Both the position numbers and the translations under genes were made by a program. From an uncultured Sunxiuqinia sp. (GTDB lineage Bacteria; Bacteroidota; Bacteroidia; Bacteroidales; Prolixibacteraceae), in assembly GCF_963678245.1 (NCBI RefSeq), contig NZ_OY782770.1:930001-994000 (forward strand): 64,000 bases of DNA, given 5' to 3'. The notes under the pieces were generated by a model. It worked only from the letters and a program-made list of their open reading frames with translations. It was not told where the DNA came from and did no database searches. The first letter of the stretch is position 1, and each line of letters starts with the position of its first letter. Positions 1 through 64,000 of the stretch are shown here, piece after piece.

Positions 1-358
1 TTGTTCCAAAATCAACATCTTTATGATCCGATACTGTGATCACTTTATCTAGCCCTTCGGCGGCACAAAAGCGATTTTGAGCAAAGGGCAAATCACATGA
101 AATCGATAAAATAACGGCATCGCCTAAGTTAGAGGCCTCGTCATTAAACTTGCGATTTTGCGCCTGACAAACACCTGTGTCAATAGATGGATAAAGTGCC
201 AAGACACGCACTTTGCCATCATAGTCTGATAATTTTACGGGGCTTAAGTCTGATCCAACTACTGTAAAATCAGGAGCCTTATCTCCCACTTTTATTGGTT
301 CGCCTAATAATGTTAATGGGTTTCCTTTAAAGGTAATTTTTCCGGTTGTTTCTTTCAT
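1..358 (-). CDS. tpx: Thiol peroxidase (Tpx), C-terminus beyond window
   Basis: Atypical 2-Cys peroxiredoxin that reduces hydroperoxides with thioredoxin. About 119 residues are visible from the ATG at 356-358. The peroxidatic motif SIDTGVC places the catalytic Cys near residue 64, and the stretch SCDLPFAQNRFCAAEG places the resolving Cys near residue 98, the spacing expected of Tpx rather than AhpC or BCP. The gene runs off the left edge, so about a quarter to a third of a usual 165-170 residue protein is missing. It is transcribed in the same direction as the cyclophilin gene upstream of it. Family assignment is firm; regulation is not visible. Confidence 0.93.
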   Translation of the reverse strand, partial: MKETTGKITFKGNPLTLLGEPIKVGDKAPDFTVVGSDLSPVKLSDYDGKVRVLALYPSIDTGVCQAQNRKFNDEASNLGDAVILSISCDLPFAQNRFCAAEGLDKVITVSDHKDVDFGT

Positions 359-442
359 TTCTTTATTATTTAATTTCAAGCTAAAAAACAAACGAATATC
401 ACACTTGTTTAGTCAACCCTCATGCTATTTTTGAGCTTTTTT

Positions 443-1015
443 TTAGTTCCTTTTTATATATTTTATAATCAACGATTTATCGAGCGTCTGTGCGGTAGCT
501 GCTCCCGCTTGAATTTTTCGAACCACATTCATTCCTTCAATCACCCGCCCAAAAGCAGAAAACCCCTGTCCTTCAGGATTCCGCTTTCCGCCATAATCTA
601 AATCCGGCTGATCTCCCACGCAAATGAAAAATTCAGTCGATGCTGTTCCCGGTTCAAGCCTGGCCATTGAAAAAGTTCCATCCAAATGTTTGATGCCGGT
701 CTCATCAGTTGTTTCATGAACAATTGGCTCGTGCATTTCAATTAACTGATCATCTCTCAAACCGCCCTGAATCACTTCAATTTTAATCGGATTTTCAGGT
801 TGATTATCTAATCGCACCACCCGATAAAAAGAAGAATTCTCATACACGCCATCATCAACCAACCTCAAGAATTTTTTAACTGTTACGGGCGCCTTGTCAG
901 AATAGAGCTCTATCAAGATCGAACCAAGTTCAGTTTCTATATTGACAACCAGGTTCTTCTTTTGCTGACAAGAAAAGAAGAACAACAGACTAACCAGAAT
1001 GGAAGCTAACTTCAT
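443..1015 (-). CDS. Cyclophilin-type peptidyl-prolyl isomerase, lipoprotein
   Basis: A 190-residue protein with an N-terminal lipoprotein signal (hydrophobic run ending FFFSC, Cys16), so it is probably anchored to a membrane facing the periplasm. The rest is a compact cyclophilin domain: LGSILIELYSDKAPVTV near the start, the FYRVV strand, GTFSMAR and the STEFFIC active-site strand, and an FGRVIEGM near the end. This fold catalyses cis-trans isomerisation of X-Pro bonds, here likely as an envelope folding helper. The conserved FxxPxFMIQGGD motif is altered (EVIQGGLRDD), a divergence common in secreted Bacteroidota cyclophilins. It ends about 84 bases before the tpx start. Confidence 0.9.
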   Translation of the reverse strand: MKLASILVSLLFFFSCQQKKNLVVNIETELGSILIELYSDKAPVTVKKFLRLVDDGVYENSSFYRVVRLDNQPENPIKIEVIQGGLRDDQLIEMHEPIVHETTDETGIKHLDGTFSMARLEPGTASTEFFICVGDQPDLDYGGKRNPEGQGFSAFGRVIEGMNVVRKIQAGAATAQTLDKSLIIKYIKRN

Positions 1016-1186
1016 CGCTATTTTTTCTTTAAAGAAACAAAAAAGAACTCACTGCGAAGGTGAATTCGGTCAATACAAATCAATTAAGAAACGAATAATT
1101 TTCTCTTGTGATCATTAAGTTCACATTGTATTAATTACTGATTAACAAAGACTAGCAATCTTAGCATCAACTATTTTACTTAATTC

Positions 1187-2032
1187 ATGAAATCGAAAAT
1201 AAGAGATTTAAAAGTTTCTGTTATTTCAGATGTACATTTGGCGACTCACGCTTGTAAAGCCAAACCATTGCTAAAATATCTGAAATCAATCAATCCCGAA
1301 ATTTTAGTTTTAAATGGCGACATCATTGACTCCTGGCGTTTTTCACGAAACTACTTCCCAAAGCCCCATTTAAAGGTGGTTCGCCAGTTTATTAAGATGC
1401 TGGAGAAGGGAGTAAAAATCTTCTATATCACCGGCAATCACGACGAATTCCTGCGGAAGTTCAATGGTGCCGAAATGGGGAACTTAAAAATCGTCAACCA
1501 GTTAATATTAGACTTGGACGACCAGAAAACGTGGATTTTTCACGGCGATCTGTTCGACCACGTCATCCATCAAGCCAAGTGGCTGGCAAAATTTGGAGCC
1601 GCAATTTATGGATTACTTACTGTTGCTAATAAGTCCGTCAATACCATGTTGCGACTGTTCAAGTTAAAGGATGTAATTATTTACAAAAGCATAAAAGAGA
1701 AGTTGATTAAAGATAAAACTCAACTCACACACTTTGAAGAGGTGATCACCAAAATTAGTGGCGAACGCAATTACAAAACCGTAATTTGCGGGCACACGCA
1801 TATCCCGAGAGATAAGTCGACACTCACGGCGAATGGTTTAGTTCGCTATATCAATTGTGGCGACTGGGTAGAACATTTTACGACAGCCGAGTACCACCAT
1901 AAAAAATGGCATCTTTTTCATTATATCGATAATCAGGAAGACGATGAAAACAATGAGGAACCGGACATTCCTAATAAAAAGGAAGTCTACAAATCGCTCT
2001 TCCAGGAGTTAGCAGTGGCCAACCTATTGTAA
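1187..2032 (+). CDS. UDP-2,3-diacylglucosamine diphosphatase-like metallophosphoesterase
   Basis: A 281-residue calcineurin-like phosphoesterase. Metal-binding motifs appear in order: SDVHLA (about residue 15), NGDIIDSW (about 44), GNHDEFLRKF (about 83), HGD (about 119) and CGHTHIPRD (about 200). The sequence resembles the LpxH/YbbF type that removes UMP from UDP-2,3-diacylglucosamine to give lipid X in lipid A synthesis. The C-terminus is an acidic tail (residues about 245-260) that is probably flexible. The next gene, a MurG-like glycosyltransferase, starts 8 bases after the stop, so the two are probably co-transcribed and may share a cell-envelope role. Exact substrate is inferred. Confidence 0.82.
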   Translation: MKSKIRDLKVSVISDVHLATHACKAKPLLKYLKSINPEILVLNGDIIDSWRFSRNYFPKPHLKVVRQFIKMLEKGVKIFYITGNHDEFLRKFNGAEMGNLKIVNQLILDLDDQKTWIFHGDLFDHVIHQAKWLAKFGAAIYGLLTVANKSVNTMLRLFKLKDVIIYKSIKEKLIKDKTQLTHFEEVITKISGERNYKTVICGHTHIPRDKSTLTANGLVRYINCGDWVEHFTTAEYHHKKWHLFHYIDNQEDDENNEEPDIPNKKEVYKSLFQELAVANLL

Positions 2033-2040
2033 GCTGAAAT

Positions 2041-3021
2041 ATGAAAATACTATACGCCATTCAAGGCACAGGAAACGGCCACCTGGCCCGGGCAACTGAA
2101 ATTGTTCCCTTACTAAAAACAATGGTGGAAACCGACGTTTTGGTGAGCGGTATTCAAGGAGATCTACAGCTCCCGTTCGATGTCAAATACAAATACTATG
2201 GGTTAAGCTTTATTTTTGGAAAAAAGGGCGGTGTCAGCTTTTTGAAAACCTTGTTGAAATTAAAGCCTTTTCGCTTTATTAAAGATGTATACAAACTGCC
2301 GCTCGATAATTACGATTTAGTGCTTTGCGATTTTGAGCCTGTTACTGCCTGGGCATGCAAACTGCGAGGGAAAAAAGCCGCTGGGGTGAGTCATCAAAAT
2401 GCCGTACTTCACTCAAATGCGCCAAAACCCCAAAAAGCAGATTGGTTGGGAAATACGATTCTAAAAAAATACGCTCCAAGCACTAAAAAATATGGATTCC
2501 ACTTTCAGAAGTTGGATGAGAACAATTTCACTCCGGTTATTCGCTCTGCCATCCGAAAGGCTAAAGAGAAAAAGCTATCGCATTACACGGTTTACCTGCC
2601 GGCCTACAGCGATGATGAAATTATCACCGCCTTATCGCCATTCAACGAAGTGCGCTGGGAAGTGTTTTCAAAGCATAGTGCAAAAACCTATGAACAAGGG
2701 AATGTTAGAATCCGTCCGGTTTCACTCGAACACTTTACCCAATCATTTACCACATGCACCGGCATCTTGTGTGCGGCTGGTTTCGAAACACCTGCCGAGG
2801 CCATTTTCATGGGTAAAAAGCTCTGTGTTATCCCGATGAAAAAACAATATGAACAAGCTTGCAATGCCGCGTTCTTAGGTGAAATGGGAGTGATCGTGTT
2901 AGCTGAATTAAAAAATCAAACTAAAAAAATAGATGAATGGATCAATCAATCTGATTCACTGCAAATTAACTATCCGGACAACACACTCGAAGTTCTTGCT
3001 CAAATTCTTCGCTCGGCATAA
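2041..3021 (+). CDS. MurG-like glycosyltransferase family protein
   Basis: A 326-residue protein with the GT-B start typical of MurG and related glycosyltransferases (YAIQGTGNGHLARA, glycine-rich first loop, residues 5-18). The C-terminal half carries the nucleotide-sugar side of the fold: CAAGFETPAEAIFMGKK (about residues 243-260) followed by IPMKKQYEQACNA. It is shorter than true MurG (about 355-370) and is usually annotated only as a glycosyltransferase. It lies between an LpxH-like phosphoesterase and a TonB receptor with gaps of 8 and 3 bases, so it belongs to a three-gene operon. Acceptor and donor are unknown; a glycolipid role is inferred from context. Confidence 0.75.
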   Translation: MKILYAIQGTGNGHLARATEIVPLLKTMVETDVLVSGIQGDLQLPFDVKYKYYGLSFIFGKKGGVSFLKTLLKLKPFRFIKDVYKLPLDNYDLVLCDFEPVTAWACKLRGKKAAGVSHQNAVLHSNAPKPQKADWLGNTILKKYAPSTKKYGFHFQKLDENNFTPVIRSAIRKAKEKKLSHYTVYLPAYSDDEIITALSPFNEVRWEVFSKHSAKTYEQGNVRIRPVSLEHFTQSFTTCTGILCAAGFETPAEAIFMGKKLCVIPMKKQYEQACNAAFLGEMGVIVLAELKNQTKKIDEWINQSDSLQINYPDNTLEVLAQILRSA

Positions 3022-3024
3022 TTA

Positions 3025-5451
3025 TTGCTAACAAAGAGACTGGTTCGTATTTTTACCAAAAATCAATCTCAGGTGGTCAGAATAATTTTGCTTGTTTGCT
3101 CGCTCTTTATTTCAACTTTCCTTTATGCACAGCGGCTTTTAGTTACTGATGCAAAAACAGGAAACCCGATCGAAGGTGTAATCGTTTTTTCTGAAACCAG
3201 AAGCACACAAACCAACAAACAGGGATTGGTAGATATCAGGCAGTTTCATCCGGACGAAGCGATTCATTTCAAACACTCTTCGTACCTCAATTACAAAGCC
3301 AATAAACAAACACTTTGGTCGCTCAACTACAAGGTTGAATTGCTAATTGACCCGGTAAAGTTGGACGAAATTGTTGTTTCCGCCAATCGAAGAAGTCAGT
3401 CAAAACTGGAAGTTCCCAACCAGATAGTCAGTATCAATCAAGAAGAAATAGCTTTGGCGAACCCACAAACAACAGCAGACTTATTGAATACAAAAGGCGG
3501 CGTTTTTATTCAAAAAAGCCAGATGGGAGGCGGCAGTCCAATGATTCGAGGTTTTTCAGCAAACAGGTTATTGTTGGTCATTGATGGCGTCAGGATGAAC
3601 AATGCCATTTACCGCAATGGCAATTTGCACAATATTATCTCGTTGGATGCAGCTTCAATTCAGCACACCGAAGTTATTTTTGGCCCCGGTTCCGTCATTT
3701 ATGGCAGCGACGCTTTGGGCGGTGTTCTTCACTTTCAAACCTTGTCGCCCAAATTGTCAACCAACGAACGATACAAACAGTCGCGCCATGCCTATGTACG
3801 ATACGCCAGTGCAAACTTCGAAAAAACAATTCATGCTGATTTTAACCTCGGTAATGAAAAGCTGGCGACAGTAGCCAGTTTTACTGTTACCGACTTTGAC
3901 GACCTTATGATGGGGAAACATGGGCCGGACTCCTATTTAAGGCCTGAATATGTTGAAAATAATCAAATCGTTGAAAATCCGGACTGGCGCAAACAGGTTC
4001 GAACTGGATACAGTCAGTTTAACTACCTGCAAAAAATCAGATACCGCCCCAACGAACGGTGGAATTTGGTTTATGCCTTTCATTGGTCAACAACTTCCAA
4101 TATTCCGCGCTACGACCGCTTGATTCAATATAGCGACGAGAAACTTAAATACGCCAAGTGGTATTATGGTCCTCAAAAGTGGAATTTACACTCACTTAAA
4201 ATCCAAAAGAAAACTCAAAATTTATTTTTCGATCAAACAAGCTTTTTAGCAGGTTGGCAGAACTTTACCGAAAGCCGTCACAGTCGAAAATTAGGCCATG
4301 AAGAGCTAACCAGCCGAACAGAGAAGTTGAACATACTTAGCTTAAATTTTGATCTCGACAAAAAAATTGACCAAAATAACTCTCTGTATTATGGGTTCGA
4401 GGGAAACTTTAATTGGCTGAATTCAAAAGGAATCGTTAAAAACGTGAACACCACTCAAACGCAGGAAACTTCATCTCGCTATCCCGACAGCTCAACCACT
4501 TCAAGTTTGGCAGCCTATGCCAGCTACAAACTTTCACTACACCAAAAAGTCACCTTGAATCTGGGAGGTCGTTTTTCCATCAATCAACTCCAAGGCGAAT
4601 TCGACCGGCAATTCTTTGATTTCCCTACAGATGAGTTTGACAATACCCACTCGTCATTTACCGGAAATATCGGATTAGTGTATCACCCTACTGAATATTG
4701 GCAACTTAACGCCAACGCATCCAGTGGTTTTCGCGCCCCCAACATTGATGATATTGCCAAAGTATTTGACTCCTCTCCGGGAAATGTAGTAGTTCCCAAC
4801 CCGAATTTAAATCCGGAATATGCCCGGAACGTCGAAATCGGCATTCTACGAAGCGTGAAAAATCTAGCCAAACTGGAGCTTAACTTCTTTTACACTTACC
4901 TCAACGATGCGATGGTTCGCCGTCCTTTTTCGCTGAATGGTCAGGATTCTGTTTTGTACGAAGGAGAAATGAGCCGTGTAGAAGCACTCGTAAATTCAGA
5001 CTATGCACACATTTATGGTGGAGACCTCAGTATGGAGTGGATACTTTCATCGAAAATACGCAGCCGGAATTCCATTACGGCTACATTTGGAGAGGACAGC
5101 GAGGGAATGCCTGTTCGACATGTAGCTCCAGTATTTGGCAGTTCTCATCTGTTGTACAATGATCACAATAAAACCATCGACCTGTATCTAAATTTCAATG
5201 CTAAACTTTCGAATTCGAAATTAGCTCCAAGCGAACGGGAGAAAACCGATCTCTACGCTCAAGACTCCAATGGTAATCCCTATTCGCCCGGCTGGATCAC
5301 GCTGAACCTAAACTCATCATTTCAATTAACAAAAAAATACAGCCTGAATTTAGGGATTGAAAGTATTCTCGATAAGCGGTATCGTCCATATTCTTCAGGA
5401 ATTGTCGCCGCCGGACGCAATGTTATCCTTTCGTTTAAAGCCATCATTTAG
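3025..5451 (+). CDS. TonB-dependent outer-membrane receptor
   Basis: An 808-residue TonB-dependent receptor. A signal peptide (about residues 18-36, ending LYAQ) is followed by a carboxypeptidase-regulatory-like beta domain (VTDAKTGNPIEGV), then a plug domain with MGGGSPMIRGF and NRLLLVIDGVRMN (about 168-192) and VIYGSDALGGV, and a long beta-barrel ending in an aromatic-containing strand. The only upstream start in frame is TTG at 3025, three bases after the previous stop; no ATG precedes the plug. The plug resembles vitamin B12/haem/siderophore-type receptors more than SusC, since it lacks an STN domain and a SusD partner. Ligand unknown. Confidence 0.87.
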   Translation: MLTKRLVRIFTKNQSQVVRIILLVCSLFISTFLYAQRLLVTDAKTGNPIEGVIVFSETRSTQTNKQGLVDIRQFHPDEAIHFKHSSYLNYKANKQTLWSLNYKVELLIDPVKLDEIVVSANRRSQSKLEVPNQIVSINQEEIALANPQTTADLLNTKGGVFIQKSQMGGGSPMIRGFSANRLLLVIDGVRMNNAIYRNGNLHNIISLDAASIQHTEVIFGPGSVIYGSDALGGVLHFQTLSPKLSTNERYKQSRHAYVRYASANFEKTIHADFNLGNEKLATVASFTVTDFDDLMMGKHGPDSYLRPEYVENNQIVENPDWRKQVRTGYSQFNYLQKIRYRPNERWNLVYAFHWSTTSNIPRYDRLIQYSDEKLKYAKWYYGPQKWNLHSLKIQKKTQNLFFDQTSFLAGWQNFTESRHSRKLGHEELTSRTEKLNILSLNFDLDKKIDQNNSLYYGFEGNFNWLNSKGIVKNVNTTQTQETSSRYPDSSTTSSLAAYASYKLSLHQKVTLNLGGRFSINQLQGEFDRQFFDFPTDEFDNTHSSFTGNIGLVYHPTEYWQLNANASSGFRAPNIDDIAKVFDSSPGNVVVPNPNLNPEYARNVEIGILRSVKNLAKLELNFFYTYLNDAMVRRPFSLNGQDSVLYEGEMSRVEALVNSDYAHIYGGDLSMEWILSSKIRSRNSITATFGEDSEGMPVRHVAPVFGSSHLLYNDHNKTIDLYLNFNAKLSNSKLAPSEREKTDLYAQDSNGNPYSPGWITLNLNSSFQLTKKYSLNLGIESILDKRYRPYSSGIVAAGRNVILSFKAII

Positions 5452-5597
5452 ACACTTTGCTCTTGTCCAAATCTGAGGGTCTGATCATTCCTCTGCCGGC
5501 CTAACAAAGTTTAAATTATCGAACTGTTTACATCACCCAATGATTTTTGTATATTGAATGTCAAATCACATCATTGTCCAATCTTAGAATTTTCACT

Positions 5598-6599
5598 ATG
5601 AAAAAGTTAAAACAGTTTCTAATCGGCTTGCTTATCGTCGCCCTTGCATTAGTAATAGTCGCGTTCTTTTTACCTCGTCAGGTTCATGTTGAACGAAGCG
5701 GTACAATTGAAGCTCCCCCCAAAGTTGTTTTCAATCAGGTTAATAACTTGCATACCTGGGAAAAGTGGTCCGTATGGAATCAAATTGATCCGGAAATGAA
5801 AGTTGAATTTGAAAATACAGGTGTCGGAGAAGGCGCTGCTTATACGTGGAAAAGTGAAGATTCTAACGTTGGCTCGGGGAGATTGACCATTACAGTTTCG
5901 GAGCCCTACGATTCGATTGCAACAGAAATGGATTTTATGGAAAAGGGAACATCTTCAGGCTATTTTTTATTTGAAGAGATCGGAAAAGGCACGAAAGTTA
6001 CCTGGGGATTTGACATAGATTTGGGCAATAATCCGGCTGACCGCTGGATGGGTTTGATGTTTGATTCGATGCTCGGGAAAGATTTTGAAAAAGGAATTGA
6101 GAACCTAGGCGTTGTCTCTGAAACCATTGTCCAGGAGGGGAGACCCATTGTTGAAATAGTCACTGTTCCTGAGTTTAATTACGTGAGTATGCGCAGTAAT
6201 ATTCAATTTGAAAACACTTCAACCCAAATGGGAGTGATGTATGGAAAGCTATCGAATTTCATTGACAATAATGACTTAATGATGACGGATACTCCTTATG
6301 CGATCTACCATAAAATTGATGGAACAATGATTGATTTGGAATGTGGTATTCCGGTTGAGTATAAAACTGAAACCAACGGCGATATCATTTCGGGAGTCAT
6401 GCCCGCTAAAAAATATGCCACAGCAGATCATTTTGGATCGCACGAAACGCTGGGTGAAACACATCAATTTATACAAAACTGGATAGTCGAAAATGGCTTT
6501 GAGCTTGTTGGCAGTCCGATGGAGAAATACCTGACCGATCCGCAAAAAGAACCGGATGTATCAAAATGGGTAACAGCAATTTATTATCCGGTGAGGTAA
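5598..6599 (+). CDS. SRPBCC domain plus GyrI-like effector-binding domain protein
   Basis: A 333-residue protein that starts with one membrane segment (residues 5-25, then FFLPRQVHVERS). Residues about 30-170 form a SRPBCC/polyketide-cyclase-like ligand-binding domain (GTIEAPPKVVFNQVNNLHTWEKW). The C-terminal half (about 180-333) is a GyrI-like effector-binding domain of the type seen in AraC/MerR regulators, without any DNA-binding part. The ATG at 5598 is preferred because it places the membrane segment at the N-terminus; an in-frame upstream start at 5547 would add a polar tail. The likely role is binding of a small hydrophobic molecule at the membrane. Function unproven. Confidence 0.78.
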   Translation: MKKLKQFLIGLLIVALALVIVAFFLPRQVHVERSGTIEAPPKVVFNQVNNLHTWEKWSVWNQIDPEMKVEFENTGVGEGAAYTWKSEDSNVGSGRLTITVSEPYDSIATEMDFMEKGTSSGYFLFEEIGKGTKVTWGFDIDLGNNPADRWMGLMFDSMLGKDFEKGIENLGVVSETIVQEGRPIVEIVTVPEFNYVSMRSNIQFENTSTQMGVMYGKLSNFIDNNDLMMTDTPYAIYHKIDGTMIDLECGIPVEYKTETNGDIISGVMPAKKYATADHFGSHETLGETHQFIQNWIVENGFELVGSPMEKYLTDPQKEPDVSKWVTAIYYPVR

Positions 6600-6602
6600 G
6601 TT

Positions 6603-7355
6603 TTAATCCATAATGCTTGTGCTTACAAAGTAGTCAAGCCAAGTCATTCGCCCGTACTTTTTTTCTAATTGTTGACGAGATGCCTGATAAGCTTCAGTTT
6701 GTTCTGTTTGGTAATAGGCTTTTACGATAAGCGCCTGAAGCAAAACAGGAATCCAACTACAGTCGGCCATTTCATCGTCTTGAAAAAGGTCGAGCGCTTT
6801 TTCGTAGTCTTCGATTGCCTGCACTTTATCTCCACCAAAAGCCTTGGGACGATTAAATAGCAGGTTTCCTTTTTCCAACCACAGAAAAGGCTCGTTTGAA
6901 TTGAGATCTTCAGCCATTTTTAGGCTTTTTTGTAATTTGGGTAAAAAAAGGGGAGCATTAAAAATTGAAAAGGCAATTCGGAATCCGTAAAAGGCCGTTT
7001 GAATACAGTATAATTTTGGTGAATCGGGAAATTTAGCAATCGACTGATCCAGCATATCCTCAGCAGTGTCAAGGATTTCCTTAGCGCTTTCTTTTTTGTC
7101 ATTCCCTAAATAATAACCAATCAAACCGTATCTGGCCATCAGTATTTCAAGCTGCCATTCCAGCGAACCATCAGACTCTTTCTCCATTTTTTGGATATGT
7201 TGTTCCCAGTTTTCCATATCCCCCTCAATGTAGGTCTTCTTTAACTGGCAACGAGCCTTTTCTAGTGACGTTTGGGCACAAGAGGTGAGTCCAACAAAAA
7301 GCACTAACCCCAAAATTAAGAGTCCTATTTTCTGCATACTAAATCCTATCTTCAT
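6603..7355 (-). CDS. Lipoprotein with TPR-like helices, function unknown
   Basis: A 250-residue lipoprotein: a signal with lipobox GLTSC (Cys about residue 26), then a helical body rich in TPR-like pairs (for example AKEILDTAEDMLDQSIAKFPDSP and KVQAIEDYEKALDLF). An alternative start seven residues downstream (ATG at 7335-7337) would avoid a 17-base overlap with crtW and still leave a good signal peptide. It is the last gene of the minus-strand carotenoid operon by position, but no known carotenoid function fits. Similar TPR lipoproteins often sit at the ends of Bacteroidota operons. Its stop is only 3 bases from the convergent GyrI-like gene. Confidence 0.7.
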   Translation of the reverse strand: MKIGFSMQKIGLLILGLVLFVGLTSCAQTSLEKARCQLKKTYIEGDMENWEQHIQKMEKESDGSLEWQLEILMARYGLIGYYLGNDKKESAKEILDTAEDMLDQSIAKFPDSPKLYCIQTAFYGFRIAFSIFNAPLFLPKLQKSLKMAEDLNSNEPFLWLEKGNLLFNRPKAFGGDKVQAIEDYEKALDLFQDDEMADCSWIPVLLQALIVKAYYQTEQTEAYQASRQQLEKKYGRMTWLDYFVSTSIMD

Positions 7356-8037
7356 TCATTTTCATCTTGTTTTTCTCCTTGTACAACTGCCACCAGGGAA
7401 TACGAGGAACTTCATGATGTTCCCAATGGTAACCAAAAAAATAACAACTTAACATGGCCCACCAATGTGGTCCTCTCTGACTGCGTGCCTTATGCGGCTC
7501 CATTTTTTCCTGATGTGGTTTTCGATGTGGCAAGAATGTTCCAACAAAAAACAACTGAAATGTAGCCAATATTGCCGGAATAATCCAATAAACAATCAAT
7601 TGATCTGGTTCAAACCAAATTTTTAAAAGATTAAACGCCATCGCCATAAACAAGAATTGCCAAATGGTTGCATAGCGTTTCAAAAACATAAACCACCAAA
7701 CGAAAAAATTCTGCGACTTGACATAGTAATCCGGATCCTTCTCTGTTGCTGGAAACTGATGATGCAAATAATGGTTCTTCCTCAGTTTTTGGTAAGAAAG
7801 CCCAGCAAAAAGCAACGATGACATCCATCCGAAAATGTGGTTGACTTTCATTTTATTGCCGATTAAACCGTGCATCGCATCGTGCCCGGTGATAAATAAA
7901 CCGGTATACAAGTATGCCTGAATAATTACATGCAAGTATGTCCAAACCGATTCGCCATCGACCTGCAAAAAGAGCAAGCAGTAAAGTAAATGAACCAACC
8001 AGCATGCAATAACAACTATGGCAACAAAAACACCCAT
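7339..8037 (-). CDS. crtW: Beta-carotene ketolase CrtW
   Basis: Membrane di-iron oxygenase of the fatty-acid desaturase superfamily that adds a keto group at C4 of a beta-ionone ring. Histidine boxes appear in the CrtW order: GHDAMHG, then KNHYLHHQFPATEKDPDY, then FGYHWEHHEVPRIPWWQLY. The spacing and the proline/tryptophan context of the last box point to CrtW rather than the hydroxylase CrtZ. I chose the ATG at 8035-8037 because it overlaps the cruF stop (TGATG), a coupling arrangement; an in-frame ATG at 8098-8100 would add 21 residues and overlap cruF by 64 bases. Four or more hydrophobic segments fit a membrane enzyme. Confidence 0.88.
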   Translation of the reverse strand: MGVFVAIVVIACWLVHLLYCLLFLQVDGESVWTYLHVIIQAYLYTGLFITGHDAMHGLIGNKMKVNHIFGWMSSLLFAGLSYQKLRKNHYLHHQFPATEKDPDYYVKSQNFFVWWFMFLKRYATIWQFLFMAMAFNLLKIWFEPDQLIVYWIIPAILATFQLFFVGTFLPHRKPHQEKMEPHKARSQRGPHWWAMLSCYFFGYHWEHHEVPRIPWWQLYKEKNKMKMNEDRI

Positions 8038-8681
8038 CAAATTAAGTTTAATGTCAAGTTTAAGCTCAAGAAAAAGGCTAATTGCAGGAAAAGTATCCAA
8101 ATAGCCAATTTATTCTCTACCTGCAACTTCCCGGCTCGCATCAACGAAAAAACGAATAACGACACCAAGTACCAATCTAAATAGTTTTTTAGCGGAATTT
8201 GTTCAGTTTGCCACTCCCACATTTTCAAAGCAGTAGCTACCGGCTCCATCACAAAATCAAACCCAACCATCAACAAAGCCCCAAGAAAAGGGAAAAACCA
8301 TCGATGATTGATACTGCTAAAAAGGGCGAAAATGCAGTATGATAAAAGCAGCCAGTTCGCGCCAATCAGCAAAGGAGTATTATTTAATTTTAAGCCCAGA
8401 GCTCTCCCATAAGTATATTGGCCAAAAAGCAGTTGAGTATTTACGCCAATCATTTCGGCTAAAAATCCGACCAAGCCTATTGTCAGGAAAATAAATCCCG
8501 CTTTAAAAATCCACTTTTGATGAAAAACGAACAACAAAATGATGGTCAACAATAAGTTGAAAGAAGTCAAACTTAAAAAAATCGGATAGGTTTCATCGAA
8601 TGAAAAGCCAACGATTCCAACCAGATAAAGAATACCGAGGATTATTTTGACTGACTTTATAATTTTAGGATTTTCAATCAT
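8037..8681 (-). CDS. CruF-like carotenoid 1',2'-hydratase (DUF422 family)
   Basis: A 214-residue membrane protein with about six to seven hydrophobic segments and no soluble domain. The central block GFLAEMIGVNTQLLFGQYTYG (about residues 71-91) followed by LLIGANWLL is the hallmark of the CruF/carotenoid biosynthesis (DUF422) family. This family hydrates the psi end of a linear carotenoid to give a tertiary C-1' hydroxyl. The start overlaps the stop of the CrtD-like gene by four bases (ATGA) and its stop overlaps the crtW start, so these genes are translationally coupled. The substrate here is probably the acyclic end of gamma-carotene (inference). Confidence 0.83.
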   Translation of the reverse strand: MIENPKIIKSVKIILGILYLVGIVGFSFDETYPIFLSLTSFNLLLTIILLFVFHQKWIFKAGFIFLTIGLVGFLAEMIGVNTQLLFGQYTYGRALGLKLNNTPLLIGANWLLLSYCIFALFSSINHRWFFPFLGALLMVGFDFVMEPVATALKMWEWQTEQIPLKNYLDWYLVSLFVFSLMRAGKLQVENKLAIWILFLQLAFFLSLNLTLNLI

Positions 8682-10153
8682 GTTGTTTTTAGCTTTTCTT
8701 CAACCATCTCGGCAACTATTTTTGCTGACGATAAACACAGCGGAATTCCGCCACCCGGATGCACACTTCCACCCACAAAATAAATATCTTTCAAATCGCG
8801 CCTGAAATTCGGATGCCGATTGAACGCTGAAAATGGGCTGTTTGAACTTGGTCCATACATCGCCCCCTGAAACGAACCCGTTCGATCTTCGATTTTTACC
8901 GGATCCAGCGTTTTTTCAAAAAGAATCTGACTTTCCAGATCTTCCCCCAGTAACTGATTCAGCTTTGATAAAATATTCCTTCTCGTCTCCAACTTTAACC
9001 TCTCCCAATCTTGCCCCACGTTCTCGGGCGCATTAATCATTACAAACCAATTTTCCATCTCGTCAGGTGCATCGTCCGAATTTTCCTTACTACTGATAAA
9101 CACATAAACTGTCGGATCAGTTGTAATTTCCTTTCGATCAAACAAGTATGAAAACTCCTTTTCGTAATTAGCACTAAAAAAGATATTGTGCAAATCCAGT
9201 TGGTCAAAACGCTTTTTCATTCCCCAGTAGAAAATCAAGGCCGACGAAGAGCGCTCTGCTTTTTCAATTCGAGTCAATCGTCTTTTGTCCGGCAACAAAT
9301 CCGAATAAAACTGATGAATATCCACATCGCTAATCAAAACATGGCAAATTTTCGTTTCGCCTTTTACCACAACTCCTTTCAAACTCTTTTCCTCCACCAG
9401 TACCTTTTCAACCGGCGTGTTGAAATGAAAATTGACTTCCAGTCGTTTCGCCTGTTCCACCAACGAACTCGTAATTTGATACATTCCGTGAGCAGGGAAA
9501 AAAGCGCCCAGGCTGTGTTCCAAATGAGAAATAACGCTCATCGTCCCTGGTGTTTTGTAGGGGTTAGAGCCATTGTAAGTGGCATAGCGATCAAACATCT
9601 GAACAATTCTCGGATCTATGAAAGACTCTTCGTTAAAATTGTGAAGTGTTGAAAAAGCCTTGAGTCGGGCAAATTGCAACGCCTTCAGAAGATTGTCCCA
9701 AGTCAGCAATTTCGAAAGTCGATGAAAGGAATTGAATATGAATATTGGCGCTGTAAGTTGATAAACCATTGCCGCATGCTTTAAATAAGCAGCTATCTTC
9801 TTTTCAGAAACTTGCGTTTTTGCCTCAACCTCACGAGCAAATTTATCGACATCAGAGAAAGCCGACAATCTTGTTCCATCTTCAAAAAAGTATTTTGTTA
9901 CCACACCTAGTTTTCGGTACTCGAATTTTAAATCCTCGTCAAGCAATTCATCAACTAAATGAGGCAAGGTAAATAACGATGGTCCCATGTCGAAGCGAAA
10001 GCCATCTTGACAAAATTCATTGATTTTTCCTCCGGGATTTGCAGCCTGTTCAAAAACATCCACGGCAAAGCCTAAACGAGCCAAGCGAATGGCAGCAGCC
10101 AAACCGGCAACCCCTGATCCAATCACAATGCCATTCAATTTCCTTTGTTTCAT
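8678..10153 (-). CDS. crtD: CrtD-like carotenoid 3,4-desaturase (CrtI family)
   Basis: A 491-residue FAD-dependent amine-oxidase-fold desaturase. The dinucleotide-binding motif VIGSGVAGLAAAIRLARLG is at residues 10-28, followed by EQAANPGGKINEF; the C-terminal FAD motif is YFVGGSVHPGGGIPLCLSSA (about 460-480). It is one of two CrtI-family genes placed head to head. Being coupled to cruF and crtW on this strand, it is best read as the 1'-hydroxycarotenoid 3',4'-desaturase, while the plus-strand copy is the phytoene desaturase. Distinguishing the two by sequence alone is not certain. Starts 94 bases from crtI with a shared promoter region. Confidence 0.78.
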   Translation of the reverse strand: MKQRKLNGIVIGSGVAGLAAAIRLARLGFAVDVFEQAANPGGKINEFCQDGFRFDMGPSLFTLPHLVDELLDEDLKFEYRKLGVVTKYFFEDGTRLSAFSDVDKFAREVEAKTQVSEKKIAAYLKHAAMVYQLTAPIFIFNSFHRLSKLLTWDNLLKALQFARLKAFSTLHNFNEESFIDPRIVQMFDRYATYNGSNPYKTPGTMSVISHLEHSLGAFFPAHGMYQITSSLVEQAKRLEVNFHFNTPVEKVLVEEKSLKGVVVKGETKICHVLISDVDIHQFYSDLLPDKRRLTRIEKAERSSSALIFYWGMKKRFDQLDLHNIFFSANYEKEFSYLFDRKEITTDPTVYVFISSKENSDDAPDEMENWFVMINAPENVGQDWERLKLETRRNILSKLNQLLGEDLESQILFEKTLDPVKIEDRTGSFQGAMYGPSSNSPFSAFNRHPNFRRDLKDIYFVGGSVHPGGGIPLCLSSAKIVAEMVEEKLKTT

Positions 10154-10247
10154 GTTTTTAAATCTGGTTACTAAAAAAAACCTTCATCTAATCTAAAACA
10201 TTTTGCGCCAATTTTGTTTAAGTGTATAGACTATTTATTGAACAAAC
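10154..10247. promoter_or_regulatory. Shared divergent promoter region of the carotenoid operons
   Basis: This 94-base AT-rich gap separates the minus-strand crtD/cruF/crtW operon from the plus-strand crtI/crtB/crtYcd operon, so both promoters must lie in it. TTTG-like tracts are present on both strands, but I could not assign a full TTG-N19-TAnnTTTG promoter with confidence on either. No operator palindrome stands out and no regulator gene adjoins it. Confidence 0.4.
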
Positions 10248-11732
10248 ATGGGAAAAAAGGCACTGATTGTAGGAACAGGACTTGCTGGCCTATCCACCGC
10301 GCTAAGACTTACAACAGATGGATATGAGGTAGAGATGGTAGAAAAATACCATCGTCCGGGGGGGAGGTTGAACTTACTGGAGAAAGATGGGTTTAAGTTT
10401 GACATGGCTCCTACTTTTTTTAGTATGAGCTATGAATTTAAGGAACTTGCGGATTACTGCAAAATCAAAATGCCTTTTGAATTCGTCGAACTGGATCCGC
10501 TGTATTCTGTTCATTTTGAAGGAGACGAAAGATCATACTTAATTTATAAGAACCTAAAAAAGCTGGCAGAAGAATTTCAGAATGTAGAACCGGATTTGGA
10601 ACGTAAAATCCGACGTTTTCTAAAATCAGCCGGCGAGATCTTTCATGACACAGAGCATATTGTTATCAAACAAAATTTTGACAGTCTACTCTCCTACTTA
10701 TTACAATTAACCCGTGTACCAATTAAACATGCTCCAAAAATGTTTTACTCGATGTGGCGAGAAATGGAGAAAAACTTTGATTCGTTCGAGGTCAAAGTGA
10801 TTTTCTCGTTGGTGGGCTTTTTTCTGGGTGCCACTCCTTTCGATACACCAGCTGTCTATTCTATGCTCAATTATACCGAACTGGTACACGACGGCTACTA
10901 CAACGTAAAAGGAGGCATGTACAAAATTGTGGAAGGCATGGTTGACGAACTCAAAAAAAGAGGTATTAAAATGCACTATGGAGTAGAGATTGATCATTTT
11001 CAAAAAACGAATAATCAGCTGACAGCTTTCTACGATAAAAGTGGGAAGAAATGGGAAGCTGATGTTTTCGTGGTCAATGCTGATGCCGCCGCATTTAGAG
11101 GCAACGTGATGAACCGAAAAAAATATGCGCCTGCAAAATTAGATCAGAAAAAATGGACCTTGGCTCCGCTAACAATCTACTTAGGGTTGGATACAAAAGT
11201 GACTGGAATGTACCACCACAATTATTTTCTGCGTAGAAACTTTAAAGAGTATGCCAATAAGATTTTTAAGAACAGTATCAAACTGGACAAGCCGTATTAT
11301 TATGTAAATATCCAGTCGATGCACAACCCAAGCTATGCTCCGAAAGGTAAAGAAAGTGTTTTCATTCTTTGTCCGGTACCCGATCTTCGGTACAAACCGG
11401 ATTGGGATGATTCCCACGACATTGTCGACGCAATTATAGCAGACATGAGCGAACGAACCGGATTCAATTTTGCCAAGCATATCGAATCGGAAATCATTTA
11501 CACTCCCAAACAGTGGGAAAGCACTTTTAATTTGTATCAGGGCAGTGGTCTCGGCCTCGCTCACGATTTGAATCAAGTGGGTGGTTTCCGACCATCAAAC
11601 AAAGATGAAGAATTCAAAAACCTCTACTACACCGGAGCATCAACAGTTCCCGGAACCGGACTGCCAATGACTGTAATAAGCTCAAGACTAGTAACCGAAC
11701 GAATATTGAAAGACCATGGATATTTATCATAA
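10248..11732 (+). CDS. crtI: Phytoene desaturase CrtI
   Basis: A 494-residue FAD-dependent desaturase expected to convert phytoene to lycopene by successive dehydrogenations. N-terminal FAD motif VGTGLAGLSTALRLTTDGY (residues 8-26) with EKYHRPGGRLN; substrate region FKFDMAPTFFSMS; C-terminal motif YYTGASTVPGTGLPMTVISS (about 461-480), the bacterial-type CrtI signature. It overlaps crtB by 17 bases, so crtI and crtB are co-translated. The pairing with crtB is why I assign this copy, not the minus-strand one, as the phytoene desaturase. It is first in the plus-strand operon. Confidence 0.9.
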   Translation: MGKKALIVGTGLAGLSTALRLTTDGYEVEMVEKYHRPGGRLNLLEKDGFKFDMAPTFFSMSYEFKELADYCKIKMPFEFVELDPLYSVHFEGDERSYLIYKNLKKLAEEFQNVEPDLERKIRRFLKSAGEIFHDTEHIVIKQNFDSLLSYLLQLTRVPIKHAPKMFYSMWREMEKNFDSFEVKVIFSLVGFFLGATPFDTPAVYSMLNYTELVHDGYYNVKGGMYKIVEGMVDELKKRGIKMHYGVEIDHFQKTNNQLTAFYDKSGKKWEADVFVVNADAAAFRGNVMNRKKYAPAKLDQKKWTLAPLTIYLGLDTKVTGMYHHNYFLRRNFKEYANKIFKNSIKLDKPYYYVNIQSMHNPSYAPKGKESVFILCPVPDLRYKPDWDDSHDIVDAIIADMSERTGFNFAKHIESEIIYTPKQWESTFNLYQGSGLGLAHDLNQVGGFRPSNKDEEFKNLYYTGASTVPGTGLPMTVISSRLVTERILKDHGYLS

Positions 11733-12549
11733 AAACAATCTCGCTTGTAGCCGGATCACGACACATAATTACAGCACATCTTTTTCGCTGGGTGTACGCA
11801 TGCTGAACAAGAAGTACCGCCCGGCTATTTACAGCATTTACGGGTTTGTGCGTTATGCCGACGAGATTGTAGACACGTTTTTTGAGCAGGATCAGGAAAC
11901 TATCTTCGACGAATTTAAGAAAGAAACTTTCATCGCAATAGAGAGAGGTTTCAGCATCAATCCAATTCTCGACAGTTTTCAACGAGCTGTTCGCACTTAT
12001 CATATTGAGCAGGAGTTGATTGATGCTTTCCTTTATAGCATGGAGCTCGATTTGCACAAAACGACCTATGATCCGATCATGCTAAAAACCTATATTTACG
12101 GATCGGCAGAAGCAGTTGGATTGATGTGCCTGCGTGTTTTTTATGCCGACGAACCTGAAAAATATGATCAGTTGGTTAATCCTGCACGCAAGTTGGGAGC
12201 AGCATTTCAAAAGGTAAACTTCTTGCGCGACGCTCAGGATGATTTTGAAAACAAAGGACGAATTTATTTTGAAAATATTGACTTCAACCAATTTGATAAA
12301 GACACAAAAGCACAAATAGAGCGTGAAATAGAAGGTGATTTTGCGGCAGCTTTTCAGGGTTTGAAAGCCCTTAAAAAGGAAGTGCGTTTCGGAGTTTATC
12401 TGGCTTACATATACTATATAAGGTTATTTCGGAAGATTAAACGAGCAAATCCATCACAAATATTAAAGACTCGTTACCGGGTTTCAAACCCAAAAAAAAT
12501 GTATCTTCTGGCAAACGCCTATTTCAAAAACACATTTAACCTTCTGTAA
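11716..12549 (+). CDS. crtB: Phytoene synthase CrtB
   Basis: A 277-residue squalene/phytoene synthase-family enzyme joining two geranylgeranyl diphosphates head to head. The first Asp-rich motif is YADEIVDTF (about residues 51-59) and the second is FLRDAQDDFENKGRIYF (about 170-186); CSRITTHNYSTSFSLG near the N-terminus is also typical. Length and motifs match CrtB rather than squalene synthase given the neighbours. The start lies within crtI and the stop TAA is followed directly by the crtYcd ATG, so the three plus-strand genes form one tightly packed operon. Confidence 0.94.
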   Translation: MDIYHKNNLACSRITTHNYSTSFSLGVRMLNKKYRPAIYSIYGFVRYADEIVDTFFEQDQETIFDEFKKETFIAIERGFSINPILDSFQRAVRTYHIEQELIDAFLYSMELDLHKTTYDPIMLKTYIYGSAEAVGLMCLRVFYADEPEKYDQLVNPARKLGAAFQKVNFLRDAQDDFENKGRIYFENIDFNQFDKDTKAQIEREIEGDFAAAFQGLKALKKEVRFGVYLAYIYYIRLFRKIKRANPSQILKTRYRVSNPKKMYLLANAYFKNTFNLL

Positions 12550-13239
12550 ATGAACCTACAACAGTATGCTTATGCCAGTTTATTAGTAGAAACCATTGTT
12601 ATTCCTTTGGCTTTAAGTTTCGATAAAAAGGTACATTTTTGGACGAATTGGAAATATCTGTTTCCAGCTATTTTAATTACCGCTGCCGTTTTCATTTATT
12701 GGGACATTCAATTCACTCAAGCTGAAATCTGGAGTTTCAACCACAAGTATGTTTTAGGCTATTATTTCCAAGGCCTCCCCATCGAAGAGTGGCTGTTCTT
12801 TCTAGTTGTGCCGTATGCGTGTCTTTTTATTTACGAAGTACTAAAATCGTACATCCCCAAAATTGAACTTCCAAATCTGTTTTTGGTTACCAGTCTGGGT
12901 TTAATTGTCTTATTCGCAACAATCAGTTATTTTAACCGTGGGCAGCTTTACACCTTCTTTAATTTTCTGTTTGCAGGAATATTCCTCGCTTACGTTATTT
13001 TTCGTAACCAATTTAAGCAACACCTAACGAAATTCTATTTCTCCTACTTCATTGCATTGATACCTTTCTTGATAATCAATGGTGTACTGACAGCCCTGCC
13101 TGTTGTTGAATATCATCCGGCGCACGTACTAAACATTAGGGTATTCACTATCCCAGTTGAAGATTTTGGCTACCTCTTTCTGTTGCTTTTAATGAACACT
13201 TCGATTTACGAAACATTAAAAACGCAGAAGTACTACTAA
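12550..13239 (+). CDS. crtY: Lycopene cyclase, CrtYcd type
   Basis: A 229-residue membrane protein with about six to seven hydrophobic segments. It has the duplicated lycopene-cyclase domain of the CrtYc/CrtYd family: GLPIEEWLFFLVVPYACLFI (about residues 75-94) in the first half and FTIPVEDFGYLFLLLLMN in the second. In Bacteroidota, a single fused CrtYcd forms the beta-ionone ring. With the hydratase CruF present in the cluster, one end of lycopene is probably cyclised and the other hydrated. ATG follows the crtB stop without a gap. Last gene of its operon. Confidence 0.88.
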   Translation: MNLQQYAYASLLVETIVIPLALSFDKKVHFWTNWKYLFPAILITAAVFIYWDIQFTQAEIWSFNHKYVLGYYFQGLPIEEWLFFLVVPYACLFIYEVLKSYIPKIELPNLFLVTSLGLIVLFATISYFNRGQLYTFFNFLFAGIFLAYVIFRNQFKQHLTKFYFSYFIALIPFLIINGVLTALPVVEYHPAHVLNIRVFTIPVEDFGYLFLLLLMNTSIYETLKTQKYY

Positions 13240-13272
13240 ATCACCAAAAGTAACATTTTGCCCGACTAGGAT

Positions 13273-13794
13273 CTATTCGGCAACGGCAATCTTAATAACA
13301 AGCTTTTTTACGGATTCCGACTGTTCGATCATCATACAAGGACGATGCACATCATCCGGAAAAAACAAGAAAAAGCAATCTGGTGTCGCAGTAAAAAATT
13401 CACCATCTTGTTCGCCAAAGAAAATCAAGTCTTTTTGCTCGTTATAATTTTGGGGATCGACAGTCTTTTCGAGTGGCAAAACACCTATTACTTCCTGCCC
13501 TGAAATAACGTACTGTAAATCGATATATTTTCTATGAGCTTCCCACTTTGCATCCTGCGGGCTTTTAGTCTCATATTCCGAAACCATTGCAAATACATGA
13601 TCTCCTTCCAACAGATACTTCCCCATCGCCAACGAATTTAAGTCTTGTTTTAAAAAGTCGAATACTTTTTGCCACCACTCCGGTTGAGCATGATACTGCT
13701 CGTAAAACTTACTTAAATTAATTGACGCATGGGCTTGTACATCAGCTGATCCTACCCATTCCTTGCTATGGAACCATTCTTTCATTTCTTTCAT
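13273..13794 (-). CDS. YhcH/YjgK/YiaL family protein
   Basis: A 173-residue protein of the YhcH/EbgC/YiaL cupin-like family (DUF386). Family landmarks are the EAHRKYIDLQYVISGQE stretch (about residues 84-100), the LEKTVDPQNYNEQKD segment and FFPDDVHRPCM (about 142-152), which supply likely metal-binding His/Asp residues. Members are linked to sugar processing, for example sialic acid catabolism genes (nanQ in E. coli), but no such genes are next to it here. It is monocistronic and convergent with the carotenoid operon. The initial MKEMKE might start at the second Met instead. Confidence 0.85.
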   Translation of the reverse strand: MKEMKEWFHSKEWVGSADVQAHASINLSKFYEQYHAQPEWWQKVFDFLKQDLNSLAMGKYLLEGDHVFAMVSEYETKSPQDAKWEAHRKYIDLQYVISGQEVIGVLPLEKTVDPQNYNEQKDLIFFGEQDGEFFTATPDCFFLFFPDDVHRPCMMIEQSESVKKLVIKIAVAE

Positions 13795-14101
13795 TTTTCC
13801 AATCCTTATAGATCAATAAAAAAAGTAATTTTGAACAAAGATATGAAATGCTTTGCTGAATGTCCGTTTTCATATCGCAATTGAGCCAATTATACTGGCA
13901 AACTTGAAGTAAAAACTAAAGACTCTCAGAATTTCAAGCACTTACAAGAATCTTCATTTTCTGAACTTTGTGATTCAAATTCGACAGAACAATTCATCAA
14001 CATTCGATCATGCTTTTAATGCAACCACTTGTGGTTTAAGAAAAGTAAGGTTAAATAATTATGAACTACAATATTAACAAATATTAAACTTTAACTACAA
14101 C
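13795..14101. other. Intergenic region, 307 bases, no gene seen
   Basis: AT-rich spacer between divergent genes, so it should contain promoters for the YhcH-family gene and for the membrane protein at 14102. The only structure I see is a short inverted repeat AACCAC-TT-GTGGTT at 14023-14036, too small to call an operator with confidence. No clear TAnnTTTG element was assigned. Confidence 0.4.
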
Positions 14102-14680
14102 ATGCTCAAATGCCAATTTTATTCTCCAACTTTAGATCTGATATTTTTTTCAATAGAAAAACTTTTTGCGGGGATGGACTTATTCGGAGTTGTAAAATTA
14201 ATTCATGTTTTCCTTTTAGCTACAGTTAAATATTTTATCACATTTCCTTATGCATTGCTCATCGGATTGGATAAAACACAGGCTATTATTGCCGTAACCG
14301 TAGGTGGAATTAGTGGTTTTTTCTTTTTTTACTACCTGAGTACCGTTTTAATCAATTTCATAAAACGAAATAAAATTCATGCCGTTCATTTTTCCGCTAA
14401 ATATCTCCGGGTTGATTTGAATCGTTTCATTCAGAAATTCAAAATTAAATCACCCAAATCATTACGGAAAAGAAGATTTTTCGTGAAGTTCCGAAACAAA
14501 TATGGTTTTTTAGGAATAATCGTGGCTACACCAATATTGCTCAGTATTCCTCTGGGAGCATTTTTACTGAATCGATATTATTCCAGAAAAAAATATGTGT
14601 TTGCCTATATGGTTCTTTCTATTTTAGGATGGGCACTTATCTTCTCCGCAATCACATTCGTTTTGGCAAAGCCACTTTAA
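14102..14680 (+). CDS. Integral membrane protein, function unknown
   Basis: A 192-residue protein with probably four membrane segments: residues about 30-50 and 58-85, then a basic, soluble middle (about 88-130, rich in Lys/Arg and Phe), then two more (about 132-152 and 163-190). I do not recognise a family. The start could instead be the ATG at about 14174 (MDLFGVVKL), which would remove a hydrophobic leader. The basic loop would face the cytoplasm. It is followed after 62 bases by a HEAT-like protein on the same strand, so they may be co-transcribed. Confidence 0.65.
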   Translation: MLKCQFYSPTLDLIFFSIEKLFAGMDLFGVVKLIHVFLLATVKYFITFPYALLIGLDKTQAIIAVTVGGISGFFFFYYLSTVLINFIKRNKIHAVHFSAKYLRVDLNRFIQKFKIKSPKSLRKRRFFVKFRNKYGFLGIIVATPILLSIPLGAFLLNRYYSRKKYVFAYMVLSILGWALIFSAITFVLAKPL

Positions 14681-14742
14681 TTATTGCTCTTCGATACTCA
14701 AAACCTTATCTTTAATGATTCAAAAGAAGGAATTATTAAGCT

Positions 14743-15279
14743 ATGAAACGTGAAGAGTTTTATACTTTTTTAGACACTTGGGAAAACATTCATATTCTGA
14801 TTGATTACTTAATTGACTACCCCAATAAAATTAAAAATCTAATTGACATCGGATTGAATGACTCAAAAAAACAAAGCTGGCGAGCTATTTGGATCATCGA
14901 CAAGGTCCACGAAAAGAAACCGGAACTGGTTCGTCCATTTATTTCACAGTTTGTTGAAACACTAACTTTTATTTCGAATGAGAGTAAGCTTCGACACCTA
15001 TTGAAACTGATCAGTCTCAATCCGATAGCCAGTGAGAAATTATTTTTCCTGTGGGATTATGCAATAACCGAATTTACAAATGCTTCACGCCCCATTGCCA
15101 TTCGTGTTCACGCGATGCAGATTTTATTTGAGATTTCGAAAACGATTCCTGAATTCAAGCCCGAACTTGTTCAGTTGATTGAACATGAAATAGAGGTTCA
15201 TGATTCAGCGGGTATCCGGTCGCGCGGGAAAAAATTGCTTGCGAAACTATACGGTTCGAAAAAATTTGAAAACAGCTAA
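14743..15279 (+). CDS. Hypothetical HEAT-repeat-like protein
   Basis: A 178-residue all-helical, soluble protein without signal peptide. The pattern of paired amphipathic helices (for example SWRAIWIIDKVHEKKPELV and SRPIAIRVHAMQILFEISK) resembles HEAT/armadillo repeats that mediate protein contacts. Proteins of this size and form are common and uncharacterised in Bacteroidota. No catalytic motif is visible. It precedes the tRNA-Gln gene by about 125 bases and is probably not co-transcribed with it, since that tRNA has its own promoter. Confidence 0.65.
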   Translation: MKREEFYTFLDTWENIHILIDYLIDYPNKIKNLIDIGLNDSKKQSWRAIWIIDKVHEKKPELVRPFISQFVETLTFISNESKLRHLLKLISLNPIASEKLFFLWDYAITEFTNASRPIAIRVHAMQILFEISKTIPEFKPELVQLIEHEIEVHDSAGIRSRGKKLLAKLYGSKKFENS

Positions 15280-15344
15280 ATACTCATTTTCAATTCGCTT
15301 CGGTGATGCCCTTTAAAAAGCTTGTTTTTTTTCTTTAAAAATGA

Positions 15345-15373
15345 TTGGGCGAATGATTTTTTTTATATTTTTG
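15345..15373 (+). promoter_or_regulatory. Bacteroidota-type promoter for tRNA-Gln
   Basis: TTG at 15345-15347, an 18-base spacer and TATTTTTG at 15366-15373 fit the Bacteroidota housekeeping sigma consensus (TTG, 18-20 bases, TAnnTTTG). The 3' end of the element is 30 bases before the mature tRNA 5' end, leaving room for a short leader. Confidence 0.65.
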
Positions 15374-15403
15374 CAGCGTCTTTAAAGAAAAGGCAATAAT
15401 GAT

Positions 15404-15475
15404 TGACCCGTGGTGTAATTGGCAACACGTCTGGTTTTGGTCCAGAAGAGTCCAGGTTCGAGCCCTGGCGGGTCA
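15404..15475 (+). tRNA. tRNA-Gln (anticodon UUG)
   Basis: A 72-base cloverleaf can be drawn by hand: acceptor stem TGACCCG/CGGGTCA, D stem GTGT/ACAC with GG in the loop, anticodon stem TCTGG/CCAGA with loop TTTTGGT giving anticodon UUG, a 5-base variable loop, and T stem CCAGG/CCTGG with loop TTCGAGC. All stems are perfect. CCA is not encoded. A terminator follows at once, so it is a single-gene unit. Two short open frames that cross it are artefacts. Confidence 0.97.
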
Positions 15476-15478
15476 ACA

Positions 15479-15509
15479 AAAAAAGCACTCAAAATTTGAG
15501 TGCTTTTTT
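15479..15509 (+). terminator. Intrinsic terminator of tRNA-Gln
   Basis: Perfect 9-bp stem GCACTCAAA/TTTGAGTGC (15485-15493 and 15495-15503) preceded by an A-run and followed by TTTTTT. It begins right after the tRNA; the A/T runs would also let it work for the convergent MFS gene. Confidence 0.9.
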
Positions 15510-15546
15510 ATTTTCATATCTTCATTATTCTTTCCGGATCACAAAA

Positions 15547-16830
15547 CTACTCGGTTCTCTCCTGAAATTCACCAACTCTTCGAATAAAAAGATAGATCGC
15601 GAGAAGTCCTATCAATATATGAATAGTCAACGTATACATGATGTATTCAGGATGACCGGATGTCTCATAGATTCCCATTAACCAAGTATAAAGTCCACTT
15701 AAGACAGCTCCGATAAAAGTAGCCAGAAAATTGGTTCCCATATACAGGCCGGCCTTTTCTTTGGGGGCAATCCACATAATATATTCCTGAATTCGTGGTG
15801 CCGAAATCATTTCGCCAACAGCAAACAGAAAGACTCCCAGAAAGACCAAGCCACCGGCTATAGTGACCGATAAACCAAGCACAACAAAACCTGAAGCAGC
15901 CACTACCAAACCAAATAAAAATGAAGATATGGCACCGCGTTTCTCAAAAATACGAGAAATCACCAACTGAAATACAATGATAATATAACCGGTGTGTGAA
16001 ATAGCTTCAGCGTTAATTCGCCAAACTCCACTATCCTGACTTGAAATAAATCGAGTAATACCTGTTCCTAATATCATTCGCACAGATTCATATAGAGAGG
16101 CGGTATCCAGGTAATCGTTAATATAAACAGCCAATACATTGAAAAACGCCCAAAACGGCAACCAAAAAAAGACGCCGAGCAACACCAGAAAACTCAGAAA
16201 CTTAATGTCAGATAGGGCTTCCCCCATGTCTCTGAACTTCTTTTTTAAAGTGACACCTTCGAGCTCGCGCTCTGGTTCATTGTAAAAAAGCAGCGTAATA
16301 ATAAACATCAACCCCACGGTAGCAGCGGCAGTATAAAAAACATAGTCCCACGACCAGCCCCTCAGTTTCCCCATAACAATTGGGCCAACTGATGCGCCAA
16401 GATTCACCATCTGATAAAAGATCCCAAATCCCAGTGTTTTATTTGTCGAATCTGTCGTTGCTCGAACAGTAGATGAAATCAGTGGTTTAAAAATACCGGC
16501 AGCAAATCCAATAGTAAGCATGGTCAGAGCAATTCCACTGAACGTCTGCGTTAAAATCAGTAATAAAATGGCAGGAAGATAAGCCATATACGAAATAATC
16601 AACATCTTCTTAAATCCATACCGATCAGCAAATGTGCCGGAAAATAACGGTATCAGATACGAAAGCGCCAGAAAAATACTTTGAATGACTCCCAGGTCTC
16701 CTTTCGAAAAACCAAGTTCACCCAAGTAAATACCGAAACTCATATAAATACCATAATACGCAAAACGCTCGAGCACCTCAATCGAGTTGGCCACCCAAAA
16801 AACCTTTGGAAATTTTGTACGATTACCCAT
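15547..16830 (-). CDS. MFS transporter, POT-like
   Basis: A 427-residue transporter with 12 predicted membrane segments. The first segment carries EVLERFAYYGIYMSFGIYL, close to the ExxERFxYYG motif of proton-dependent oligopeptide (POT/PTR2) transporters, and the loop GTFADRYGFKKMLI (about residues 65-78) is the MFS motif A. Length is shorter than most bacterial POT proteins (about 460-520), and the ordinary MFS label is safer. Substrate unknown; peptides are one possibility. It is monocistronic and convergent with tRNA-Gln. Confidence 0.82.
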   Translation of the reverse strand: MGNRTKFPKVFWVANSIEVLERFAYYGIYMSFGIYLGELGFSKGDLGVIQSIFLALSYLIPLFSGTFADRYGFKKMLIISYMAYLPAILLLILTQTFSGIALTMLTIGFAAGIFKPLISSTVRATTDSTNKTLGFGIFYQMVNLGASVGPIVMGKLRGWSWDYVFYTAAATVGLMFIITLLFYNEPERELEGVTLKKKFRDMGEALSDIKFLSFLVLLGVFFWLPFWAFFNVLAVYINDYLDTASLYESVRMILGTGITRFISSQDSGVWRINAEAISHTGYIIIVFQLVISRIFEKRGAISSFLFGLVVAASGFVVLGLSVTIAGGLVFLGVFLFAVGEMISAPRIQEYIMWIAPKEKAGLYMGTNFLATFIGAVLSGLYTWLMGIYETSGHPEYIMYTLTIHILIGLLAIYLFIRRVGEFQERTE

Positions 16831-16963
16831 TGTTGATTTTTTTGAAGATTTAATTACCGCTTTAAAAATTCTCGCACCACAAGTTAATTAAATTTGAAAA
16901 GTATTGAATTCCTCTCAAGATGATTTTTTTCAGGGATTCACTGGTATAAATTCATCACTCATC

Positions 16964-17449
16964 TTAGGATAACTTTTTAACGATAAGTCGATCCGGGCAT
17001 ACATTAAGTAATTGGGCTATTGTTCTATTGAATGTGGGATGAATAAACTCCGGTGAGATTTCGACCAGTGGCTGCAAAACAAATCGCCGTTCAGCGATTC
17101 GAGGATGAGGAATCTCAAGCCCATCATTTTTAATGATCTGGTCATCGTAAAACAACAAATCCAAATCAATCAATCGAGAGCTATATTGCTCTGAATGACG
17201 AAGACGCCCTAGCTTTTTTTCAATTAGCTGAGTTTGCACAAGTACTCTTTCCGGATCTAAATCTGTGTCAACCACCACCGCCTGATTCCAGAACAAATCG
17301 TCAGACTCAAACCCCCAAGGTTCAGTTTCATAAACTGAAGAATATTTAATAATTGAACCAACCATCGTTTCCACCAGTTCCAGCGCCTTTTCGAATACCG
17401 CGCACTTATCACCTAAATTACCCCCTAAAAGCAAAAAAAGCTTTGCCAT
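16964..17449 (-). CDS. folK: 2-amino-4-hydroxy-6-hydroxymethyldihydropteridine pyrophosphokinase
   Basis: A 161-residue HPPK that transfers pyrophosphate from ATP to 6-hydroxymethyl-7,8-dihydropterin in folate synthesis. Motifs: LLGGNLGDK at residues 7-15, YETEPWGF (about 42-49), LGRLRHSEQYSSRLIDLDLLFYDD (split by the pterin/ATP-binding RxxxRxxDxDLL pattern, about 87-110) and PHPRIAERRFVLQPL (about 121-135). It lies alone between divergent sppA and the MFS gene; the 89-base gap to sppA must hold both promoters. Confidence 0.96.
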   Translation of the reverse strand: MAKLFLLLGGNLGDKCAVFEKALELVETMVGSIIKYSSVYETEPWGFESDDLFWNQAVVVDTDLDPERVLVQTQLIEKKLGRLRHSEQYSSRLIDLDLLFYDDQIIKNDGLEIPHPRIAERRFVLQPLVEISPEFIHPTFNRTIAQLLNVCPDRLIVKKLS

Positions 17450-17538
17450 CCTTTGTACATAATTGTAACGAATTCTGTAAATTCGTACTTATTCTTAAAA
17501 ACTACAAAGGTATAAACGACATCTTATAAATCACCACT

Positions 17539-19311
17539 ATGAAAAGTTTTTTAAAATATACCCTGGCAACCATTGTTGGGGTGATGATTGCGGGTATTAT
17601 CATGGCCATCCTATCCATTGGTATTGTTTCATCACTGGTTTCGATGGGCGAAAATACGGTAAGCGTAAAAGATAAAACGGTATTGATTATTCGTCTCGAA
17701 AACGAGATTATCGAACGTGCCAATAACAGTCCGTTTAGCGATTTAGACTTGCCCGGATTTGCAGCAACCAAACAAACAGGTCTCGACGATATTCTCAGTT
17801 GTATTGAAAAAGCAAAAACAGACGACAATATCGAAGGGATCTACCTCAACCCTTCAACAATTACGGCAGGGCTTGCAACTGTTGAAGAAGTACGCGACGC
17901 ACTAATTGACTTTAAAGAAAGTGGAAAATTCATTTATGCTTATGGCGAAACCTTCTCGCAAAAAGCCTACTATTTAGCTTCTGCTGCCGATCAGGTTGTT
18001 TTGAATCCCAAAGGAGTTTTAGAACTGAAAGGGTTAAGTGCGCATCGGATGTTTTATAAAAATGCGCTGGAAAAAATTGGCATTGAAATGCAAGTCATCC
18101 GACACGGTAAATTTAAAGCAGCTGTTGAGCCTTATTTACTGGAAAAAATGAGCCCTGAAAACCGCCTACAAACAGAAAAATATACTGGTAGCTTGTGGAG
18201 GCAGATGTTGATGGACATTTCTGAGTCACGTGGTATTTCTATTGAAAAACTTAATGAACTGGCTGATGGAGTGACGACCTTCCGTGGTGCTGAATACCTC
18301 TTGAATGAAGGTTTGGTGGATACCTTAAAATATAAAGATCAGGTGATTGACGATTTAAAACAACTGACCGCAACACGCGAAAGTAAGGATGTCCGTTCGA
18401 TTGAAATCAAAGCCTATTCAAAAGTTCCCGCTCCAACTGATGGCAAAGGATTGGCTCGCGATAAAATTGCCGTGATCTATGCCACTGGTGGTATCGACAT
18501 GCCGGGATCAGGCACCGACGGTATAGATTCTGAGAAATTGTCCCGAACCATTCGTCAGGCCAGGCGCGACAGCTCTATCAAAGCGATTGTACTTCGCATC
18601 AACTCCCCAGGCGGAAGCGCCTATGGCTCGGAAGTTATTTGGCGCGAAGTGAAATTGGCTGCTGAAACTAAACCGGTAATTGCCTCAATGGGCGATGTTG
18701 CTGCTTCGGGTGGCTATTATATAGCCGCTGCCGCCGACACTATTTTGGCCGATCACACGACCATTACCGGATCAATCGGAATTTTTGGAGTAATACCCAA
18801 CATCAATGAGCTTATGATTGACAAATTGGGGATTACTCAGGATGTGGTCAACACCAACGCTCATTCTGACATTTTATCGCTGACCCGCCCACTCACTGAG
18901 TTTGAAAAAGGGCTGATGCAAAACTATATCGAAAAAGGTTATGACATTTTTACCGGTCGTGTTGCCGAAGGGCGTGACATGACCACTCAAGCGGTTGACG
19001 AAGTTGGACAAGGCCGTGTTTGGGCTGCTACGGATGCTATCGAAATTGGGCTAATTGATCAGTATGGCGGAGTTAACGATGCCATTGATTTAGCCAAAGA
19101 AATGGCCGGATTGGATCGCTACCGGATCAAAGCATTGCCTGAACTGAAAGATCCGTTTGAGGAGTGGATCAAAGAAATGTCTGGCTCGGCTCGTATGTGG
19201 GTGCTGAAACAGGAAATCGGCGAAGCTTACCCCATTTATCAACGACTAAAGGAAATTAAACACACCCGTGGAGTAATGGCAAAAATGCCTTATGATGTTC
19301 GAGTGGACTAA
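17539..19311 (+). CDS. sppA: Signal peptide peptidase SppA, long (67K) type
   Basis: A 590-residue, membrane-anchored serine protease that degrades signal peptides released after secretion. One N-terminal membrane segment (about residues 8-33) is followed by two S49 domains. The catalytic lysine sits in HGKFKAAVEP (about Lys193) and the nucleophile in DVAASGGYYIA (Ser390), which matches the Lys/Ser dyad split over the tandem domains of the long form. INSPGGSAYGSE (about 355) precedes it. A strong terminator follows, so it is probably monocistronic. Confidence 0.95.
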   Translation: MKSFLKYTLATIVGVMIAGIIMAILSIGIVSSLVSMGENTVSVKDKTVLIIRLENEIIERANNSPFSDLDLPGFAATKQTGLDDILSCIEKAKTDDNIEGIYLNPSTITAGLATVEEVRDALIDFKESGKFIYAYGETFSQKAYYLASAADQVVLNPKGVLELKGLSAHRMFYKNALEKIGIEMQVIRHGKFKAAVEPYLLEKMSPENRLQTEKYTGSLWRQMLMDISESRGISIEKLNELADGVTTFRGAEYLLNEGLVDTLKYKDQVIDDLKQLTATRESKDVRSIEIKAYSKVPAPTDGKGLARDKIAVIYATGGIDMPGSGTDGIDSEKLSRTIRQARRDSSIKAIVLRINSPGGSAYGSEVIWREVKLAAETKPVIASMGDVAASGGYYIAAAADTILADHTTITGSIGIFGVIPNINELMIDKLGITQDVVNTNAHSDILSLTRPLTEFEKGLMQNYIEKGYDIFTGRVAEGRDMTTQAVDEVGQGRVWAATDAIEIGLIDQYGGVNDAIDLAKEMAGLDRYRIKALPELKDPFEEWIKEMSGSARMWVLKQEIGEAYPIYQRLKEIKHTRGVMAKMPYDVRVD

Positions 19312-19333
19312 TGAATAAGAAAAAATAATTAAA

Positions 19334-19364
19334 GAAGTTGCCGACACTGGCAGCTTCTTTTTTT
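19334..19364 (+). terminator. Intrinsic terminator after sppA
   Basis: Stem GAAGTTGCC/GGCAGCTTC (19334-19342 with 19349-19357, one G-U pair), six-base loop, then seven T. It ends 40 bases before the lpxK ATG, separating lpxK from sppA. Confidence 0.88.
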
Positions 19365-19404
19365 GTGCCCGAATTTTCATAACTTCGTAGTACAAAATTC
19401 GTTT

Positions 19405-20511
19405 ATGCTAAAGATCCTTCTATACCCGCTTTCATGGATTTATGGGCTGGTTGTTTACATCCGGAACACCCTTTACGACTCTAAAATTTTTAAGTCTACT
19501 GAATTTGAAATCCCAATCATTTCAATTGGAAATATTACGGTGGGAGGAACCGGCAAAACACCACACACGGAATATCTGGTTCAGCTTTTAAAAAAACATG
19601 TCAATGTAGCAACACTGAGCAGAGGTTACAAGCGTAAAACAAAAGGCTTTCGTTTAGTCGAAACATCTTCAAAAGCGTATGAAGTTGGTGACGAGCCCCT
19701 TCAAATCAAGCAAAAGTTTCCTGAGGTTACGGTGGCGGTTGACGAAAAAAGAGTTCGCGGAATAAATCACTTGTTGAAAGATGACGCAAATTCACCGGAT
19801 GCAGTTTTATTAGATGATGCTTTTCAGCACCGCCAGGTAAGGCCGGGAATTAATATTTTACTGATTGATTACAACCGCCCGATTGATAAAGATGAGCTTT
19901 TGCCAGTTGGCCGGTTGCGCGAACGCAAATACCAACGCCGGAGAGCAAACATTATTATTTACACCAAATGTCCTGATGAAATTACTCCGATAACGCGTCG
20001 GATCATCATGAAGGATGTCAACCTGCGACCGTATCAATCCTTATTTTTCACCACGATGGAGTATGGAAATCCAGTTGCTGTTTTTGGCAAACGGAAAGAA
20101 CTTCCGGAGGAAATGGATGGTAAAAAGAAGCGTCCTGTTATTTTACTGGCAGGAATAGCAAACCCGACCCTCTTGCAAAAATACCTGGCATCGCACTATG
20201 CGGTCATCGATGAGCTAATCTTTAAAGATCATCATCATTTTGAGGTTAAAGATTTCAAAGAAATAGAAGAACGATATCTGAAATATCAAAGCCAAGATCC
20301 AATAATCATCACAACGGAGAAAGATGCCATGCGTCTTCGCGATGAAACATCAATTCCGGATTTTATTCAATCTCAATTATATTATATTCCTGTCATGATT
20401 AAATTTCTGGATCATGAGGGAAAAAGTTTTAATAAAACAATAGTAGGCTATGTTAAAGACAATAGAAGCAACCGCGAATTATATAGGCGAACATATTCAA
20501 GGCAACGTTGA
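19405..20511 (+). CDS. lpxK: Tetraacyldisaccharide 4'-kinase LpxK
   Basis: A 368-residue kinase that phosphorylates the 4' position of the lipid A disaccharide precursor at the inner membrane. The P-loop GNITVGGTGKTPH is at residues 42-54, LSRGYKRKTKGF at about 72-83 and DEPLQIKQKFP at about 100; LLDDAFQHRQV is the Walker-B-like region. The N-terminal hydrophobic segment (KILLYPLSWIYGLVVYI) anchors it. ATG at 19405 is chosen over an in-frame TTG at 19363 inside the sppA terminator. Its last 62 bases overlap the next gene, pnp, which is an unusually long overlap. Confidence 0.93.
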   Translation: MLKILLYPLSWIYGLVVYIRNTLYDSKIFKSTEFEIPIISIGNITVGGTGKTPHTEYLVQLLKKHVNVATLSRGYKRKTKGFRLVETSSKAYEVGDEPLQIKQKFPEVTVAVDEKRVRGINHLLKDDANSPDAVLLDDAFQHRQVRPGINILLIDYNRPIDKDELLPVGRLRERKYQRRRANIIIYTKCPDEITPITRRIIMKDVNLRPYQSLFFTTMEYGNPVAVFGKRKELPEEMDGKKKRPVILLAGIANPTLLQKYLASHYAVIDELIFKDHHHFEVKDFKEIEERYLKYQSQDPIIITTEKDAMRLRDETSIPDFIQSQLYYIPVMIKFLDHEGKSFNKTIVGYVKDNRSNRELYRRTYSRQR

Positions 20512-21262
20512 AGTAGGAATTATTTTGGGCTCAGGACTAGGGGGACTGGTCAACGAAATTACGATCGAGAAAGAAATTAGCTACAAAGAAATACCAAACT
20601 TTCCGGTTTCAACAGTTGAGGGGCATAACGGAACATTGATTTACGGAGAACTCGGCGGTAAAAAAGTACTGGCCATGCAAGGGCGGTTTCATTATTACGA
20701 AGGATATGACATGAGAGAGGTCACCTTTCCGGTTCGGGTAATGAAAAAACTAGGGATTAATCATCTGATGGTTTCGAATGCTACGGGCGGTTTAAATCCC
20801 GATTTTAAAGTTGGCGACCTGATGATCATCAGCGACCACATCAACATGTTTCCTGAGCATCCGCTGCATGGTAAAAATATTGATGAACTTGGACCAAGAT
20901 TCCCCGACATGAGCCAGGTGTACTCCAAAGAGTTACGTGACCAAGCTAAGTTTATTGCCCTCAAAAATAAAATTGATGTGAAAGAAGGCGTTTATGTGGG
21001 CGTGCAAGGTCCTACATTTGAAACACCTGCCGAGTACAAGATGTTTCGCATTTTGGGTGGCGACGTGGTAGGCATGTCTACCGTACCCGAAGTGATTGTT
21101 GCCCGGCATATGGGAATGAAAATATTTGGCATTTCCATTGTTACCGACAGTGGCGTACCGGGAGAAATTGTGGAGATCTCGCACGAGGAAGTGCAGGAAG
21201 TAGCCATGCGCTCAGAGCCTTCGATGACCTTAATTCTTAAAAACTTGATTGCAAAAATCTAA
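20450..21262 (+). CDS. Purine nucleoside phosphorylase
   Basis: A 270-residue trimeric-type (PNP/MTAP) phosphorylase that splits inosine or guanosine to base and ribose-1-phosphate. Landmarks: ILGSGLGGL (residues 26-34), GRFHYYEGYDMREVTFPVR (about 83-101), LMVSNATGGLNPDFKVGDLM (about 111-130), GPTFETPAEY (about 190-199) and VVGMSTVPEVIVARHMGMK. The start MLKTIEATANYIGEH matches where relatives begin, so the 62-base overlap with lpxK is probably real and suggests coupled translation. The next gene starts 15 bases downstream. Confidence 0.93.
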   Translation: MLKTIEATANYIGEHIQGNVEVGIILGSGLGGLVNEITIEKEISYKEIPNFPVSTVEGHNGTLIYGELGGKKVLAMQGRFHYYEGYDMREVTFPVRVMKKLGINHLMVSNATGGLNPDFKVGDLMIISDHINMFPEHPLHGKNIDELGPRFPDMSQVYSKELRDQAKFIALKNKIDVKEGVYVGVQGPTFETPAEYKMFRILGGDVVGMSTVPEVIVARHMGMKIFGISIVTDSGVPGEIVEISHEEVQEVAMRSEPSMTLILKNLIAKI

Positions 21263-21277
21263 GATAAAGGAGCAAAC

Positions 21278-22228
21278 ATGATTTTTAAAACTCCCGACTT
21301 CGACGATATTATTGAAGCCCACGAGCGAATCAAAAGTCTAGTGCATCGTACTCCGGTTTTAACATCTCAGTCCATCGATGAAATTACGAGAGGCAAGCTA
21401 TTCTTTAAATGTGAAAACCAGCAAAAGGTGGGCGCTTTTAAATTCAGAGGGGCCTGCAATGCGGTGTTTTCGTTGTCTAAAAACCAGTTATTGAAAGGAG
21501 TCTGCACCCATTCATCGGGCAACCACGCGGCTGCACTTGCACTGGCTGCACGCATGAAAAGTATTCCGGCTTACATTGTAATGCCCGAAAATGCGCCTAC
21601 CATTAAAAAAAAAGCCGTTGAATCGTACGGTGCGAGAATTACCTACTGCCAACCAACCCTCGAAAGCCGCGAACAAACACTGCTTGAAATTCAAGATCGA
21701 ACAGGAGCGAAGGAAGTTCACCCCTACAATAACTTTCAGGTGATTTGCGGGCAAGGAACAGCCGCCAAAGAACTGCTTGAAGATTATGGGGAATTCGATA
21801 TCATCTTATGCCCTATTGGTGGCGGTGGGCTACTGAGTGGAACCTCCATTGCCGGTAAAGCTATGAATCCGAAAGGCCTGATCATCGCTGCCGAACCTGA
21901 AGGTGCCGACGATGCTTATCGCTCGTTTCATGGCAACATGCTGATCCCATCAATCAACCCAAAAACCATTGCTGACGGTTTACTAACATCAGTAGGCGAA
22001 CTGAATTTTCGGATCATCCAGCGAAAGACCGATGAAATAGTCACTGTTTCCGAATGGAGCATCATTCGTGCTATGCGTATGATTTGGGAGCGCATGAAAA
22101 TTATTGTGGAACCATCAGCTGCCGTGCCTCTGGCTGCCATTCTCGAAAACAAAGTGGACGTTACCAATAAAAAAGTGGGAATCATTCTCAGTGGTGGCAA
22201 TGTTGATTTGGAGAACTTGCCGTTTTAA
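21278..22228 (+). CDS. Threonine/serine dehydratase-like PLP enzyme
   Basis: A 316-residue fold-type II PLP enzyme lacking the C-terminal regulatory domain of IlvA. PLP lysine in KVGAFKFRGA (Lys55), substrate loop SSGNHAAALA (about 79-88), phosphate loop GGGGLLSG (about 176-183), and SGGNVDL near the end where the pyridine-N ligand sits. The length and lack of an ACT-like tail fit catabolic threonine dehydratase or serine racemase/dehydratase; sequence cannot decide. A second, biosynthetic IlvA-type enzyme is at 41.7 kb. Likely co-transcribed with the phosphorylase upstream. Confidence 0.83.
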   Translation: MIFKTPDFDDIIEAHERIKSLVHRTPVLTSQSIDEITRGKLFFKCENQQKVGAFKFRGACNAVFSLSKNQLLKGVCTHSSGNHAAALALAARMKSIPAYIVMPENAPTIKKKAVESYGARITYCQPTLESREQTLLEIQDRTGAKEVHPYNNFQVICGQGTAAKELLEDYGEFDIILCPIGGGGLLSGTSIAGKAMNPKGLIIAAEPEGADDAYRSFHGNMLIPSINPKTIADGLLTSVGELNFRIIQRKTDEIVTVSEWSIIRAMRMIWERMKIIVEPSAAVPLAAILENKVDVTNKKVGIILSGGNVDLENLPF

Positions 22229-22562
22229 CGAACAAATTGATGGATCCTTTTATAACTACCACTTACAAGTGAATGAAACAGATTGAATAATCGGGAATCA
22301 TAAAAATTGGTAGGTTTTTCAACTTTCCGCACTTGATTTGAAGTAATAGTAATAAGGGTTCATCCGGTTATAAAGATTGTAAATCCAGAAGCAGAAATTT
22401 CGTTCCCCCTTTTTCAATTGCTTTTTTGAAGTTCAGCCCAATATAGAACCACTGTAGTTGGTGGTTTTATAATTATTGGAACACCACCAAAAAAAAGAGT
22501 TGGCTCAAGACTGATCTTTAAGCCAACTCATTTATTAATGGATATTTATGGATACAGAGCTT
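22229..22562. other. Intergenic region between convergent genes
   Basis: 334 bases with no plausible gene. Apart from the terminator at 22487-22529 it holds a second inverted repeat, TTGGTGGT at about 22459 pairing with ACCACCAA ending near the A-run at 22490, so two hairpins are stacked on either side of one A/T run. Nothing else seen. Confidence 0.5.
22487..22529 (-). terminator. Terminator of the SusC/D operon
   Basis: Stem GAGTTGGCT/AGCCAACTC (22497-22505 with 22521-22529). Read on the minus strand it is followed by a run of eight T, so it ends the metallopeptidase/DUF4302-like operon, 33 bases after the last stop. Confidence 0.85.
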
Positions 22563-23801
22563 TTATTGTATGATAAACCAAACACTTGGATTTTCGACAC
22601 TCGTAAGCCTATATCCGGTAGGGTTTTCAGCATCATCTAATGCAACTTGGTAAGGCGCATTATCGACAATTAGATTCAACAAAGGATTAACATGTGGTAC
22701 TGCTTGCCAATTTTGTCCTCCGCCAATCTTACCAACATTAAGGTAATCTTCATGTCCGCTAACTCCTGTAAAAGACAGATAATACTGAATGTAGTACGGG
22801 CCTAAGCCCATAACAAACCCGAGATCGTCCCCTTCAAATGGTTCTCCCAAATAAATGACTTTACTCAGCGGGTACTGCGGGTGGGCCACCTTATTCGCTT
22901 CATCTACCTGAGTGAATACTTCCATAAAAGCCTCGGAGCGATTCGTCTTATTATCAGTATCAATAACCCAGTAGGTCCCGATAAATTGGATCGGAGAGTA
23001 AATAATACTAAGCTTCACATCGCCTTCAGTTGAAATTAACTGACCGTTTGCCTTATCCAAAATAAAATCCTGAACCGTTTGCCCCATAATTTCTACCTTC
23101 TCATAAAATGAAATCCCTGTATCGGTAACAATATATGGAACAACGATTGATGTATCATTACCGTTGTCGGTGTACTGAAAAGTAAAATTACGATTCATTT
23201 CTGCTACCGACACGTTTTCTCCATTTATCGTAGCGTCAAAAGATCCCCCTCCAAGAATAGCAGAAACCTCTTTAACCTTAGCGATATAATTATCAGCAGA
23301 TTCCGTCATTTTTGTAAGGCGCATTTTATTCCCGGTTTTTGTTCCCTGCAGTGTTATCACATCATTTTCGGACGACATCAGCAGAAACTCATAATCCCCC
23401 CCCTTGGCATTGTATTCGGCACCCGAAGGCGTTGCAAAATAATGCATGAACGGATTATAGGTATTAAAGGTCAATACAGGGCCACCATAGGAAATAACAT
23501 CGTAAAATGATACGGCAGGACTGGTAACGTCATCCATTCCTTCATACCAAACTGCCACGCTATCGTTATCGTTAAATTTAACAACATAGCTGTAACCGCC
23601 ATATTGCTTTTCTTTATCCGGGAAATATTGAAATAACCATCCCTCATCAGAGTTCTTGAGAACCTCCTGATACTGCTCAACTGCAGCTGTTTTTCGTTGT
23701 GATGCTGTCTCATCAAAAAGCATCTCTGTTTCATGATCACACGAAGTGGTTAAAATGCTTAGTGCACAAGAAAACAGTATGATATAAATAATATTCTTCA
23801 T
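22563..23801 (-). CDS. DUF4302-like surface lipoprotein
   Basis: A 412-residue lipoprotein (lipobox LTTSC, Cys about residue 21). The N-terminal region with ASQRKTAAVEQYQEVLKNS and GWLFQYFPDKEKQYGGYSY resembles the DUF4302 family, often found as the last gene of SusC/SusD loci that also encode a zinc metallopeptidase. The body is beta-rich with repeated short strands and ends in VWFIIQ. The probable role is a surface component that binds or presents substrate for the SusC channel. Function is unproven; assignment rests on N-terminal pattern and gene order. Confidence 0.72.
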   Translation of the reverse strand: MKNIIYIILFSCALSILTTSCDHETEMLFDETASQRKTAAVEQYQEVLKNSDEGWLFQYFPDKEKQYGGYSYVVKFNDNDSVAVWYEGMDDVTSPAVSFYDVISYGGPVLTFNTYNPFMHYFATPSGAEYNAKGGDYEFLLMSSENDVITLQGTKTGNKMRLTKMTESADNYIAKVKEVSAILGGGSFDATINGENVSVAEMNRNFTFQYTDNGNDTSIVVPYIVTDTGISFYEKVEIMGQTVQDFILDKANGQLISTEGDVKLSIIYSPIQFIGTYWVIDTDNKTNRSEAFMEVFTQVDEANKVAHPQYPLSKVIYLGEPFEGDDLGFVMGLGPYYIQYYLSFTGVSGHEDYLNVGKIGGGQNWQAVPHVNPLLNLIVDNAPYQVALDDAENPTGYRLTSVENPSVWFIIQ

Positions 23802-23806
23802 AGTTG

Positions 23807-24700
23807 CTATTCTATTGTTATTTTATCAAAGTCTTGTTCTCCTAACTTACTTGCACGCATTTGAAAAGAGGCACGCAATTCGTCGATATCAATATCCCAC
23901 ACTTGTTTTAGGTAGGGTTTCACAATGGCCATTTTCTCAACAATAATAGCACTTCCGTTTTCACCGGCTGCATCCATTTTTGCCGCCCAGCTCTCTTCCG
24001 AGTTGGTGATATAGTGAGCAATCAGCTCTACAAAATCTTCATCGGTTTCTTTACTGGAATAGTCACTAATAAAACCGGCCTTCAATGAAGCTCCAGAATC
24101 CCATGCATCATCCCAGGAACCACCAACGTAGTCGGTTGCTGATATTTTGTCAAAATCGGTCGAATAGTCCTTGGTTTGATGCAAAATATGCGAGAATTCG
24201 TGAAAAATAGTTCTGAAATAATACTCATTCAATGCAGCGATATCTGTTACATTCAGATTATTGATGTTGTAAAGGGTAATCTTTAATCCTCCTTCGGCAG
24301 TTCCTAACACCATTGTTCCATTATTATTATAGGCCGGAGAGCCAACCATCATAATCATTTTAGGAAAATATTTTTCCAGGAATCCATCTGGAGCAACCTC
24401 TTCATAGGCATCTAAACATAAATACTTAACCAAATTGGCCATTTTTATTGAATTTTCATAAAGTGCTGGCACCAGTTGGTAGTCCATGTCAGACTCGATA
24501 TCTTCCATTTTATACATGACACGAATATTATAGGGTTTCCTATAAATTTCGTCCAAATACTTATCAAAAGCATTTTGGGTTTTGCTTTCTACTGTAATTA
24601 CGCTAACATCGGGGTTGGGGGCATTCTCTTCGGTGCATGCCCCAACAGCAACCACGATTATAACAATCATCAGCCAGTAGATTATTCTGTTTTTGTTCAT
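23807..24700 (-). CDS. Putative zinc metallopeptidase lipoprotein in SusC/D locus
   Basis: A 297-residue lipoprotein (lipobox VAVGAC, Cys about residue 22). The HExxH motif lies in TIFHEFSHILHQTKDY (about residues 164-179), and a downstream EDFVELIAHYITNSEESW (about 219-236) could supply the third metal ligand, as in the putative zinc-binding metallopeptidase family of Bacteroidota Sus-like loci. It lies 5 bases upstream of the DUF4302-like gene and 25 bases after susD. The likely role is cleaving a protein or peptide substrate at the cell surface. Substrate unknown. Confidence 0.8.
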   Translation of the reverse strand: MNKNRIIYWLMIVIIVVAVGACTEENAPNPDVSVITVESKTQNAFDKYLDEIYRKPYNIRVMYKMEDIESDMDYQLVPALYENSIKMANLVKYLCLDAYEEVAPDGFLEKYFPKMIMMVGSPAYNNNGTMVLGTAEGGLKITLYNINNLNVTDIAALNEYYFRTIFHEFSHILHQTKDYSTDFDKISATDYVGGSWDDAWDSGASLKAGFISDYSSKETDEDFVELIAHYITNSEESWAAKMDAAGENGSAIIVEKMAIVKPYLKQVWDIDIDELRASFQMRASKLGEQDFDKITIE

Positions 24701-24725
24701 GATTTTTCTTTTTTACAGTTAATTA

Positions 24726-26282
24726 TTAACGAGGATTTTCCTCTACTCCTGCTGAGATAACATCTTGAGGAAGCTGCAATGCCCTGCGTGGATCATCTTT
24801 TTCCAACACATCTAAAATTTTAACAGTTCCATTCGATTGAATTTGATAGCGTGGCACTTCAATTCCATAGCGCTTAATATCGAACCAGCGCAAGCCTTCA
24901 TGCAAAGTAAGAATTCGGCGGCACTGCAATACATAGTGAATTAAATTCTCCTGCATACCTTCGGCTACCGCAAAGTCCGGGCTAAGTATCTTTTTCTGAG
25001 TTGGTGTATCTTCAGAAGAATACTCAAGCGAATTGTAGAAACTGTTGATATCATCAAGCGTTGTTTCCGCGCCTGGAATATAAAAGGCACGAGTCCAGGC
25101 ATTCAAATCGGCCAACGCTTCATCATTTCTATTCAACATGATCTCGGCTTCAGCCCTTACCAAGAGGGTTTCATCTGTCGTAAATGGAATCATAACTGTT
25201 TTTGTGTAACCGACGTTTGCAACAGGATCTGTATATTCGAACAAGTATGGAATTTTATAAAACAAGGTTTTATCCAAGTTGTTTCCTGCGTATACAAATG
25301 GCCGAAAATTAAAATACCCAAGAAGAACACCGCCTGGAGCCCAAGGCATTGGAGCATTAAGCGTTTGCTCTCCAGCAATTTTCTCAGTGTGATTAAATCT
25401 GGAACCAACATAAAACGCCCCAAAGTAAAGCCCCAGACTAGATCCGGTTGGCACAGCCAACAAATCAGCAGGATCGTTTATGTAGGCATTGGTTACAGCC
25501 TCGCGGGATCTAGGAAGTTCGCCCATGGCCGTCCAGTCGCGCAATCGTGATGATGGATTCGTTGTTAGCACCTCGGTAGCATAACTAATTGCCTTTTCCC
25601 AATTCTCATAAAACAAGTTAAAACGGGCAGCAAATGCATAAGCAGCCTTTTGGTTAAAGTGGTACGCAGCTACTTCGTACATATCGTCGCTAATTAAAGG
25701 TAGTGCAGCTTCAATGTCTGCATTTATTTTCTCGTACACTTCTTTAACTGTACCTCGCTCATACTTCGGGTTCAACGTGTTCTCAGGTGCTTCCATATAC
25801 GGAATCCCCAAATCAGTATCACTCGTTGTAGAATTATAATGCTTGCAAAAAACATTAACTAAAATAAAGTGTGAATAGGCACGTGTTATCAGTGCTTCGC
25901 CTTTTTCAGGTAGTAGATTTTCTTCACCGATTTCTTCAATGGCAGCCAGTGCCTGATTGGAGTTAGCAATAGCAAGATAAGCTCCTTCCCAAATATTTTT
26001 CAAATCATCATTGTCGACTTCCGTAACCTCCTCCCAATTTGCCATTTGCTCGAATAAACGAGTTGTATTCGGATTCGACTCACCGGTATCTTCAATATTG
26101 TCGGATGAGAGTTCGCAAGCCAAGGCATAGTTTCCATCAGAATATGCAGAAACAAGAAGTTTCCTGATCTTAACCTGACTATCGACTTCTGCTCTGTTAT
26201 CCGGAGTTTCATCAAGAAAATCATCACATGAGAAGACCAGTAAGGCCATCATGATGAAATATAGTATCTTCATTCTTTTCAT
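24726..26282 (-). CDS. SusD/RagB-like nutrient-binding lipoprotein
   Basis: A 518-residue lipoprotein (signal ending LVFSC, Cys about residue 19) with the SusD start DDFLDETPDNRAEVDSQVKIRKLLVSAY split by the usual D(F/Y)LD motif. TPR-like helices (EGAYLAIANSNQALAAIEE; GEALITRAYSHFILVNVFC) surround a C-terminal RagB/SusD domain with RRILTLHEGLRWFDIKRYG (about residues 462-480). It forms the lid of the SusC channel encoded just upstream. The gene starts 13 bases after susC stops. Confidence 0.93.
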   Translation of the reverse strand: MKRMKILYFIMMALLVFSCDDFLDETPDNRAEVDSQVKIRKLLVSAYSDGNYALACELSSDNIEDTGESNPNTTRLFEQMANWEEVTEVDNDDLKNIWEGAYLAIANSNQALAAIEEIGEENLLPEKGEALITRAYSHFILVNVFCKHYNSTTSDTDLGIPYMEAPENTLNPKYERGTVKEVYEKINADIEAALPLISDDMYEVAAYHFNQKAAYAFAARFNLFYENWEKAISYATEVLTTNPSSRLRDWTAMGELPRSREAVTNAYINDPADLLAVPTGSSLGLYFGAFYVGSRFNHTEKIAGEQTLNAPMPWAPGGVLLGYFNFRPFVYAGNNLDKTLFYKIPYLFEYTDPVANVGYTKTVMIPFTTDETLLVRAEAEIMLNRNDEALADLNAWTRAFYIPGAETTLDDINSFYNSLEYSSEDTPTQKKILSPDFAVAEGMQENLIHYVLQCRRILTLHEGLRWFDIKRYGIEVPRYQIQSNGTVKILDVLEKDDPRRALQLPQDVISAGVEENPR

Positions 26283-26295
26283 ATCTTAATCTTTT

Positions 26296-29200
26296 TTATA
26301 TACCAAGCTTTAAAGTAAACGTAAACTGCTTAGGAACCGGAGCTGCAACTCCTCCTGTATTAAAAAACTCAGGATCCTGTCCATTCAATTTATCATCAGA
26401 ATAAATCAAAAATAGGTTTGTTGCCTGAACTTTAAGAGATAAATTATTCACCCCAAGCGCCTTTGTTACTTGTTTATTAAAATCATAGGATAAAGAAATA
26501 TCCTTCATTCGAATAAAATCGCCACTTGCAATTCTTGCAGTAGAATAATTGTAGGCATTATACGCGGTTGCCAGATCAGATCTCCCAATATTGTCCTCTT
26601 GTCTTATTGTAGCAATAACAGGGACATCGGTAAAGGCTTCGTCACCCGGATTTACCCAACGATTTTTAAACTCGCGGGGTAAGGCGGTCATGTCAGAATA
26701 AGAACTATCGAATACAGGCTCGAGACGAACCACATTGCCAAACGAATAGGTCATGAAAACGTTGAGCCGAAACCCTTTATACGAGAATGTATTGTTTAAA
26801 CTACCAATATCTGTTGGGTCAGCCGAACCTGAATACTCTAAGAAATCAAGGTTTTCACGTTCCTGGAAATAAACATCGAACACTGTTGTTTCATTTTTGT
26901 CGTTTAAAAATGTTGGCAAACCTTCACTGTTCAAACCCTCAAATGGAATTGAAAAGATGGAACGTACGGGATAGCCTTCGCGAGCAAAACCAGTTCCCGT
27001 TACCAAATCAATTACCTGTGATCTTGTCTCCAAATCGGTCACTTCATTCTTTACTTTTGAATAGACGAAGGTGGTAACCCATGAGAAATTATTCGTTGTA
27101 ATATTGGTAGACGACAATGAAAATTCGTAACCATCAGATTTCATGGATGCCACGTTACCAAATTTAGAAACCTCTCCTCCTAAACCCTGCGTGTTAACAA
27201 TGCCAATCAGGTCAAAGTTGTTCCGTCGATACACGTCGAAGGTGGTATTAAGTCTGTTGTTAAGAAAACCGATTTCAGCTCCAAAGTTAAATTCATGTTT
27301 TTTCTCGTAGGTCAGTTCGCTATTTTCAAGGGATTTGATGTAAAGCGCACTTTCTTTTACTCCTGCAGTCGGGCGCCACGGAGTTTTACTTCGAATATCA
27401 ACTAACGAGTTTGTCACATTGTACGGGCCTCTATCGGCCGTTAAACTATAAGATGCTTTTAGCGTAAAATGTGAAATTGCAGACTCTAAGTCTTCAAAAA
27501 AGCCTTCTTCATGTGCGTTCCATGCTCCTGAAATATTCCAGGTAGGAAGCCAACGAGCACTTTGAGAACGACCTAATTTGTTAGACCCCTCGTAACGCAA
27601 TGTACCATTTAAAGTATACTTCGCTTTATACGAATAGGTCGCATTACCAAAAAAGGCAACATTCCGGTAGCGGGTATTCTCAAGACTATAATATAAATTA
27701 TTCTCCTCTATTCCCTTTTTAAATAACTCATAAGTGTAGAATGGTATTTCCCCCATGGAGTACTGCATTCCCCATCCGGTATTGCTTGTTTTCTTCCGGT
27801 CGGCTGAGTTAATCTCCATTCCCCCATAAAAGTTCACAATGTGGGCTTCGTTGAAAACATCTTTATACGACGCCGTTGTCCTTAAGTCATATCCGAGCAT
27901 GGAATAATTTGTCCGTGTATAAATACCCCCTTGAGGCAATACACTAACTGGTAAAGCATAAGGATCGTCAGGATCAGTATACAAAAATGGATTGTCATCT
28001 CGAATGGTTACATTGCCCATTGCCCGGTAGGCTTGAGCCTGGTTTGAGAACTCAGTGACATTATGCTCTTGCGAAGTCGCTTGATATTTCAATGCCCCCA
28101 AAGCACTTAACTCTAATTTAGAGAGTACTTTCCATTTCAGTTCCGATTGAAATTTAACATTAACCACATTCAAATCAATATTGTTTTCACTCAATTCCTC
28201 TTTGATATTGAATGGGGCATAATTACGTATGTAATAATTATCCGGATCTAAAGCTCTTGAAGAGTTCAATGCGAAAGAATAGGGGTTAATATCAAAATCA
28301 CGTTTAACCTTTCCGGTTACCACATCTACATCCTGAGCCAAAGTTCCGGGAGCTTTCTGCTTCCGGTATGAGGCACTGCTAATTGTATTTAACGACAGAT
28401 TATCACGAATCTTGTAATTCGTATTAAAATTCGCCGTATAACGATTCACTTTACTGTCAAGCGTCCAGCCCGGATCAACCAAAGCACTGATTGACGCGTA
28501 ATAGCTTGATTTTTCAGTACCCGAAGACATACTTACAGAATGATTCTGCATGATATTGGTATTGAATAGCTCATCAAACCAGTCAGTATTTCGGTATTCG
28601 GCCTGACGTAAAAATCCGGCCATTGCCTCAGACGTATTGGGGAGTACAAATTTACCAGATCCATCAATCTGATTCAGTTGACTATACATACGTCCATACA
28701 CGCCACTTTCACGGGCATTCGCAATGTCGGCATAATTCAACCATCCTCCTTCGCGCATTTCTTCATAAACCGACATTTGTTCCTGTGAGTTCATGATATT
28801 AAAATCGCGGTAAGATGGAGTTAGTCGGTACGTATACTCACCGGTATAACTAATTCTACTTACACCGGCTTTTCCTCTTTTAGTAGTAATTACAATCACA
28901 CCAGCCATGGCCCGTGCACCATAGATTGATGTTGCCGAACCGTCTTTTAAAATCTCAAAACTTGCAATGTCATCAGCATTTAAGCCTGCAATAGCCGAGC
29001 TAATCATTGTTATTGCATCTCCTGATGAAAGATCATCAGAGCTTATCTCAACCACATCTTCCATTATTACGCCATCAACAACCCAAAGCGGTTTCGAACT
29101 TCCATAAATTGAAGTTGCTCCTCTAACTCGAATTTTAGGAGCAGTACCAAAAGTACCTGAAACATTTTGTACTGATACCCCAGCTGCACGTCCTTCCAAA

Positions 29201-29955
29201 CCACGGCTAACATCTGCAATACCAGCAAGCTTAACATCTTCAGCGTCTAATCGCTGGCTTGCCCCTGTAAACAATCGTTTATCAGTTGTTACCATACCAG
29301 TAACAACAACTTCATTTAAACTCTCTGAAAACGACTCTAAGGTCACATCCAACTGAGACTTACCGTCGACTTTAACTTCCTTTGGTTTCATACCGATAAA
29401 CGAAAAAACAAGTATTTGATTTGCTTTGTCGGGAATTTTTAACTGGTAACGACCATCGAAGTCGGTTGCTGCTCCAATTGTTGTTCCTTTAATAATTACA
29501 GAAACACCGGGCATTGGAGCTCCGGCTTCGTCGGTAACAACACCACTAACCTCTCCAACTTTCTGAGGTTGAACATTCGGTGTGCTCAGCTGCTCTATGT
29601 CCGGATTCGATTTGATGACGACCACTTCATCCTTTATCTCATAGGAGAGTCTGGAACCAGACAGGCATTCATCCAATATGTTCTCTACAGTCTTAGGACT
29701 AGAGCTAAGCTTAACCTCCTCTAGCTTTTCAACTTCATCAACATTAAAAAGAAAGGTGTAATCGGTTTTCTTTTTAAGTTCGTTTAAAACATCGGCCAAA
29801 GAGCATTTATTCATTTTTAGCTCGATGAGTCTCTCACTTGACCTTGCTGAGACCTGCAAACAGGTAAAGCTTACGATCAAGACTAGAAGCGCAAGTTTTC
29901 TTATACGAAGGCATTTTGCCCATTGTAAAGAAAAGTCTTCACATTTTTTCTTCAT
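26296..29955 (-). CDS. SusC/RagA-type TonB-linked outer-membrane protein with STN domain
   Basis: A 1,219-residue channel. A signal peptide (to about residue 38) is followed by an STN (secretin/TonB N-terminal) domain with LADVLNELKKKTDYTFLFN (about 52-70), a carboxypeptidase-like beta domain with GVVTDEAGAPMPGVSVIIKG (about 137-156), a SusC-type plug containing the family signature ending GVIMEDV (about 300) and ILKDGSATSIYGARAMAGV (about 335-353), and a beta-barrel. The STN domain lets ligand binding signal to the FecR anti-sigma encoded next to it. Operon order susC, susD, metallopeptidase, DUF4302-like. Confidence 0.95.
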   Translation of the reverse strand: MKKKCEDFSLQWAKCLRIRKLALLVLIVSFTCLQVSARSSERLIELKMNKCSLADVLNELKKKTDYTFLFNVDEVEKLEEVKLSSSPKTVENILDECLSGSRLSYEIKDEVVVIKSNPDIEQLSTPNVQPQKVGEVSGVVTDEAGAPMPGVSVIIKGTTIGAATDFDGRYQLKIPDKANQILVFSFIGMKPKEVKVDGKSQLDVTLESFSESLNEVVVTGMVTTDKRLFTGASQRLDAEDVKLAGIADVSRGLEGRAAGVSVQNVSGTFGTAPKIRVRGATSIYGSSKPLWVVDGVIMEDVVEISSDDLSSGDAITMISSAIAGLNADDIASFEILKDGSATSIYGARAMAGVIVITTKRGKAGVSRISYTGEYTYRLTPSYRDFNIMNSQEQMSVYEEMREGGWLNYADIANARESGVYGRMYSQLNQIDGSGKFVLPNTSEAMAGFLRQAEYRNTDWFDELFNTNIMQNHSVSMSSGTEKSSYYASISALVDPGWTLDSKVNRYTANFNTNYKIRDNLSLNTISSASYRKQKAPGTLAQDVDVVTGKVKRDFDINPYSFALNSSRALDPDNYYIRNYAPFNIKEELSENNIDLNVVNVKFQSELKWKVLSKLELSALGALKYQATSQEHNVTEFSNQAQAYRAMGNVTIRDDNPFLYTDPDDPYALPVSVLPQGGIYTRTNYSMLGYDLRTTASYKDVFNEAHIVNFYGGMEINSADRKKTSNTGWGMQYSMGEIPFYTYELFKKGIEENNLYYSLENTRYRNVAFFGNATYSYKAKYTLNGTLRYEGSNKLGRSQSARWLPTWNISGAWNAHEEGFFEDLESAISHFTLKASYSLTADRGPYNVTNSLVDIRSKTPWRPTAGVKESALYIKSLENSELTYEKKHEFNFGAEIGFLNNRLNTTFDVYRRNNFDLIGIVNTQGLGGEVSKFGNVASMKSDGYEFSLSSTNITTNNFSWVTTFVYSKVKNEVTDLETRSQVIDLVTGTGFAREGYPVRSIFSIPFEGLNSEGLPTFLNDKNETTVFDVYFQERENLDFLEYSGSADPTDIGSLNNTFSYKGFRLNVFMTYSFGNVVRLEPVFDSSYSDMTALPREFKNRWVNPGDEAFTDVPVIATIRQEDNIGRSDLATAYNAYNYSTARIASGDFIRMKDISLSYDFNKQVTKALGVNNLSLKVQATNLFLIYSDDKLNGQDPEFFNTGGVAAPVPKQFTFTLKLGI

Positions 29956-30095
29956 ACTTTGAATGTGATTAAGTTAATACCTCATTTTGTGAAGATGCTA
30001 AAAGTACCAGAGATTAGAGAATTGAAACTTAATAGCGCTAATCTTTGCCTTCAAACATCTCGTATTGCTATTTAATTATGCTTTCTAATGATTGA

Positions 30096-31268
30096 TCATT
30101 TACTAACGACTACATCATGACCATCCATGCTAAATTTGACATTTTGCGTTGTTGCCAACATATCCAAAACGTCATTCAGATCGTCATATCGTTTAATGTC
30201 ACCCGTGAATTTAATTGTCTTATCAACATCGTCGGAGATCATTATGTTTACGTCATACAATCGTTCAAGCCTCTTCATCAAACTGTCCAAACTTTCATTC
30301 TCAAAAACCAATCGTCCACGCGTCCAGGCTGTAAACATAGCAGCATCTAACTCCTTCCTCTGCACAACTCCCGTTAAGGTGTTCACACATAACTGCTCGT
30401 TGGCCATCAGTAGCTCTTTCTTTTCCCAATGGTCATCATTTACAATAACTTTACCTTCAACAACTGTTGTCACCATTTCATGTTTTTCATCATAAGCATT
30501 TATATTGAATGCCGTGCCAATTACTTTTACTTCTGCTTCATCAACATCAATAATAAAGGGAACAGCCTTGTTGGGAGCAACCTCGAAAAATCCTTCTCCA
30601 TTAAGTGATATCTTTCTAATATTTCCTTCAAACTGGGTGGGAAACACTAGTTTAGAATTGGAATTCAACCAGACTTTGGTTCCATCCATAAGAGTAAACT
30701 TGTATTTCGCGCCCCTGGGAACAATGATTGTATCGGACACTGCTGATCGAAAAAACGAAATAAAGCCTTGTTTTTTATTTTGAACCAGATGGCTGATATT
30801 ATTTTCTAGGTTTGACGGATCAACGAAGGATTCTTTAGTGACGTCCAATGGATATATTTCGCCATCTCCGGTAACAAGCATGGCTTGTTTGTAATTAGCT
30901 ACACGATGCTCTGATGTATGATTAGAATTTTTATAAGTAGAAATCATGTACACACTTACCACAAATACTGCGAAAACAGCTGCGACAGATTGTGTATATT
31001 TTATAATCGTTCTCCGTCGGCTTCTTATCCTAATCCCAGCTTTTATATGTTGCCAGCCTTTATCCTTTTTGATGGTTTGTCGGATCTTCTCCTTACGCAA
31101 GTAATCTTCGCGAGGCGACTGAAGTAACCTTCTCAGCAAATCAGAATTTTCCTTTTTTTCAGCTTCCCACTCTGCCAAAAACCGCTCTTCCTCATCTGAT
31201 AGACTGCCCTTTATTTTCTTTGCAATTAGATCAGAAATATAGAATTCTAAATTCATTTTGTCATCCAT
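30096..31268 (-). CDS. FecR-family anti-sigma factor
   Basis: About 390 residues from the ATG at 31266-31268 (MDDKMNLEFY); an upstream in-frame start at 31334 would add 22 residues lacking family features. The cytoplasmic N-terminus (DLIAKKIKGSLSDEEERFLAEW) binds the sigma factor, one membrane segment follows (about residues 91-110, AVFAVFVVSVYMIS), then a FecR beta domain (VPRGAKYKFTLMDGTKVWLN; LNGEGFFEVAPNK; VIGTAFNINAY) and a C-terminal STN-interacting domain (SLDSLMKRLERLYDVNIMI). It transmits the SusC signal to the sigma factor encoded 105 bases upstream. Confidence 0.93.
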   Translation of the reverse strand: MDDKMNLEFYISDLIAKKIKGSLSDEEERFLAEWEAEKKENSDLLRRLLQSPREDYLRKEKIRQTIKKDKGWQHIKAGIRIRSRRRTIIKYTQSVAAVFAVFVVSVYMISTYKNSNHTSEHRVANYKQAMLVTGDGEIYPLDVTKESFVDPSNLENNISHLVQNKKQGFISFFRSAVSDTIIVPRGAKYKFTLMDGTKVWLNSNSKLVFPTQFEGNIRKISLNGEGFFEVAPNKAVPFIIDVDEAEVKVIGTAFNINAYDEKHEMVTTVVEGKVIVNDDHWEKKELLMANEQLCVNTLTGVVQRKELDAAMFTAWTRGRLVFENESLDSLMKRLERLYDVNIMISDDVDKTIKFTGDIKRYDDLNDVLDMLATTQNVKFSMDGHDVVVSK

Positions 31269-31373
31269 TCTCAAATTATCATGTATATAAGTCAAAAACA
31301 GGCAACCTTCAAAAGTGGGTGACAAAGAATTCAATTATTTTTTATTTGTCTTGCAGACAAACTCCTAATCCAC

Positions 31374-31931
31374 TCATAAACAAAGTAAAATGAGATTTAT
31401 TTTTTTCAATTTCTCTCGTAGAATCTTTTTGGCTCTCATCTTCTGAGTTTTTACTGTATTGACTGAAATATTCAAGTCTTCCGCTATTTCATTGTTCTTA
31501 ATACCATTCAAACTCATTAAATAAATCTCCCGAGCTGATTCTGGAAGTTGCTGTACCGCTTCATTAATAATACGGTGTACTTCTTCTTCGATAACATGTT
31601 GCGAGAAATACTCCTCACTATAGACAAAAGGTGCTACTTCCTGACTAAATTTTTGACGCACCCGAAGATGATCCAAGTAATTGACGCAGGAGTTTCGGAC
31701 AGCTTTATATAAAAATGCTTGTATCGCATACTCATTGTCAAAATTATTTTTTCTCAACCAAAATTTGATAAATGCTTCCTGTACAATATCCTCAACTACC
31801 GTTTGATCATGAATAAATTTTTGACCAAATAACACGAATGAGTCATAGTATTCTCCGTAAAGGGCTTCAAATTCCTCATCACTCACAACCTTTGGTCGGT
31901 CATTGAATTTCTTAGAAGACAGCCTATTCAT
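31374..31931 (-). CDS. ECF-subfamily RNA polymerase sigma factor (FecI-like)
   Basis: A 185-residue sigma-70 family protein with regions 2 and 4 only. Region 2 includes VVEDIVQEAFIKFW (about residues 44-57) and AIQAFLYKAVRNSCVNYLDHLR (split at the conserved RNxxxDxLR-like helix, about 68-88). Region 4 includes LPESAREIYLMSLNGIKNNE and ISVNTVKTQKMRAKKIL (about 135-172). It pairs with the FecR gene downstream and should direct transcription of the SusC/D operon when released. Its own promoter lies in the 518-base gap upstream. Confidence 0.94.
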   Translation of the reverse strand: MNRLSSKKFNDRPKVVSDEEFEALYGEYYDSFVLFGQKFIHDQTVVEDIVQEAFIKFWLRKNNFDNEYAIQAFLYKAVRNSCVNYLDHLRVRQKFSQEVAPFVYSEEYFSQHVIEEEVHRIINEAVQQLPESAREIYLMSLNGIKNNEIAEDLNISVNTVKTQKMRAKKILREKLKKINLILLCL

Positions 31932-32449
31932 TCAGCTTATCATTTATAAGTATTACACTTATGGTATTCTCTAATGTGTACAAAAACAGACACCTCTAGC
32001 GATTATTTATCGTAACAATCCACAATAGAAGTTGGAAAAACAACAGTTCTTTCTGTATGACTAACGGCTGATAGAACTAGTTGGTTTTCGCCCCCACTCA
32101 ACCCAACTACAAAAAGACATCAGAATCTGACTATTTAGCAATCTCTTCCAGTTCAGAACACGAACTCAATAATTGAACAGACTTTCTATCCCTGCCAGCT
32201 GACAACATGTTAAACTCCCAAAGTTAATATAATATAAATACTTTCTCAGCAAACGAGTGAAAAAGTACAATAACAAAAACTGTGATGTTACAGGTTGTTA
32301 CCCCTATTAGAAAACAAGAAAGCCGTGTTGCTGACCAACCTCCTATTACGATCCAAGAACAGAAGTAAAAGCACAAATGATCGAAACAGCCACCAAGATC
32401 AAAATTTAATACAGTCTTCTGGCAAAACTTTACAGGCAACAAACGGCAC
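31932..32449. other. Intergenic region, 518 bases
   Basis: No convincing gene. A 72-codon frame at 32224-32442 on minus is rich in Cys and Phe, has no recognisable family and no ribosome-binding context, and is probably chance. The region must contain the promoter of the ECF sigma gene; a small inverted repeat ATAAGT-N5-ACTTAT lies close to its start (about 31945-31962). No terminator was found for the DUF4249 gene. Confidence 0.4.
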
Positions 32450-33559
32450 TTAGAATGAATGCAGTGAAGAGAAATTGTCTTTTAGAATCATTTGATAAGT
32501 AATCAGGTGGATCATCTGTTTTTGGTATCCCGCAAAAATCCCAGTCCCATTTTGAATGTTGGAATAAACAATAACGGGCGCTGCATTCAAGTTGCCCCGG
32601 TTTGAAAGCTGTAGCAAATAATCTTTCTGAAACTGATAATACTCTTTACTTAGATCCAGGCACTCCAACCAATATTCTCCCTTATAAAAATTATTCGTGT
32701 AGATTTTCACAGGCACTTCCTTCGAGAATTTCCCTAACAGGGTGTATGTTTCGTAAGTAGTTTGATAAAACAAACCAATATTTGAAATGCAATCAATTAA
32801 ACTGTAACCACCAGCTTGTCGCTGAGTTGTTTTCCCTAAAAAGGCTGCTTGACCAATTTTGTCACAATTAGTCGATTGCTCTCCTTTTGTGAGGTAATTT
32901 CCCAGTTTAGAGCAAATATCACCATAAAAGGTTTGCCCTGACAATGGAGCCAGTTTATCAATAGCCGTTTGGTCAACACCCAACTGTCTCATCCGTAGAA
33001 ATGAATTCTCATCAAAATGGTAGGTATTGTATCCTTTCACAGTATCGAATACCATAGCTCGAATCCTAAAACACTGTTCCTGTTGAGATGGTGGGACAAC
33101 AGTAAAACTAGTGGGATACATTTCAGTCCAAATATTGTTTTGCAGAACAACATCTTCGGGAAGTTTTCCTGACTCAATTCCATTTAGTTGTGATTTGGAG
33201 GGGATGCTGCTGGTTGCAGTTATCGTATCATGCCCTGCCAAATACACGGTCAAATTATAAACAACTTCGGGTTTGGGCTTTTCGTGAGCTAAATACATGC
33301 CATTTCCCATGTTTATCAGGAGTATCTTTGTGCCGTCTTCCCCTCTAATTTGCACCTGAGCGTCATCAATTCCTGTTTGGCTATCTGTTTCGTTAATTGA
33401 AAATGTACTATAAACATTTACCTTCCAAATAGAATCGGGGTTGAAGAAACAAGTTATGGCAATTTTATTTTCATTAGACTGAAAATTCAGGTCGATATCC
33501 TGAACACAGGCTGACAAAGCAACAATGAATAACACAAAAAATGAGAATCTTTTTTTCAT
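32450..33559 (-). CDS. DUF4249 surface lipoprotein
   Basis: A 369-residue lipoprotein (lipobox VALSAC, Cys about residue 18) followed by VQDIDLNFQSNENKIAI and an Ig-like beta domain containing VNVYSTFSINETD and VQIRGEDGTKI, the pattern of DUF4249. These proteins accompany a TonB-dependent receptor, here encoded one base upstream (stop and start are separated by a single base), and probably act as its external partner, like SusD for SusC. Substrate unknown. Residue content has several Cys, which may form disulfides. Confidence 0.85.
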   Translation of the reverse strand: MKKRFSFFVLFIVALSACVQDIDLNFQSNENKIAITCFFNPDSIWKVNVYSTFSINETDSQTGIDDAQVQIRGEDGTKILLINMGNGMYLAHEKPKPEVVYNLTVYLAGHDTITATSSIPSKSQLNGIESGKLPEDVVLQNNIWTEMYPTSFTVVPPSQQEQCFRIRAMVFDTVKGYNTYHFDENSFLRMRQLGVDQTAIDKLAPLSGQTFYGDICSKLGNYLTKGEQSTNCDKIGQAAFLGKTTQRQAGGYSLIDCISNIGLFYQTTYETYTLLGKFSKEVPVKIYTNNFYKGEYWLECLDLSKEYYQFQKDYLLQLSNRGNLNAAPVIVYSNIQNGTGIFAGYQKQMIHLITYQMILKDNFSSLHSF

Positions 33560-33560
33560 A

Positions 33561-36017
33561 TTAAAAGCTTTTGAATTTGAACCGGTAACTTATGGAGGGC
33601 ATAAAACGGAATATGGAAAAATTTTTAAACTTTAATTTTCCTTCTTCTTTTTTGGTATAAATTACAAACGGATTATTTCTACCGTAGGCATTATAAATGG
33701 AAAAATTCCAGATTCTCTCTCCTCTTTTTTTCTGCTTAATTAAATTGATCCCCAAATCCAGCCGATGATAATCAGGAAGTCTTGCCTGATTAATTCCACT
33801 GTAGTAGGTAATCGATTGCGGCGAATAAACTTGATTGCTGGAAAAACCGAACTCTTCCAAAGCTCCGGAAACAGGAGAGCGTTCATAAATCTCCTGCCCT
33901 TTGTATAATGTTGAGGAGATCGTCACAGGAACACCGGTGCTATAAGTCCAAGTCAATGATAACTCAATGTTTTTGTTCAATTTATGCACTGCTACAACAT
34001 TGATTCTGTTCCTGCTATCATACCGAAAAGGAAACGTGTGTCCGCTATTCAACTCGGAAAATCTGCGGGTTGCCCACGAGAGCGTGTACCCAATCCACCC
34101 CGTGGTTTTACCTTCGTTTTTTCGTAATAGCCATTCCGCGCCATGACTTTCGCCATCTCCAGTAATTACTTTGCTTGTCCAATCATTATCCAAGGTAAAA
34201 AACGACTCCCCGTTTTTATAATTTATGACCCCCTCCATTTTCTTATAGTACAAGGCCGCTGACAGTAAAACCGATGATCCTAAATTATAGTGAGCTCCTA
34301 TATCGAAGGTCAAAGCAGAAGCTGGCCTGATTTCCCTTAACGATGGCACCCAAATATCAACCGGAAATGAAGTCCCGTTATTCACCAAAAGATGAATGGG
34401 TTGAGCCATCCATGAAACTGATGCTTTTACAGATGATTTAGTGTTAATTCTGAAATCACATGAAAAGCGGGGCTGAAACGAGTAGTAGGGATTGTTCTTT
34501 CTTGAAAATAATAAGACATTCATGCCAGCATTCAAATGGAGCCACCCGGTTGGATTAATGTGATTTTCGAAATACCCATCTAACTCAACAACATTGTCAT
34601 CCGACTTTTCCGTTTCATATTGAAAATTATCATCCGGATCTGACACTGATCGATACTGCATAATTAAGTTACCGGGTACAAAATGATGGGTAACCACTTT
34701 CCCTCCAAACTTCGTGTTCCAAGCAGAAGACATGGCATAATCAAAGTCGATCTTTAGTCCTAAATCACGAATACTCGAGGCATTCAAATAGTTGATTGAT
34801 TCGATTAGCGTATCGCTTAACTGTTCTTCAACTGAATTATTTTTAAACGCGGTATTATAATGGTAGCGAGAGAAAACAATCGTGGTATTTGCGAATAACT
34901 TCGAGCTAAATATTTTGTTCCATCTCGCAGTGGCAGTGATGTTTCCCCATTGGTTTTCCATCTTAGTCTTTGTTTCAGTATTGCCGTCTAATTCAGAGAC
35001 ATCCAACATTTGGCTGGTACTTGTCTCATGTTCGTTGATATGAAGTCGGTCCCTGCCCGTGTACAAGCTTAAATACAAACGGTTATTTTTATTAAGTATG
35101 AAATTAGATTTTACATTCAGATCATAAAAACCATATCCTAAATTCGTTTTCAGAGATCCACCTCCTACTTTTTTCTGTTTAAAAGACGTGAGAGGTGTGT
35201 AAAACAAATCGGCATAAGTTCTTCTTGCAGCAACTAAAAACGAAGATTTCCCTTTTTTTATAGGGCTTTCATAAACCACTTTGGATGAAATCGTCCCCAC
35301 AGAAATGTCCAGGTTCTTTTTGTATAAATTACCTTCTTTCAAGCGTACATCGATGACCGAAGACAGTCGCCCCTCGTAACGAGCAGGAAAGCCACCTTTA
35401 TAAACATCAACACTTTTTACAGCTTCGGGCGTGAAAACAGAAAAGAAACCGAACAAGTGATTGATATTGTAAACAGGAACTCCATCAAGCAGGATTAGGT
35501 TTTGACTGGCATCTCCTCCTCGAACGTATAAACCAGAACTCCCTTCCTTGCCCATCTGAATCCCGGGCAAAAGTTGTAAACTTTTAATGATATCCCGTTC
35601 GCCCAATAGTCCCGGAATCTTTTCTAACTGACTGCCGATAAGCGCAATTCGATCTGGAGAACCCTGACTATTGACATTCTCCGATCTGCCCTTGACAACA
35701 ATTGAATGCAATTCGTTATCGGTTTTGAGAGCTATCGTAAGTCGCAAGTCGGACTCAGCTTTTTTGCGAACAATCTTCTTTTCGTAGCCAACATATGAGA
35801 TTTCCAGTACCACGGAATCATTTGCACTGACAGGAATACTAAAAAAACCATAGTCATTGCTAATTACACCTATACCTGTGTGCAGGTTGTAAACATGTGC
35901 ATGAATTAATGTTTCTCCAGTCTCTATGTCTACGACAGTACCACCAACCTGAACATTTTGTCCATGCGAGTAAATACATACCATCACTAAGGCTAAAACA
36001 CTCAATACTTCCCTCAT
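33561..36017 (-). CDS. TonB-dependent receptor with carboxypeptidase-like domain
   Basis: An 818-residue outer-membrane receptor. Signal peptide to about residue 19 (YSHGQ), then a carboxypeptidase-regulatory-like domain (VGGTVVDIETGETLIHAHVY; GFFSIPVSANDSV), then a plug domain with GRSENVNSQGSPDRIAL, QLLPGIQMGKEGSSGLYVRG (about 149-168) and LILLDGVPVYNINHLFGF, and a barrel. The YVRGGDASQN...LDGVPVYN pattern is the type that pairs with DUF4249 proteins, as here. No STN domain, so no FecR signalling is expected. Ligand unknown. Confidence 0.9.
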   Translation of the reverse strand: MREVLSVLALVMVCIYSHGQNVQVGGTVVDIETGETLIHAHVYNLHTGIGVISNDYGFFSIPVSANDSVVLEISYVGYEKKIVRKKAESDLRLTIALKTDNELHSIVVKGRSENVNSQGSPDRIALIGSQLEKIPGLLGERDIIKSLQLLPGIQMGKEGSSGLYVRGGDASQNLILLDGVPVYNINHLFGFFSVFTPEAVKSVDVYKGGFPARYEGRLSSVIDVRLKEGNLYKKNLDISVGTISSKVVYESPIKKGKSSFLVAARRTYADLFYTPLTSFKQKKVGGGSLKTNLGYGFYDLNVKSNFILNKNNRLYLSLYTGRDRLHINEHETSTSQMLDVSELDGNTETKTKMENQWGNITATARWNKIFSSKLFANTTIVFSRYHYNTAFKNNSVEEQLSDTLIESINYLNASSIRDLGLKIDFDYAMSSAWNTKFGGKVVTHHFVPGNLIMQYRSVSDPDDNFQYETEKSDDNVVELDGYFENHINPTGWLHLNAGMNVLLFSRKNNPYYSFQPRFSCDFRINTKSSVKASVSWMAQPIHLLVNNGTSFPVDIWVPSLREIRPASALTFDIGAHYNLGSSVLLSAALYYKKMEGVINYKNGESFFTLDNDWTSKVITGDGESHGAEWLLRKNEGKTTGWIGYTLSWATRRFSELNSGHTFPFRYDSRNRINVVAVHKLNKNIELSLTWTYSTGVPVTISSTLYKGQEIYERSPVSGALEEFGFSSNQVYSPQSITYYSGINQARLPDYHRLDLGINLIKQKKRGERIWNFSIYNAYGRNNPFVIYTKKEEGKLKFKNFSIFRFMPSISYRFKFKSF

Positions 36018-36073
36018 CTAGTGTCGTTAAGATTAGTACGCATAAGTTTTTTTATAACGTATCTACTGTGATG

Positions 36074-36121
36074 AAAAAAACAATACTGGTTATCGTTTTA
36101 TTGTACATAACCAGCATTGTT
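36074..36121 (-). terminator. Hairpin terminator 3' of the interrupted lipoprotein gene
   Basis: 15-bp stem with one mismatch: 36079-36093 pairs with 36107-36121. On the minus strand it is followed by a T-run, so it ends the gene whose 3' part is at 36126-36488. It survives although the gene is broken. Confidence 0.75.
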
Positions 36122-36125
36122 TTGT

Positions 36126-36488
36126 CTAATTGATTGAAATTGTCACTTTATTTGATTCGTCGATCCCACTAGACCAAAAGGTTGCATGAAATTTACGAAT
36201 ATTAAAACTTGAATATATGGGATGAGTTTCATAATACACGTTATCAACATAATGAACCCTTACTGTCTTTCTAGTTTCCCCTATGTGAGTATTTGAAAAC
36301 GACCCGCTATAGCCGTCTGACTCCAAAGAACCATTTACACCCCCCACCCAATCAATTGACTGTTCAATAATATCATAAGTAGCCTCATTATTTCTCCACT
36401 TCTTAGGTATCCCACGATATTTCTCTTGATTGAGAACTAATGTAAGAGAGTAACCCGTTTTATAATTCCTAAGTTTACATTTTCTTAT
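36126..36488 (-). pseudogene. 3' fragment of lipoprotein gene interrupted by IS110 element
   Basis: An open frame of 120 codons ending in VTISIN, with no start of its own (a GTG at 36345-36347 exists but lies mid-domain). It is Asn/Tyr/Ser rich and beta-like, with EQSIDWVGGVNGS and HYVDNVYYETHPIYSSF. The frame stays open up to 36488 and stops at TAA only inside the IS. If the IS is removed at the shared CTTT, this frame joins exactly in phase to the lipoprotein N-terminal fragment at 37730-38443, giving a 358-residue protein. The family may be DUF4848-like (weak recall only). Confidence 0.82.
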
Positions 36489-36504
36489 CTTTTATCAATA
36501 AACA

Positions 36505-36661
36505 GAAAGAACGAAAGAGTGGAGTAAGGTTGAGTTACAATTTAGGCCATCAGAGCCTGTCAACAAAGATTATCACCACTCTTTTACTACTGCAATACGA
36601 TCAGTTCTCTGGGCTAAAAGCCTGTTTTTAGGTTGCTATATTACCGTAGATTCGTTCTTTC
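36505..36661 (+). ncRNA. Candidate bridge RNA of the IS110 element
   Basis: The region folds as nested elements. An outer perfect 11-bp stem pairs 36505-36515 with 36651-36661. Inside, a perfect 9-bp stem pairs 36514-36522 with 36576-36584, enclosing a loop with an AGGC/GCCT inner hairpin. The first loop's 3' arm contains AACAAAGAT (36562-36570), complementary to ATCTTTGTT across the reconstructed target core. The second loop contains TCAGTTCT (36601-36608), identical to the IS right end including the CT core, and TAAAAG (36615-36620), complementary to CTTTTA at the left end. These match the target and donor guides known for IS110 bridge RNAs. I found no left-target guide. RNA ends are estimates. 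Confidence 0.72.
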
Positions 36662-36669
36662 ATAATCTA

Positions 36670-37647
36670 ATGGTTATGTATAAAAGTAAACATTTTATTG
36701 GAGTTGACATCTCAAAAGAGACATTCGATGTATGGGATTTATCAACAGGGCATCATTGTTACAGTAATGATTCAAAGGGTTTTCGCTTGTTTTACAAATT
36801 AATGAAGTCCAACACTCATTGCGTGATGGAATCAACCGGAAGTTATTACCAACAGCTTGCCGTTTTCCTCTACCAAAAAGGGATTGAAGTTTCTGTGGTA
36901 AATCCTTTAACCATTAAACGTTTTATTCAGATGAAGCTGCAGCAGAATAAAACCGATAAGAGTGATGCTCGAATGATTGCATTGTTTGCACAGGAACAGC
37001 CACTTAAACAATGGATTCCGGAACCTGAATACATCGAAAAGAGTAAGCAGCTTCAGAAAGTTGTAGTGTTATATTTAAAGCAGAATACAGCCTTAAAGAA
37101 CCATATCCAGGGACTGGAAAGCAGGGGTGTTAAAACGGGCAGGATTATCACTTCATTGAAACGTCAGCTACGTCATGTTAAGGATGAGATTGTCCTTTTG
37201 GAACAGGAGATTGAAGTGCTTATAAAACAATACGATGGTGATTTATTGAGCAATATAACTTCTATTCCCGGAGTGGGAGAAAAGACTGCGGTTTACCTGA
37301 TAATTATGAGTAATGGCTTTCGGAACTTCGATAACTACCGTCAGGTATCCGCATTCTTTGGACTGGCTCCTACGGAACATACTTCAGGTACAAGTATAAA
37401 CGGGCAGTCCCGAATCAGTAAACGGGGCAATCCGAATATGCGCAACCATTTGTTTATGTGCAGTTTTACAGCCAGTAAATGCAATCCTCAGTGCCATGCA
37501 TTGTATCAACGAATTGTAAACAAAGGAAAGTCAAAAAAGCTAGCTTTAATTGCTGTATGCAACAAATTGGTCAAACAAGCTTTTGCCATTGCCAAATCAG
37601 GGATACCATACGATCCGGCCTATCGAAGTACCATCATCGGTCAATAA
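36670..37647 (+). CDS. IS110-family transposase (DEDD recombinase)
   Basis: A 325-residue RNA-guided recombinase. N-terminal RuvC-like domain: FIGVDISKETFDVWD (Asp13), VMESTGSYY (Glu54), and NKTDKSDARMIALFA (Asp96 and Asp99) complete the DEDD set. The C-terminal Tnp_20 domain has ITSIPGVGEKTAVYLI (about 197-212) and GLAPTEHTSGTSINGQSR followed by SKRGNPNMRNHLF, which contains the candidate catalytic serine. Length is normal and there is no frameshift, so the element may still be active. ATG at 36670 or 36676 are both possible starts. Confidence 0.95.
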   Translation: MVMYKSKHFIGVDISKETFDVWDLSTGHHCYSNDSKGFRLFYKLMKSNTHCVMESTGSYYQQLAVFLYQKGIEVSVVNPLTIKRFIQMKLQQNKTDKSDARMIALFAQEQPLKQWIPEPEYIEKSKQLQKVVVLYLKQNTALKNHIQGLESRGVKTGRIITSLKRQLRHVKDEIVLLEQEIEVLIKQYDGDLLSNITSIPGVGEKTAVYLIIMSNGFRNFDNYRQVSAFFGLAPTEHTSGTSINGQSRISKRGNPNMRNHLFMCSFTASKCNPQCHALYQRIVNKGKSKKLALIAVCNKLVKQAFAIAKSGIPYDPAYRSTIIGQ

Positions 37648-37723
37648 TTTTTCTTTGGGAACAGCCCCCAAAAAAACAGGGTGTTTTAAATCAAAAATTA
37701 TGGGTTTTTATTTGTTTTTAAGC

Positions 37724-38443
37724 TCAGTTCTTTGTTAGTCCTTTAAAAGGATCAAAATTCACAATCGTACTAAAAACAACTTCTTCCAGAGAATAATTCA
37801 ATCTTCTTTTTCCTACAGTTTGAGTGCCACCCTCAACAATAGCTGTCGACTTGAGTCTTTTGTTTCTACTAAACGACTCAAAAACAATAACATTATCATC
37901 ATCAACCTGAGCTGATTTCAATGAATTATCTTTAAATTTACTCAACTGTTCCTGGTCTCCATCAAGTATAATATATTCCTTTTCTCTGGAAAATTTATAA
38001 AGCGAATTTTCTATCTTGATAATTCCATCTTCATTTAATACGCTCGCCAGCCCAGTTGCATAAAATTTATAGCGAATATCTAGATCTTCACTAATTCTAA
38101 AAAAATCACTATATTTTTTAACAAAACTATTTTTTTCATCTTGAGTTTTAATATTATCAGCTAGGTCATTGGTTTCATTCCTGAAAGTCTCCGCAGACTT
38201 AAAATTGAGACTATTCTCCCATTCTTCCTTTTCGGTGTCTTCCATTTTTTCTATTTCCAATAGTATCCGATTAAAATCCTCAAGTGTTCTAAATACCAAA
38301 TATCCACTCTCCTCATACACTTCAGACTGTTCCTGAGTAAAGGCAACAGTTTCAGATTGCTCTACTGCGAGCTCGTCCTTCTGACAAGCACTAAAAATTG
38401 TTAACACGATTGCCACCATGGCAAAAAGATTAAACTTTTTCAT
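37724..38443 (-). pseudogene. 5' fragment of lipoprotein gene interrupted by IS110 element
   Basis: Begins at ATG 38441-38443 with a lipoprotein signal (VLTIFSAC, Cys about residue 20), preferred over an in-frame start 14 residues upstream. The protein then has acidic helices (EDFNRILLEIEKMEDTEKEE) and ends in FDPFKGLTKN, where the last codon and stop come from the IS right end. Removing the IS replaces TKN-stop with TKIRKCKL and continues into 36126-36488. The IS lies about two-thirds of the way along the gene, so the fragment could still be secreted but lacks its C-terminal 120 residues. Confidence 0.82.
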
Positions 38444-38508
38444 AATTTTACATTGTTTATGAGATGGGTAGCAGTAACTATCCATCCCGGTTAATAAACA
38501 TTTATTTC

Positions 38509-38547
38509 AACCCGGCTTTCTGTAAAAAACAGTTAGCCGGGTTTTTC
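38509..38547 (+). terminator. Strong hairpin with T-run on plus strand
   Basis: Perfect 9-bp stem AACCCGGCT/AGCCGGGTT (38509-38517 with 38535-38543), inner CTG/CAG pairing, then a T-run. No plus-strand gene leads into it, so it may block outward transcription or be a leader element of the minus-strand lipoprotein gene that starts 66 bases away. Confidence 0.5.
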
Positions 38548-38930
38548 TTTGGCCAAAGCTACAGAATAAACATTTAGTTATTCCGATTTTCGGGGAAAGG
38601 GGACCCTTAATTTTTGTTAAATGGCGGTGTTCGCAAATCGCAAAAAGTGCCCTTCATTAAAATATTGAGGGGGTTCATTCAGAAAAAAGTGCAGTTCATC
38701 AAATTTTTAGAAGAGTTAAAAAAAACTTATTTATACCGCATATAAATAATTGGTTTGTACATAAGCCAGATATCTACGAAAAGTCAACAATTCGGAATTC
38801 AGAAAATACATCTCATAATTTAGATGAAACGAGCATGTAAAAACAGTCACACACAGAAGCATGATTATTTAAAGCGAGTTCAATCAAATACCGCTAAAAA
38901 TTTTAACTTATAATGAGAAAAAAGATGCCT

Positions 38931-38966
38931 ATAAAAAAAGCACCGGAAAATGACTCCCGGTGCTTT
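38931..38966 (-). terminator. Terminator of the SatP-like gene
   Basis: Perfect 10-bp stem AAAGCACCGG/CCGGTGCTTT (38937-38946 with 38957-38966), loop of 10; followed on the minus strand by a T-run. It lies 24 bases past the transporter stop codon. Confidence 0.9.
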
Positions 38967-38989
38967 CTTACAGAATAATTAAATGAGTC

Positions 38990-39565
38990 TTATTTCCCTT
39001 TCAGCAAAGGCTTTCCATACTTCAGAATTTCACGTCCGGCCAAATCGTTTAGAATTATTGCAGCCATCATATACCAGGCTGACAAAGCACAAACGATCAA
39101 CACGATTGCAGCCACTGTGTTCATTATGTGAGGTCCAAAGTGTCCCAGGTCCAGAAAGATAAAACCCAGCAACAAAGTGGTGAAGGTGATGAACATAGCT
39201 TGATGAATAAACATGGAGCCGATCCAAAAAATGGCGGTCAACAAAGTCCACCCAACCAGAAAAAGGCCCACATCGGTATGTGACGATTCGTACACGCCCA
39301 GGCTGTTTAACACCCAGATAATTCCCAGTCCAATCCAGAATGCACCGTAGCTTGAAAAAGCAGCAAATCCAAAGTTATTACCCGTTTTTTGTTCCATAAA
39401 TCCGGCGATTAACTGGGCTAGTCCTCCAAAAATAAAACCCATGGAGATAACCGGTCCCAAGCCGCACCAGCCCAGGTTATGAAATTGAAGTAAAAGAGTC
39501 GTCATGCCAAACCCCGCTAATCCTACCACCGCAGGATTTCCTAATTTAATGTTGTTCATTGCCAA
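38990..39565 (-). CDS. satP: Acetate uptake transporter (GPR1/FUN34/YaaH, SatP family)
   Basis: A 191-residue six-segment membrane protein. The family signature NPAVVGLAGFGMTT is at residues 9-22, and the LGIIWVL...WTLLTAIFWIG region follows. Members move acetate and succinate, usually with protons, for growth on acetate or overflow recovery. It is monocistronic, with its own terminator. The exact substrate range cannot be read from sequence. Confidence 0.9.
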   Translation of the reverse strand: MAMNNIKLGNPAVVGLAGFGMTTLLLQFHNLGWCGLGPVISMGFIFGGLAQLIAGFMEQKTGNNFGFAAFSSYGAFWIGLGIIWVLNSLGVYESSHTDVGLFLVGWTLLTAIFWIGSMFIHQAMFITFTTLLLGFIFLDLGHFGPHIMNTVAAIVLIVCALSAWYMMAAIILNDLAGREILKYGKPLLKGK

Positions 39566-39695
39566 ATGAATTTAGTTGTTACTTTTTTTGATTTTGGCGC
39601 AAACCTAGTCAATAAATTAAATCGACCGTTAACCTACACGACAAAGGATTACGTTCTCTGAAAAGATTAGCGATTTGGTAATGTAACCCGGCAAA

Positions 39696-40796
39696 CTACC
39701 ATTCAATATGTTCATCGATAAAGCGAATCAGCCTATTGGCCATGGCCTGCTGTTCCTCGATACTGGGATGTCCGGGTGTTTCCTTAAACGGCATGAAAAA
39801 CGAATAAATTTTCGGATCGTCTAAATTGAAAACGGCCTGTTCAATGTAACCCGGCCATTGCGAGTCTGTTCTTGTGGCATCCATATTCCCCAGCATGCAA
39901 ATAATACTGGCTTGCGGATATTGATCACGAATGCCGGCCACAAAGCTCTGATACGCCTGAATGATGTATTCATCGTTCGGTGCATTGCTCCCAAAATTGG
40001 CTTTAAACTCATCACGCTCCGGACGGTTAACTAACCAAGAATCATTCTGAAAAAGATTAATCACGACCAAGTCGGGCGTATAACTGGAGAAATCCCACTG
40101 ACTGGCAGAATCAGCTGGATTAAGACGATCATAAATATCGGACATGATGGAGGGAAACCAGCTAATCATGATACCTATTCCGCTCTTACAAATGCAGTGG
40201 TATCGGGCATCGAAGTGTCGGGCTGTGATTGCCGCGTAACTCAGATAGTTGTTTGTAAAGGTTCCGCTTGGACGGTCTTTCCCTGTGGTATCTTCCACGG
40301 CATACCCGGCTGTGATGGAGTTGCCATAAAATTCGATTTTTCGTTTTTTAGCTGGCGACTTGGGCAGCACTTGAGCATTACCTTCTATTTTGAAACCATA
40401 AAAAGTGGTTGTACCACGGTCCCACTCCGTCCGTTTGAACAATTTCAGGGTATGTTTCCCGGGAGCCAGCCCCGAAGCCAGCGTGTAATATCTTTTCACC
40501 GTATCCAATTGCAGCAAAACCGTGCTATCCTCATCTAGCTGAATATTGAAATCGTTGGTGCCATTTTCATCACTCATCAGAGCCGAGATCGATTCCCCTT
40601 CAAAATTGATTTTAACCGAGGTGCCGGACCAATATAATTCAGCTCCTTCCACATTGCTCGTATCTATTCGCCCTTCATACCTAATTTGCGGGTTCGAATA
40701 GTTTAGTTTCAGATCAGCCTGCTGGGTAGTACAACTAGTGTTGACTGCAAAAAACAAAAAAGAGATCAGATAAAAGAGATTTTTTAGATTGCCCAT
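39696..40796 (-). CDS. CE2-type SGNH esterase lipoprotein
   Basis: A 366-residue lipoprotein (signal ending NTSC, Cys about residue 22). Residues about 30-130 form the beta-sandwich typical of carbohydrate esterase family 2 (IRYEGRIDTS; AELYWSGTSVKINFEG), followed by an SGNH hydrolase domain: FYGNSITAGYA with the catalytic Ser (about residue 156), SGIGIMI (Gly block), INLFQNDSW (Asn block) and GHPSIEEQQAMA with Asp/His position near the C-terminus. CE2 enzymes remove acetyl groups from xylan or mannan; polysaccharide deacetylation is the likely role. Alone on its strand with upstream and downstream gaps. Confidence 0.85.
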   Translation of the reverse strand: MGNLKNLFYLISFLFFAVNTSCTTQQADLKLNYSNPQIRYEGRIDTSNVEGAELYWSGTSVKINFEGESISALMSDENGTNDFNIQLDEDSTVLLQLDTVKRYYTLASGLAPGKHTLKLFKRTEWDRGTTTFYGFKIEGNAQVLPKSPAKKRKIEFYGNSITAGYAVEDTTGKDRPSGTFTNNYLSYAAITARHFDARYHCICKSGIGIMISWFPSIMSDIYDRLNPADSASQWDFSSYTPDLVVINLFQNDSWLVNRPERDEFKANFGSNAPNDEYIIQAYQSFVAGIRDQYPQASIICMLGNMDATRTDSQWPGYIEQAVFNLDDPKIYSFFMPFKETPGHPSIEEQQAMANRLIRFIDEHIEW

Positions 40797-40936
40797 GTTC
40801 TGTGATGAATTGAATGAGTTGGATAATTCTATTCGTATTTTGAAGGGATTGAAGATACAAAAGTTTTTTAACGACGAAGTAGCGACCTGTTAATTTTAGA
40901 GAAAACTAGAATTGAATTGAATACGGATTGAGATTA

Positions 40937-41701
40937 TTAACTCGTTCTTTTGAGTTTTCCTATTTTTTCTGAAACGGTTCCACGCTCGGTTAACCGAACG
41001 ATGGCTAAAACAGCACTGGCAATCAACCCCGGCTGAAGGATTACACTTGTTTTATCGGCTACCCGCAAATCACGATCTTTCAGGCAAGCAGCAACATCAG
41101 AACTAGTTGTACTGAAAAATTTGTTGCCAAACTTCCAGGCTCCATCGCGAGCCAATTTCATGCTAAAATCAACCAGGTAGTCATCCACCTTTCCCGTCCA
41201 TTTCAGTATAAATTTCAAAGCCGGCCAAACAGCGGACAAATCATCCTGCACATCGTGAACCAAGGATGATAAAATCTCATTAATCCGGTTAAAATCATCC
41301 TGAAGATCTGCTATCATTTTTTCTCTTGAAACCTCCGCGGCAGCAATCCCCAAATCAAGATTGATATGTGCATTCATTCCCATTAGCAAATGCTGCAACA
41401 CAATAGGCCAGTAATTCGTTGACAAGTCGAATGCCTTTTGCCAGGAGAGTGTCATTGGGCTCTTGCTTTTATAAGCCACCCACGCTTCAATGTACCGATT
41501 GGCAAACAGCACATCGAGTTGCTCCATGCGTTCGCCATCATCAAAATAATTGTTCTCAATTCCTTCTTTTACCTTGATCGTTACTTTTTGGTAGAGTGCC
41601 GCGAAGTATCCGGAAGGGTCATTGTTTTGTATGCATTCCTGAATAATATGCTCCAGTGTGTCAATAACTTCATCAATGGTATCGGGTAGCTTATTATTCA
41701 T
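40937..41701 (-). CDS. DUF5995-like protein
   Basis: A 254-residue soluble, helical protein with no signal peptide. YFAALYQKVTIKVKEGIENN (about residues 32-51), DGERMEQLDVLFANRYIEAW (about 55-74) and LLMGMNAHINLDLGIAAAE (about 105-123) match the DUF5995 pattern. The conserved His/Asn/Asp in MNAHINLDLG suggests a metal or ligand site, but no activity is known. It lies 24 bases downstream of ilvA on the same strand and may be co-transcribed. Confidence 0.78.
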   Translation of the reverse strand: MNNKLPDTIDEVIDTLEHIIQECIQNNDPSGYFAALYQKVTIKVKEGIENNYFDDGERMEQLDVLFANRYIEAWVAYKSKSPMTLSWQKAFDLSTNYWPIVLQHLLMGMNAHINLDLGIAAAEVSREKMIADLQDDFNRINEILSSLVHDVQDDLSAVWPALKFILKWTGKVDDYLVDFSMKLARDGAWKFGNKFFSTTSSDVAACLKDRDLRVADKTSVILQPGLIASAVLAIVRLTERGTVSEKIGKLKRTS

Positions 41702-41725
41702 AGTAGGTAAGGTTGAAATTCAGTC

Positions 41726-42982
41726 TCAAATTAGGTATTGGAACAGATCAGGTTTTTCATTTACGTATTCGTAGACAAACCCATTTTCGGCCATTCGTTG
41801 CACCAGACCATCAAAATCATTTTTGTTGCTTAGTTCAATTCCAACAAAAGCAGGCCCGCGCTCGCGGCTATTCTTTTTGGTGTATTCGAAATGAGTGATG
41901 TCGTCATTTGGACCAATAACATATTCAACAAAGTCGCGCAACGCGCCCGAACGCTGAGGAAAACGGACGATAAAATAATGCTTCAGCCCTTCAAATAACA
42001 GCGATCGCTCCTTAATTTCTTCGGTCCGCGTGATGTCGTTATTACTTCCTGAAACAATGCAAACCACATTTTTCCCTTTGATCTGATCAGCATAATCATC
42101 CAAGGCGGCAATAGAAAGTGCTCCGGCCGGCTCAACCACAATGGCATCGCGGTTGTAAAGCTCCAATATTTTGGTGCAAATACGACCTTCGGGAACCAAC
42201 ACAATATCATCGACCACCTGTTTGCAAATTTCAAACGGCAGATCACCAACACGCTGAACAGCCGCTCCATCAACAAACTTATCAATTTTCTCCAGAGTTA
42301 CGACTTCTCCCTTTTTCAATGATTCTTTCATAGAAGGAGCACCAGCCGGTTCAACGCCAATAATTTTGGTGCTCGGATGCATTTGTTTAAAGTAGCTTCC
42401 CACTCCGGCAATTAATCCGCCGCCACCAATGGGAACAAACACATAATCAATCTGAAGGGTTGAATCCTGTAAAATCTCCATAGCCGTTGTCGCCTGTCCT
42501 TCAATAATCAACGGATCGTCAAACGGATGAATATAGGCCTTCTGGTTTTCGTGACAATCTTTCCAGCCCTCGCTACTGGCATCATCATAAGTATCTCCAA
42601 TCAATACGATTTCGACAAATTCTTTCCCAAACATTTTTACCTGTTTGATCTTTTGTTTGGGAGTCGTTGTAGGCATATAAATTTTTCCGTTAATCCCCAA
42701 CTTCTGACACGAATATGCCACTCCCTGAGCATGATTACCCGCACTGGCACAAACAACCCCATTCTTCAGCTGCTCTTTGCTTAGACTCTTAATTTTGTTG
42801 TAAGCACCACGTATTTTATAGGACCGTACAATTTGCAGGTCTTCTCGTTTTAAAAAGATCTTAGCTCCAAACTGCTCCGAAAGGTTTAAATTCTCAGTCA
42901 GCGGGGTAGAAGTTAATATTTCATTCAGAGTCAACTTTGCCCGATTAATATCCTGCAAACTTGGAAAATATGATTTTGTCAT
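41726..42982 (-). CDS. ilvA: Threonine ammonia-lyase, biosynthetic type
   Basis: A 418-residue PLP enzyme converting threonine to 2-oxobutanoate for isoleucine synthesis. PLP lysine in SYKIRGAYNK (Lys56), SAGNHAQGVA (about 83-92), phosphate loop PIGGGGLIAG (about 186-195), and SGSNNDI (about 312). The C-terminal 85 residues (KHYFIVRFPQRSGALRDFV onward) form a single ACT-like regulatory domain, as in the short form of Bacteroidota and Firmicutes. Other ilv genes are not adjacent. Distinct from the 316-residue enzyme at 21.3 kb, which lacks this domain. Confidence 0.93.
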   Translation of the reverse strand: MTKSYFPSLQDINRAKLTLNEILTSTPLTENLNLSEQFGAKIFLKREDLQIVRSYKIRGAYNKIKSLSKEQLKNGVVCASAGNHAQGVAYSCQKLGINGKIYMPTTTPKQKIKQVKMFGKEFVEIVLIGDTYDDASSEGWKDCHENQKAYIHPFDDPLIIEGQATTAMEILQDSTLQIDYVFVPIGGGGLIAGVGSYFKQMHPSTKIIGVEPAGAPSMKESLKKGEVVTLEKIDKFVDGAAVQRVGDLPFEICKQVVDDIVLVPEGRICTKILELYNRDAIVVEPAGALSIAALDDYADQIKGKNVVCIVSGSNNDITRTEEIKERSLLFEGLKHYFIVRFPQRSGALRDFVEYVIGPNDDITHFEYTKKNSRERGPAFVGIELSNKNDFDGLVQRMAENGFVYEYVNEKPDLFQYLI

Positions 42983-43128
42983 TTTTGTCTTTTATATATG
43001 AGAGCAACATTTCGCCTATTGTTCAGTTCACCATCAGCGAACAAGAGCACAAAAATAAGGTGTTTTTCGCATTGAGAAATGATTCTGCCTTACTACTAAA
43101 TGACGATTAACAAAAAAATAGCAATTCC

Positions 43129-45129
43129 TTATTCCTCAACTTCGGGAGCAAAGCGCTCATGAAAATCGGTAGAAAGCACTCGAAATTCGGTACGGCGATT
43201 AATACCCTTGGCTATTTCTTGCTGTTCTGGAGTAAGCCCAAGAATGAATTCTTCGGTCAGTTCATCATTCCGCTTCAGAAAATCGTACTGCTTAGCCAAC
43301 TTCCGTGTAATGGCTTTTGGCCAGGTTTCACCATATCCTTTGGCCACTAATCGACCAGGGTTGATGCCTTGTTGAATCAGGTAGTCGACAACTGCCTGTG
43401 CCCTTTTCTGAGAAAGTTCGAAGTTGTACTGTTCCGAGCCTACAAAATCGGTGTGTGCCATCAGCTCAATGGTAATGGTTGGATTTAGTTCTAAAATACC
43501 CACCAGGCTGTCTAACGCATGAACCGACTCGGGTAACAATTCCCAACTTCCAAACTCGTAATTAATATTATCTACTTTGATTGGCGCATCGGTTGGCGTG
43601 AGGTACAAATCAACCCTAAAGTCCTGACTATCATCTAATCCGATTGTGGATTCGCGCCCTTTATCATTTAAATAGCCATCTTTAAACGCAGCAAAAACAT
43701 ACTCTGTTTCGGGATTTAGCTTCATCTGAAACTTCCCGTCATCAGCACGCATCTTCAGGTTTGTGCCATCAGTGCCGATAATACGAATACGAGCACCATC
43801 CAACCGTTGGCTGGTTTCTTTATCGTAAATTTCTCCCGAAACACGATAAACCTTAGGAGGTAAGTAAAAGGAATAAATATCATCGCTGCGTGATCCTTTT
43901 CGGTTCGAGGCAAACATTCCGCGCGTTTCCTCCCCTTCAACAAAAGACATCCCAAAATCATCACCCGAAGAGTTGATCGGTGCTTTCATATTCTGAATGC
44001 GCCACTCCCCTTTTTCAGTGCGGGTGGCTTTAAAAATATCCAGCCCACCCATTCCCATGTGGTAATCCGATGAAAAATACAACTCGCCATTTGATCGGAT
44101 CGTTGGGAACACTTCATCGCCCGGCGTATTAATTTTGGACCCTAAATTTTTTGGGTTCGAAAAAGTACCGCCACTGCCGGTAGCGAACCAAATATCTTTA
44201 CCACCAAAGCCTCCGGGTTTATCTGAAACAAAGTATAAGGTATCGCCATTAATCGACAACGAAGGATGAGCTGCAACAAGGCTATCTCCCAGCAATTCCA
44301 ATTTAATAGGCTCCGACCAGTCGCCACGCGACATTTTCACGCTGTATAGTTCTGTGCCAAGATCCTCTTTTTTGTCGTAACGGGCACGCGTAAAAATCAT
44401 TTCATCGCCATTTTCCGACAAGGTAATCGCTCCTTCTTCGTCCGGAGAATTGATCATTCCAGATTCATCAATCAATTTGGGAGGCCCCCACTTTTGCCGC
44501 TGAACCTGATATTCTGAACGAAAGATATCGGCAAACTGCTCACCCGTTATACTGTTTTCTTTATTGCCAACGGTATTTTCACGTGTTGATGTCAACAGAA
44601 TTTCATTATCACGTCCACCTACAAAAACCGGAGTGTAATCGGCATATTTGGAGTTTAACTCACGAACAGTATTCACTACATAACGGGTCGGACTATCAAC
44701 CCACTCCTGGATATAGCGACAAGCATCCAATCCGTTTATTGCCTGAATATCTTGTGGTATTGAATCGAGATATTGCTGATAAGCTTCAATTGCCTCGTCG
44801 TATTTCTGCGTAGCGCGTAAACAATCGGCATAATAAAGTACGGCTTTAAAATCGGGGTGTTGCCGGCGAATTGCATTTTTATACCAAATGGCAGCCTTTC
44901 CGTAATCACCAATTTCGCGATATGCTTCGGCCATATTATAAGCCATTTCCATTTTGTGCTGCATATTATCGTCCTTTCGGTAGGCTCTCCGGTATTTTTC
45001 AGTTGCCCGATAATATTCACCTATTTCATAAGACAATTCACCCAATCGAAAATTTTTTTTCGAGGAACAAGATCCTAAAATAAGCAGGGCTAACGAAAGG
45101 CTAATAACAGCAAAATACGTATGCTTCAT
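43129..45129 (-). CDS. PorE-like lipoprotein (TPR, PD40, CRD, OmpA domains)
   Basis: A 666-residue lipoprotein starting at ATG 45127-45129, which gives the signal SLALLILGSC (Cys about 21); a longer frame to 45213 would hide it. Domains in order: TPR helices (about 30-140), PD40/WD40-like propeller repeats (about 180-400, for example PSLSINGDTLYFVSDKPGGF and PTIRSNGELYFSSDY), a carboxypeptidase-like CRD (about 425-500), and a C-terminal OmpA domain (about 530-650) with MAHTDFVGSEQYNFELSQKR. This architecture matches P. gingivalis PorE, a peptidoglycan-linked type IX secretion component. Gene starts about 168 bases from the integrative element. Confidence 0.87.
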   Translation of the reverse strand: MKHTYFAVISLSLALLILGSCSSKKNFRLGELSYEIGEYYRATEKYRRAYRKDDNMQHKMEMAYNMAEAYREIGDYGKAAIWYKNAIRRQHPDFKAVLYYADCLRATQKYDEAIEAYQQYLDSIPQDIQAINGLDACRYIQEWVDSPTRYVVNTVRELNSKYADYTPVFVGGRDNEILLTSTRENTVGNKENSITGEQFADIFRSEYQVQRQKWGPPKLIDESGMINSPDEEGAITLSENGDEMIFTRARYDKKEDLGTELYSVKMSRGDWSEPIKLELLGDSLVAAHPSLSINGDTLYFVSDKPGGFGGKDIWFATGSGGTFSNPKNLGSKINTPGDEVFPTIRSNGELYFSSDYHMGMGGLDIFKATRTEKGEWRIQNMKAPINSSGDDFGMSFVEGEETRGMFASNRKGSRSDDIYSFYLPPKVYRVSGEIYDKETSQRLDGARIRIIGTDGTNLKMRADDGKFQMKLNPETEYVFAAFKDGYLNDKGRESTIGLDDSQDFRVDLYLTPTDAPIKVDNINYEFGSWELLPESVHALDSLVGILELNPTITIELMAHTDFVGSEQYNFELSQKRAQAVVDYLIQQGINPGRLVAKGYGETWPKAITRKLAKQYDFLKRNDELTEEFILGLTPEQQEIAKGINRRTEFRVLSTDFHERFAPEVEE

Positions 45130-45296
45130 GTATTCTCGCAGATTAAGGCGGTAAAAGTAACCAAATTTGTTCGTTATGGAAAAACTAAAATCATGATATT
45201 CAATGATAAACAAAAAATTTCAAGATCGCTCGTAAAACACAGTAAAACAACATTTTAAAAGATTAAACGCATAAATCGGAATTATATTTTGTTATC

Positions 45297-45313
45297 ACCT
45301 GTTTTCTACCCAG
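45297..45313 (+). repeat. Left direct repeat, candidate attL
   Basis: ACCTGTTTTCTACCCAG, matching the right copy at 58198-58214 at 16 of 17 positions. It lies just upstream of the integrase, where an attachment core is expected. A second TTTCTACCC follows at once (about 45314-45322), so the motif occurs twice here. Confidence 0.65.
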
Positions 45314-45350
45314 TTTCTACCCGGTGCTTTTTTCATAACCAATTTTGTTC

Positions 45351-45358
45351 TAGCTTTG
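45351..45358 (+). promoter_or_regulatory. Candidate -7 element for the integrase
   Basis: TAGCTTTG fits TAnnTTTG and lies 26 bases before the integrase ATG. No matching TTG at the right distance upstream was found, so this is a partial promoter call. Confidence 0.4.
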
Positions 45359-45383
45359 TAACGACCTTTTAAATTTTAGAATC

Positions 45384-46547
45384 ATGGAAAAAGTTTTGTA
45401 CAGAACGGTTTTTAACCGTAAGAAAAAGCTTTTACCCAATGGGAAAGCTTTACTCCAAGTCGAGGCTTATTTGAATGGTAAAAAAAAGTACTTCTCGACA
45501 AAAATTTACATTAGCCCAGAGCAATGGGATAAACGACACCGGACTATCAAAGACCACCCCAACCAAATTAGGTTGAATAAAGAAATCCGGGACTTTGTTT
45601 CGAGGCTGGAAGATGCAGAAATGCAACAACGGCAAAAAGGGAAACAGGTTTCAATCGAGTATTTAGGGGAATTCGTTAAGGGTTCTTTAACGAGTGTTTT
45701 TCTTGACTTCTGCCGACAGGAATTAAAAAACAGCGATCTAAAGCAGACAACGCAAAGGGATCATGAAACCGTGTTCAACTATCTTAAGAAGTTCAGACCG
45801 GGCGCACTAATTGAAGAAATAAACTACAAGTATCTAGTTGGTTTCGAGCAGTTTATGCGGTAAAAGGAACTACACACAAACACAGTAGCCAAAAATCTGG
45901 GGATTGTTAAAAAGTATGTAAATCAGGCAATCAACAGAGATTTGATAGACCTGAACAAAAATCCCTTCCGAACCTTCAAGCTCAAAAAGATAAAAACGGA
46001 GCGACACTATTTAATCCCAGAGGAAATTGAGATTTTGGAAAAGCTGAGATTACCCAAAGAAATGGAAGCTTATAAACTGGCTTTAGACAAGTACCTGTTT
46101 TCACTTTACACCGGGTTACGATTTAGCGACATTTCGGAGTTGAAACCTCAAAGCTTGGTTTTGGAAGAGGGGAAAGAATGGCTGGTACTAAATACCAAGA
46201 AGACCTCCGAGCCTGTGCGGATTCCCATTCATTTACTTTTCGAGGGGCGCGCGCTGGATATTTTTTACAACTATGTTGGCTCCGGGGTTACCGTTTTCCC
46301 ATTCCAGTACAACCACCTGTTAAACGCTGATCTTAAAAAGGTAATTGAACACGCCGGAATTAAAAAGAAAATCACGTTTCACACTGCCCGGCACACAACC
46401 GCCACATTTTTACTTTACAAAGGGGTGAACATTACCACCGTGCAAAAGTTGCTAGGACATCGCCGGATTGAAACGACCCAGATTTACGGCAAAGTAATGG
46501 ACATGACCCTGCTTAACGATCTGAAAAACGTTTCATATTCCCGCTAA
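45384..46547 (+). pseudogene. Tyrosine recombinase (integrase) with in-frame stop
   Basis: One 387-codon frame with TAA at 45861-45863 between EQFMR and KELHTNTVAKNLG; the same frame continues without shift. The first 159 codons hold an arm-binding region (FNRKKKLLPNG; IYISPEQWDKR) and most of the SAM-like core-binding domain. The rest holds the catalytic domain: LYTGLRFSDISELK (Arg), KKTSEPVRIP (Lys), FHTARHTTATFLL (His-x-x-Arg), LLGHRRIETTQIYG (His and nucleophile Tyr). All catalytic residues survive, so a single base change or readthrough could restore it. A Met near 45942 could start a C-terminal fragment. Confidence 0.88.
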
Positions 46548-46553
46548 TCGCCG

Positions 46554-46561
46554 TATATTTG
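46554..46561 (+). promoter_or_regulatory. Candidate -7 element upstream of the 46.6-kb gene
   Basis: TATATTTG fits TAnnTTTG, 51 bases before the ATG at 46613. The -33 TTG is not evident. Confidence 0.4.
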
Positions 46562-46612
46562 AACGATCCGGGAAAATAAAAGAACTGATTTTCTGACCTT
46601 AAAACATTGATA

Positions 46613-47326
46613 ATGGGTAAAATAAATATCAAACATTACCTAAACAAGCAGGTGAAACCATCCATTATAAAAGGAATCGAGAAATATCCTGTTTATGTAA
46701 GGGCTTCGTTTGGTCGAAAAAATGAACGTTTTAGAAGTGTTTGGCTATATAATTCTGTATCAGAAAAGGAATTTGCAAATAGGGATATTAAGAAAATTAT
46801 TGATTACGAGAAAGATATAATTAGTGATATTTTGGTCAATAACGATGAAGTTGAGAATGTAAATCTTAAGTCAAGACTACAATATTCTATAGATTCTATT
46901 TCGAATTGCTTTATTGGTTTTACCCTAAACAGGGAGAGTGTCGGACGTCAAATAGTCGATTTCATTATTGAAAAAACAACATTGTCAGAAGGTATTATTT
47001 GGAAATATGTTAGAATTGATGAGTTGTTTTCTGATAATTGGTTTGAACTTGCCGAAAAGGGGGTATTTGACAAAGACACCGAGAAGATTGCCATTTACTT
47101 AGGTTTATTGCTGAAATTCGAACATCTGTATTACGGGCAAAATAGTGAAGAATTTGAACCGGGCGATATCCTAAATTATTTCGAATGGGAAAAAAATGGA
47201 GCTAGAGCAAGATTTTTGGAATTTGTAAAGGACGAAAATATCTTGAAAAAAAATGACGTTATAATAATATCGCAATCTTTTGATAATGACTTAATTAAAA
47301 ACAGATCTTTTGACATGCGAGGGTAA
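46613..47326 (+). CDS. Hypothetical protein beside the integrase
   Basis: A 237-residue soluble protein starting at ATG 46613 (an in-frame TTG two codons earlier is less likely). The start GKINIKHYLNKQVKPSIIKG and YPVYVRASFGRKNERFRSVWL resembles the arm-like N-terminus of Bacteroidota integrases and of proteins encoded next to them, but no catalytic domain follows. The remainder is acidic and helical. The gene is more A+T-rich than its neighbours, a sign of separate origin. It ends at a 15-bp terminator hairpin, so it is a single-gene unit. Function unknown. Confidence 0.65.
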   Translation: MGKINIKHYLNKQVKPSIIKGIEKYPVYVRASFGRKNERFRSVWLYNSVSEKEFANRDIKKIIDYEKDIISDILVNNDEVENVNLKSRLQYSIDSISNCFIGFTLNRESVGRQIVDFIIEKTTLSEGIIWKYVRIDELFSDNWFELAEKGVFDKDTEKIAIYLGLLLKFEHLYYGQNSEEFEPGDILNYFEWEKNGARARFLEFVKDENILKKNDVIIISQSFDNDLIKNRSFDMRG

Positions 47327-47343
47327 AATTCCAAAAAAGATTT

Positions 47344-47382
47344 AAAAAATGCGGAAATGTATTTTTAATTTCCGCATTTTTT
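47344..47382. terminator. Perfect 15-bp bidirectional hairpin
   Basis: 47344-47358 pairs perfectly with 47368-47382, A-run before and T-run after. Its arms contain TGCGGAAAT/ATTTCCGCA, the same half-site as the operator just downstream, so it may also bind the regulator. Confidence 0.85.
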
Positions 47383-47386
47383 GTGT

Positions 47387-47420
47387 TTACTTTGCGGAAA
47401 GAATTAATTCATTTCCGCAA
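47387..47420 (+). promoter_or_regulatory. Promoter with palindromic operator of the HTH gene
   Basis: TTACTTTG (47387-47394) fits the -7 element at seven of eight positions. It overlaps the left half of a palindrome, TTGCGGAAA-N11-TTTCCGCAA (47392-47400 and 47412-47420), which ends one base before the ATG. A repressor bound here would cover the promoter and start region. Confidence 0.75.
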
Positions 47421-47421
47421 T

Positions 47422-47718
47422 ATGATAGCACTAGAAATTAAATCAAAACTCCCGCACGGTGCAATTAAAGAGATTGCACAGCGAACAAATTTGAGTACTT
47501 CCACAATTAGCCAAGTTTTAAACAGTAAAACAAAAAGCCCGCAGTTAGCTGAAATATTGAAAGCCACTGCCGAGGTTCTAAAAGAATTCAGAGATAGAGA
47601 GCGTAAAGCCTTAGCCGAACTGGATATGGTATTGAACGAAGAAACCCCGGACGAACTGACCGCACGGCTCAACCATCAACAAGAAAAATATGGCGAAGGA
47701 TCAAGCCCACTACTCTAG
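47422..47718 (+). CDS. Small HTH regulator, likely autorepressor
   Basis: A 98-residue protein starting at ATG 47422 (MIALEIKSKLP); an upstream TTG-type start at 47383 would lie within the promoter. The helix-turn-helix is GAIKEIAQRTNLSTSTISQV followed by LNSKTKSPQLAEI, the pattern of lambda-repressor/Cro-like HTH domains. The rest is a charged helix. With a perfect palindrome covering its own promoter, negative autoregulation is the simplest model; it may also control the genes downstream and act at the half-sites in the hairpin at 47344-47382. Confidence 0.8.
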   Translation: MIALEIKSKLPHGAIKEIAQRTNLSTSTISQVLNSKTKSPQLAEILKATAEVLKEFRDRERKALAELDMVLNEETPDELTARLNHQQEKYGEGSSPLL

Positions 47719-47911
47719 TACCGGATTGTGTAACAAATACGCAATCATGTATCAATACGGTTTTTCAATTCGAATTGGTATTGTCTTGGCTTCAAGTATC
47801 GAGATGGCAAAATTCAGACTTGGGCTAGTGCTGCGAGCAAATGAGCCCTACTTAAAATATGGTACTGCCCGAATATGGGATGTTTTTTACATGAACTAGT
47901 TCAAACCAACT

Positions 47912-48169
47912 ATGAAAATATACTGGGATTCAATACCGCGAAAAATATTTAGGCTTTCAGATCATGACAAGCTAGAACAAATGAGAGAAGAAAGTGTAAA
48001 CAGCCTCTACAAAGAGCTATTTATCAAAATGGCCTCAATTCAAGCCCCAAAACTAAGCCCGGAGCAAATAGAGGAAAAGCTAAAATCATACTTGGAAAAA
48101 AACGGCTGGAATTTAGGCGAAGCAAAACAAGCATTGCTAGCAGATATAGACGAGACATTTAGAATTTAA
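47912..48169 (+). CDS. Hypothetical small protein
   Basis: An 85-residue charged helical protein (MKIYWDSIPRKIFRLS start). The C-terminal segment SPEQIEEKLKSYLEKNGWNLGEAKQALLADI looks like two helices of a UBA-like or packing motif, but I do not recognise a family. It lies between the HTH regulator and another hypothetical gene on the same strand with a 26-base gap to the latter, so both are probably in one operon. Confidence 0.6.
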   Translation: MKIYWDSIPRKIFRLSDHDKLEQMREESVNSLYKELFIKMASIQAPKLSPEQIEEKLKSYLEKNGWNLGEAKQALLADIDETFRI

Positions 48170-48195
48170 ACAACTATTTATCAGCCAATTAAATC

Positions 48196-48828
48196 ATGAA
48201 AAAACTAAAGATTAACGAAGACAAAAACGCGATCCAAGCGGATTTGGAGCACGCAGAGCAAACAAGAGAAAGTTTACAAAAACTATACTCGATTCTTGAT
48301 GAAGGAGGCCACAAACCAACCTACCAAGTAGTTGAAGACATTACAAGAGAAGTACTTGGCAGCCATTACCGGGACGAATTTGACGAGTATCAGAAAGCAG
48401 AGGAATTTTTGAAAAACTTACTCATTGCAAACAGCAAAGACAGTTCAAAAGTCTTAGGATTCAACTTGAATAAAGACAAGCTCAAAGACATGATTGAGGT
48501 TAATCCAGAGGAATTAGAACGCATTGCCGAGGCATTTACAATGATAGAAAGACATGCGGTCCGTTTTATGGAATTGATTGACCTGAATAAGAAAACCAAT
48601 AAAGTTGAACTGTCAAAAGATGCACCAAAGATCATTGCTGACTGGCATACAGTTTACGCAGAAGGAGAAAAGCAACTTGAAGTGGCAAAAACCATGATTG
48701 ATCTTTGCGAACGATTAAACAACTATCAATTGGTATGTTCATCGGCTGGGGCTTACGGTGATGTCCGCGGACTAATATTTAGAAATAGAAGGTGGGAAAT
48801 AGAGGCCAACTTCATAAAACGATTCTAA
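48196..48828 (+). CDS. Hypothetical helical protein
   Basis: A 210-residue soluble protein, largely alpha-helical, with heptad-like stretches (LEHAEQTRESLQKLYSILDE; EGEKQLEVAKTMIDLCERL) and no signal or membrane segment. It precedes the tape-measure gene, a position where tailed phages carry tail-assembly chaperones, and size and acidity would suit that, but there is no direct sequence support. A terminator-like hairpin separates it from the tape-measure gene. Confidence 0.62.
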   Translation: MKKLKINEDKNAIQADLEHAEQTRESLQKLYSILDEGGHKPTYQVVEDITREVLGSHYRDEFDEYQKAEEFLKNLLIANSKDSSKVLGFNLNKDKLKDMIEVNPEELERIAEAFTMIERHAVRFMELIDLNKKTNKVELSKDAPKIIADWHTVYAEGEKQLEVAKTMIDLCERLNNYQLVCSSAGAYGDVRGLIFRNRRWEIEANFIKRF

Positions 48829-48895
48829 AGTTTTGAATTGAAAAGTAATAGGCAGATGAAAATCACGTCCATATGATTTTGGGTTATTGTTTAGA

Positions 48896-48924
48896 AACGG
48901 GGTTGACTGCCTCCCCCGTTGTTT
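48896..48924 (+). terminator. Terminator-like hairpin before the tape-measure gene
   Basis: 7-bp stem AACGGGG/CCCCGTT (48896-48902 with 48914-48920) followed by GTTTT. It is 31 bases before the tape-measure ATG, so that gene needs its own promoter or readthrough. Confidence 0.65.
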
Positions 48925-48954
48925 TAAAAAAACTTCATTTATAAAATTAACAAC

Positions 48955-51900
48955 ATGTCAGGTAATACAATCCCCGTAGATATTGAATTTGTCCTGAAAA
49001 ACATGAATTTTCAGGAAGAGGCCGGAAAGATGAAAAAGGGCATTCAGGGGGTAACCACCACCGCCCGGCAGGAGGCCGACAAGATTCAGACCATATATAA
49101 ACAAATGGCTGCGGGAATTGGTGTATATTTCTCAGCCCGCTTTTTAAAAGAGTTTGTTACCTCCATCGCTCAGGTTCGAGGCGAATTCCAGCAGTTGGAG
49201 GTATCGCTCGAAACCATCCTGAAAAGCAAAACTGAGGCCGACCGCCTCATGCAACAGGTAGTCAATTTTGCAGCCACCACCCCTTTTGAGTTGAAAGATG
49301 TAGCTACCGGAACAAAACAGTTGTTGGCTTATGGCTTTGCAGCATCGGAAACCGTTGACACTATGCGCTTGCTTGGTAATGTAGCCGCCGGGGTTTCGGC
49401 TCCCATTGGCGATATTATCTACCTGTATGGAACCCTGCGCACACAAGGCCGGGCTTACACCCGCGACATTCTGCAATTTACCTCGCGCGGTATTCCAATT
49501 ATCGGGCAGTTGGCCGATCAGTTTGGAGTGGCCGAAAGTGAAGTTCAAAAGCTGGTTGAAGCCGGGAAAGTAGGTTTCAAAGACGTTGAAACAGCGTTTA
49601 AGTCACTCACCGATGAAAGTGGGATATTCAACAATCTGATTGAAAAACAATCAAAAACCATTACCGGGCTTTACTCTAATTTTCAAGATGCTATTGACGT
49701 AGCACTCAACGGCCTTGGCGAAGCAAACGAAGGAACCATAGCCGATGCCATAAAAGGTGCAACAACTTTAGTTGAAAATTATGACAAGGTGGTCGATGTG
49801 TTGCAAGTGTTGGCAACCACTTACGGCGCTTACAAGGCCGCTACCATCGCCGTGGCTGTGGCCGAAAATTTCAGAGCTACATCAACGGTCACCCAAATGG
49901 TTAGCAATGGTATTAAAATGGTTGCGGTAACCAGGCAGCTAACCTTAGCACAATGGTTGCAGGTAAAATCAACAGCAGCACTCAACGCGGTAATGGCTAT
50001 CAATCCTTATGTATTGGCAGCAACCGCAATTGCCGGGCTTGTGACTATACTCTCGGTATTTGGAAAAGAGGCTAAGCAGGTTGAAGACTATGTAAGCGAA
50101 CTCAACAGCAGCATTGACCGGATTGGTAAGCAGGAGGAAATAGATCAGCTGATCAATCAGTATGAAACGCTTAGCGGAAAAGCAAACCGAACAGCCGATG
50201 AGCAAAAAACCTTAAATAGCTCAATTCAGGAGTTGGGTACAATTTTCCCCGATGCGATTAGCAAAACCGATGAATATGGAAAGGCTGTTGATCTGGTCGC
50301 CGAAAAGATTCGTGATTTAAATAAGGAGTTACGCGACAACCTAATTACAACAACCACCGCAGAGATAGAAGACAGTGAACGCAAAATAAGGAAACTACAA
50401 GAGCAACAAGCCAACCTGTTAAACGAAGCAAATAGTGGTCAAACAGACAAAAGAACATTTGTAACTACAAAGGGAGGTTCTGCCGGGTATATTGAAAATG
50501 AAGTTATCGGGTTGAGCCCCGAAGAAATCAAAAAGAAAAGAGACGAAGTAAAAAAACTCTCCGGGGATATTAATCTATTGCAGGAAACATTGCAGAAAGG
50601 TCGTACTAAATTAACGGCGTTGAATGCTGCCGATGCAAACGAAATTCTAACCCCGTACAAAGATTTGTTTCAACAAGCCAGCGACTACAGCCGCGAACAA
50701 GCATTACAGGTTAAGGCCGATTTGGTGGCTTTGCTTGGTGCCGGGCTGGGCGTAAATGCCGACCAACGCATAAAAGAGCAAATACAGGCTGTTGATACTC
50801 AGTTGGGATTACCAACAATAAAGAAACAAATAGCGGAAACCACAACGGCACTGGCAGAGGCGCAGGCCAAGCTGGTTGCGCTACGTGCCGACAGTTCGCA
50901 GGCCACCGCCAAACAAATTGAAGATCAAAAGAAACTGGTTGACGACCTTGCTGCTCGCCTAGAAACATTAACAGGCGTTAAGCAGAAAAAAGAAAAGGAG
51001 CTGACCACCCTAAAACAGCAAATCGACAAGCTGTATAAAGACCTTGAAACGGCTGATGCAAAAGACCGCGACATTATTGCCGCCCGAATAGTAAAGCTCG
51101 AAAAGGAAAAGCAGCTGCGCGAAGAAATTGCCAATCAAGCGGTAAAAGTTGCCAACAACGACCTGCTCAATCCCAAAACAGCCTCATCCGACAGTATCCG
51201 CGGTACACTTAAAGATGGTGAAGGCCGCCCGTTGTTTATCGGTAAAGGCGAAATTGACAACGCCAAGAAACTTGACCTTGAATTCGATAAGCTGAATAAG
51301 CGGATTATTAATACACGAGAAGAGGGCACTTCTTATTTATTATACGACCTAACTCAAATGTCGGCTGCCGCGGCATCGATTACCGACCAGTTTGCAGAGC
51401 AATTGGGGTTAAATGAAGATCAGGCACAGGTTCTGAAAGATGGTTTTCAGGCGGTCAATGGTATTGCGAACATTGCAAGCGGCAATGTTATTCAAGGGGC
51501 GGCGCAACTCGTTAGTGCCTCTTTAAGCATGTTTTTTCAAGCCCCCGAAAAATTGGCTGATCATTTTAAAGCGGTGCAGGAACAAATCGACGCGATGCTT
51601 TCGTCTATCGATATTGCCACACAGTCGTTAGCCAACATGGGAAGCAGTGCCGTGTCTCAATCGTTATTTTCCATTCAACGCCGCATGTCTGATTTAGCCG
51701 ATGAAGCTAAGCGGTTAAATGATGAATTAGGGGGTGCGTCATACGGTAGACGACGTTCGCCTAGTTATGTGGGTTTTTATGGCGACCTAGTAAACGAGGC
51801 TACTTCGCTGACCGATGAAATACAAGCTTTAAGTGAGCGCCTGATTGGCGGCAATGTATCGAACGACCAACGTGAAGCAATAGAGGCGGTTTTGTCAAGT

Positions 51901-52563
51901 TACAATGCGTTGATGGCTCAAATAGATACGATTACCCAAGAGGTAACCGGAACAACCGTGCAAAGTTTAGCCGATTCGCTAGCCGATGTGTTTTTGTCGG
52001 GCGAAGATGCGGCGGTTGCCTGGGGCGAAAAAGTCGACGAGGTTATTAAAAATGTAATTGTAAAACAGCTCACTGCCGACTTGCTCACCGCTCCTATTCA
52101 GGATGCTGTTAAGCAACTCGTTAAAGATAGTACTGATGGAGAAAGAACAGGGAGAGGTGGCTCAGGAGAAGAAATAAATATCGGACTAACCCCCGAAGAG
52201 GCGGCCAATTTCAGAGAGTCGGTTCAGGATATTTACGACTCTGCGCAGCCTGCATTTCAGGCGATGATCGATTCGTTCTCGGAGTATGGTTTTGATTTTG
52301 GCAGTGCGACAAATAGCAAAGGATTAACCGGGGCAATAAAAGGCATTACCGAAGAAACAGCCGGGCTAATTGCCGGACATTTAACAGGCCTGCGGTTTGA
52401 TGTGCGAGCAATTGTAGCCCAAATAGCAGCCGGGCAGGAAGACACCGTGCAACGCATTGGCTACCTAAAGCAAATTGCCGATAACACCCAATACAATAAG
52501 CACTTAGTTGAAATAAAAGACGAAATGATAGGAATGCATAGAACACTAAGGGACGGAATTTAA
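48955..52563 (+). CDS. Phage tail tape-measure protein
   Basis: A 1,202-residue protein. Residues about 70-240 form the TP901-type tape-measure N-terminal domain (QLEVSLETILKSKTEADRL; FAATTPFELKDVATGTKQLL; QGRAYTRDILQFTSRGIPII), followed by hydrophobic stretches (about 300-365) and long coiled-coil regions (about 450-520 and 640-760) that would set tail length. The C-terminal third is Ala/Ser rich with repeated SLADSLADVFLSGEDAAVAW-like segments. No other tail, capsid or portal gene was found nearby. Composition is more G+C-rich than the flanking element genes, hinting at separate acquisition. Confidence 0.88.
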   Translation: MSGNTIPVDIEFVLKNMNFQEEAGKMKKGIQGVTTTARQEADKIQTIYKQMAAGIGVYFSARFLKEFVTSIAQVRGEFQQLEVSLETILKSKTEADRLMQQVVNFAATTPFELKDVATGTKQLLAYGFAASETVDTMRLLGNVAAGVSAPIGDIIYLYGTLRTQGRAYTRDILQFTSRGIPIIGQLADQFGVAESEVQKLVEAGKVGFKDVETAFKSLTDESGIFNNLIEKQSKTITGLYSNFQDAIDVALNGLGEANEGTIADAIKGATTLVENYDKVVDVLQVLATTYGAYKAATIAVAVAENFRATSTVTQMVSNGIKMVAVTRQLTLAQWLQVKSTAALNAVMAINPYVLAATAIAGLVTILSVFGKEAKQVEDYVSELNSSIDRIGKQEEIDQLINQYETLSGKANRTADEQKTLNSSIQELGTIFPDAISKTDEYGKAVDLVAEKIRDLNKELRDNLITTTTAEIEDSERKIRKLQEQQANLLNEANSGQTDKRTFVTTKGGSAGYIENEVIGLSPEEIKKKRDEVKKLSGDINLLQETLQKGRTKLTALNAADANEILTPYKDLFQQASDYSREQALQVKADLVALLGAGLGVNADQRIKEQIQAVDTQLGLPTIKKQIAETTTALAEAQAKLVALRADSSQATAKQIEDQKKLVDDLAARLETLTGVKQKKEKELTTLKQQIDKLYKDLETADAKDRDIIAARIVKLEKEKQLREEIANQAVKVANNDLLNPKTASSDSIRGTLKDGEGRPLFIGKGEIDNAKKLDLEFDKLNKRIINTREEGTSYLLYDLTQMSAAAASITDQFAEQLGLNEDQAQVLKDGFQAVNGIANIASGNVIQGAAQLVSASLSMFFQAPEKLADHFKAVQEQIDAMLSSIDIATQSLANMGSSAVSQSLFSIQRRMSDLADEAKRLNDELGGASYGRRRSPSYVGFYGDLVNEATSLTDEIQALSERLIGGNVSNDQREAIEAVLSSYNALMAQIDTITQEVTGTTVQSLADSLADVFLSGEDAAVAWGEKVDEVIKNVIVKQLTADLLTAPIQDAVKQLVKDSTDGERTGRGGSGEEINIGLTPEEAANFRESVQDIYDSAQPAFQAMIDSFSEYGFDFGSATNSKGLTGAIKGITEETAGLIAGHLTGLRFDVRAIVAQIAAGQEDTVQRIGYLKQIADNTQYNKHLVEIKDEMIGMHRTLRDGI

Positions 52564-52647
52564 AAAAATGTCCTTTAGCCGGGCAGGGGTTTTGACCTTA
52601 ATCCACTTTGTCCGGCAGAGGTAAAACAATCAAAATAATTCATAACA

Positions 52648-52677
52648 CTTAAAAATTTTAGAACTCATGGTACAAGT
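52648..52677 (+). repeat. Leader/start repeat, copy 1
   Basis: 30 bases spanning the ATG at 52667, identical at 29 of 30 positions to 53417-53446. A related leader precedes the integrase ATG (about 45370-45388). It suggests that a shared 5' region has been copied between element genes. Confidence 0.7.
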
Positions 52678-53035
52678 AAAAAACGAAATGAAAACGCAAA
52701 GAATTGATTTAGGTATTGATAATGAATGGTTGCCAGAAGTCAGGGCGGCTATTATTGATTTAATCCAAAACTATGACTACGAAAATTTGGGGCACTGTGC
52801 AAAAGACATAATGTACTGGGCTGGTAATTTGCTCAAACTAATAAAAGATGACCCAGACAGCAAGGGAAAAACACTATTTCTTGAAGTTGAATCGCATGGT
52901 TCTGGAAACATATCTTATGAGAACTTAGTGGAAATAAGAGAGGCACTTTTTGACCTCCTAAAAAACAGCTTCAGCCTAGAAAGAAATACAACATACTATG
53001 CGGTTGAATTGATTGAGGGATTGATTAAATATTGA
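52667..53035 (+). CDS. Hypothetical protein
   Basis: A 122-residue soluble protein, acidic, with mixed helices (WLPEVRAAIIDLIQNYDYEN; AKDIMYWAGNLLKLIKDDPD). No family is recognised. It starts at ATG in the repeated leader. The alternative ATG eight codons in (MKTQRIDLG) is possible. It sits between the tape-measure gene and the excisionase-like gene. Confidence 0.6.
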   Translation: MVQVKNEMKTQRIDLGIDNEWLPEVRAAIIDLIQNYDYENLGHCAKDIMYWAGNLLKLIKDDPDSKGKTLFLEVESHGSGNISYENLVEIREALFDLLKNSFSLERNTTYYAVELIEGLIKY

Positions 53036-53088
53036 TACACTCCCCTTAATTTAAACACCATTTAAATAACGTTAAAACACCTGAAAGT

Positions 53089-53379
53089 ATGGAATCCCAA
53101 CAAATAGCAGTGATTACAGTTTCCCTAGACGAGTGGAACGAACACAAGGCGATGTTAAAGGACATTTGCGAGAAAGTGAGCGTTTTGTCAGATCAGGAAC
53201 AAAAAGAGTTATTAACCCCGAAGGAAGTCTGCGAACGGCTAAAAATTGGGTTTGCAACTTTCAACAGGTATGTAAACGATGGGCTTATTGAAGTGATTAA
53301 AATAAGCCAAAAAAAAGGGGCTAATCGCTATGTGAAACGCTCGCACCTTGATGAACTTCTTAAAAATGGAATGGTCTAA
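53089..53379 (+). CDS. Excisionase-like helix-turn-helix protein
   Basis: A 96-residue protein with an N-terminal helix (VSLDEWNEHKAMLKDICEKV) and a winged MerR-like HTH: LLTPKEVCERLKIGFATFNRY and VNDGLIEVIKIS, then NRYVKRSHLDELL. This is the layout of Bacteroidota mobile-element excisionase or helix_turn_helix domain proteins that assist the integrase or control replication genes. It ends at a perfect terminator. A recombination directionality role for the integrase at 45.4 kb is inferred. Confidence 0.83.
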   Translation: MESQQIAVITVSLDEWNEHKAMLKDICEKVSVLSDQEQKELLTPKEVCERLKIGFATFNRYVNDGLIEVIKISQKKGANRYVKRSHLDELLKNGMV

Positions 53380-53384
53380 AATCA

Positions 53385-53413
53385 GGAAAGCCCCAGTGCT
53401 GGGGCTTTCCTTT
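53385..53413 (+). terminator. Perfect 12-bp intrinsic terminator
   Basis: 53385-53396 pairs with 53399-53410 (GGAAAGCCCCAG/CTGGGGCTTTCC), followed by TTT. It ends the excisionase-like gene five bases after its stop. Confidence 0.9.
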
Positions 53414-53416
53414 GAC

Positions 53417-53446
53417 CTTAAAAATTTAAGAACTCATGGTACAAGT
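53417..53446 (+). repeat. Leader/start repeat, copy 2
   Basis: Second copy of the 30-base leader (29/30 identity with 52648-52677). Here the ATG (53436) opens only a 42-codon frame with no similarity to the 52667 gene, so this copy looks like a relic or a promoter/translation-start cassette. Confidence 0.65.
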
Positions 53447-53508
53447 TCTAAAAATCTTCGGGTGTAAAAGTACCGAAAGTTTTCCATTTAACCGAAAAGC
53501 AGAACAAT

Positions 53509-53730
53509 ATGACACAAAAAATATTCTTTGGCGATGCGGAAATAATGAACACGGTAACCCATAAAAAGGCAATAGTAAATCGGGTTGTATTCAAAGAATA
53601 CAACAATTTGCAAGACAGCTTCTTACGAAACAGAGTTTTAAGAGATATTAAACCGAAAGACCGGAGCAAATACAAAATAGTAAAGCTTTGTTTCAGCAAA
53701 GCCAAATATTTAGGAGATACGAACTACTAA
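53509..53730 (+). CDS. Small basic hypothetical protein
   Basis: A 73-residue Lys/Arg-rich protein (NRVLRDIKPKDRSKYKIVKL), ending 14 bases before the replication protein's likely ATG. Size and basic charge would suit a DNA-binding accessory of replication, but there is no recognisable domain. Coding is plausible because the gene is closely packed with the next one. Confidence 0.5.
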   Translation: MTQKIFFGDAEIMNTVTHKKAIVNRVVFKEYNNLQDSFLRNRVLRDIKPKDRSKYKIVKLCFSKAKYLGDTNY

Positions 53731-53744
53731 CGCGAATTTTGGGA

Positions 53745-54707
53745 ATGATCGATCTAATAAAAATGAGTAAAACCGGACTTACAAATAGCGAAATTTTTAG
53801 CATTTCAGAGGATAACAACCTCCAAACAAACAGCAAAGCCGGGGTTTTCTTTTTTGACAATCAGAATCAAAAGTTTATACAAGGCTTTTATTTACGAATT
53901 GAAACAAGCAAAGCAAAAAGGCTGAAATTAGAATGCAGCTTGCACAAGTTTTTTAACTATATCCGAACAGGGAAACAGGCAAATTTCGATCTATTCAGCA
54001 TCACCAACGCACGGCAAAGCCTTGAATTACTGAAAGAAAAAACAGGCATAGAGCCGGAAAACCTCAATGTGAACTACTACGAAATAGGGCTAAACTTATA
54101 CATGGAAAAGGACTGCCGCACCTACATTGATCAAATGCAGACTATTGGGGTTCTCGACAACAAGCGGCGGTTTTTCGTTAATCCGAGATACAAAGGCGAG
54201 CGTGTGAAAACGACCGTTTTCCACAGGCATATTAAGAAAGTATACAAGGTTTACGACAAGGTACACGAAATGAGGGACAAACAGCGGAAAGATATCCCGG
54301 AGGCCACCCCAAACATATTGAGAATTGAAACCACTCAACGCAGGGTTGAAAAATTGACTGTCGCTGACCTAATGACCCCCAAGACTATAAAGAAATTGAC
54401 CGACCAGTTTTTAAAGGATTGGCGAACGGTTCAATTTGACCCGGCAATTGAAGCCAAAAAAGGCACGCACCAAAGGAAAATAAGTCTGTGTCAAAAGATA
54501 ATCTTATTCGGAAAAGAGGAAGTCTTGAAAATGGCGAAAGAAGACTTTGCAGCAGGGAAACTGACCGAAAAACGATATAGAAATAAACGCGAATTCATTG
54601 GAAATGAGTGGGATATATTCAAAAAAACAATACAGGTAGAGAAAGCCCCGGAGGAAATGGAATTTAGAGAAAAGATAAACGAGGCGATAGAAATAGTAAA
54701 GCTCTGA
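53745..54707 (+). CDS. Phage/plasmid replication protein, gene II/X (CRI)-like
   Basis: About 320 residues from ATG 53745 (MIDLIKMSKTGL); an upstream TTG lies inside the preceding gene. The middle has KKVYKVYDKVHEM and, about 15 residues on, ILRIETTQRRVEKL, the conserved K-x-Y-D-K ... LR(I/V)E pattern of the gene II/X replication initiators of filamentous phages and related plasmid proteins. Those enzymes nick one strand and start rolling-circle replication. The Tyr residues in YIDQMQTIG and VYKVYDK are candidate nicking residues. The assignment is by pattern only; a generic replication initiator is the alternative. Confidence 0.55.
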   Translation: MIDLIKMSKTGLTNSEIFSISEDNNLQTNSKAGVFFFDNQNQKFIQGFYLRIETSKAKRLKLECSLHKFFNYIRTGKQANFDLFSITNARQSLELLKEKTGIEPENLNVNYYEIGLNLYMEKDCRTYIDQMQTIGVLDNKRRFFVNPRYKGERVKTTVFHRHIKKVYKVYDKVHEMRDKQRKDIPEATPNILRIETTQRRVEKLTVADLMTPKTIKKLTDQFLKDWRTVQFDPAIEAKKGTHQRKISLCQKIILFGKEEVLKMAKEDFAAGKLTEKRYRNKREFIGNEWDIFKKTIQVEKAPEEMEFREKINEAIEIVKL

Positions 54708-54881
54708 CTACCAGCATTATAAGCACGACAAAAAGGGCATATTTCTTGTAAAACACAAATGCCTGATTTTAAGTTAATTAAGTATTGGCGTGATACGAAA
54801 TGATAAACAGTGATAAAATACAAGTCGCTTTTTGGGAGGCCTATTAATGCTCCCTGACATTTGGGAAACTTGTTCTATACG

Positions 54882-54912
54882 TCCCGGAGGGAAGGCCGAG
54901 CAAAGCGAGGCC
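54882..54912 (+). other. GC-rich hairpins, candidate replication origin
   Basis: In otherwise AT-rich DNA, TCCC-GGA-GGGA (54882-54892) is followed at once by GGCC-N11-GGCC (54894-54912), where N11 is a near-palindromic GAGCAAAGCGA. Two adjacent small hairpins just 3' of a rolling-circle-type initiator would suit a double-strand origin or nick site. No nick sequence can be named. Alternatives are a terminator or an oriT-like site. Confidence 0.4.
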
Positions 54913-54952
54913 ATAGAAACGACAAAAATAAAACATTGATAAAAATCTATGT

Positions 54953-55168
54953 ATGCAAAAGGATTCAGTGTATGTATTAAAGAAAATTATTAAAGTTCAA
55001 GAAATAACGATTCGGGAAAAGGAACGTGGAGCAACTCAGAAGTGGATTTATGAAAATTTGATCCGGGATGAGTTCTTTATCAGCTTGTCAACATTCAACA
55101 ATTATCTGGCTCGAAATGCAAAAAAGGAGCTTAAGGAGTTGGAAGATGAAACTAAGGGTAATAAATGA
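54953..55168 (+). CDS. Small HTH-like protein
   Basis: A 71-residue protein, charged and helical. KWIYENLIRDEFFISLSTFNNYLARNAKKEL resembles a winged or simple HTH found in many short Bacteroidota mobile-element proteins, but the fit is weak. It sits downstream of the hairpin region and upstream of the iteron-like array. Function unknown. Confidence 0.55.
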   Translation: MQKDSVYVLKKIIKVQEITIREKERGATQKWIYENLIRDEFFISLSTFNNYLARNAKKELKELEDETKGNK

Positions 55169-55275
55169 AACTTTTTGAAACTGCATTTTGCCAATATCCC
55201 CACAGAATTGAATTTGAAAATTAGAAAAAGGAGAAAACCGTTTTTTGCATTGAAATTGAGTTTTATAAACCGACA

Positions 55276-55550
55276 GTTTCAAAAAACACCCTTAACCAAG
55301 GATTTTTAAGGGATTAAGGGTATTTGAAAATGAAAAACAACCAAGAAATTAAAAAAACCAATGAGAAATACTTTAATAATGAAGACACAAAGGCTCTACA
55401 AGGTTATATTTCATCTTTGGGGGGTATGGTTTAAAATAGTTTCAAAAAATACCCTTGAAACATCCTGAAAAATACCCTTGAAAAGTTTCATTTTGATTTA
55501 ATCCAAGTTCACTATTTTACACGATAACTTCAAACATACCCTTAAAATGA
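55276..55550. repeat. Iteron-like array (five copies of TTCAAAnAYACCCTT)
   Basis: Copies at 55276-55295, 55315-55331 (inverted), 55439-55461, 55465-55485 and 55529-55550 share the core of A-rich sequence followed by (A/C)AYACCCTT(G/A)AA. Spacing is irregular, so this is not CRISPR. The last copy abuts the ATG of the terminase-like HTH gene. They could be replication iterons or operators for that HTH protein. Confidence 0.7.
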
Positions 55551-55912
55551 GAAAAGCAGCCAAAACAAAAACCAAAAAAGGAGCATCAAGCCGAAATAAA
55601 TACACTCCTGAACATCACGAGAAAGCCCGGCGATATTACTTAATGGGTTTGAATTTATCTGAAATAAGCATTTTAATGAAATGTCCTGTGCGAACCCTTG
55701 AAAAATGGCAAAAGGCTGACGAATGGACAAAATTAAGCCACGGTGAAGCAAACAAGGTAAAAGCTTTGGAGCTACACGAGGCGGGGAAAAGTTACAATGA
55801 CATTGCCGACATGCTTAAAATCAGCCGCGCAACTGTTTGGAGATACTTAAAAGAGGCTAGGGAAAGCCAACAATGGAGGATCAACCATAGCAAACAAATA
55901 CGATATGAATAG
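55547..55912 (+). CDS. Terminase small-subunit-like double HTH protein
   Basis: A 121-residue basic protein with two helix-turn-helix motifs: ARRYYLMGLNLSEISILMKC (continuing PVRTLEKWQKADEW, about residues 27-60) and ALELHEAGKSYNDIADMLKI (continuing SRATVWRYLKEA, about 73-104). The first unit resembles the N-terminal HTH of P2-type terminase ATPases and small terminase subunits that read a packaging site. The second resembles resolvase-type HTHs. With iterons directly upstream it is likely to bind its own control region. It overlaps the next gene by eight bases. Confidence 0.62.
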   Translation: MRKAAKTKTKKGASSRNKYTPEHHEKARRYYLMGLNLSEISILMKCPVRTLEKWQKADEWTKLSHGEANKVKALELHEAGKSYNDIADMLKISRATVWRYLKEARESQQWRINHSKQIRYE

Positions 55913-56630
55913 AAACGAAAGAACCCAAACAATTAACCAGCTAAAGCAAGACGGCTTTAGAGTAGTAAAGAATCATCCTGACCTGTATATCAATGAAAAT
56001 GGAACGATTTACAGCCTCACTGCCGGGAAAACGCTAAAAACAGATTCAAAGAACAGGCTATTGATACAAGGAAAGCGTTTAAACGTTCCAAAACTCATTT
56101 TAGAGGCTTTTAAGGGCGAACCATACAACGGCGGGCAAGTAGTCTACATTGATGGGGATAATAATAATATGGCCTTGGAAAATTTAAAATACAGTCGAAT
56201 TTTGCCGCCGAACGTTTCAAACAATGTGGACAAAGCCGACATGCTGACCGCTATCAGGTGTTATTTTGAGGTTGAAAAACGGTTCAATCTAAAAAACACC
56301 ATACAAACAAAGCTTTATTTACAAGGGATAACAGCCGCCCGGCAGTTCTTCGATACTCATAAAAAAGCCCCTCACATTGGTTTATTCAATGCCTATGTTA
56401 GTGAAATCTTGTGTAGCAAAGCAAAAGCAGCCAAAAGTTACGGGATTGAAACGAGGGACGGGACAGAGATTATAAACGGGTTTTTGAATGAACTGACCAA
56501 AGAAGTACTGGCAGATTTAAAAAACGGGGTTTTAATCTTGCAAGACTACAAGCCTGCCCCAAAAAGCAACACCCAACTACTAAAAGAATTTAAAGCAGAT
56601 CGGGACAAATTGGAACCCGGCAAGAAATAG
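55905..56630 (+). CDS. HNH/NUMOD-like DNA-binding protein
   Basis: A 241-residue protein. Residues about 20-105 look like an HNH-3/NUMOD4 homing-endonuclease module: DLYINENGTIYSLTAGKTLK, then VVYIDGDNNNMALENLKY, where the usual catalytic His (V-x-H-x-D-G) is replaced by Tyr. It is therefore probably inactive as a nuclease or acts as a DNA-binding protein. The C-terminal half is helical with no match. The overlap with the HTH gene suggests the two are used together. Confidence 0.62.
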   Translation: MNRNERTQTINQLKQDGFRVVKNHPDLYINENGTIYSLTAGKTLKTDSKNRLLIQGKRLNVPKLILEAFKGEPYNGGQVVYIDGDNNNMALENLKYSRILPPNVSNNVDKADMLTAIRCYFEVEKRFNLKNTIQTKLYLQGITAARQFFDTHKKAPHIGLFNAYVSEILCSKAKAAKSYGIETRDGTEIINGFLNELTKEVLADLKNGVLILQDYKPAPKSNTQLLKEFKADRDKLEPGKK

Positions 56631-56683
56631 TTTTAGTTCCTCGTAAACTAACAACAACATATGATATTCAAACAGTTAGATAA

Positions 56684-56721
56684 CCGGGTAGAAATTGGGT
56701 AGCAAAAACGGGTAGAAATTG
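56684..56721 (-). repeat. Inverted cluster of the att-like motif
   Basis: Three GGGTAG(A/C)AA units in 38 bases. Read in reverse complement, it resembles the left end at 45297-45325, which has two units spaced nearly the same. Likely integrase arm-binding sites or a remnant of an older end. Confidence 0.6.
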
Positions 56722-56791
56722 ACAATTTTTAGATAGTTTAGAAGTATTAGAGCCCGGGAAATAAACCGGAGTTTGCGAAAACCCAACGATT

Positions 56792-56820
56792 AAGGCCGGA
56801 CAATTCCGGCCTTTTCATTT
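56792..56820 (+). terminator. Intrinsic terminator
   Basis: Perfect 9-bp stem AAGGCCGGA/TCCGGCCTT (56792-56800 with 56805-56813), loop CAAT, then a T-rich tail. It isolates the downstream RNA gene from the phage-like genes. Confidence 0.88.
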
Positions 56821-56876
56821 ATATGCAAAACAACTTAACCTCTATTGAGGGCAAAAAGCTTTTAATTTTTTCTTTG

Positions 56877-56884
56877 TAAGTTTG
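56877..56884 (+). promoter_or_regulatory. -7 element of the small RNA
   Basis: TAAGTTTG matches TAnnTTTG fully, with a predicted start about 6-7 bases downstream at the beginning of the long stem. The -33 region is not a clear TTG. Confidence 0.6.
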
Positions 56885-56889
56885 TATTA

Positions 56890-57014
56890 AGTCATCCGGG
56901 AGCGGTTGAAGCCGAGGCCAACACCTAGCGGGCGATGGGGACAGCGGCGGCTGATAATGACAGCGTTCCCGGATGATCAACCCGCACTAGAGCCGATTAA
57001 ATCGGCTCTTTTTT
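56890..57014 (+). ncRNA. Candidate structured small RNA, about 125 nt
   Basis: The 5' end has a perfect 10-bp stem: 56892-56901 pairs with 56967-56976, enclosing 65 bases of unusually G+C-rich sequence with several GG/CC blocks that can pair. A full terminator hairpin (56989-57009) and T-run follow, and a consensus -7 box precedes it. There is no reading frame. The G+C content contrasts sharply with the AT-rich flanks. It does not look like tRNA, tmRNA, 4.5S RNA or a CRISPR unit. I do not recognise the family. An origin-type structure for a rolling-circle element is the main alternative. Confidence 0.65.
56989..57014 (+). terminator. Terminator of the small RNA
   Basis: 9-bp stem AGAGCCGAT/ATCGGCTCT (56989-56997 with 57001-57009), three-base loop, then TTTTT. 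Confidence 0.9.
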
Positions 57015-57189
57015 ATATATGCATCTAAACAATAAGTACTTATGTCGTATTATTTAAAGCTACTTACTAAGTTGTATTTAACCATTTATAGAGAGTTGTA
57101 GATATACCTTTTTGATTCTGCTATTACTACTTTAATGTGAATTTACTTGTAAATCACTACTTTAATGATTAATTTGAGACATACCGAAA

Positions 57190-57219
57190 TTGTACTTACT
57201 AATTTTTGTATTACATTTG
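57190..57219 (+). promoter_or_regulatory. Promoter of the membrane-protein cassette
   Basis: TTG at 57190-57192, 19 bases, TACATTTG at 57212-57219: a full match to the Bacteroidota consensus, 44 bases before the ATG at 57264. Confidence 0.75.
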
Positions 57220-57263
57220 CGGGGTAAAACAAAATTAATAAGCTACTAAACCTATTTACCCCT

Positions 57264-57572
57264 ATGGATGTTGAAGTAAGTGTTAACGGATCAGGTATTG
57301 TTTCCGAACTTTACAGATTTTATGTAACATATATTGATTTTATAGGTGGGATTCTATTAGGTGTTGTAATTGTCGTAATTTATAATCGTTTTGTTGGTCA
57401 AAGATCTTTGAGAAAAAGTTATGAAAGAACAATAACAGCTTTAGAAGATCAGATAAAGACACTTAAAGGAATAGTTTCGGAACGACTCGAGAGTATTGAT
57501 GTCGAAGAAATAAGTGACAAGAGGCTAATAAAAAATCTAAAGAAATATTTCAAATCAAACAGTTCAAAATAA
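57264..57572 (+). CDS. Small membrane protein with coiled coil
   Basis: A 102-residue protein with one strong membrane segment (about residues 25-45, DFIGGILLGVVIVVIYNRF) followed by a cytoplasmic coiled coil (YERTITALEDQIKTLKGIVSERLES) and a basic tail. No family is recognised. It has its own full promoter and is 19 bases upstream of a second membrane-anchored protein, with a shared terminator. It lies at the cargo end of the integrative element, away from the phage-like core, where accessory functions such as defence or superinfection immunity are common (inference). Confidence 0.7.
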   Translation: MDVEVSVNGSGIVSELYRFYVTYIDFIGGILLGVVIVVIYNRFVGQRSLRKSYERTITALEDQIKTLKGIVSERLESIDVEEISDKRLIKNLKKYFKSNSSK

Positions 57573-57591
57573 TAACTAAAAACAAAACCCA

Positions 57592-58122
57592 ATGATTATT
57601 ACTGTAATTTCTGGCTTGGCTTTGTTATGGTTAATTGCTTATTTAAGGATTAAAAGGACTAGGGTTGTATTGATAAATGATTTGAGGGTTATTTACTCAA
57701 AGATTGAAACTCAGGTTATTGTTGAAAAGGTCAGACCAGACAATAAGCTTGTAAATCTTCTAAAAGGGTACAAGAACATGTTAAAGAATCCTGATTTGGC
57801 CGACATTCAAGTCATGGTGGCATTATCTATGATGCTACCGAAGCACAAAGCAAAAAAATGGAGGTTGCACCATGAAAAATACATGGCAGCAATGCCCCAG
57901 AGTGTTAGGGAGCTTGACACGGAATTCGACTTAGTTATTAGAAAGCTAATCAATATGAGTATGTTGAAGCCTGATTTCATTCTATTTGCTATAAAAATGT
58001 TGTTAAAGTTGGTAGCAAAAGAAAGCTTAAATAAGTTAATGTCAATCCCCAATAGGTACAAAGATTTTAGTTTAAATGAAGTTGTTTACATCAACAATTC
58101 AATGAGATTAACCACAGCATAA
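57592..58122 (+). CDS. Membrane-anchored hypothetical protein
   Basis: A 176-residue protein with an N-terminal membrane segment (residues 2-19) followed by a basic stretch and a helical cytoplasmic domain (KLVNLLKGYKNMLKNPDLAD; VMVALSMMLPKHKAKKW; LINMSMLKPDFILFAIKMLL). The sequence is unusually rich in Met and Lys. I do not recognise it. It is the second gene of a two-gene operon and ends 20 bases before a strong terminator. The pair probably act together at the inner membrane. Confidence 0.68.
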   Translation: MIITVISGLALLWLIAYLRIKRTRVVLINDLRVIYSKIETQVIVEKVRPDNKLVNLLKGYKNMLKNPDLADIQVMVALSMMLPKHKAKKWRLHHEKYMAAMPQSVRELDTEFDLVIRKLINMSMLKPDFILFAIKMLLKLVAKESLNKLMSIPNRYKDFSLNEVVYINNSMRLTTA

Positions 58123-58141
58123 GATCAAAGAATCATATTTT

Positions 58142-58172
58142 AGGCCAGTTGTTTTTGCAGCTGGCCTTTTTT
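58142..58172 (+). terminator. Terminator of the membrane-protein cassette
   Basis: GGCCAG/CTGGCC stem (58143-58148 with 58161-58166), extended by wobble pairs, followed by six T. Lies between the cassette and the right repeat. Confidence 0.88.
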
Positions 58173-58197
58173 ATTAATAAATAACAACACAAAATCT

Positions 58198-58214
58198 ACC
58201 TATTTTCTACCCAG
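58198..58214 (+). repeat. Right direct repeat, candidate attR
   Basis: ACCTATTTTCTACCCAG, one mismatch to 45297-45313. It closes the integrative element; the next sequence is a short gene remnant and then GH97. Confidence 0.65.
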
Positions 58215-58215
58215 A

Positions 58216-58341
58216 GTGTTTTTAGAAACGTATGTACCATTGATTCAAACCTATACAGAAGTTAAAAAACGTTATGGAAAAACGAAAAACGAAAAGATAA
58301 AGTATTTACCCGCTGCAATTTTTGATATATTTACAGAATAA
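58216..58341 (+). pseudogene. Short coding remnant next to attR
   Basis: A frame of 41 codons plus stop that starts right after the repeat with VFLETYVPLIQTYTEVKKRY and ends AAIFDIFTE. It has no start codon other than the GTG at its head and reads as a natural C-terminus. It is probably the tail of a gene cut by insertion of the element or of an older relative. Parent gene not identified. Confidence 0.45.
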
Positions 58342-58464
58342 CTTAAGCCAAATAAAGAACCAGGCATTTCGAATTTTTTAGATCATATAGTCTGTTTCTA
58401 ACAAAACATCCGGGCAAATAAATTTCATTCTATTACTATAACAAACCGAATAAACCTCAAATCT

Positions 58465-60429
58465 ATGTTGATCAAAAACTACACTTCATCGTTACTGCTT
58501 TTCGTACTTTTTTCGTTGCTTACCATCAATTTAGCGGCAAAAGATTACACCGTTAGCTCACCAAACGGGAAAATTTTGACCACGGTAAATACGGACGACG
58601 AAATTCATTGGTCGGCAAGTGTTGATGGGCAGCCAATTTTCAAGAATTGCAAAATGAATCTCACTATAGACGGTGAGGTTTTGGGCGAATCAGTCAAAGT
58701 CAGAAAAATAAAAAGAAGCTCTATATCTGAACAAGTTAAAGTTATCGTCCCGGTTAAATCCAAGATAATAAAAGACGAATATAACCAACTAAGCATTCAA
58801 TTTAAAAATGATTTTTCAGTGGTATTTCGTGTTTTTGATAATGGAATTACCTATCGATTTGAAACCTCGAAAAAGGGCGAAATTATTATCAATAACGAAA
58901 CGGTCGATCTAAATTTTTCGGACAACTATCCAATTTTATTTCCTGAAGAACAATCGCTGCTTTCGCACTACGAACGACTATACATCGACGAAAAACTATC
59001 CGCGTTGAATGCCGGTAGATTTTGCTCACTTCCAACCCTAGTAAAAGCTACCCAAAATATCAAAATTGGGATAACCGAAGCCGACCTGTTCGATTATCCG
59101 GGCTTATTTCTTGAGGCAACCGGTAGTACAAGCTTAAAAAGTAAATTCCCGTACGTAATTTTCGAGTCAAAGTCTAAAGGAGATCGTGACGTTGAGATCA
59201 TTAAACAAGCCGATTATATTGCCAAGACCAACGGCTCCAGAACTTTTCCGTGGCGAGTATTCATGATTAGTGAGGAAGACAAACAGCTGGTTGAAAACCA
59301 ACTCGTGTATTTACTTTCAAGAGACTGCCAACTTGAAAACACGTCGTGGATCAAACCGGGATTGGTCGCCTGGGATTGGTGGAATGACAACAATATTTAC
59401 GGTGTTGATTTTAAATCAGGACTCGACAACCAAACCTATAAGTATTACATTGATTTCGCCTCTAGATACGGAATTCCTTACATCATTTTAGATGAAGGCT
59501 GGTCAAAAACGACAACCAACGTGTTGGAACCAAATCCGAATATTGATATTGATGAACTGGTTCAGTATGGTAAAGAGAGAAATGTCGAGCTTATTTTATG
59601 GTCGCTTTGGGGGCCTGTTAATAAACACATGGACGACATCCTGGATCAATTTGCCAAGTGGGGTATAAAAGGGCTCAAGGTTGATTTCATGGCTCAGGCT
59701 GGCCAGGAAATGGTCAACTTTTACGAGCGTACTGCCCAAGCCTGTGCCGACCGGGAACTACTGGTCGATTTCCATGGGGCATACAAACCCGCGGGTTTGC
59801 GCAGGGCGTATCCCAATGTGATCAATTACGAAGGTGTAAAAGGACTGGAGAATTGCAAATGGTCTGATGTAATTACACCAGAGCATAACGTAACCCTACC
59901 GTTTACACGGATGCTGGCCGGCCCAATGGATTACACTCCTGGTGCCATGCGCAATGCTCAGCATAAAGATTTTAAAATCAGCCACAGCAACCCGATGAGT
60001 ATGGGAACAAGATGCCACCAACTAGCGATGTATGTTGTGTATGATGCGCCCCTTCAGATGCTTTCAGATAATCCATCGAATTATTACAGAGAAGAAGAAA
60101 GTATTCGTTTTTTAAGTAAAATGAAAACCGTTTGGGACGACACTAAAATATTGGACGCCAAAGTTGGCGATTATATTGTTACCGCCCGAAAAAGTGGCAA
60201 TGACTGGTATATTGGCGCCATGACAGATGCAGACTCCCGGACACTCGAAATTGATTTGTCATTTTTGGATGAAGGGGATTACGAACTCGAAATCATGCAG
60301 GATGGCATCAATGCAGATAAAGCGGCAATTGACTATACTTACATGACAAAAACGGCTGACAAAAACACAAAAATTATAATTCCGATGGCATCAGGTGGGG
60401 GCTGGGCAGCAATTTGTAAAAAGAAATAG
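58465..60429 (+). CDS. Glycoside hydrolase family 97
   Basis: A 654-residue secreted enzyme with a signal peptide to about residue 25 (TINLAA). N-terminal beta-supersandwich (YTVSSPNGKILTTVNTDDE), then a TIM barrel (about 270-550): KPGLVAWDWWNDNN, YIILDEGWS, GIKGLKVDFMAQAGQEMV (Asp407) and LVDFHGAYKPAGLRRAYPNV, then a C-terminal beta domain. Asp407 matches the nucleophile position of the retaining GH97 alpha-galactosidases rather than the inverting SusB group (inferred from family knowledge). Calcium-binding acidic residues are expected. No Sus pair is adjacent, so it may serve a general alpha-linked sugar. Confidence 0.9.
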   Translation: MLIKNYTSSLLLFVLFSLLTINLAAKDYTVSSPNGKILTTVNTDDEIHWSASVDGQPIFKNCKMNLTIDGEVLGESVKVRKIKRSSISEQVKVIVPVKSKIIKDEYNQLSIQFKNDFSVVFRVFDNGITYRFETSKKGEIIINNETVDLNFSDNYPILFPEEQSLLSHYERLYIDEKLSALNAGRFCSLPTLVKATQNIKIGITEADLFDYPGLFLEATGSTSLKSKFPYVIFESKSKGDRDVEIIKQADYIAKTNGSRTFPWRVFMISEEDKQLVENQLVYLLSRDCQLENTSWIKPGLVAWDWWNDNNIYGVDFKSGLDNQTYKYYIDFASRYGIPYIILDEGWSKTTTNVLEPNPNIDIDELVQYGKERNVELILWSLWGPVNKHMDDILDQFAKWGIKGLKVDFMAQAGQEMVNFYERTAQACADRELLVDFHGAYKPAGLRRAYPNVINYEGVKGLENCKWSDVITPEHNVTLPFTRMLAGPMDYTPGAMRNAQHKDFKISHSNPMSMGTRCHQLAMYVVYDAPLQMLSDNPSNYYREEESIRFLSKMKTVWDDTKILDAKVGDYIVTARKSGNDWYIGAMTDADSRTLEIDLSFLDEGDYELEIMQDGINADKAAIDYTYMTKTADKNTKIIIPMASGGGWAAICKKK

Positions 60430-60481
60430 ATCCGATTTTTTTTAGAAATTCGCATTGTAAATATCCGGTAAATACACACAA

Positions 60482-60506
60482 AGGCCGCTCCAATCGGAGC
60501 GGCCTC
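60482..60506. terminator. Bidirectional terminator between GH97 and glnN
   Basis: Perfect 9-bp stem GGCCGCTCC/GGAGCGGCC (60483-60491 with 60496-60504) between two convergent genes, with T-rich sequence on both outer sides. Confidence 0.85.
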
Positions 60507-60530
60507 TTATTTGCAATCACTGATAGTACA

Positions 60531-62720
60531 TTATCTTACAAAAAGAAGTTCTCTATATTTTGGCAGTGGCCAAAGTTCGTTATCAACAGTCAGTTCGAGC
60601 TTATCGATATGATAGCGAATATCATCCAGGTAAGGATAAACAGTTTTTTCGTATGCTCTCGATTTTTCAACTGAGTCTTCAATTACATTGGCTACTTTGC
60701 GAGCTTCAACCATATTTTTCACCTTCGCTTTAATAGCTGAAATATGGCCGCTGATTTCTTTAATCAATTCCTTACGGGCAAAAGCCAGCTCCTCAAATTC
60801 CTTTTCAGAAAAAACCTCCTTCAGGTTTTTAACATTTTCCAGCAAGGTCGTTTGATACTGAATAGCTGTAGGGACGATATGGTTAATTGCCAAATCACCC
60901 AACACACGTGCTTCAATTTGAACCTTCATGATGTATTTTTCATACTCTACAGCAGTTCGTCCAACCAACTCTTTTTCTGATAAGACTTCTTGTACCGCAA
61001 AAAGCTTTTTTGTCTTTTCCGACAGGTATCCCTGTAAAGCATCAGGCACACTGTTGATGTTAGTCAGGCCACGCTTTTCAGCCTCAACAATCCAATCATC
61101 ACTATATCCGTCACCATCAAATCGAATCGGTTTGCAATCAATAATCAGCTTTTTCAATATCTGGAAAATAGCTTCGTCTTTTTTTACTCCGGTATCAATT
61201 AAGCTATCAACTTCCGTCCTGAATTGCGTCAACTGAGCAGCAACAGCCGTGTTTAAGGCAATAAGCGCGGGGGCACAATTGGCCGACGACCCAACAGCCC
61301 GGTACTCAAAACGGTTACCGGTAAACGCAAATGGCGATGTGCGATTACGATCGGTACTGTCCAGAATAATCTCTGGAATCCGGCCAATATTCAATTTCAA
61401 AGCTGTTTTTTCGTCCGGTGTCATTTTACGGTCAACCACTGACTCTTCCATCATATCGAGCATTTTACTGACTTCGGTTCCCAAAAAGACAGACAAGATC
61501 GAAGGCGGAGCTTCATTGGCTCCCAAACGATGAGCATTTGAAGCAGTTAGAATACAAGCTCTCATTAAGTCTTGATTATCGTACACCGCTTTCATGGCAT
61601 TTACCACAAACGTTAGAAACTGCAAATTTGACTTTGGGTTTTTACCCGGCGAATATAGGTTAACGCCTGTATTAGTGGATAATGACCAGTTGTTGTGCTT
61701 GCCCGATCCATTAATTCCGGCAAATGGTTTTTCATGAAACAGCACCCTAAAATGATGACGACGGGCAATCTTTTTCATAATGTCCATCAGCAATTGGTTA
61801 TGATCGTTCCCCAGGTTGGCCTCTTCGTAAATAGGAACAACTTCAAATTGATTTGGAGCAACCTCATTGTGACGGGTTTTCAGCGGAATACCTAATTTAT
61901 AAGCTTCATTTTCCAAATCTTCCATGTATCGATAAACCCGAGTTGGAATGGAACTGAAGTAATGATCATCCAGCTGTTGATCTTTTGATGATGAATGTCC
62001 CATCAAAGTCCGCCCCGTCAAAACCAAGTCAGGACGAGCCATAAACAGTGCTTCGTCAATCAGAAAATACTCTTGCTCCCACCCCAGATTGGCATTTACT
62101 TTTGTTACATTTTTATCGAAGAACTGGCAAACAGCGGTTGCCGCTTTATCCACGGCTTGTAGTGACCGCAACAACGGAGTTTTGTAATCTAATGCTTCGC
62201 CGGTGTATGAAATAAATACGGTTGGAATACACAGTGTTCCATCAACAATAAACGCCGGAGATGAAGCATCCCAGGCGGTATAGCCACGTGCTTCAAAGGT
62301 TTGGCGGATGCCTCCACTCGGAAATGAAGAAGCATCGGGCTCCTGCTGCGAAAGCAATTTCCCGCTGAATGCCTCCACAACACCACCATCTTCACCATGA
62401 ACGATAAATGCATCATGTTTTTCGGCTGTTCCGTCGGTCAACGGATGAAACCAGTGTGTATAGTGTGTTGCACCATTTTCGGTAGCCCAGGCCTTCATTC
62501 CCTGCGCCACCTGATCGGCCATTTTTCGATCTATTGCTCTCGAATTATCAACGGCGTCACAAACGGCTTTATAGGCCTCTTTGGAAAGGTATTTCTTCAT
62601 TTTAGGACGGTCGAACACCTTAATCCCAAAATAGTCGGAGGTTAGATTATGCTCCCGCTCAATTACAACCGGTTGTCTTTCCATAACCACCTGTAAAGCT
62701 TTAAATCTAAAGTCTGCCAT
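60531..62720 (-). CDS. glnN: Glutamine synthetase type III (GlnN)
   Basis: A 729-residue enzyme joining ammonia to glutamate with ATP, of the large GSIII class typical of Bacteroidota. Early TRNP-like region: FGIKVFDRPKMKKYLSKEAY; catalytic region: NLGWEQEYFLIDEALF (about residues 213-228), TRHNEVAPNQFEVVPIYEEA (about 286-305), GINGSGKHNNWSLS (about 339-352, ATP loop) and DSTDRNRTSPFAFTGNRFEYR (split; about 460-480). Regulation in this class is by effectors and transcription, not adenylylation (no such tyrosine site). Divergent from the second GS-family gene at 63.1 kb. Confidence 0.95.
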   Translation of the reverse strand: MADFRFKALQVVMERQPVVIEREHNLTSDYFGIKVFDRPKMKKYLSKEAYKAVCDAVDNSRAIDRKMADQVAQGMKAWATENGATHYTHWFHPLTDGTAEKHDAFIVHGEDGGVVEAFSGKLLSQQEPDASSFPSGGIRQTFEARGYTAWDASSPAFIVDGTLCIPTVFISYTGEALDYKTPLLRSLQAVDKAATAVCQFFDKNVTKVNANLGWEQEYFLIDEALFMARPDLVLTGRTLMGHSSSKDQQLDDHYFSSIPTRVYRYMEDLENEAYKLGIPLKTRHNEVAPNQFEVVPIYEEANLGNDHNQLLMDIMKKIARRHHFRVLFHEKPFAGINGSGKHNNWSLSTNTGVNLYSPGKNPKSNLQFLTFVVNAMKAVYDNQDLMRACILTASNAHRLGANEAPPSILSVFLGTEVSKMLDMMEESVVDRKMTPDEKTALKLNIGRIPEIILDSTDRNRTSPFAFTGNRFEYRAVGSSANCAPALIALNTAVAAQLTQFRTEVDSLIDTGVKKDEAIFQILKKLIIDCKPIRFDGDGYSDDWIVEAEKRGLTNINSVPDALQGYLSEKTKKLFAVQEVLSEKELVGRTAVEYEKYIMKVQIEARVLGDLAINHIVPTAIQYQTTLLENVKNLKEVFSEKEFEELAFARKELIKEISGHISAIKAKVKNMVEARKVANVIEDSVEKSRAYEKTVYPYLDDIRYHIDKLELTVDNELWPLPKYRELLFVR

Positions 62721-63077
62721 TATCTAAATAAGTTAAATTATAAAACATTGAAATTTCTTCAGCCAAATACAGAGCCCAAAAATAATGAATTTTGTAGCTA
62801 TCTTTTTATTTTTCATCTATGTTTATCCTGTTTCTCGGCAGGTTCATTCAAAATAATCAACCATTTTTGAATGAAGTAGGGTAAAAAAACAAGGGGTGAG
62901 GTCACACAACTTCGTTCGCAAGTGCAAATACTGTCATTTTGTTACAATGCAAATTTTAACGCGAAGAAATCAGTGAGTTGTGTTTTAAGTTGTTAATTTT
63001 TCGAATACCTTGTGTAAAATCAAGCAATATCATTATTTTGGTATTTGTTGACCATTAAATAAGAGCAAAGCAAAGAC
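62721..63077. other. Divergent promoter region of the two GS genes
   Basis: 357 bases between glnN (minus) and the second GS-family gene (plus). AT-rich with no gene. A TTTTG-rich stretch at 62938-62960 may hold the plus-strand promoter, but I could not assign a full consensus. No operator palindrome seen. Confidence 0.45.
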
Positions 63078-64000
63078 ATGACAAATAAGAAAGACCTGAT
63101 AAAAACAATAAAAGAAAGCACTCAATCGAAAATTAAATTCGCTGTAGTTGACATTGATGGTATATTGAGGGGCAAGACGATTCATAAAGATAAGTTTCTG
63201 GAAGTAGTTGATGGCGATATTGGGTTTTGTGATGTCATTTTTGGATGGGATGCCAATGACAAATGTTACGACAATGTAGAAATTACCGGCTGGCATACTG
63301 CCTATCCTGATGCAATTGCCCGAATTGATCTTTCGACCTACCGCAACATTCCGTGGGACAACGAATGTCCGTTTTTTCTGGCTGATTTCAGTTCTGAACC
63401 GGGCAAGGATTTGCCCGCTTGTCCTCGCAGCTTATTAAAACGAATCAGGAAACGTGCAACAGAGAAGGGCTTCGAAGCAGTATTCTCACAAGAATTTGAG
63501 TGGTTCAATTTTGTGGGAACTTCGAACGAGCTAGCCGAAAAGAATTATTCCGATTTGAAACCAATCTCGCCGGGAATGTTTGGCTACTCCATGCTTAGGC
63601 CAACACAATACCAAACCTATTTCAATGACCTGTTCGATTTGCTGGAGAAGTTTCAGGTAAGCCTCGAAGGCCTGCATACCGAAACCGGCCCCGGTGTTTA
63701 TGAAGCGGCAATTCGTTACGATAAAATTGTACAAGCTGCTGACAAAGCAGCACTTTTCAAAAACAGTGTAAAAGAAATTGCCTATCAACATGGAATAATT
63801 GCCAGTTTTATGGCTAAATGGAATGATAATCTTCCCGGTTGTAGCGGACACATTCATCAAAGTTTGTGGGATATCGGTCAAAAAAGAAACCTCTTTTTCT
63901 CGGGCGACAAACAATCACCGATGAGCAGGCTGATGGAAAGCTACCTGGCCGGACAGCTATATTGCTTACCTCACATTTTGCCTATGTATGCACCAACAAT
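63078..64000 (+). CDS. Glutamine synthetase family protein, cut by window end
   Basis: 307 residues visible from ATG 63078 (MTNKKDLIKTIKES). The N-terminal beta-grasp has FAVVDIDGILRGK and DVIFGWDANDKCY; the catalytic domain has SQEFEWFNF (Glu pair), GLHTETGPGVYEAAI and WNDNLPGCSGHIHQSLWD. Size and sequence put it in the GS family, possibly the gamma-glutamyl-amine/polyamine synthetase branch, since typical GSI motifs such as ANPYL are altered and it is not GSIII. The C-terminus, including the Arg-rich end of the active site, is missing. Its neighbour glnN makes a nitrogen-assimilation role plausible. Confidence 0.85.
   Translation, partial: MTNKKDLIKTIKESTQSKIKFAVVDIDGILRGKTIHKDKFLEVVDGDIGFCDVIFGWDANDKCYDNVEITGWHTAYPDAIARIDLSTYRNIPWDNECPFFLADFSSEPGKDLPACPRSLLKRIRKRATEKGFEAVFSQEFEWFNFVGTSNELAEKNYSDLKPISPGMFGYSMLRPTQYQTYFNDLFDLLEKFQVSLEGLHTETGPGVYEAAIRYDKIVQAADKAALFKNSVKEIAYQHGIIASFMAKWNDNLPGCSGHIHQSLWDIGQKRNLFFSGDKQSPMSRLMESYLAGQLYCLPHILPMYAPT

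Follow-up and report, generated by a model that had tools for sequence, protein, structure and literature searches.

Introduction

The IS1111-attC elements, whose hosts are mainly Proteobacteria, are reportedly the subject of work by Tetu and Holmes (2008) and by Post and Hall (2009). According to passages of one paper, ISKpn4, ISPst6, and ISPa25, which belong to this type, are directed by a seekRNA to one end of the attC site of a gene cassette (PMC11187229). As that source has it, the RNA is encoded downstream of tnp, the elements have sub-terminal inverted repeats, and the order of the guides is reversed relative to the element described here. In IS621 and ISCro4, as excerpts of two papers describe them, a DEDD/Tnp recombinase is accompanied by an RNA from the long left end, with a target loop followed by a donor loop (PMC11208160, PMC11208158). 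The core of IS621 is CT, and other NT cores worked too (PMC11208158, in part). As for the attC sites themselves, Salinibacter is named as a complete integron in Bacteroidetes in a section of a 2022 paper (PMC9024848), and a section of another lists Bacteroidota among the integron-bearing phyla (PMC8618304).

We analysed a 64,000-nucleotide stretch of DNA from an uncultured Sunxiuqinia sp. (contig NZ_OY782770.1, positions 930,001 to 994,000), to which we refer as the window. It contains an element that shares with IS621 and ISCro4 a homologous recombinase, the location of the RNA, and the order of the loops. It differs from them in its core, which is TT rather than CT and is usually unequal between the two ends; in its right donor guide, which pairs from d10 onward and not with the core; and in its attC-like target. 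With the IS1111-attC elements it shares this kind of target, but it is of the IS110 type, its RNA lies upstream of the gene, and its host is a member of the Bacteroidota. We conclude that this is very probably an IS110-group insertion sequence guided by a bridge RNA from its left end, that its clade usually targets the outer arm of attC-like sites, and that the copy in the window sits at a near-match.

Boundaries and copies of the element

The element covers positions 36468 to 37730 of the forward strand (1263 bp, CCTAAG...TCAGTTC). It is preceded by the dinucleotide TT at 36466–36467, which resembles the empty sites TACAA-TT-TGTT, and followed by TT at 37731–37732 and then by the right target TGTT at 37733–37736. 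We place the ends here because other copies in the same genome share the 23 nt that precede position 36491 (CCTAAGTTTACATTTTCTTATCT), the DNA outside differs, and relatives start and end alike. All exact left ends listed for the genome agree in these 23 nt; one diverged left-end piece (L011) starts with CCCAAG. Most same-family relatives (~74% nucleotide identity) also begin with CCTAAG and end with TCAGTTC, with exceptions at two left ends (CCTAAA in L034 and CTTAAG in L040) and at one right end (L036). We considered the shared 23 nt as a possible conserved target and rejected this, given the different DNA outside them and the same starting letters in most relatives.

The initial annotation had started the element at 36491, with a CT core and with a donor guide TAAAAG (36615–36620) paired to CTTTTA. 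These letters do exist: a CT precedes 36491 and another ends at 37731. CT is also the core in four of the six exact empty attC-like sites of the host genome (TACAA-CT-TGTT; the other two are TACAA-TT-TGTT, and the reversed control pattern had no matches). This version is nevertheless almost certainly wrong. The sibling copies move the start 23 nt to the left, TT lies outside the element at both ends of the window copy, CTTTTA is inside the element, and 36615–36619 is the variable apical loop of a covarying hairpin, so that TAAAAG is not conserved.

Besides seven full-length copies (99.5–100% identity), the host genome has a truncated copy and three pieces of the left end, of which two are fragments and the third is diverged. 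These remnants are what favors the view that the element is a dead relic, with an inherited bridge RNA architecture that no longer works. But the seven full-length copies are nearly identical, lie in different places, and have frames without stops, which implies recent activity and makes a relic highly improbable.

Four of the seven copies (L002, L005, L006, and L007) have an attC-like arm directly at their left (TATACAA-TT or TTTACAA-AT), and L001 is in a gene. The other two, L003 and L004, are full copies that each follow a fragment of the left end. A simple insertion does not explain this arrangement; perhaps an insertion into an older copy was followed by homologous recombination. The fragment before L003 is itself in an attC-like site and the fragment before L004 is not. 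At these fragments (C6:159549-159760 and C4:2755-2859), AA rather than TT precedes CCTAAG. Six of the seven copies have TGTT as their right flank, and L005 does not. In L005, L036, and L101, the flank past the right end resembles a left end in its first letters (CCTAA or CTTAA), which would suit an insertion beside an older left-end remnant.

The window copy interrupts an ordinary gene on the reverse strand (36126–38485): if the flanks are rejoined with one TT kept, they form a single open stretch of 371 codons. Its target, TTTATAA-TT-TGTT, matches seven of the nine letters of the left guide and all six of the right guide, so we consider it a near-match, off-site insertion and the odd one out among relatives that are mostly in attC-like sites. 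For this reason the attC-like habitat is invisible from the window. The only RNA gene detected in the window is a tRNA-Gln (15404–15477); a scan of the window against Rfam at gathering thresholds gave the tRNA only.

An IS110-type recombinase

The recombinase gene (36670–37647, forward strand) encodes 325 amino acids with matches to the DEDD_Tnp_IS110 and Transposase_20 profiles and scores above the cut-offs of Pfam PF01548 and PF02371 and of NCBIfam NF033542. Residues 6–319 are homologous to IS621 (E = 4e-40) and ISCro4 (E = 1e-38) of solved structure. IS621 residues D11, E60, D102, D105, and S241 (in chain numbering, which is two above the paper's) align with D, E, D, D, and S, so the protein has both the DEDD RuvC domain and the Tnp domain with a catalytic serine that mark the IS110 group. 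The noncoding ends are 202 nt at the left and 83 nt at the right. The long noncoding end downstream of tnp that marks IS1111 elements is thus absent. As for sub-terminal inverted repeats, 67 inverted pairs of at least 9 nt were counted, and no pair among the 25 longest joined the two ends of the element.

A bridge RNA with two guide-bearing loops

The left end would encode a bridge RNA at approximately 36504–36661 on the forward strand, which we aligned to the RNAs of 37 relatives. Its closing stem joins 36505–36515 to 36651–36661. Within it lie a target-binding hairpin (36513–36585, with a stem at 36513–36522/36576–36585 and an inner stem at 36544–36547/36555–36558) and a donor-binding hairpin (36595–36641, with helices at 36595–36599/36637–36641, in which one of five pairs is broken in the window copy, and at 36610–36614/36620–36624). 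The two nested perfect stems that had been noticed at the outset, 36505–36515/36651–36661 (11 bp) and 36514–36522/36576–36584 (9 bp), are both present; since they overlap at 36514–36515, they can never be complete simultaneously. The predicted fold of a 162-nt stretch has an energy of -41.4 kcal/mol (z = -2.51; 3 of 200 shuffles were equally stable).

We followed 27 pairs across the 38 aligned RNAs: 97.9% of the cells are paired, and double changes occur in 12 of these pairs. Doubly changed cells number 122, as compared to 33 in shuffled alignments (none of 500 had as many) and 7–21 if the structure is slid. Two other measures stand out less: 18 of 500 shuffles had at least this many pairs with double changes, and in pair types these 38 RNAs were not above the shuffles (221 of 500). 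We left the outer stem out of these counts because the 3' ends are misaligned. The alignments therefore point to a long left noncoding end with a conserved structured RNA and two internal loops, as expected for the IS110 group, and we expect that it is transcribed and that the recombinase binds it, as in IS621.

The first loop carries a left target guide, GTTACAATT, on its 5' side (36534–36542; seven nucleotides plus two of core), although the initial annotation had not found one. On the 3' side is the right target guide AACAAA (36562–36567), which is complementary to TT-TGTT. The annotation had extended this guide to AACAAAGAT (36562–36570) and paired all of it with the rejoined target; AACAAA does fit, but the GA that follows (36568–36569) is complementary to TC, the last two bases of the element itself. 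In the scheme laid out in part of the IS621 paper (PMC11208158), this GA is at the position of the handshake guide, and its G, next to the core of the right guide, can pair with d7 in the way expected of such a guide. The corresponding letter fits d7 in 52 of 52 cases and the second letter fits d6 in 46 of 52. The d7 pair never varies and therefore proves nothing.

In the second loop, the left donor guide TCAGTTC+T (TCAGTTCT, 36601–36608) is identical to 37724–37731. This is the right end of the element, as had been noticed, with only the first base of the core rather than the whole of a CT core. The right donor guide is TTAGG (36628–36632), complementary to CCTAA at 36468–36472. In some relatives the left donor guide and the right end are both altered, and pairs of left end and right donor guide include CTTAA/TTAAG and CCTTAA/TTAAGG. 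The donor guides thus match the element's own two ends, except where the right donor guide faces the core: in the window copy it has UU where TT would require AA. The right end of the G753 type has one mismatch to its guide. The G753 locus L057 has extra GC-rich hairpins in both loops, which displace the usual letters of the right guide; this RNA may be inactive.

Overall, the kind of element that the initial annotation proposed, an IS110 element with a bridge RNA in a Bacteroidota and with separate target and donor loops, is upheld by the homology to IS621, by covarying stems, and by the covariation of guide and target in 38 genome-groups; its left boundary, CT core, right donor guide, and extent of the right target guide are not.

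Guides and targets change together

We searched 100 genomes of relatives, 140 of the family, 393 of the order, 395 of the phylum, and 299 of f124, a family in the same class as the host (that of genome G584). At the E-value limits used, 3, 5, 2, 5, and 37 genomes had a match, with the host genome itself counted in each of the first four. One member of the host's family, G012, has a copy equal to that of Prolixibacter denitrificans. A scan of named genome contigs gave only two loci, a single scan of viral contigs gave no relative, and plasmid records had relatives only below 60% identity.

Guides and flanks were read by fixed rules, which yielded 83 rows from 79 loci. We kept 79 rows after dropping two false anchors (the second rows of L052 and L056) and two fragment-adjacent rows (the second row of L003 and the sole row of L004). 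Loci that repeat the same place were skipped (e.g., L126–L128), some listed f124 matches were left out (e.g., three G922 copies, G925, and one G1144), and the guide of G868 was taken one base upstream of the position used elsewhere. Twelve loci were not parsed: seven have no readable left junction (L054, L067, L071, L098, L105, L118, and L119), and the other five (L120, L121, L122, L124, and L125) were read by eye. All five had seven of seven matching letters, with guides TTATACC, CTCAAAC (twice), and TATAGCC (twice).

The loop might have turned out to lack a match in the targets of relatives, and the stems to be unconserved, which the initial annotation had named as the outcomes that would speak against it. 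Instead, the stems covary, and the left guide matches the left flank at a mean of 6.16 of 7 letters (38 genome-groups, 58 distinct pairs), versus 4.68 (standard deviation 0.14) if targets are reassigned; none of 20,000 reassignments was as high, although this test does not fully remove shared ancestry, as the flanks compared come from hosts that are themselves related. (G753 forms two groups in this test, and the shuffles use one guide per group even though G1033 has two.) The 31 f124 groups without G868 give 6.38 versus 5.04 when shuffled (0 of 20,000 as high). Position 5 of the left guide is the most telling, with a match rate of 0.89 versus 0.37 for shuffles. On a tree of the recombinases (41 rows), the guide label needs 20 changes, as compared to a shuffled mean of 27.1.

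Some lineages track a change in the flank exactly, such as ATTAACC in G922 and TATAGCC in G1010, and G936 is off by one letter (GTCTACC/ATCTACC). L078 and L106, which are in one genome, have recombinases that are identical over the aligned stretch, and their guides are TATACAC and TATATAC next to flanks TTTACAC and TATATAC. Matches of the left guide are weak in G584 (3–4 of 7) and G012 (3 of 7).

The right guide matches TGTT and is clearly changed in just one lineage, G868. There, the target is GTC-AT-TTCGA or TCCGA; the left guide TATTGTC-AT fits at five of seven letters plus the core, and the right guide TCGAAAT fits TTCGA and the core in full. Overall, each half of the target is matched by its guide and changes along with it, with G868 as the sole case on the right side. 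The two G868 loci (L055 and L058) are relatives at 42–43% amino acid identity that have another target and have both target guides altered accordingly. This target may be REP-like (our label).

Most copies occupy attC-like sites

The right flank begins with TGTT in 70 of 76 rows. A complementary arm is present upstream in 54 of 80 rows (control, 15.8%), which leaves 26 of 80 without a good arm, and AAC is found ahead of the arm in 55 of 80 (control, 22.5%). These counts retain the fragment-adjacent rows of L003 and L004, for 81 rows in all, of which L087 was too short. Less in line with attC sites, the DNA fold of one empty site was unremarkable (z = -1.29). The flanks indicate that most relatives occupy attC-like sites of cassette arrays. 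Copies are often near a gene for an integron-integrase-like protein. We compared 14 genomes that have both: 24 of 55 element copies are within 80 kb of an integrase homologue, versus about 2.4 if copies were spread uniformly, an excess that clustering inflates. In the host genome this is true of one of seven copies.

Since most relatives lie in attC-like sites at one position, the element could instead read the folded attC hairpin, or some other feature of the cassette site that is recognized by a protein, with the likeness of guide and flank as a by-product. However, guide and flank change together, even between copies with identical recombinases; the window copy, which interrupts a gene, lacks both a good arm and the AAC box and still has a guide match; and the guides follow the flanks in G868, which has another target, and in G931, whose flanks may not be attC. 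We consider hairpin recognition to be very unlikely.

The two cores are usually unequal

The right core is TT in 72 of the 75 rows read, with one of the 72 (L036) resting on a right end that the script chose wrongly, and AT in the other three. The left core is variable: it differs from the right core at 60 of 69 sites with TGTT, and its second base is not T at 19. A CT core shared by donor and target, as in IS621, was therefore not found. The core positions of the guides also pair poorly: among 81 rows, the left guide has the first base of the left core in 52 and its second base in 33, and among 52 right guides, 13 have a core letter that fits the donor core, at either position.

In ten f124 genomes, TTATAYACNNTGTTR has 125 exact matches, mostly empty sites, among which the cores GG (57), GT (27), TT (12), and AT (8) occur; the reversed control pattern had 12 matches. 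The second core base is T at 41 of 55 occupied sites of the CTTAAG type versus 49 of these 125 empty-pattern matches (Fisher p = 2e-5). This excess may reflect a T preference at position 9 like that of IS621, or else a partial repair templated by the donor strand.

For IS621, part of the published account places the top-strand cut between positions 9 and 10, so that t9 joins d10 and d9 joins t10 (PMC11208158). This scheme predicts that the target core remains at the left and the donor core at the right. The unequal cores appear to agree with this prediction, and we infer that cleavage follows the core here as well.

Proposed mechanism and significance

We propose that the left end of the element is transcribed into the bridge RNA. 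The first loop would pair with both strands of the target, through a left guide of seven nucleotides plus the core and through a right guide for TGTT. The second loop would pair with the joined ends of the element, probably in a circular donor (TCAGTTC of the right end and CCTAA of the left end). The usual target of the clade would be the outer arm of attC-like cassette recombination sites, which in the window's host is TACAA-TT-TGTT. The right guide hardly varies because the GTT of the attC box is constant, and the left guide would be re-tuned to the attC arm of each host. At each insertion, the target core would remain on the left, and the right end would pass the donor core TT on to the next cycle. 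If this is true, then these genomes hold a natural, genome-scale record of a top-strand cut after the core.

On balance we favor, with some reserve, a broader reading: an IS110-type clade specialised on the little-described integron-like arrays of Bacteroidota, with one guide locked on the attC box, the other re-tuned, and normally unequal cores. Such a clade is apparently new, although bridge RNAs have been known since 2024. The search listings that we obtained from open-licence PMC literature mention no IS110-type element outside the IS1111 group in the attC sites of Bacteroidota; where papers treat both IS110 and attC, the attC-targeting elements in the passages at hand belong to the IS1111 group.

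Bridge recombinases are under development as genome-writing tools, and the members of this clade supply dozens of natural guide-target pairs that differ by small changes which can be read directly. Its apparent tolerance of unequal cores would relax the core rule for the choice of targets. The clade also points to cassette arrays in Bacteroidota and parallels the IS1111-attC elements.

An integron-like array in the host genome

One chromosomal array in the host genome has a tyrosine recombinase gene (C10:70129-71277; 4129-5280 in locus L129) and candidate attC-like sites at C10:73–85 kb; further candidate sites are at C6:141–170 kb. The tyrosine recombinase scores 225.8 bits against NF040815 (site-specific tyrosine recombinase/integron integrase; cut-off 220) and 204.6 bits against TIGR02249, which is below the cut-off of 265, and model positions 181–240 are unmatched. 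By these profile scores it is integron-integrase-like, not a certified IntI. Homologues were present in 14 of 15 genomes tested, with G012 as the exception.

Like integrons and CALIN, as portions of two papers describe them, the host genome appears to have cassettes between hairpin-like sites with outer AAC/GTT boxes, with an integron-integrase-like gene nearby (PMC9024848, PMC8618304); it differs in that the integrase is below the integron cut-off and lacks the model stretch 181–240. One cassette between two attC-like sites starts with TTGGCAT and ends with ATGCCAAC, and its complementary outer boxes are perfect. Integron cassettes have such boundaries. A simple pattern applied to three 20-kb stretches gave four box pairs that agree at 3.75 of 5 letters, versus 2.33 for cross pairs (some of which span missed sites). 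Among the genes of the array, two match anti-phage families: a bSEFIR-like protein (L129 6567-7193) and a SIR2-pAgo fusion (L129 12911-16075).
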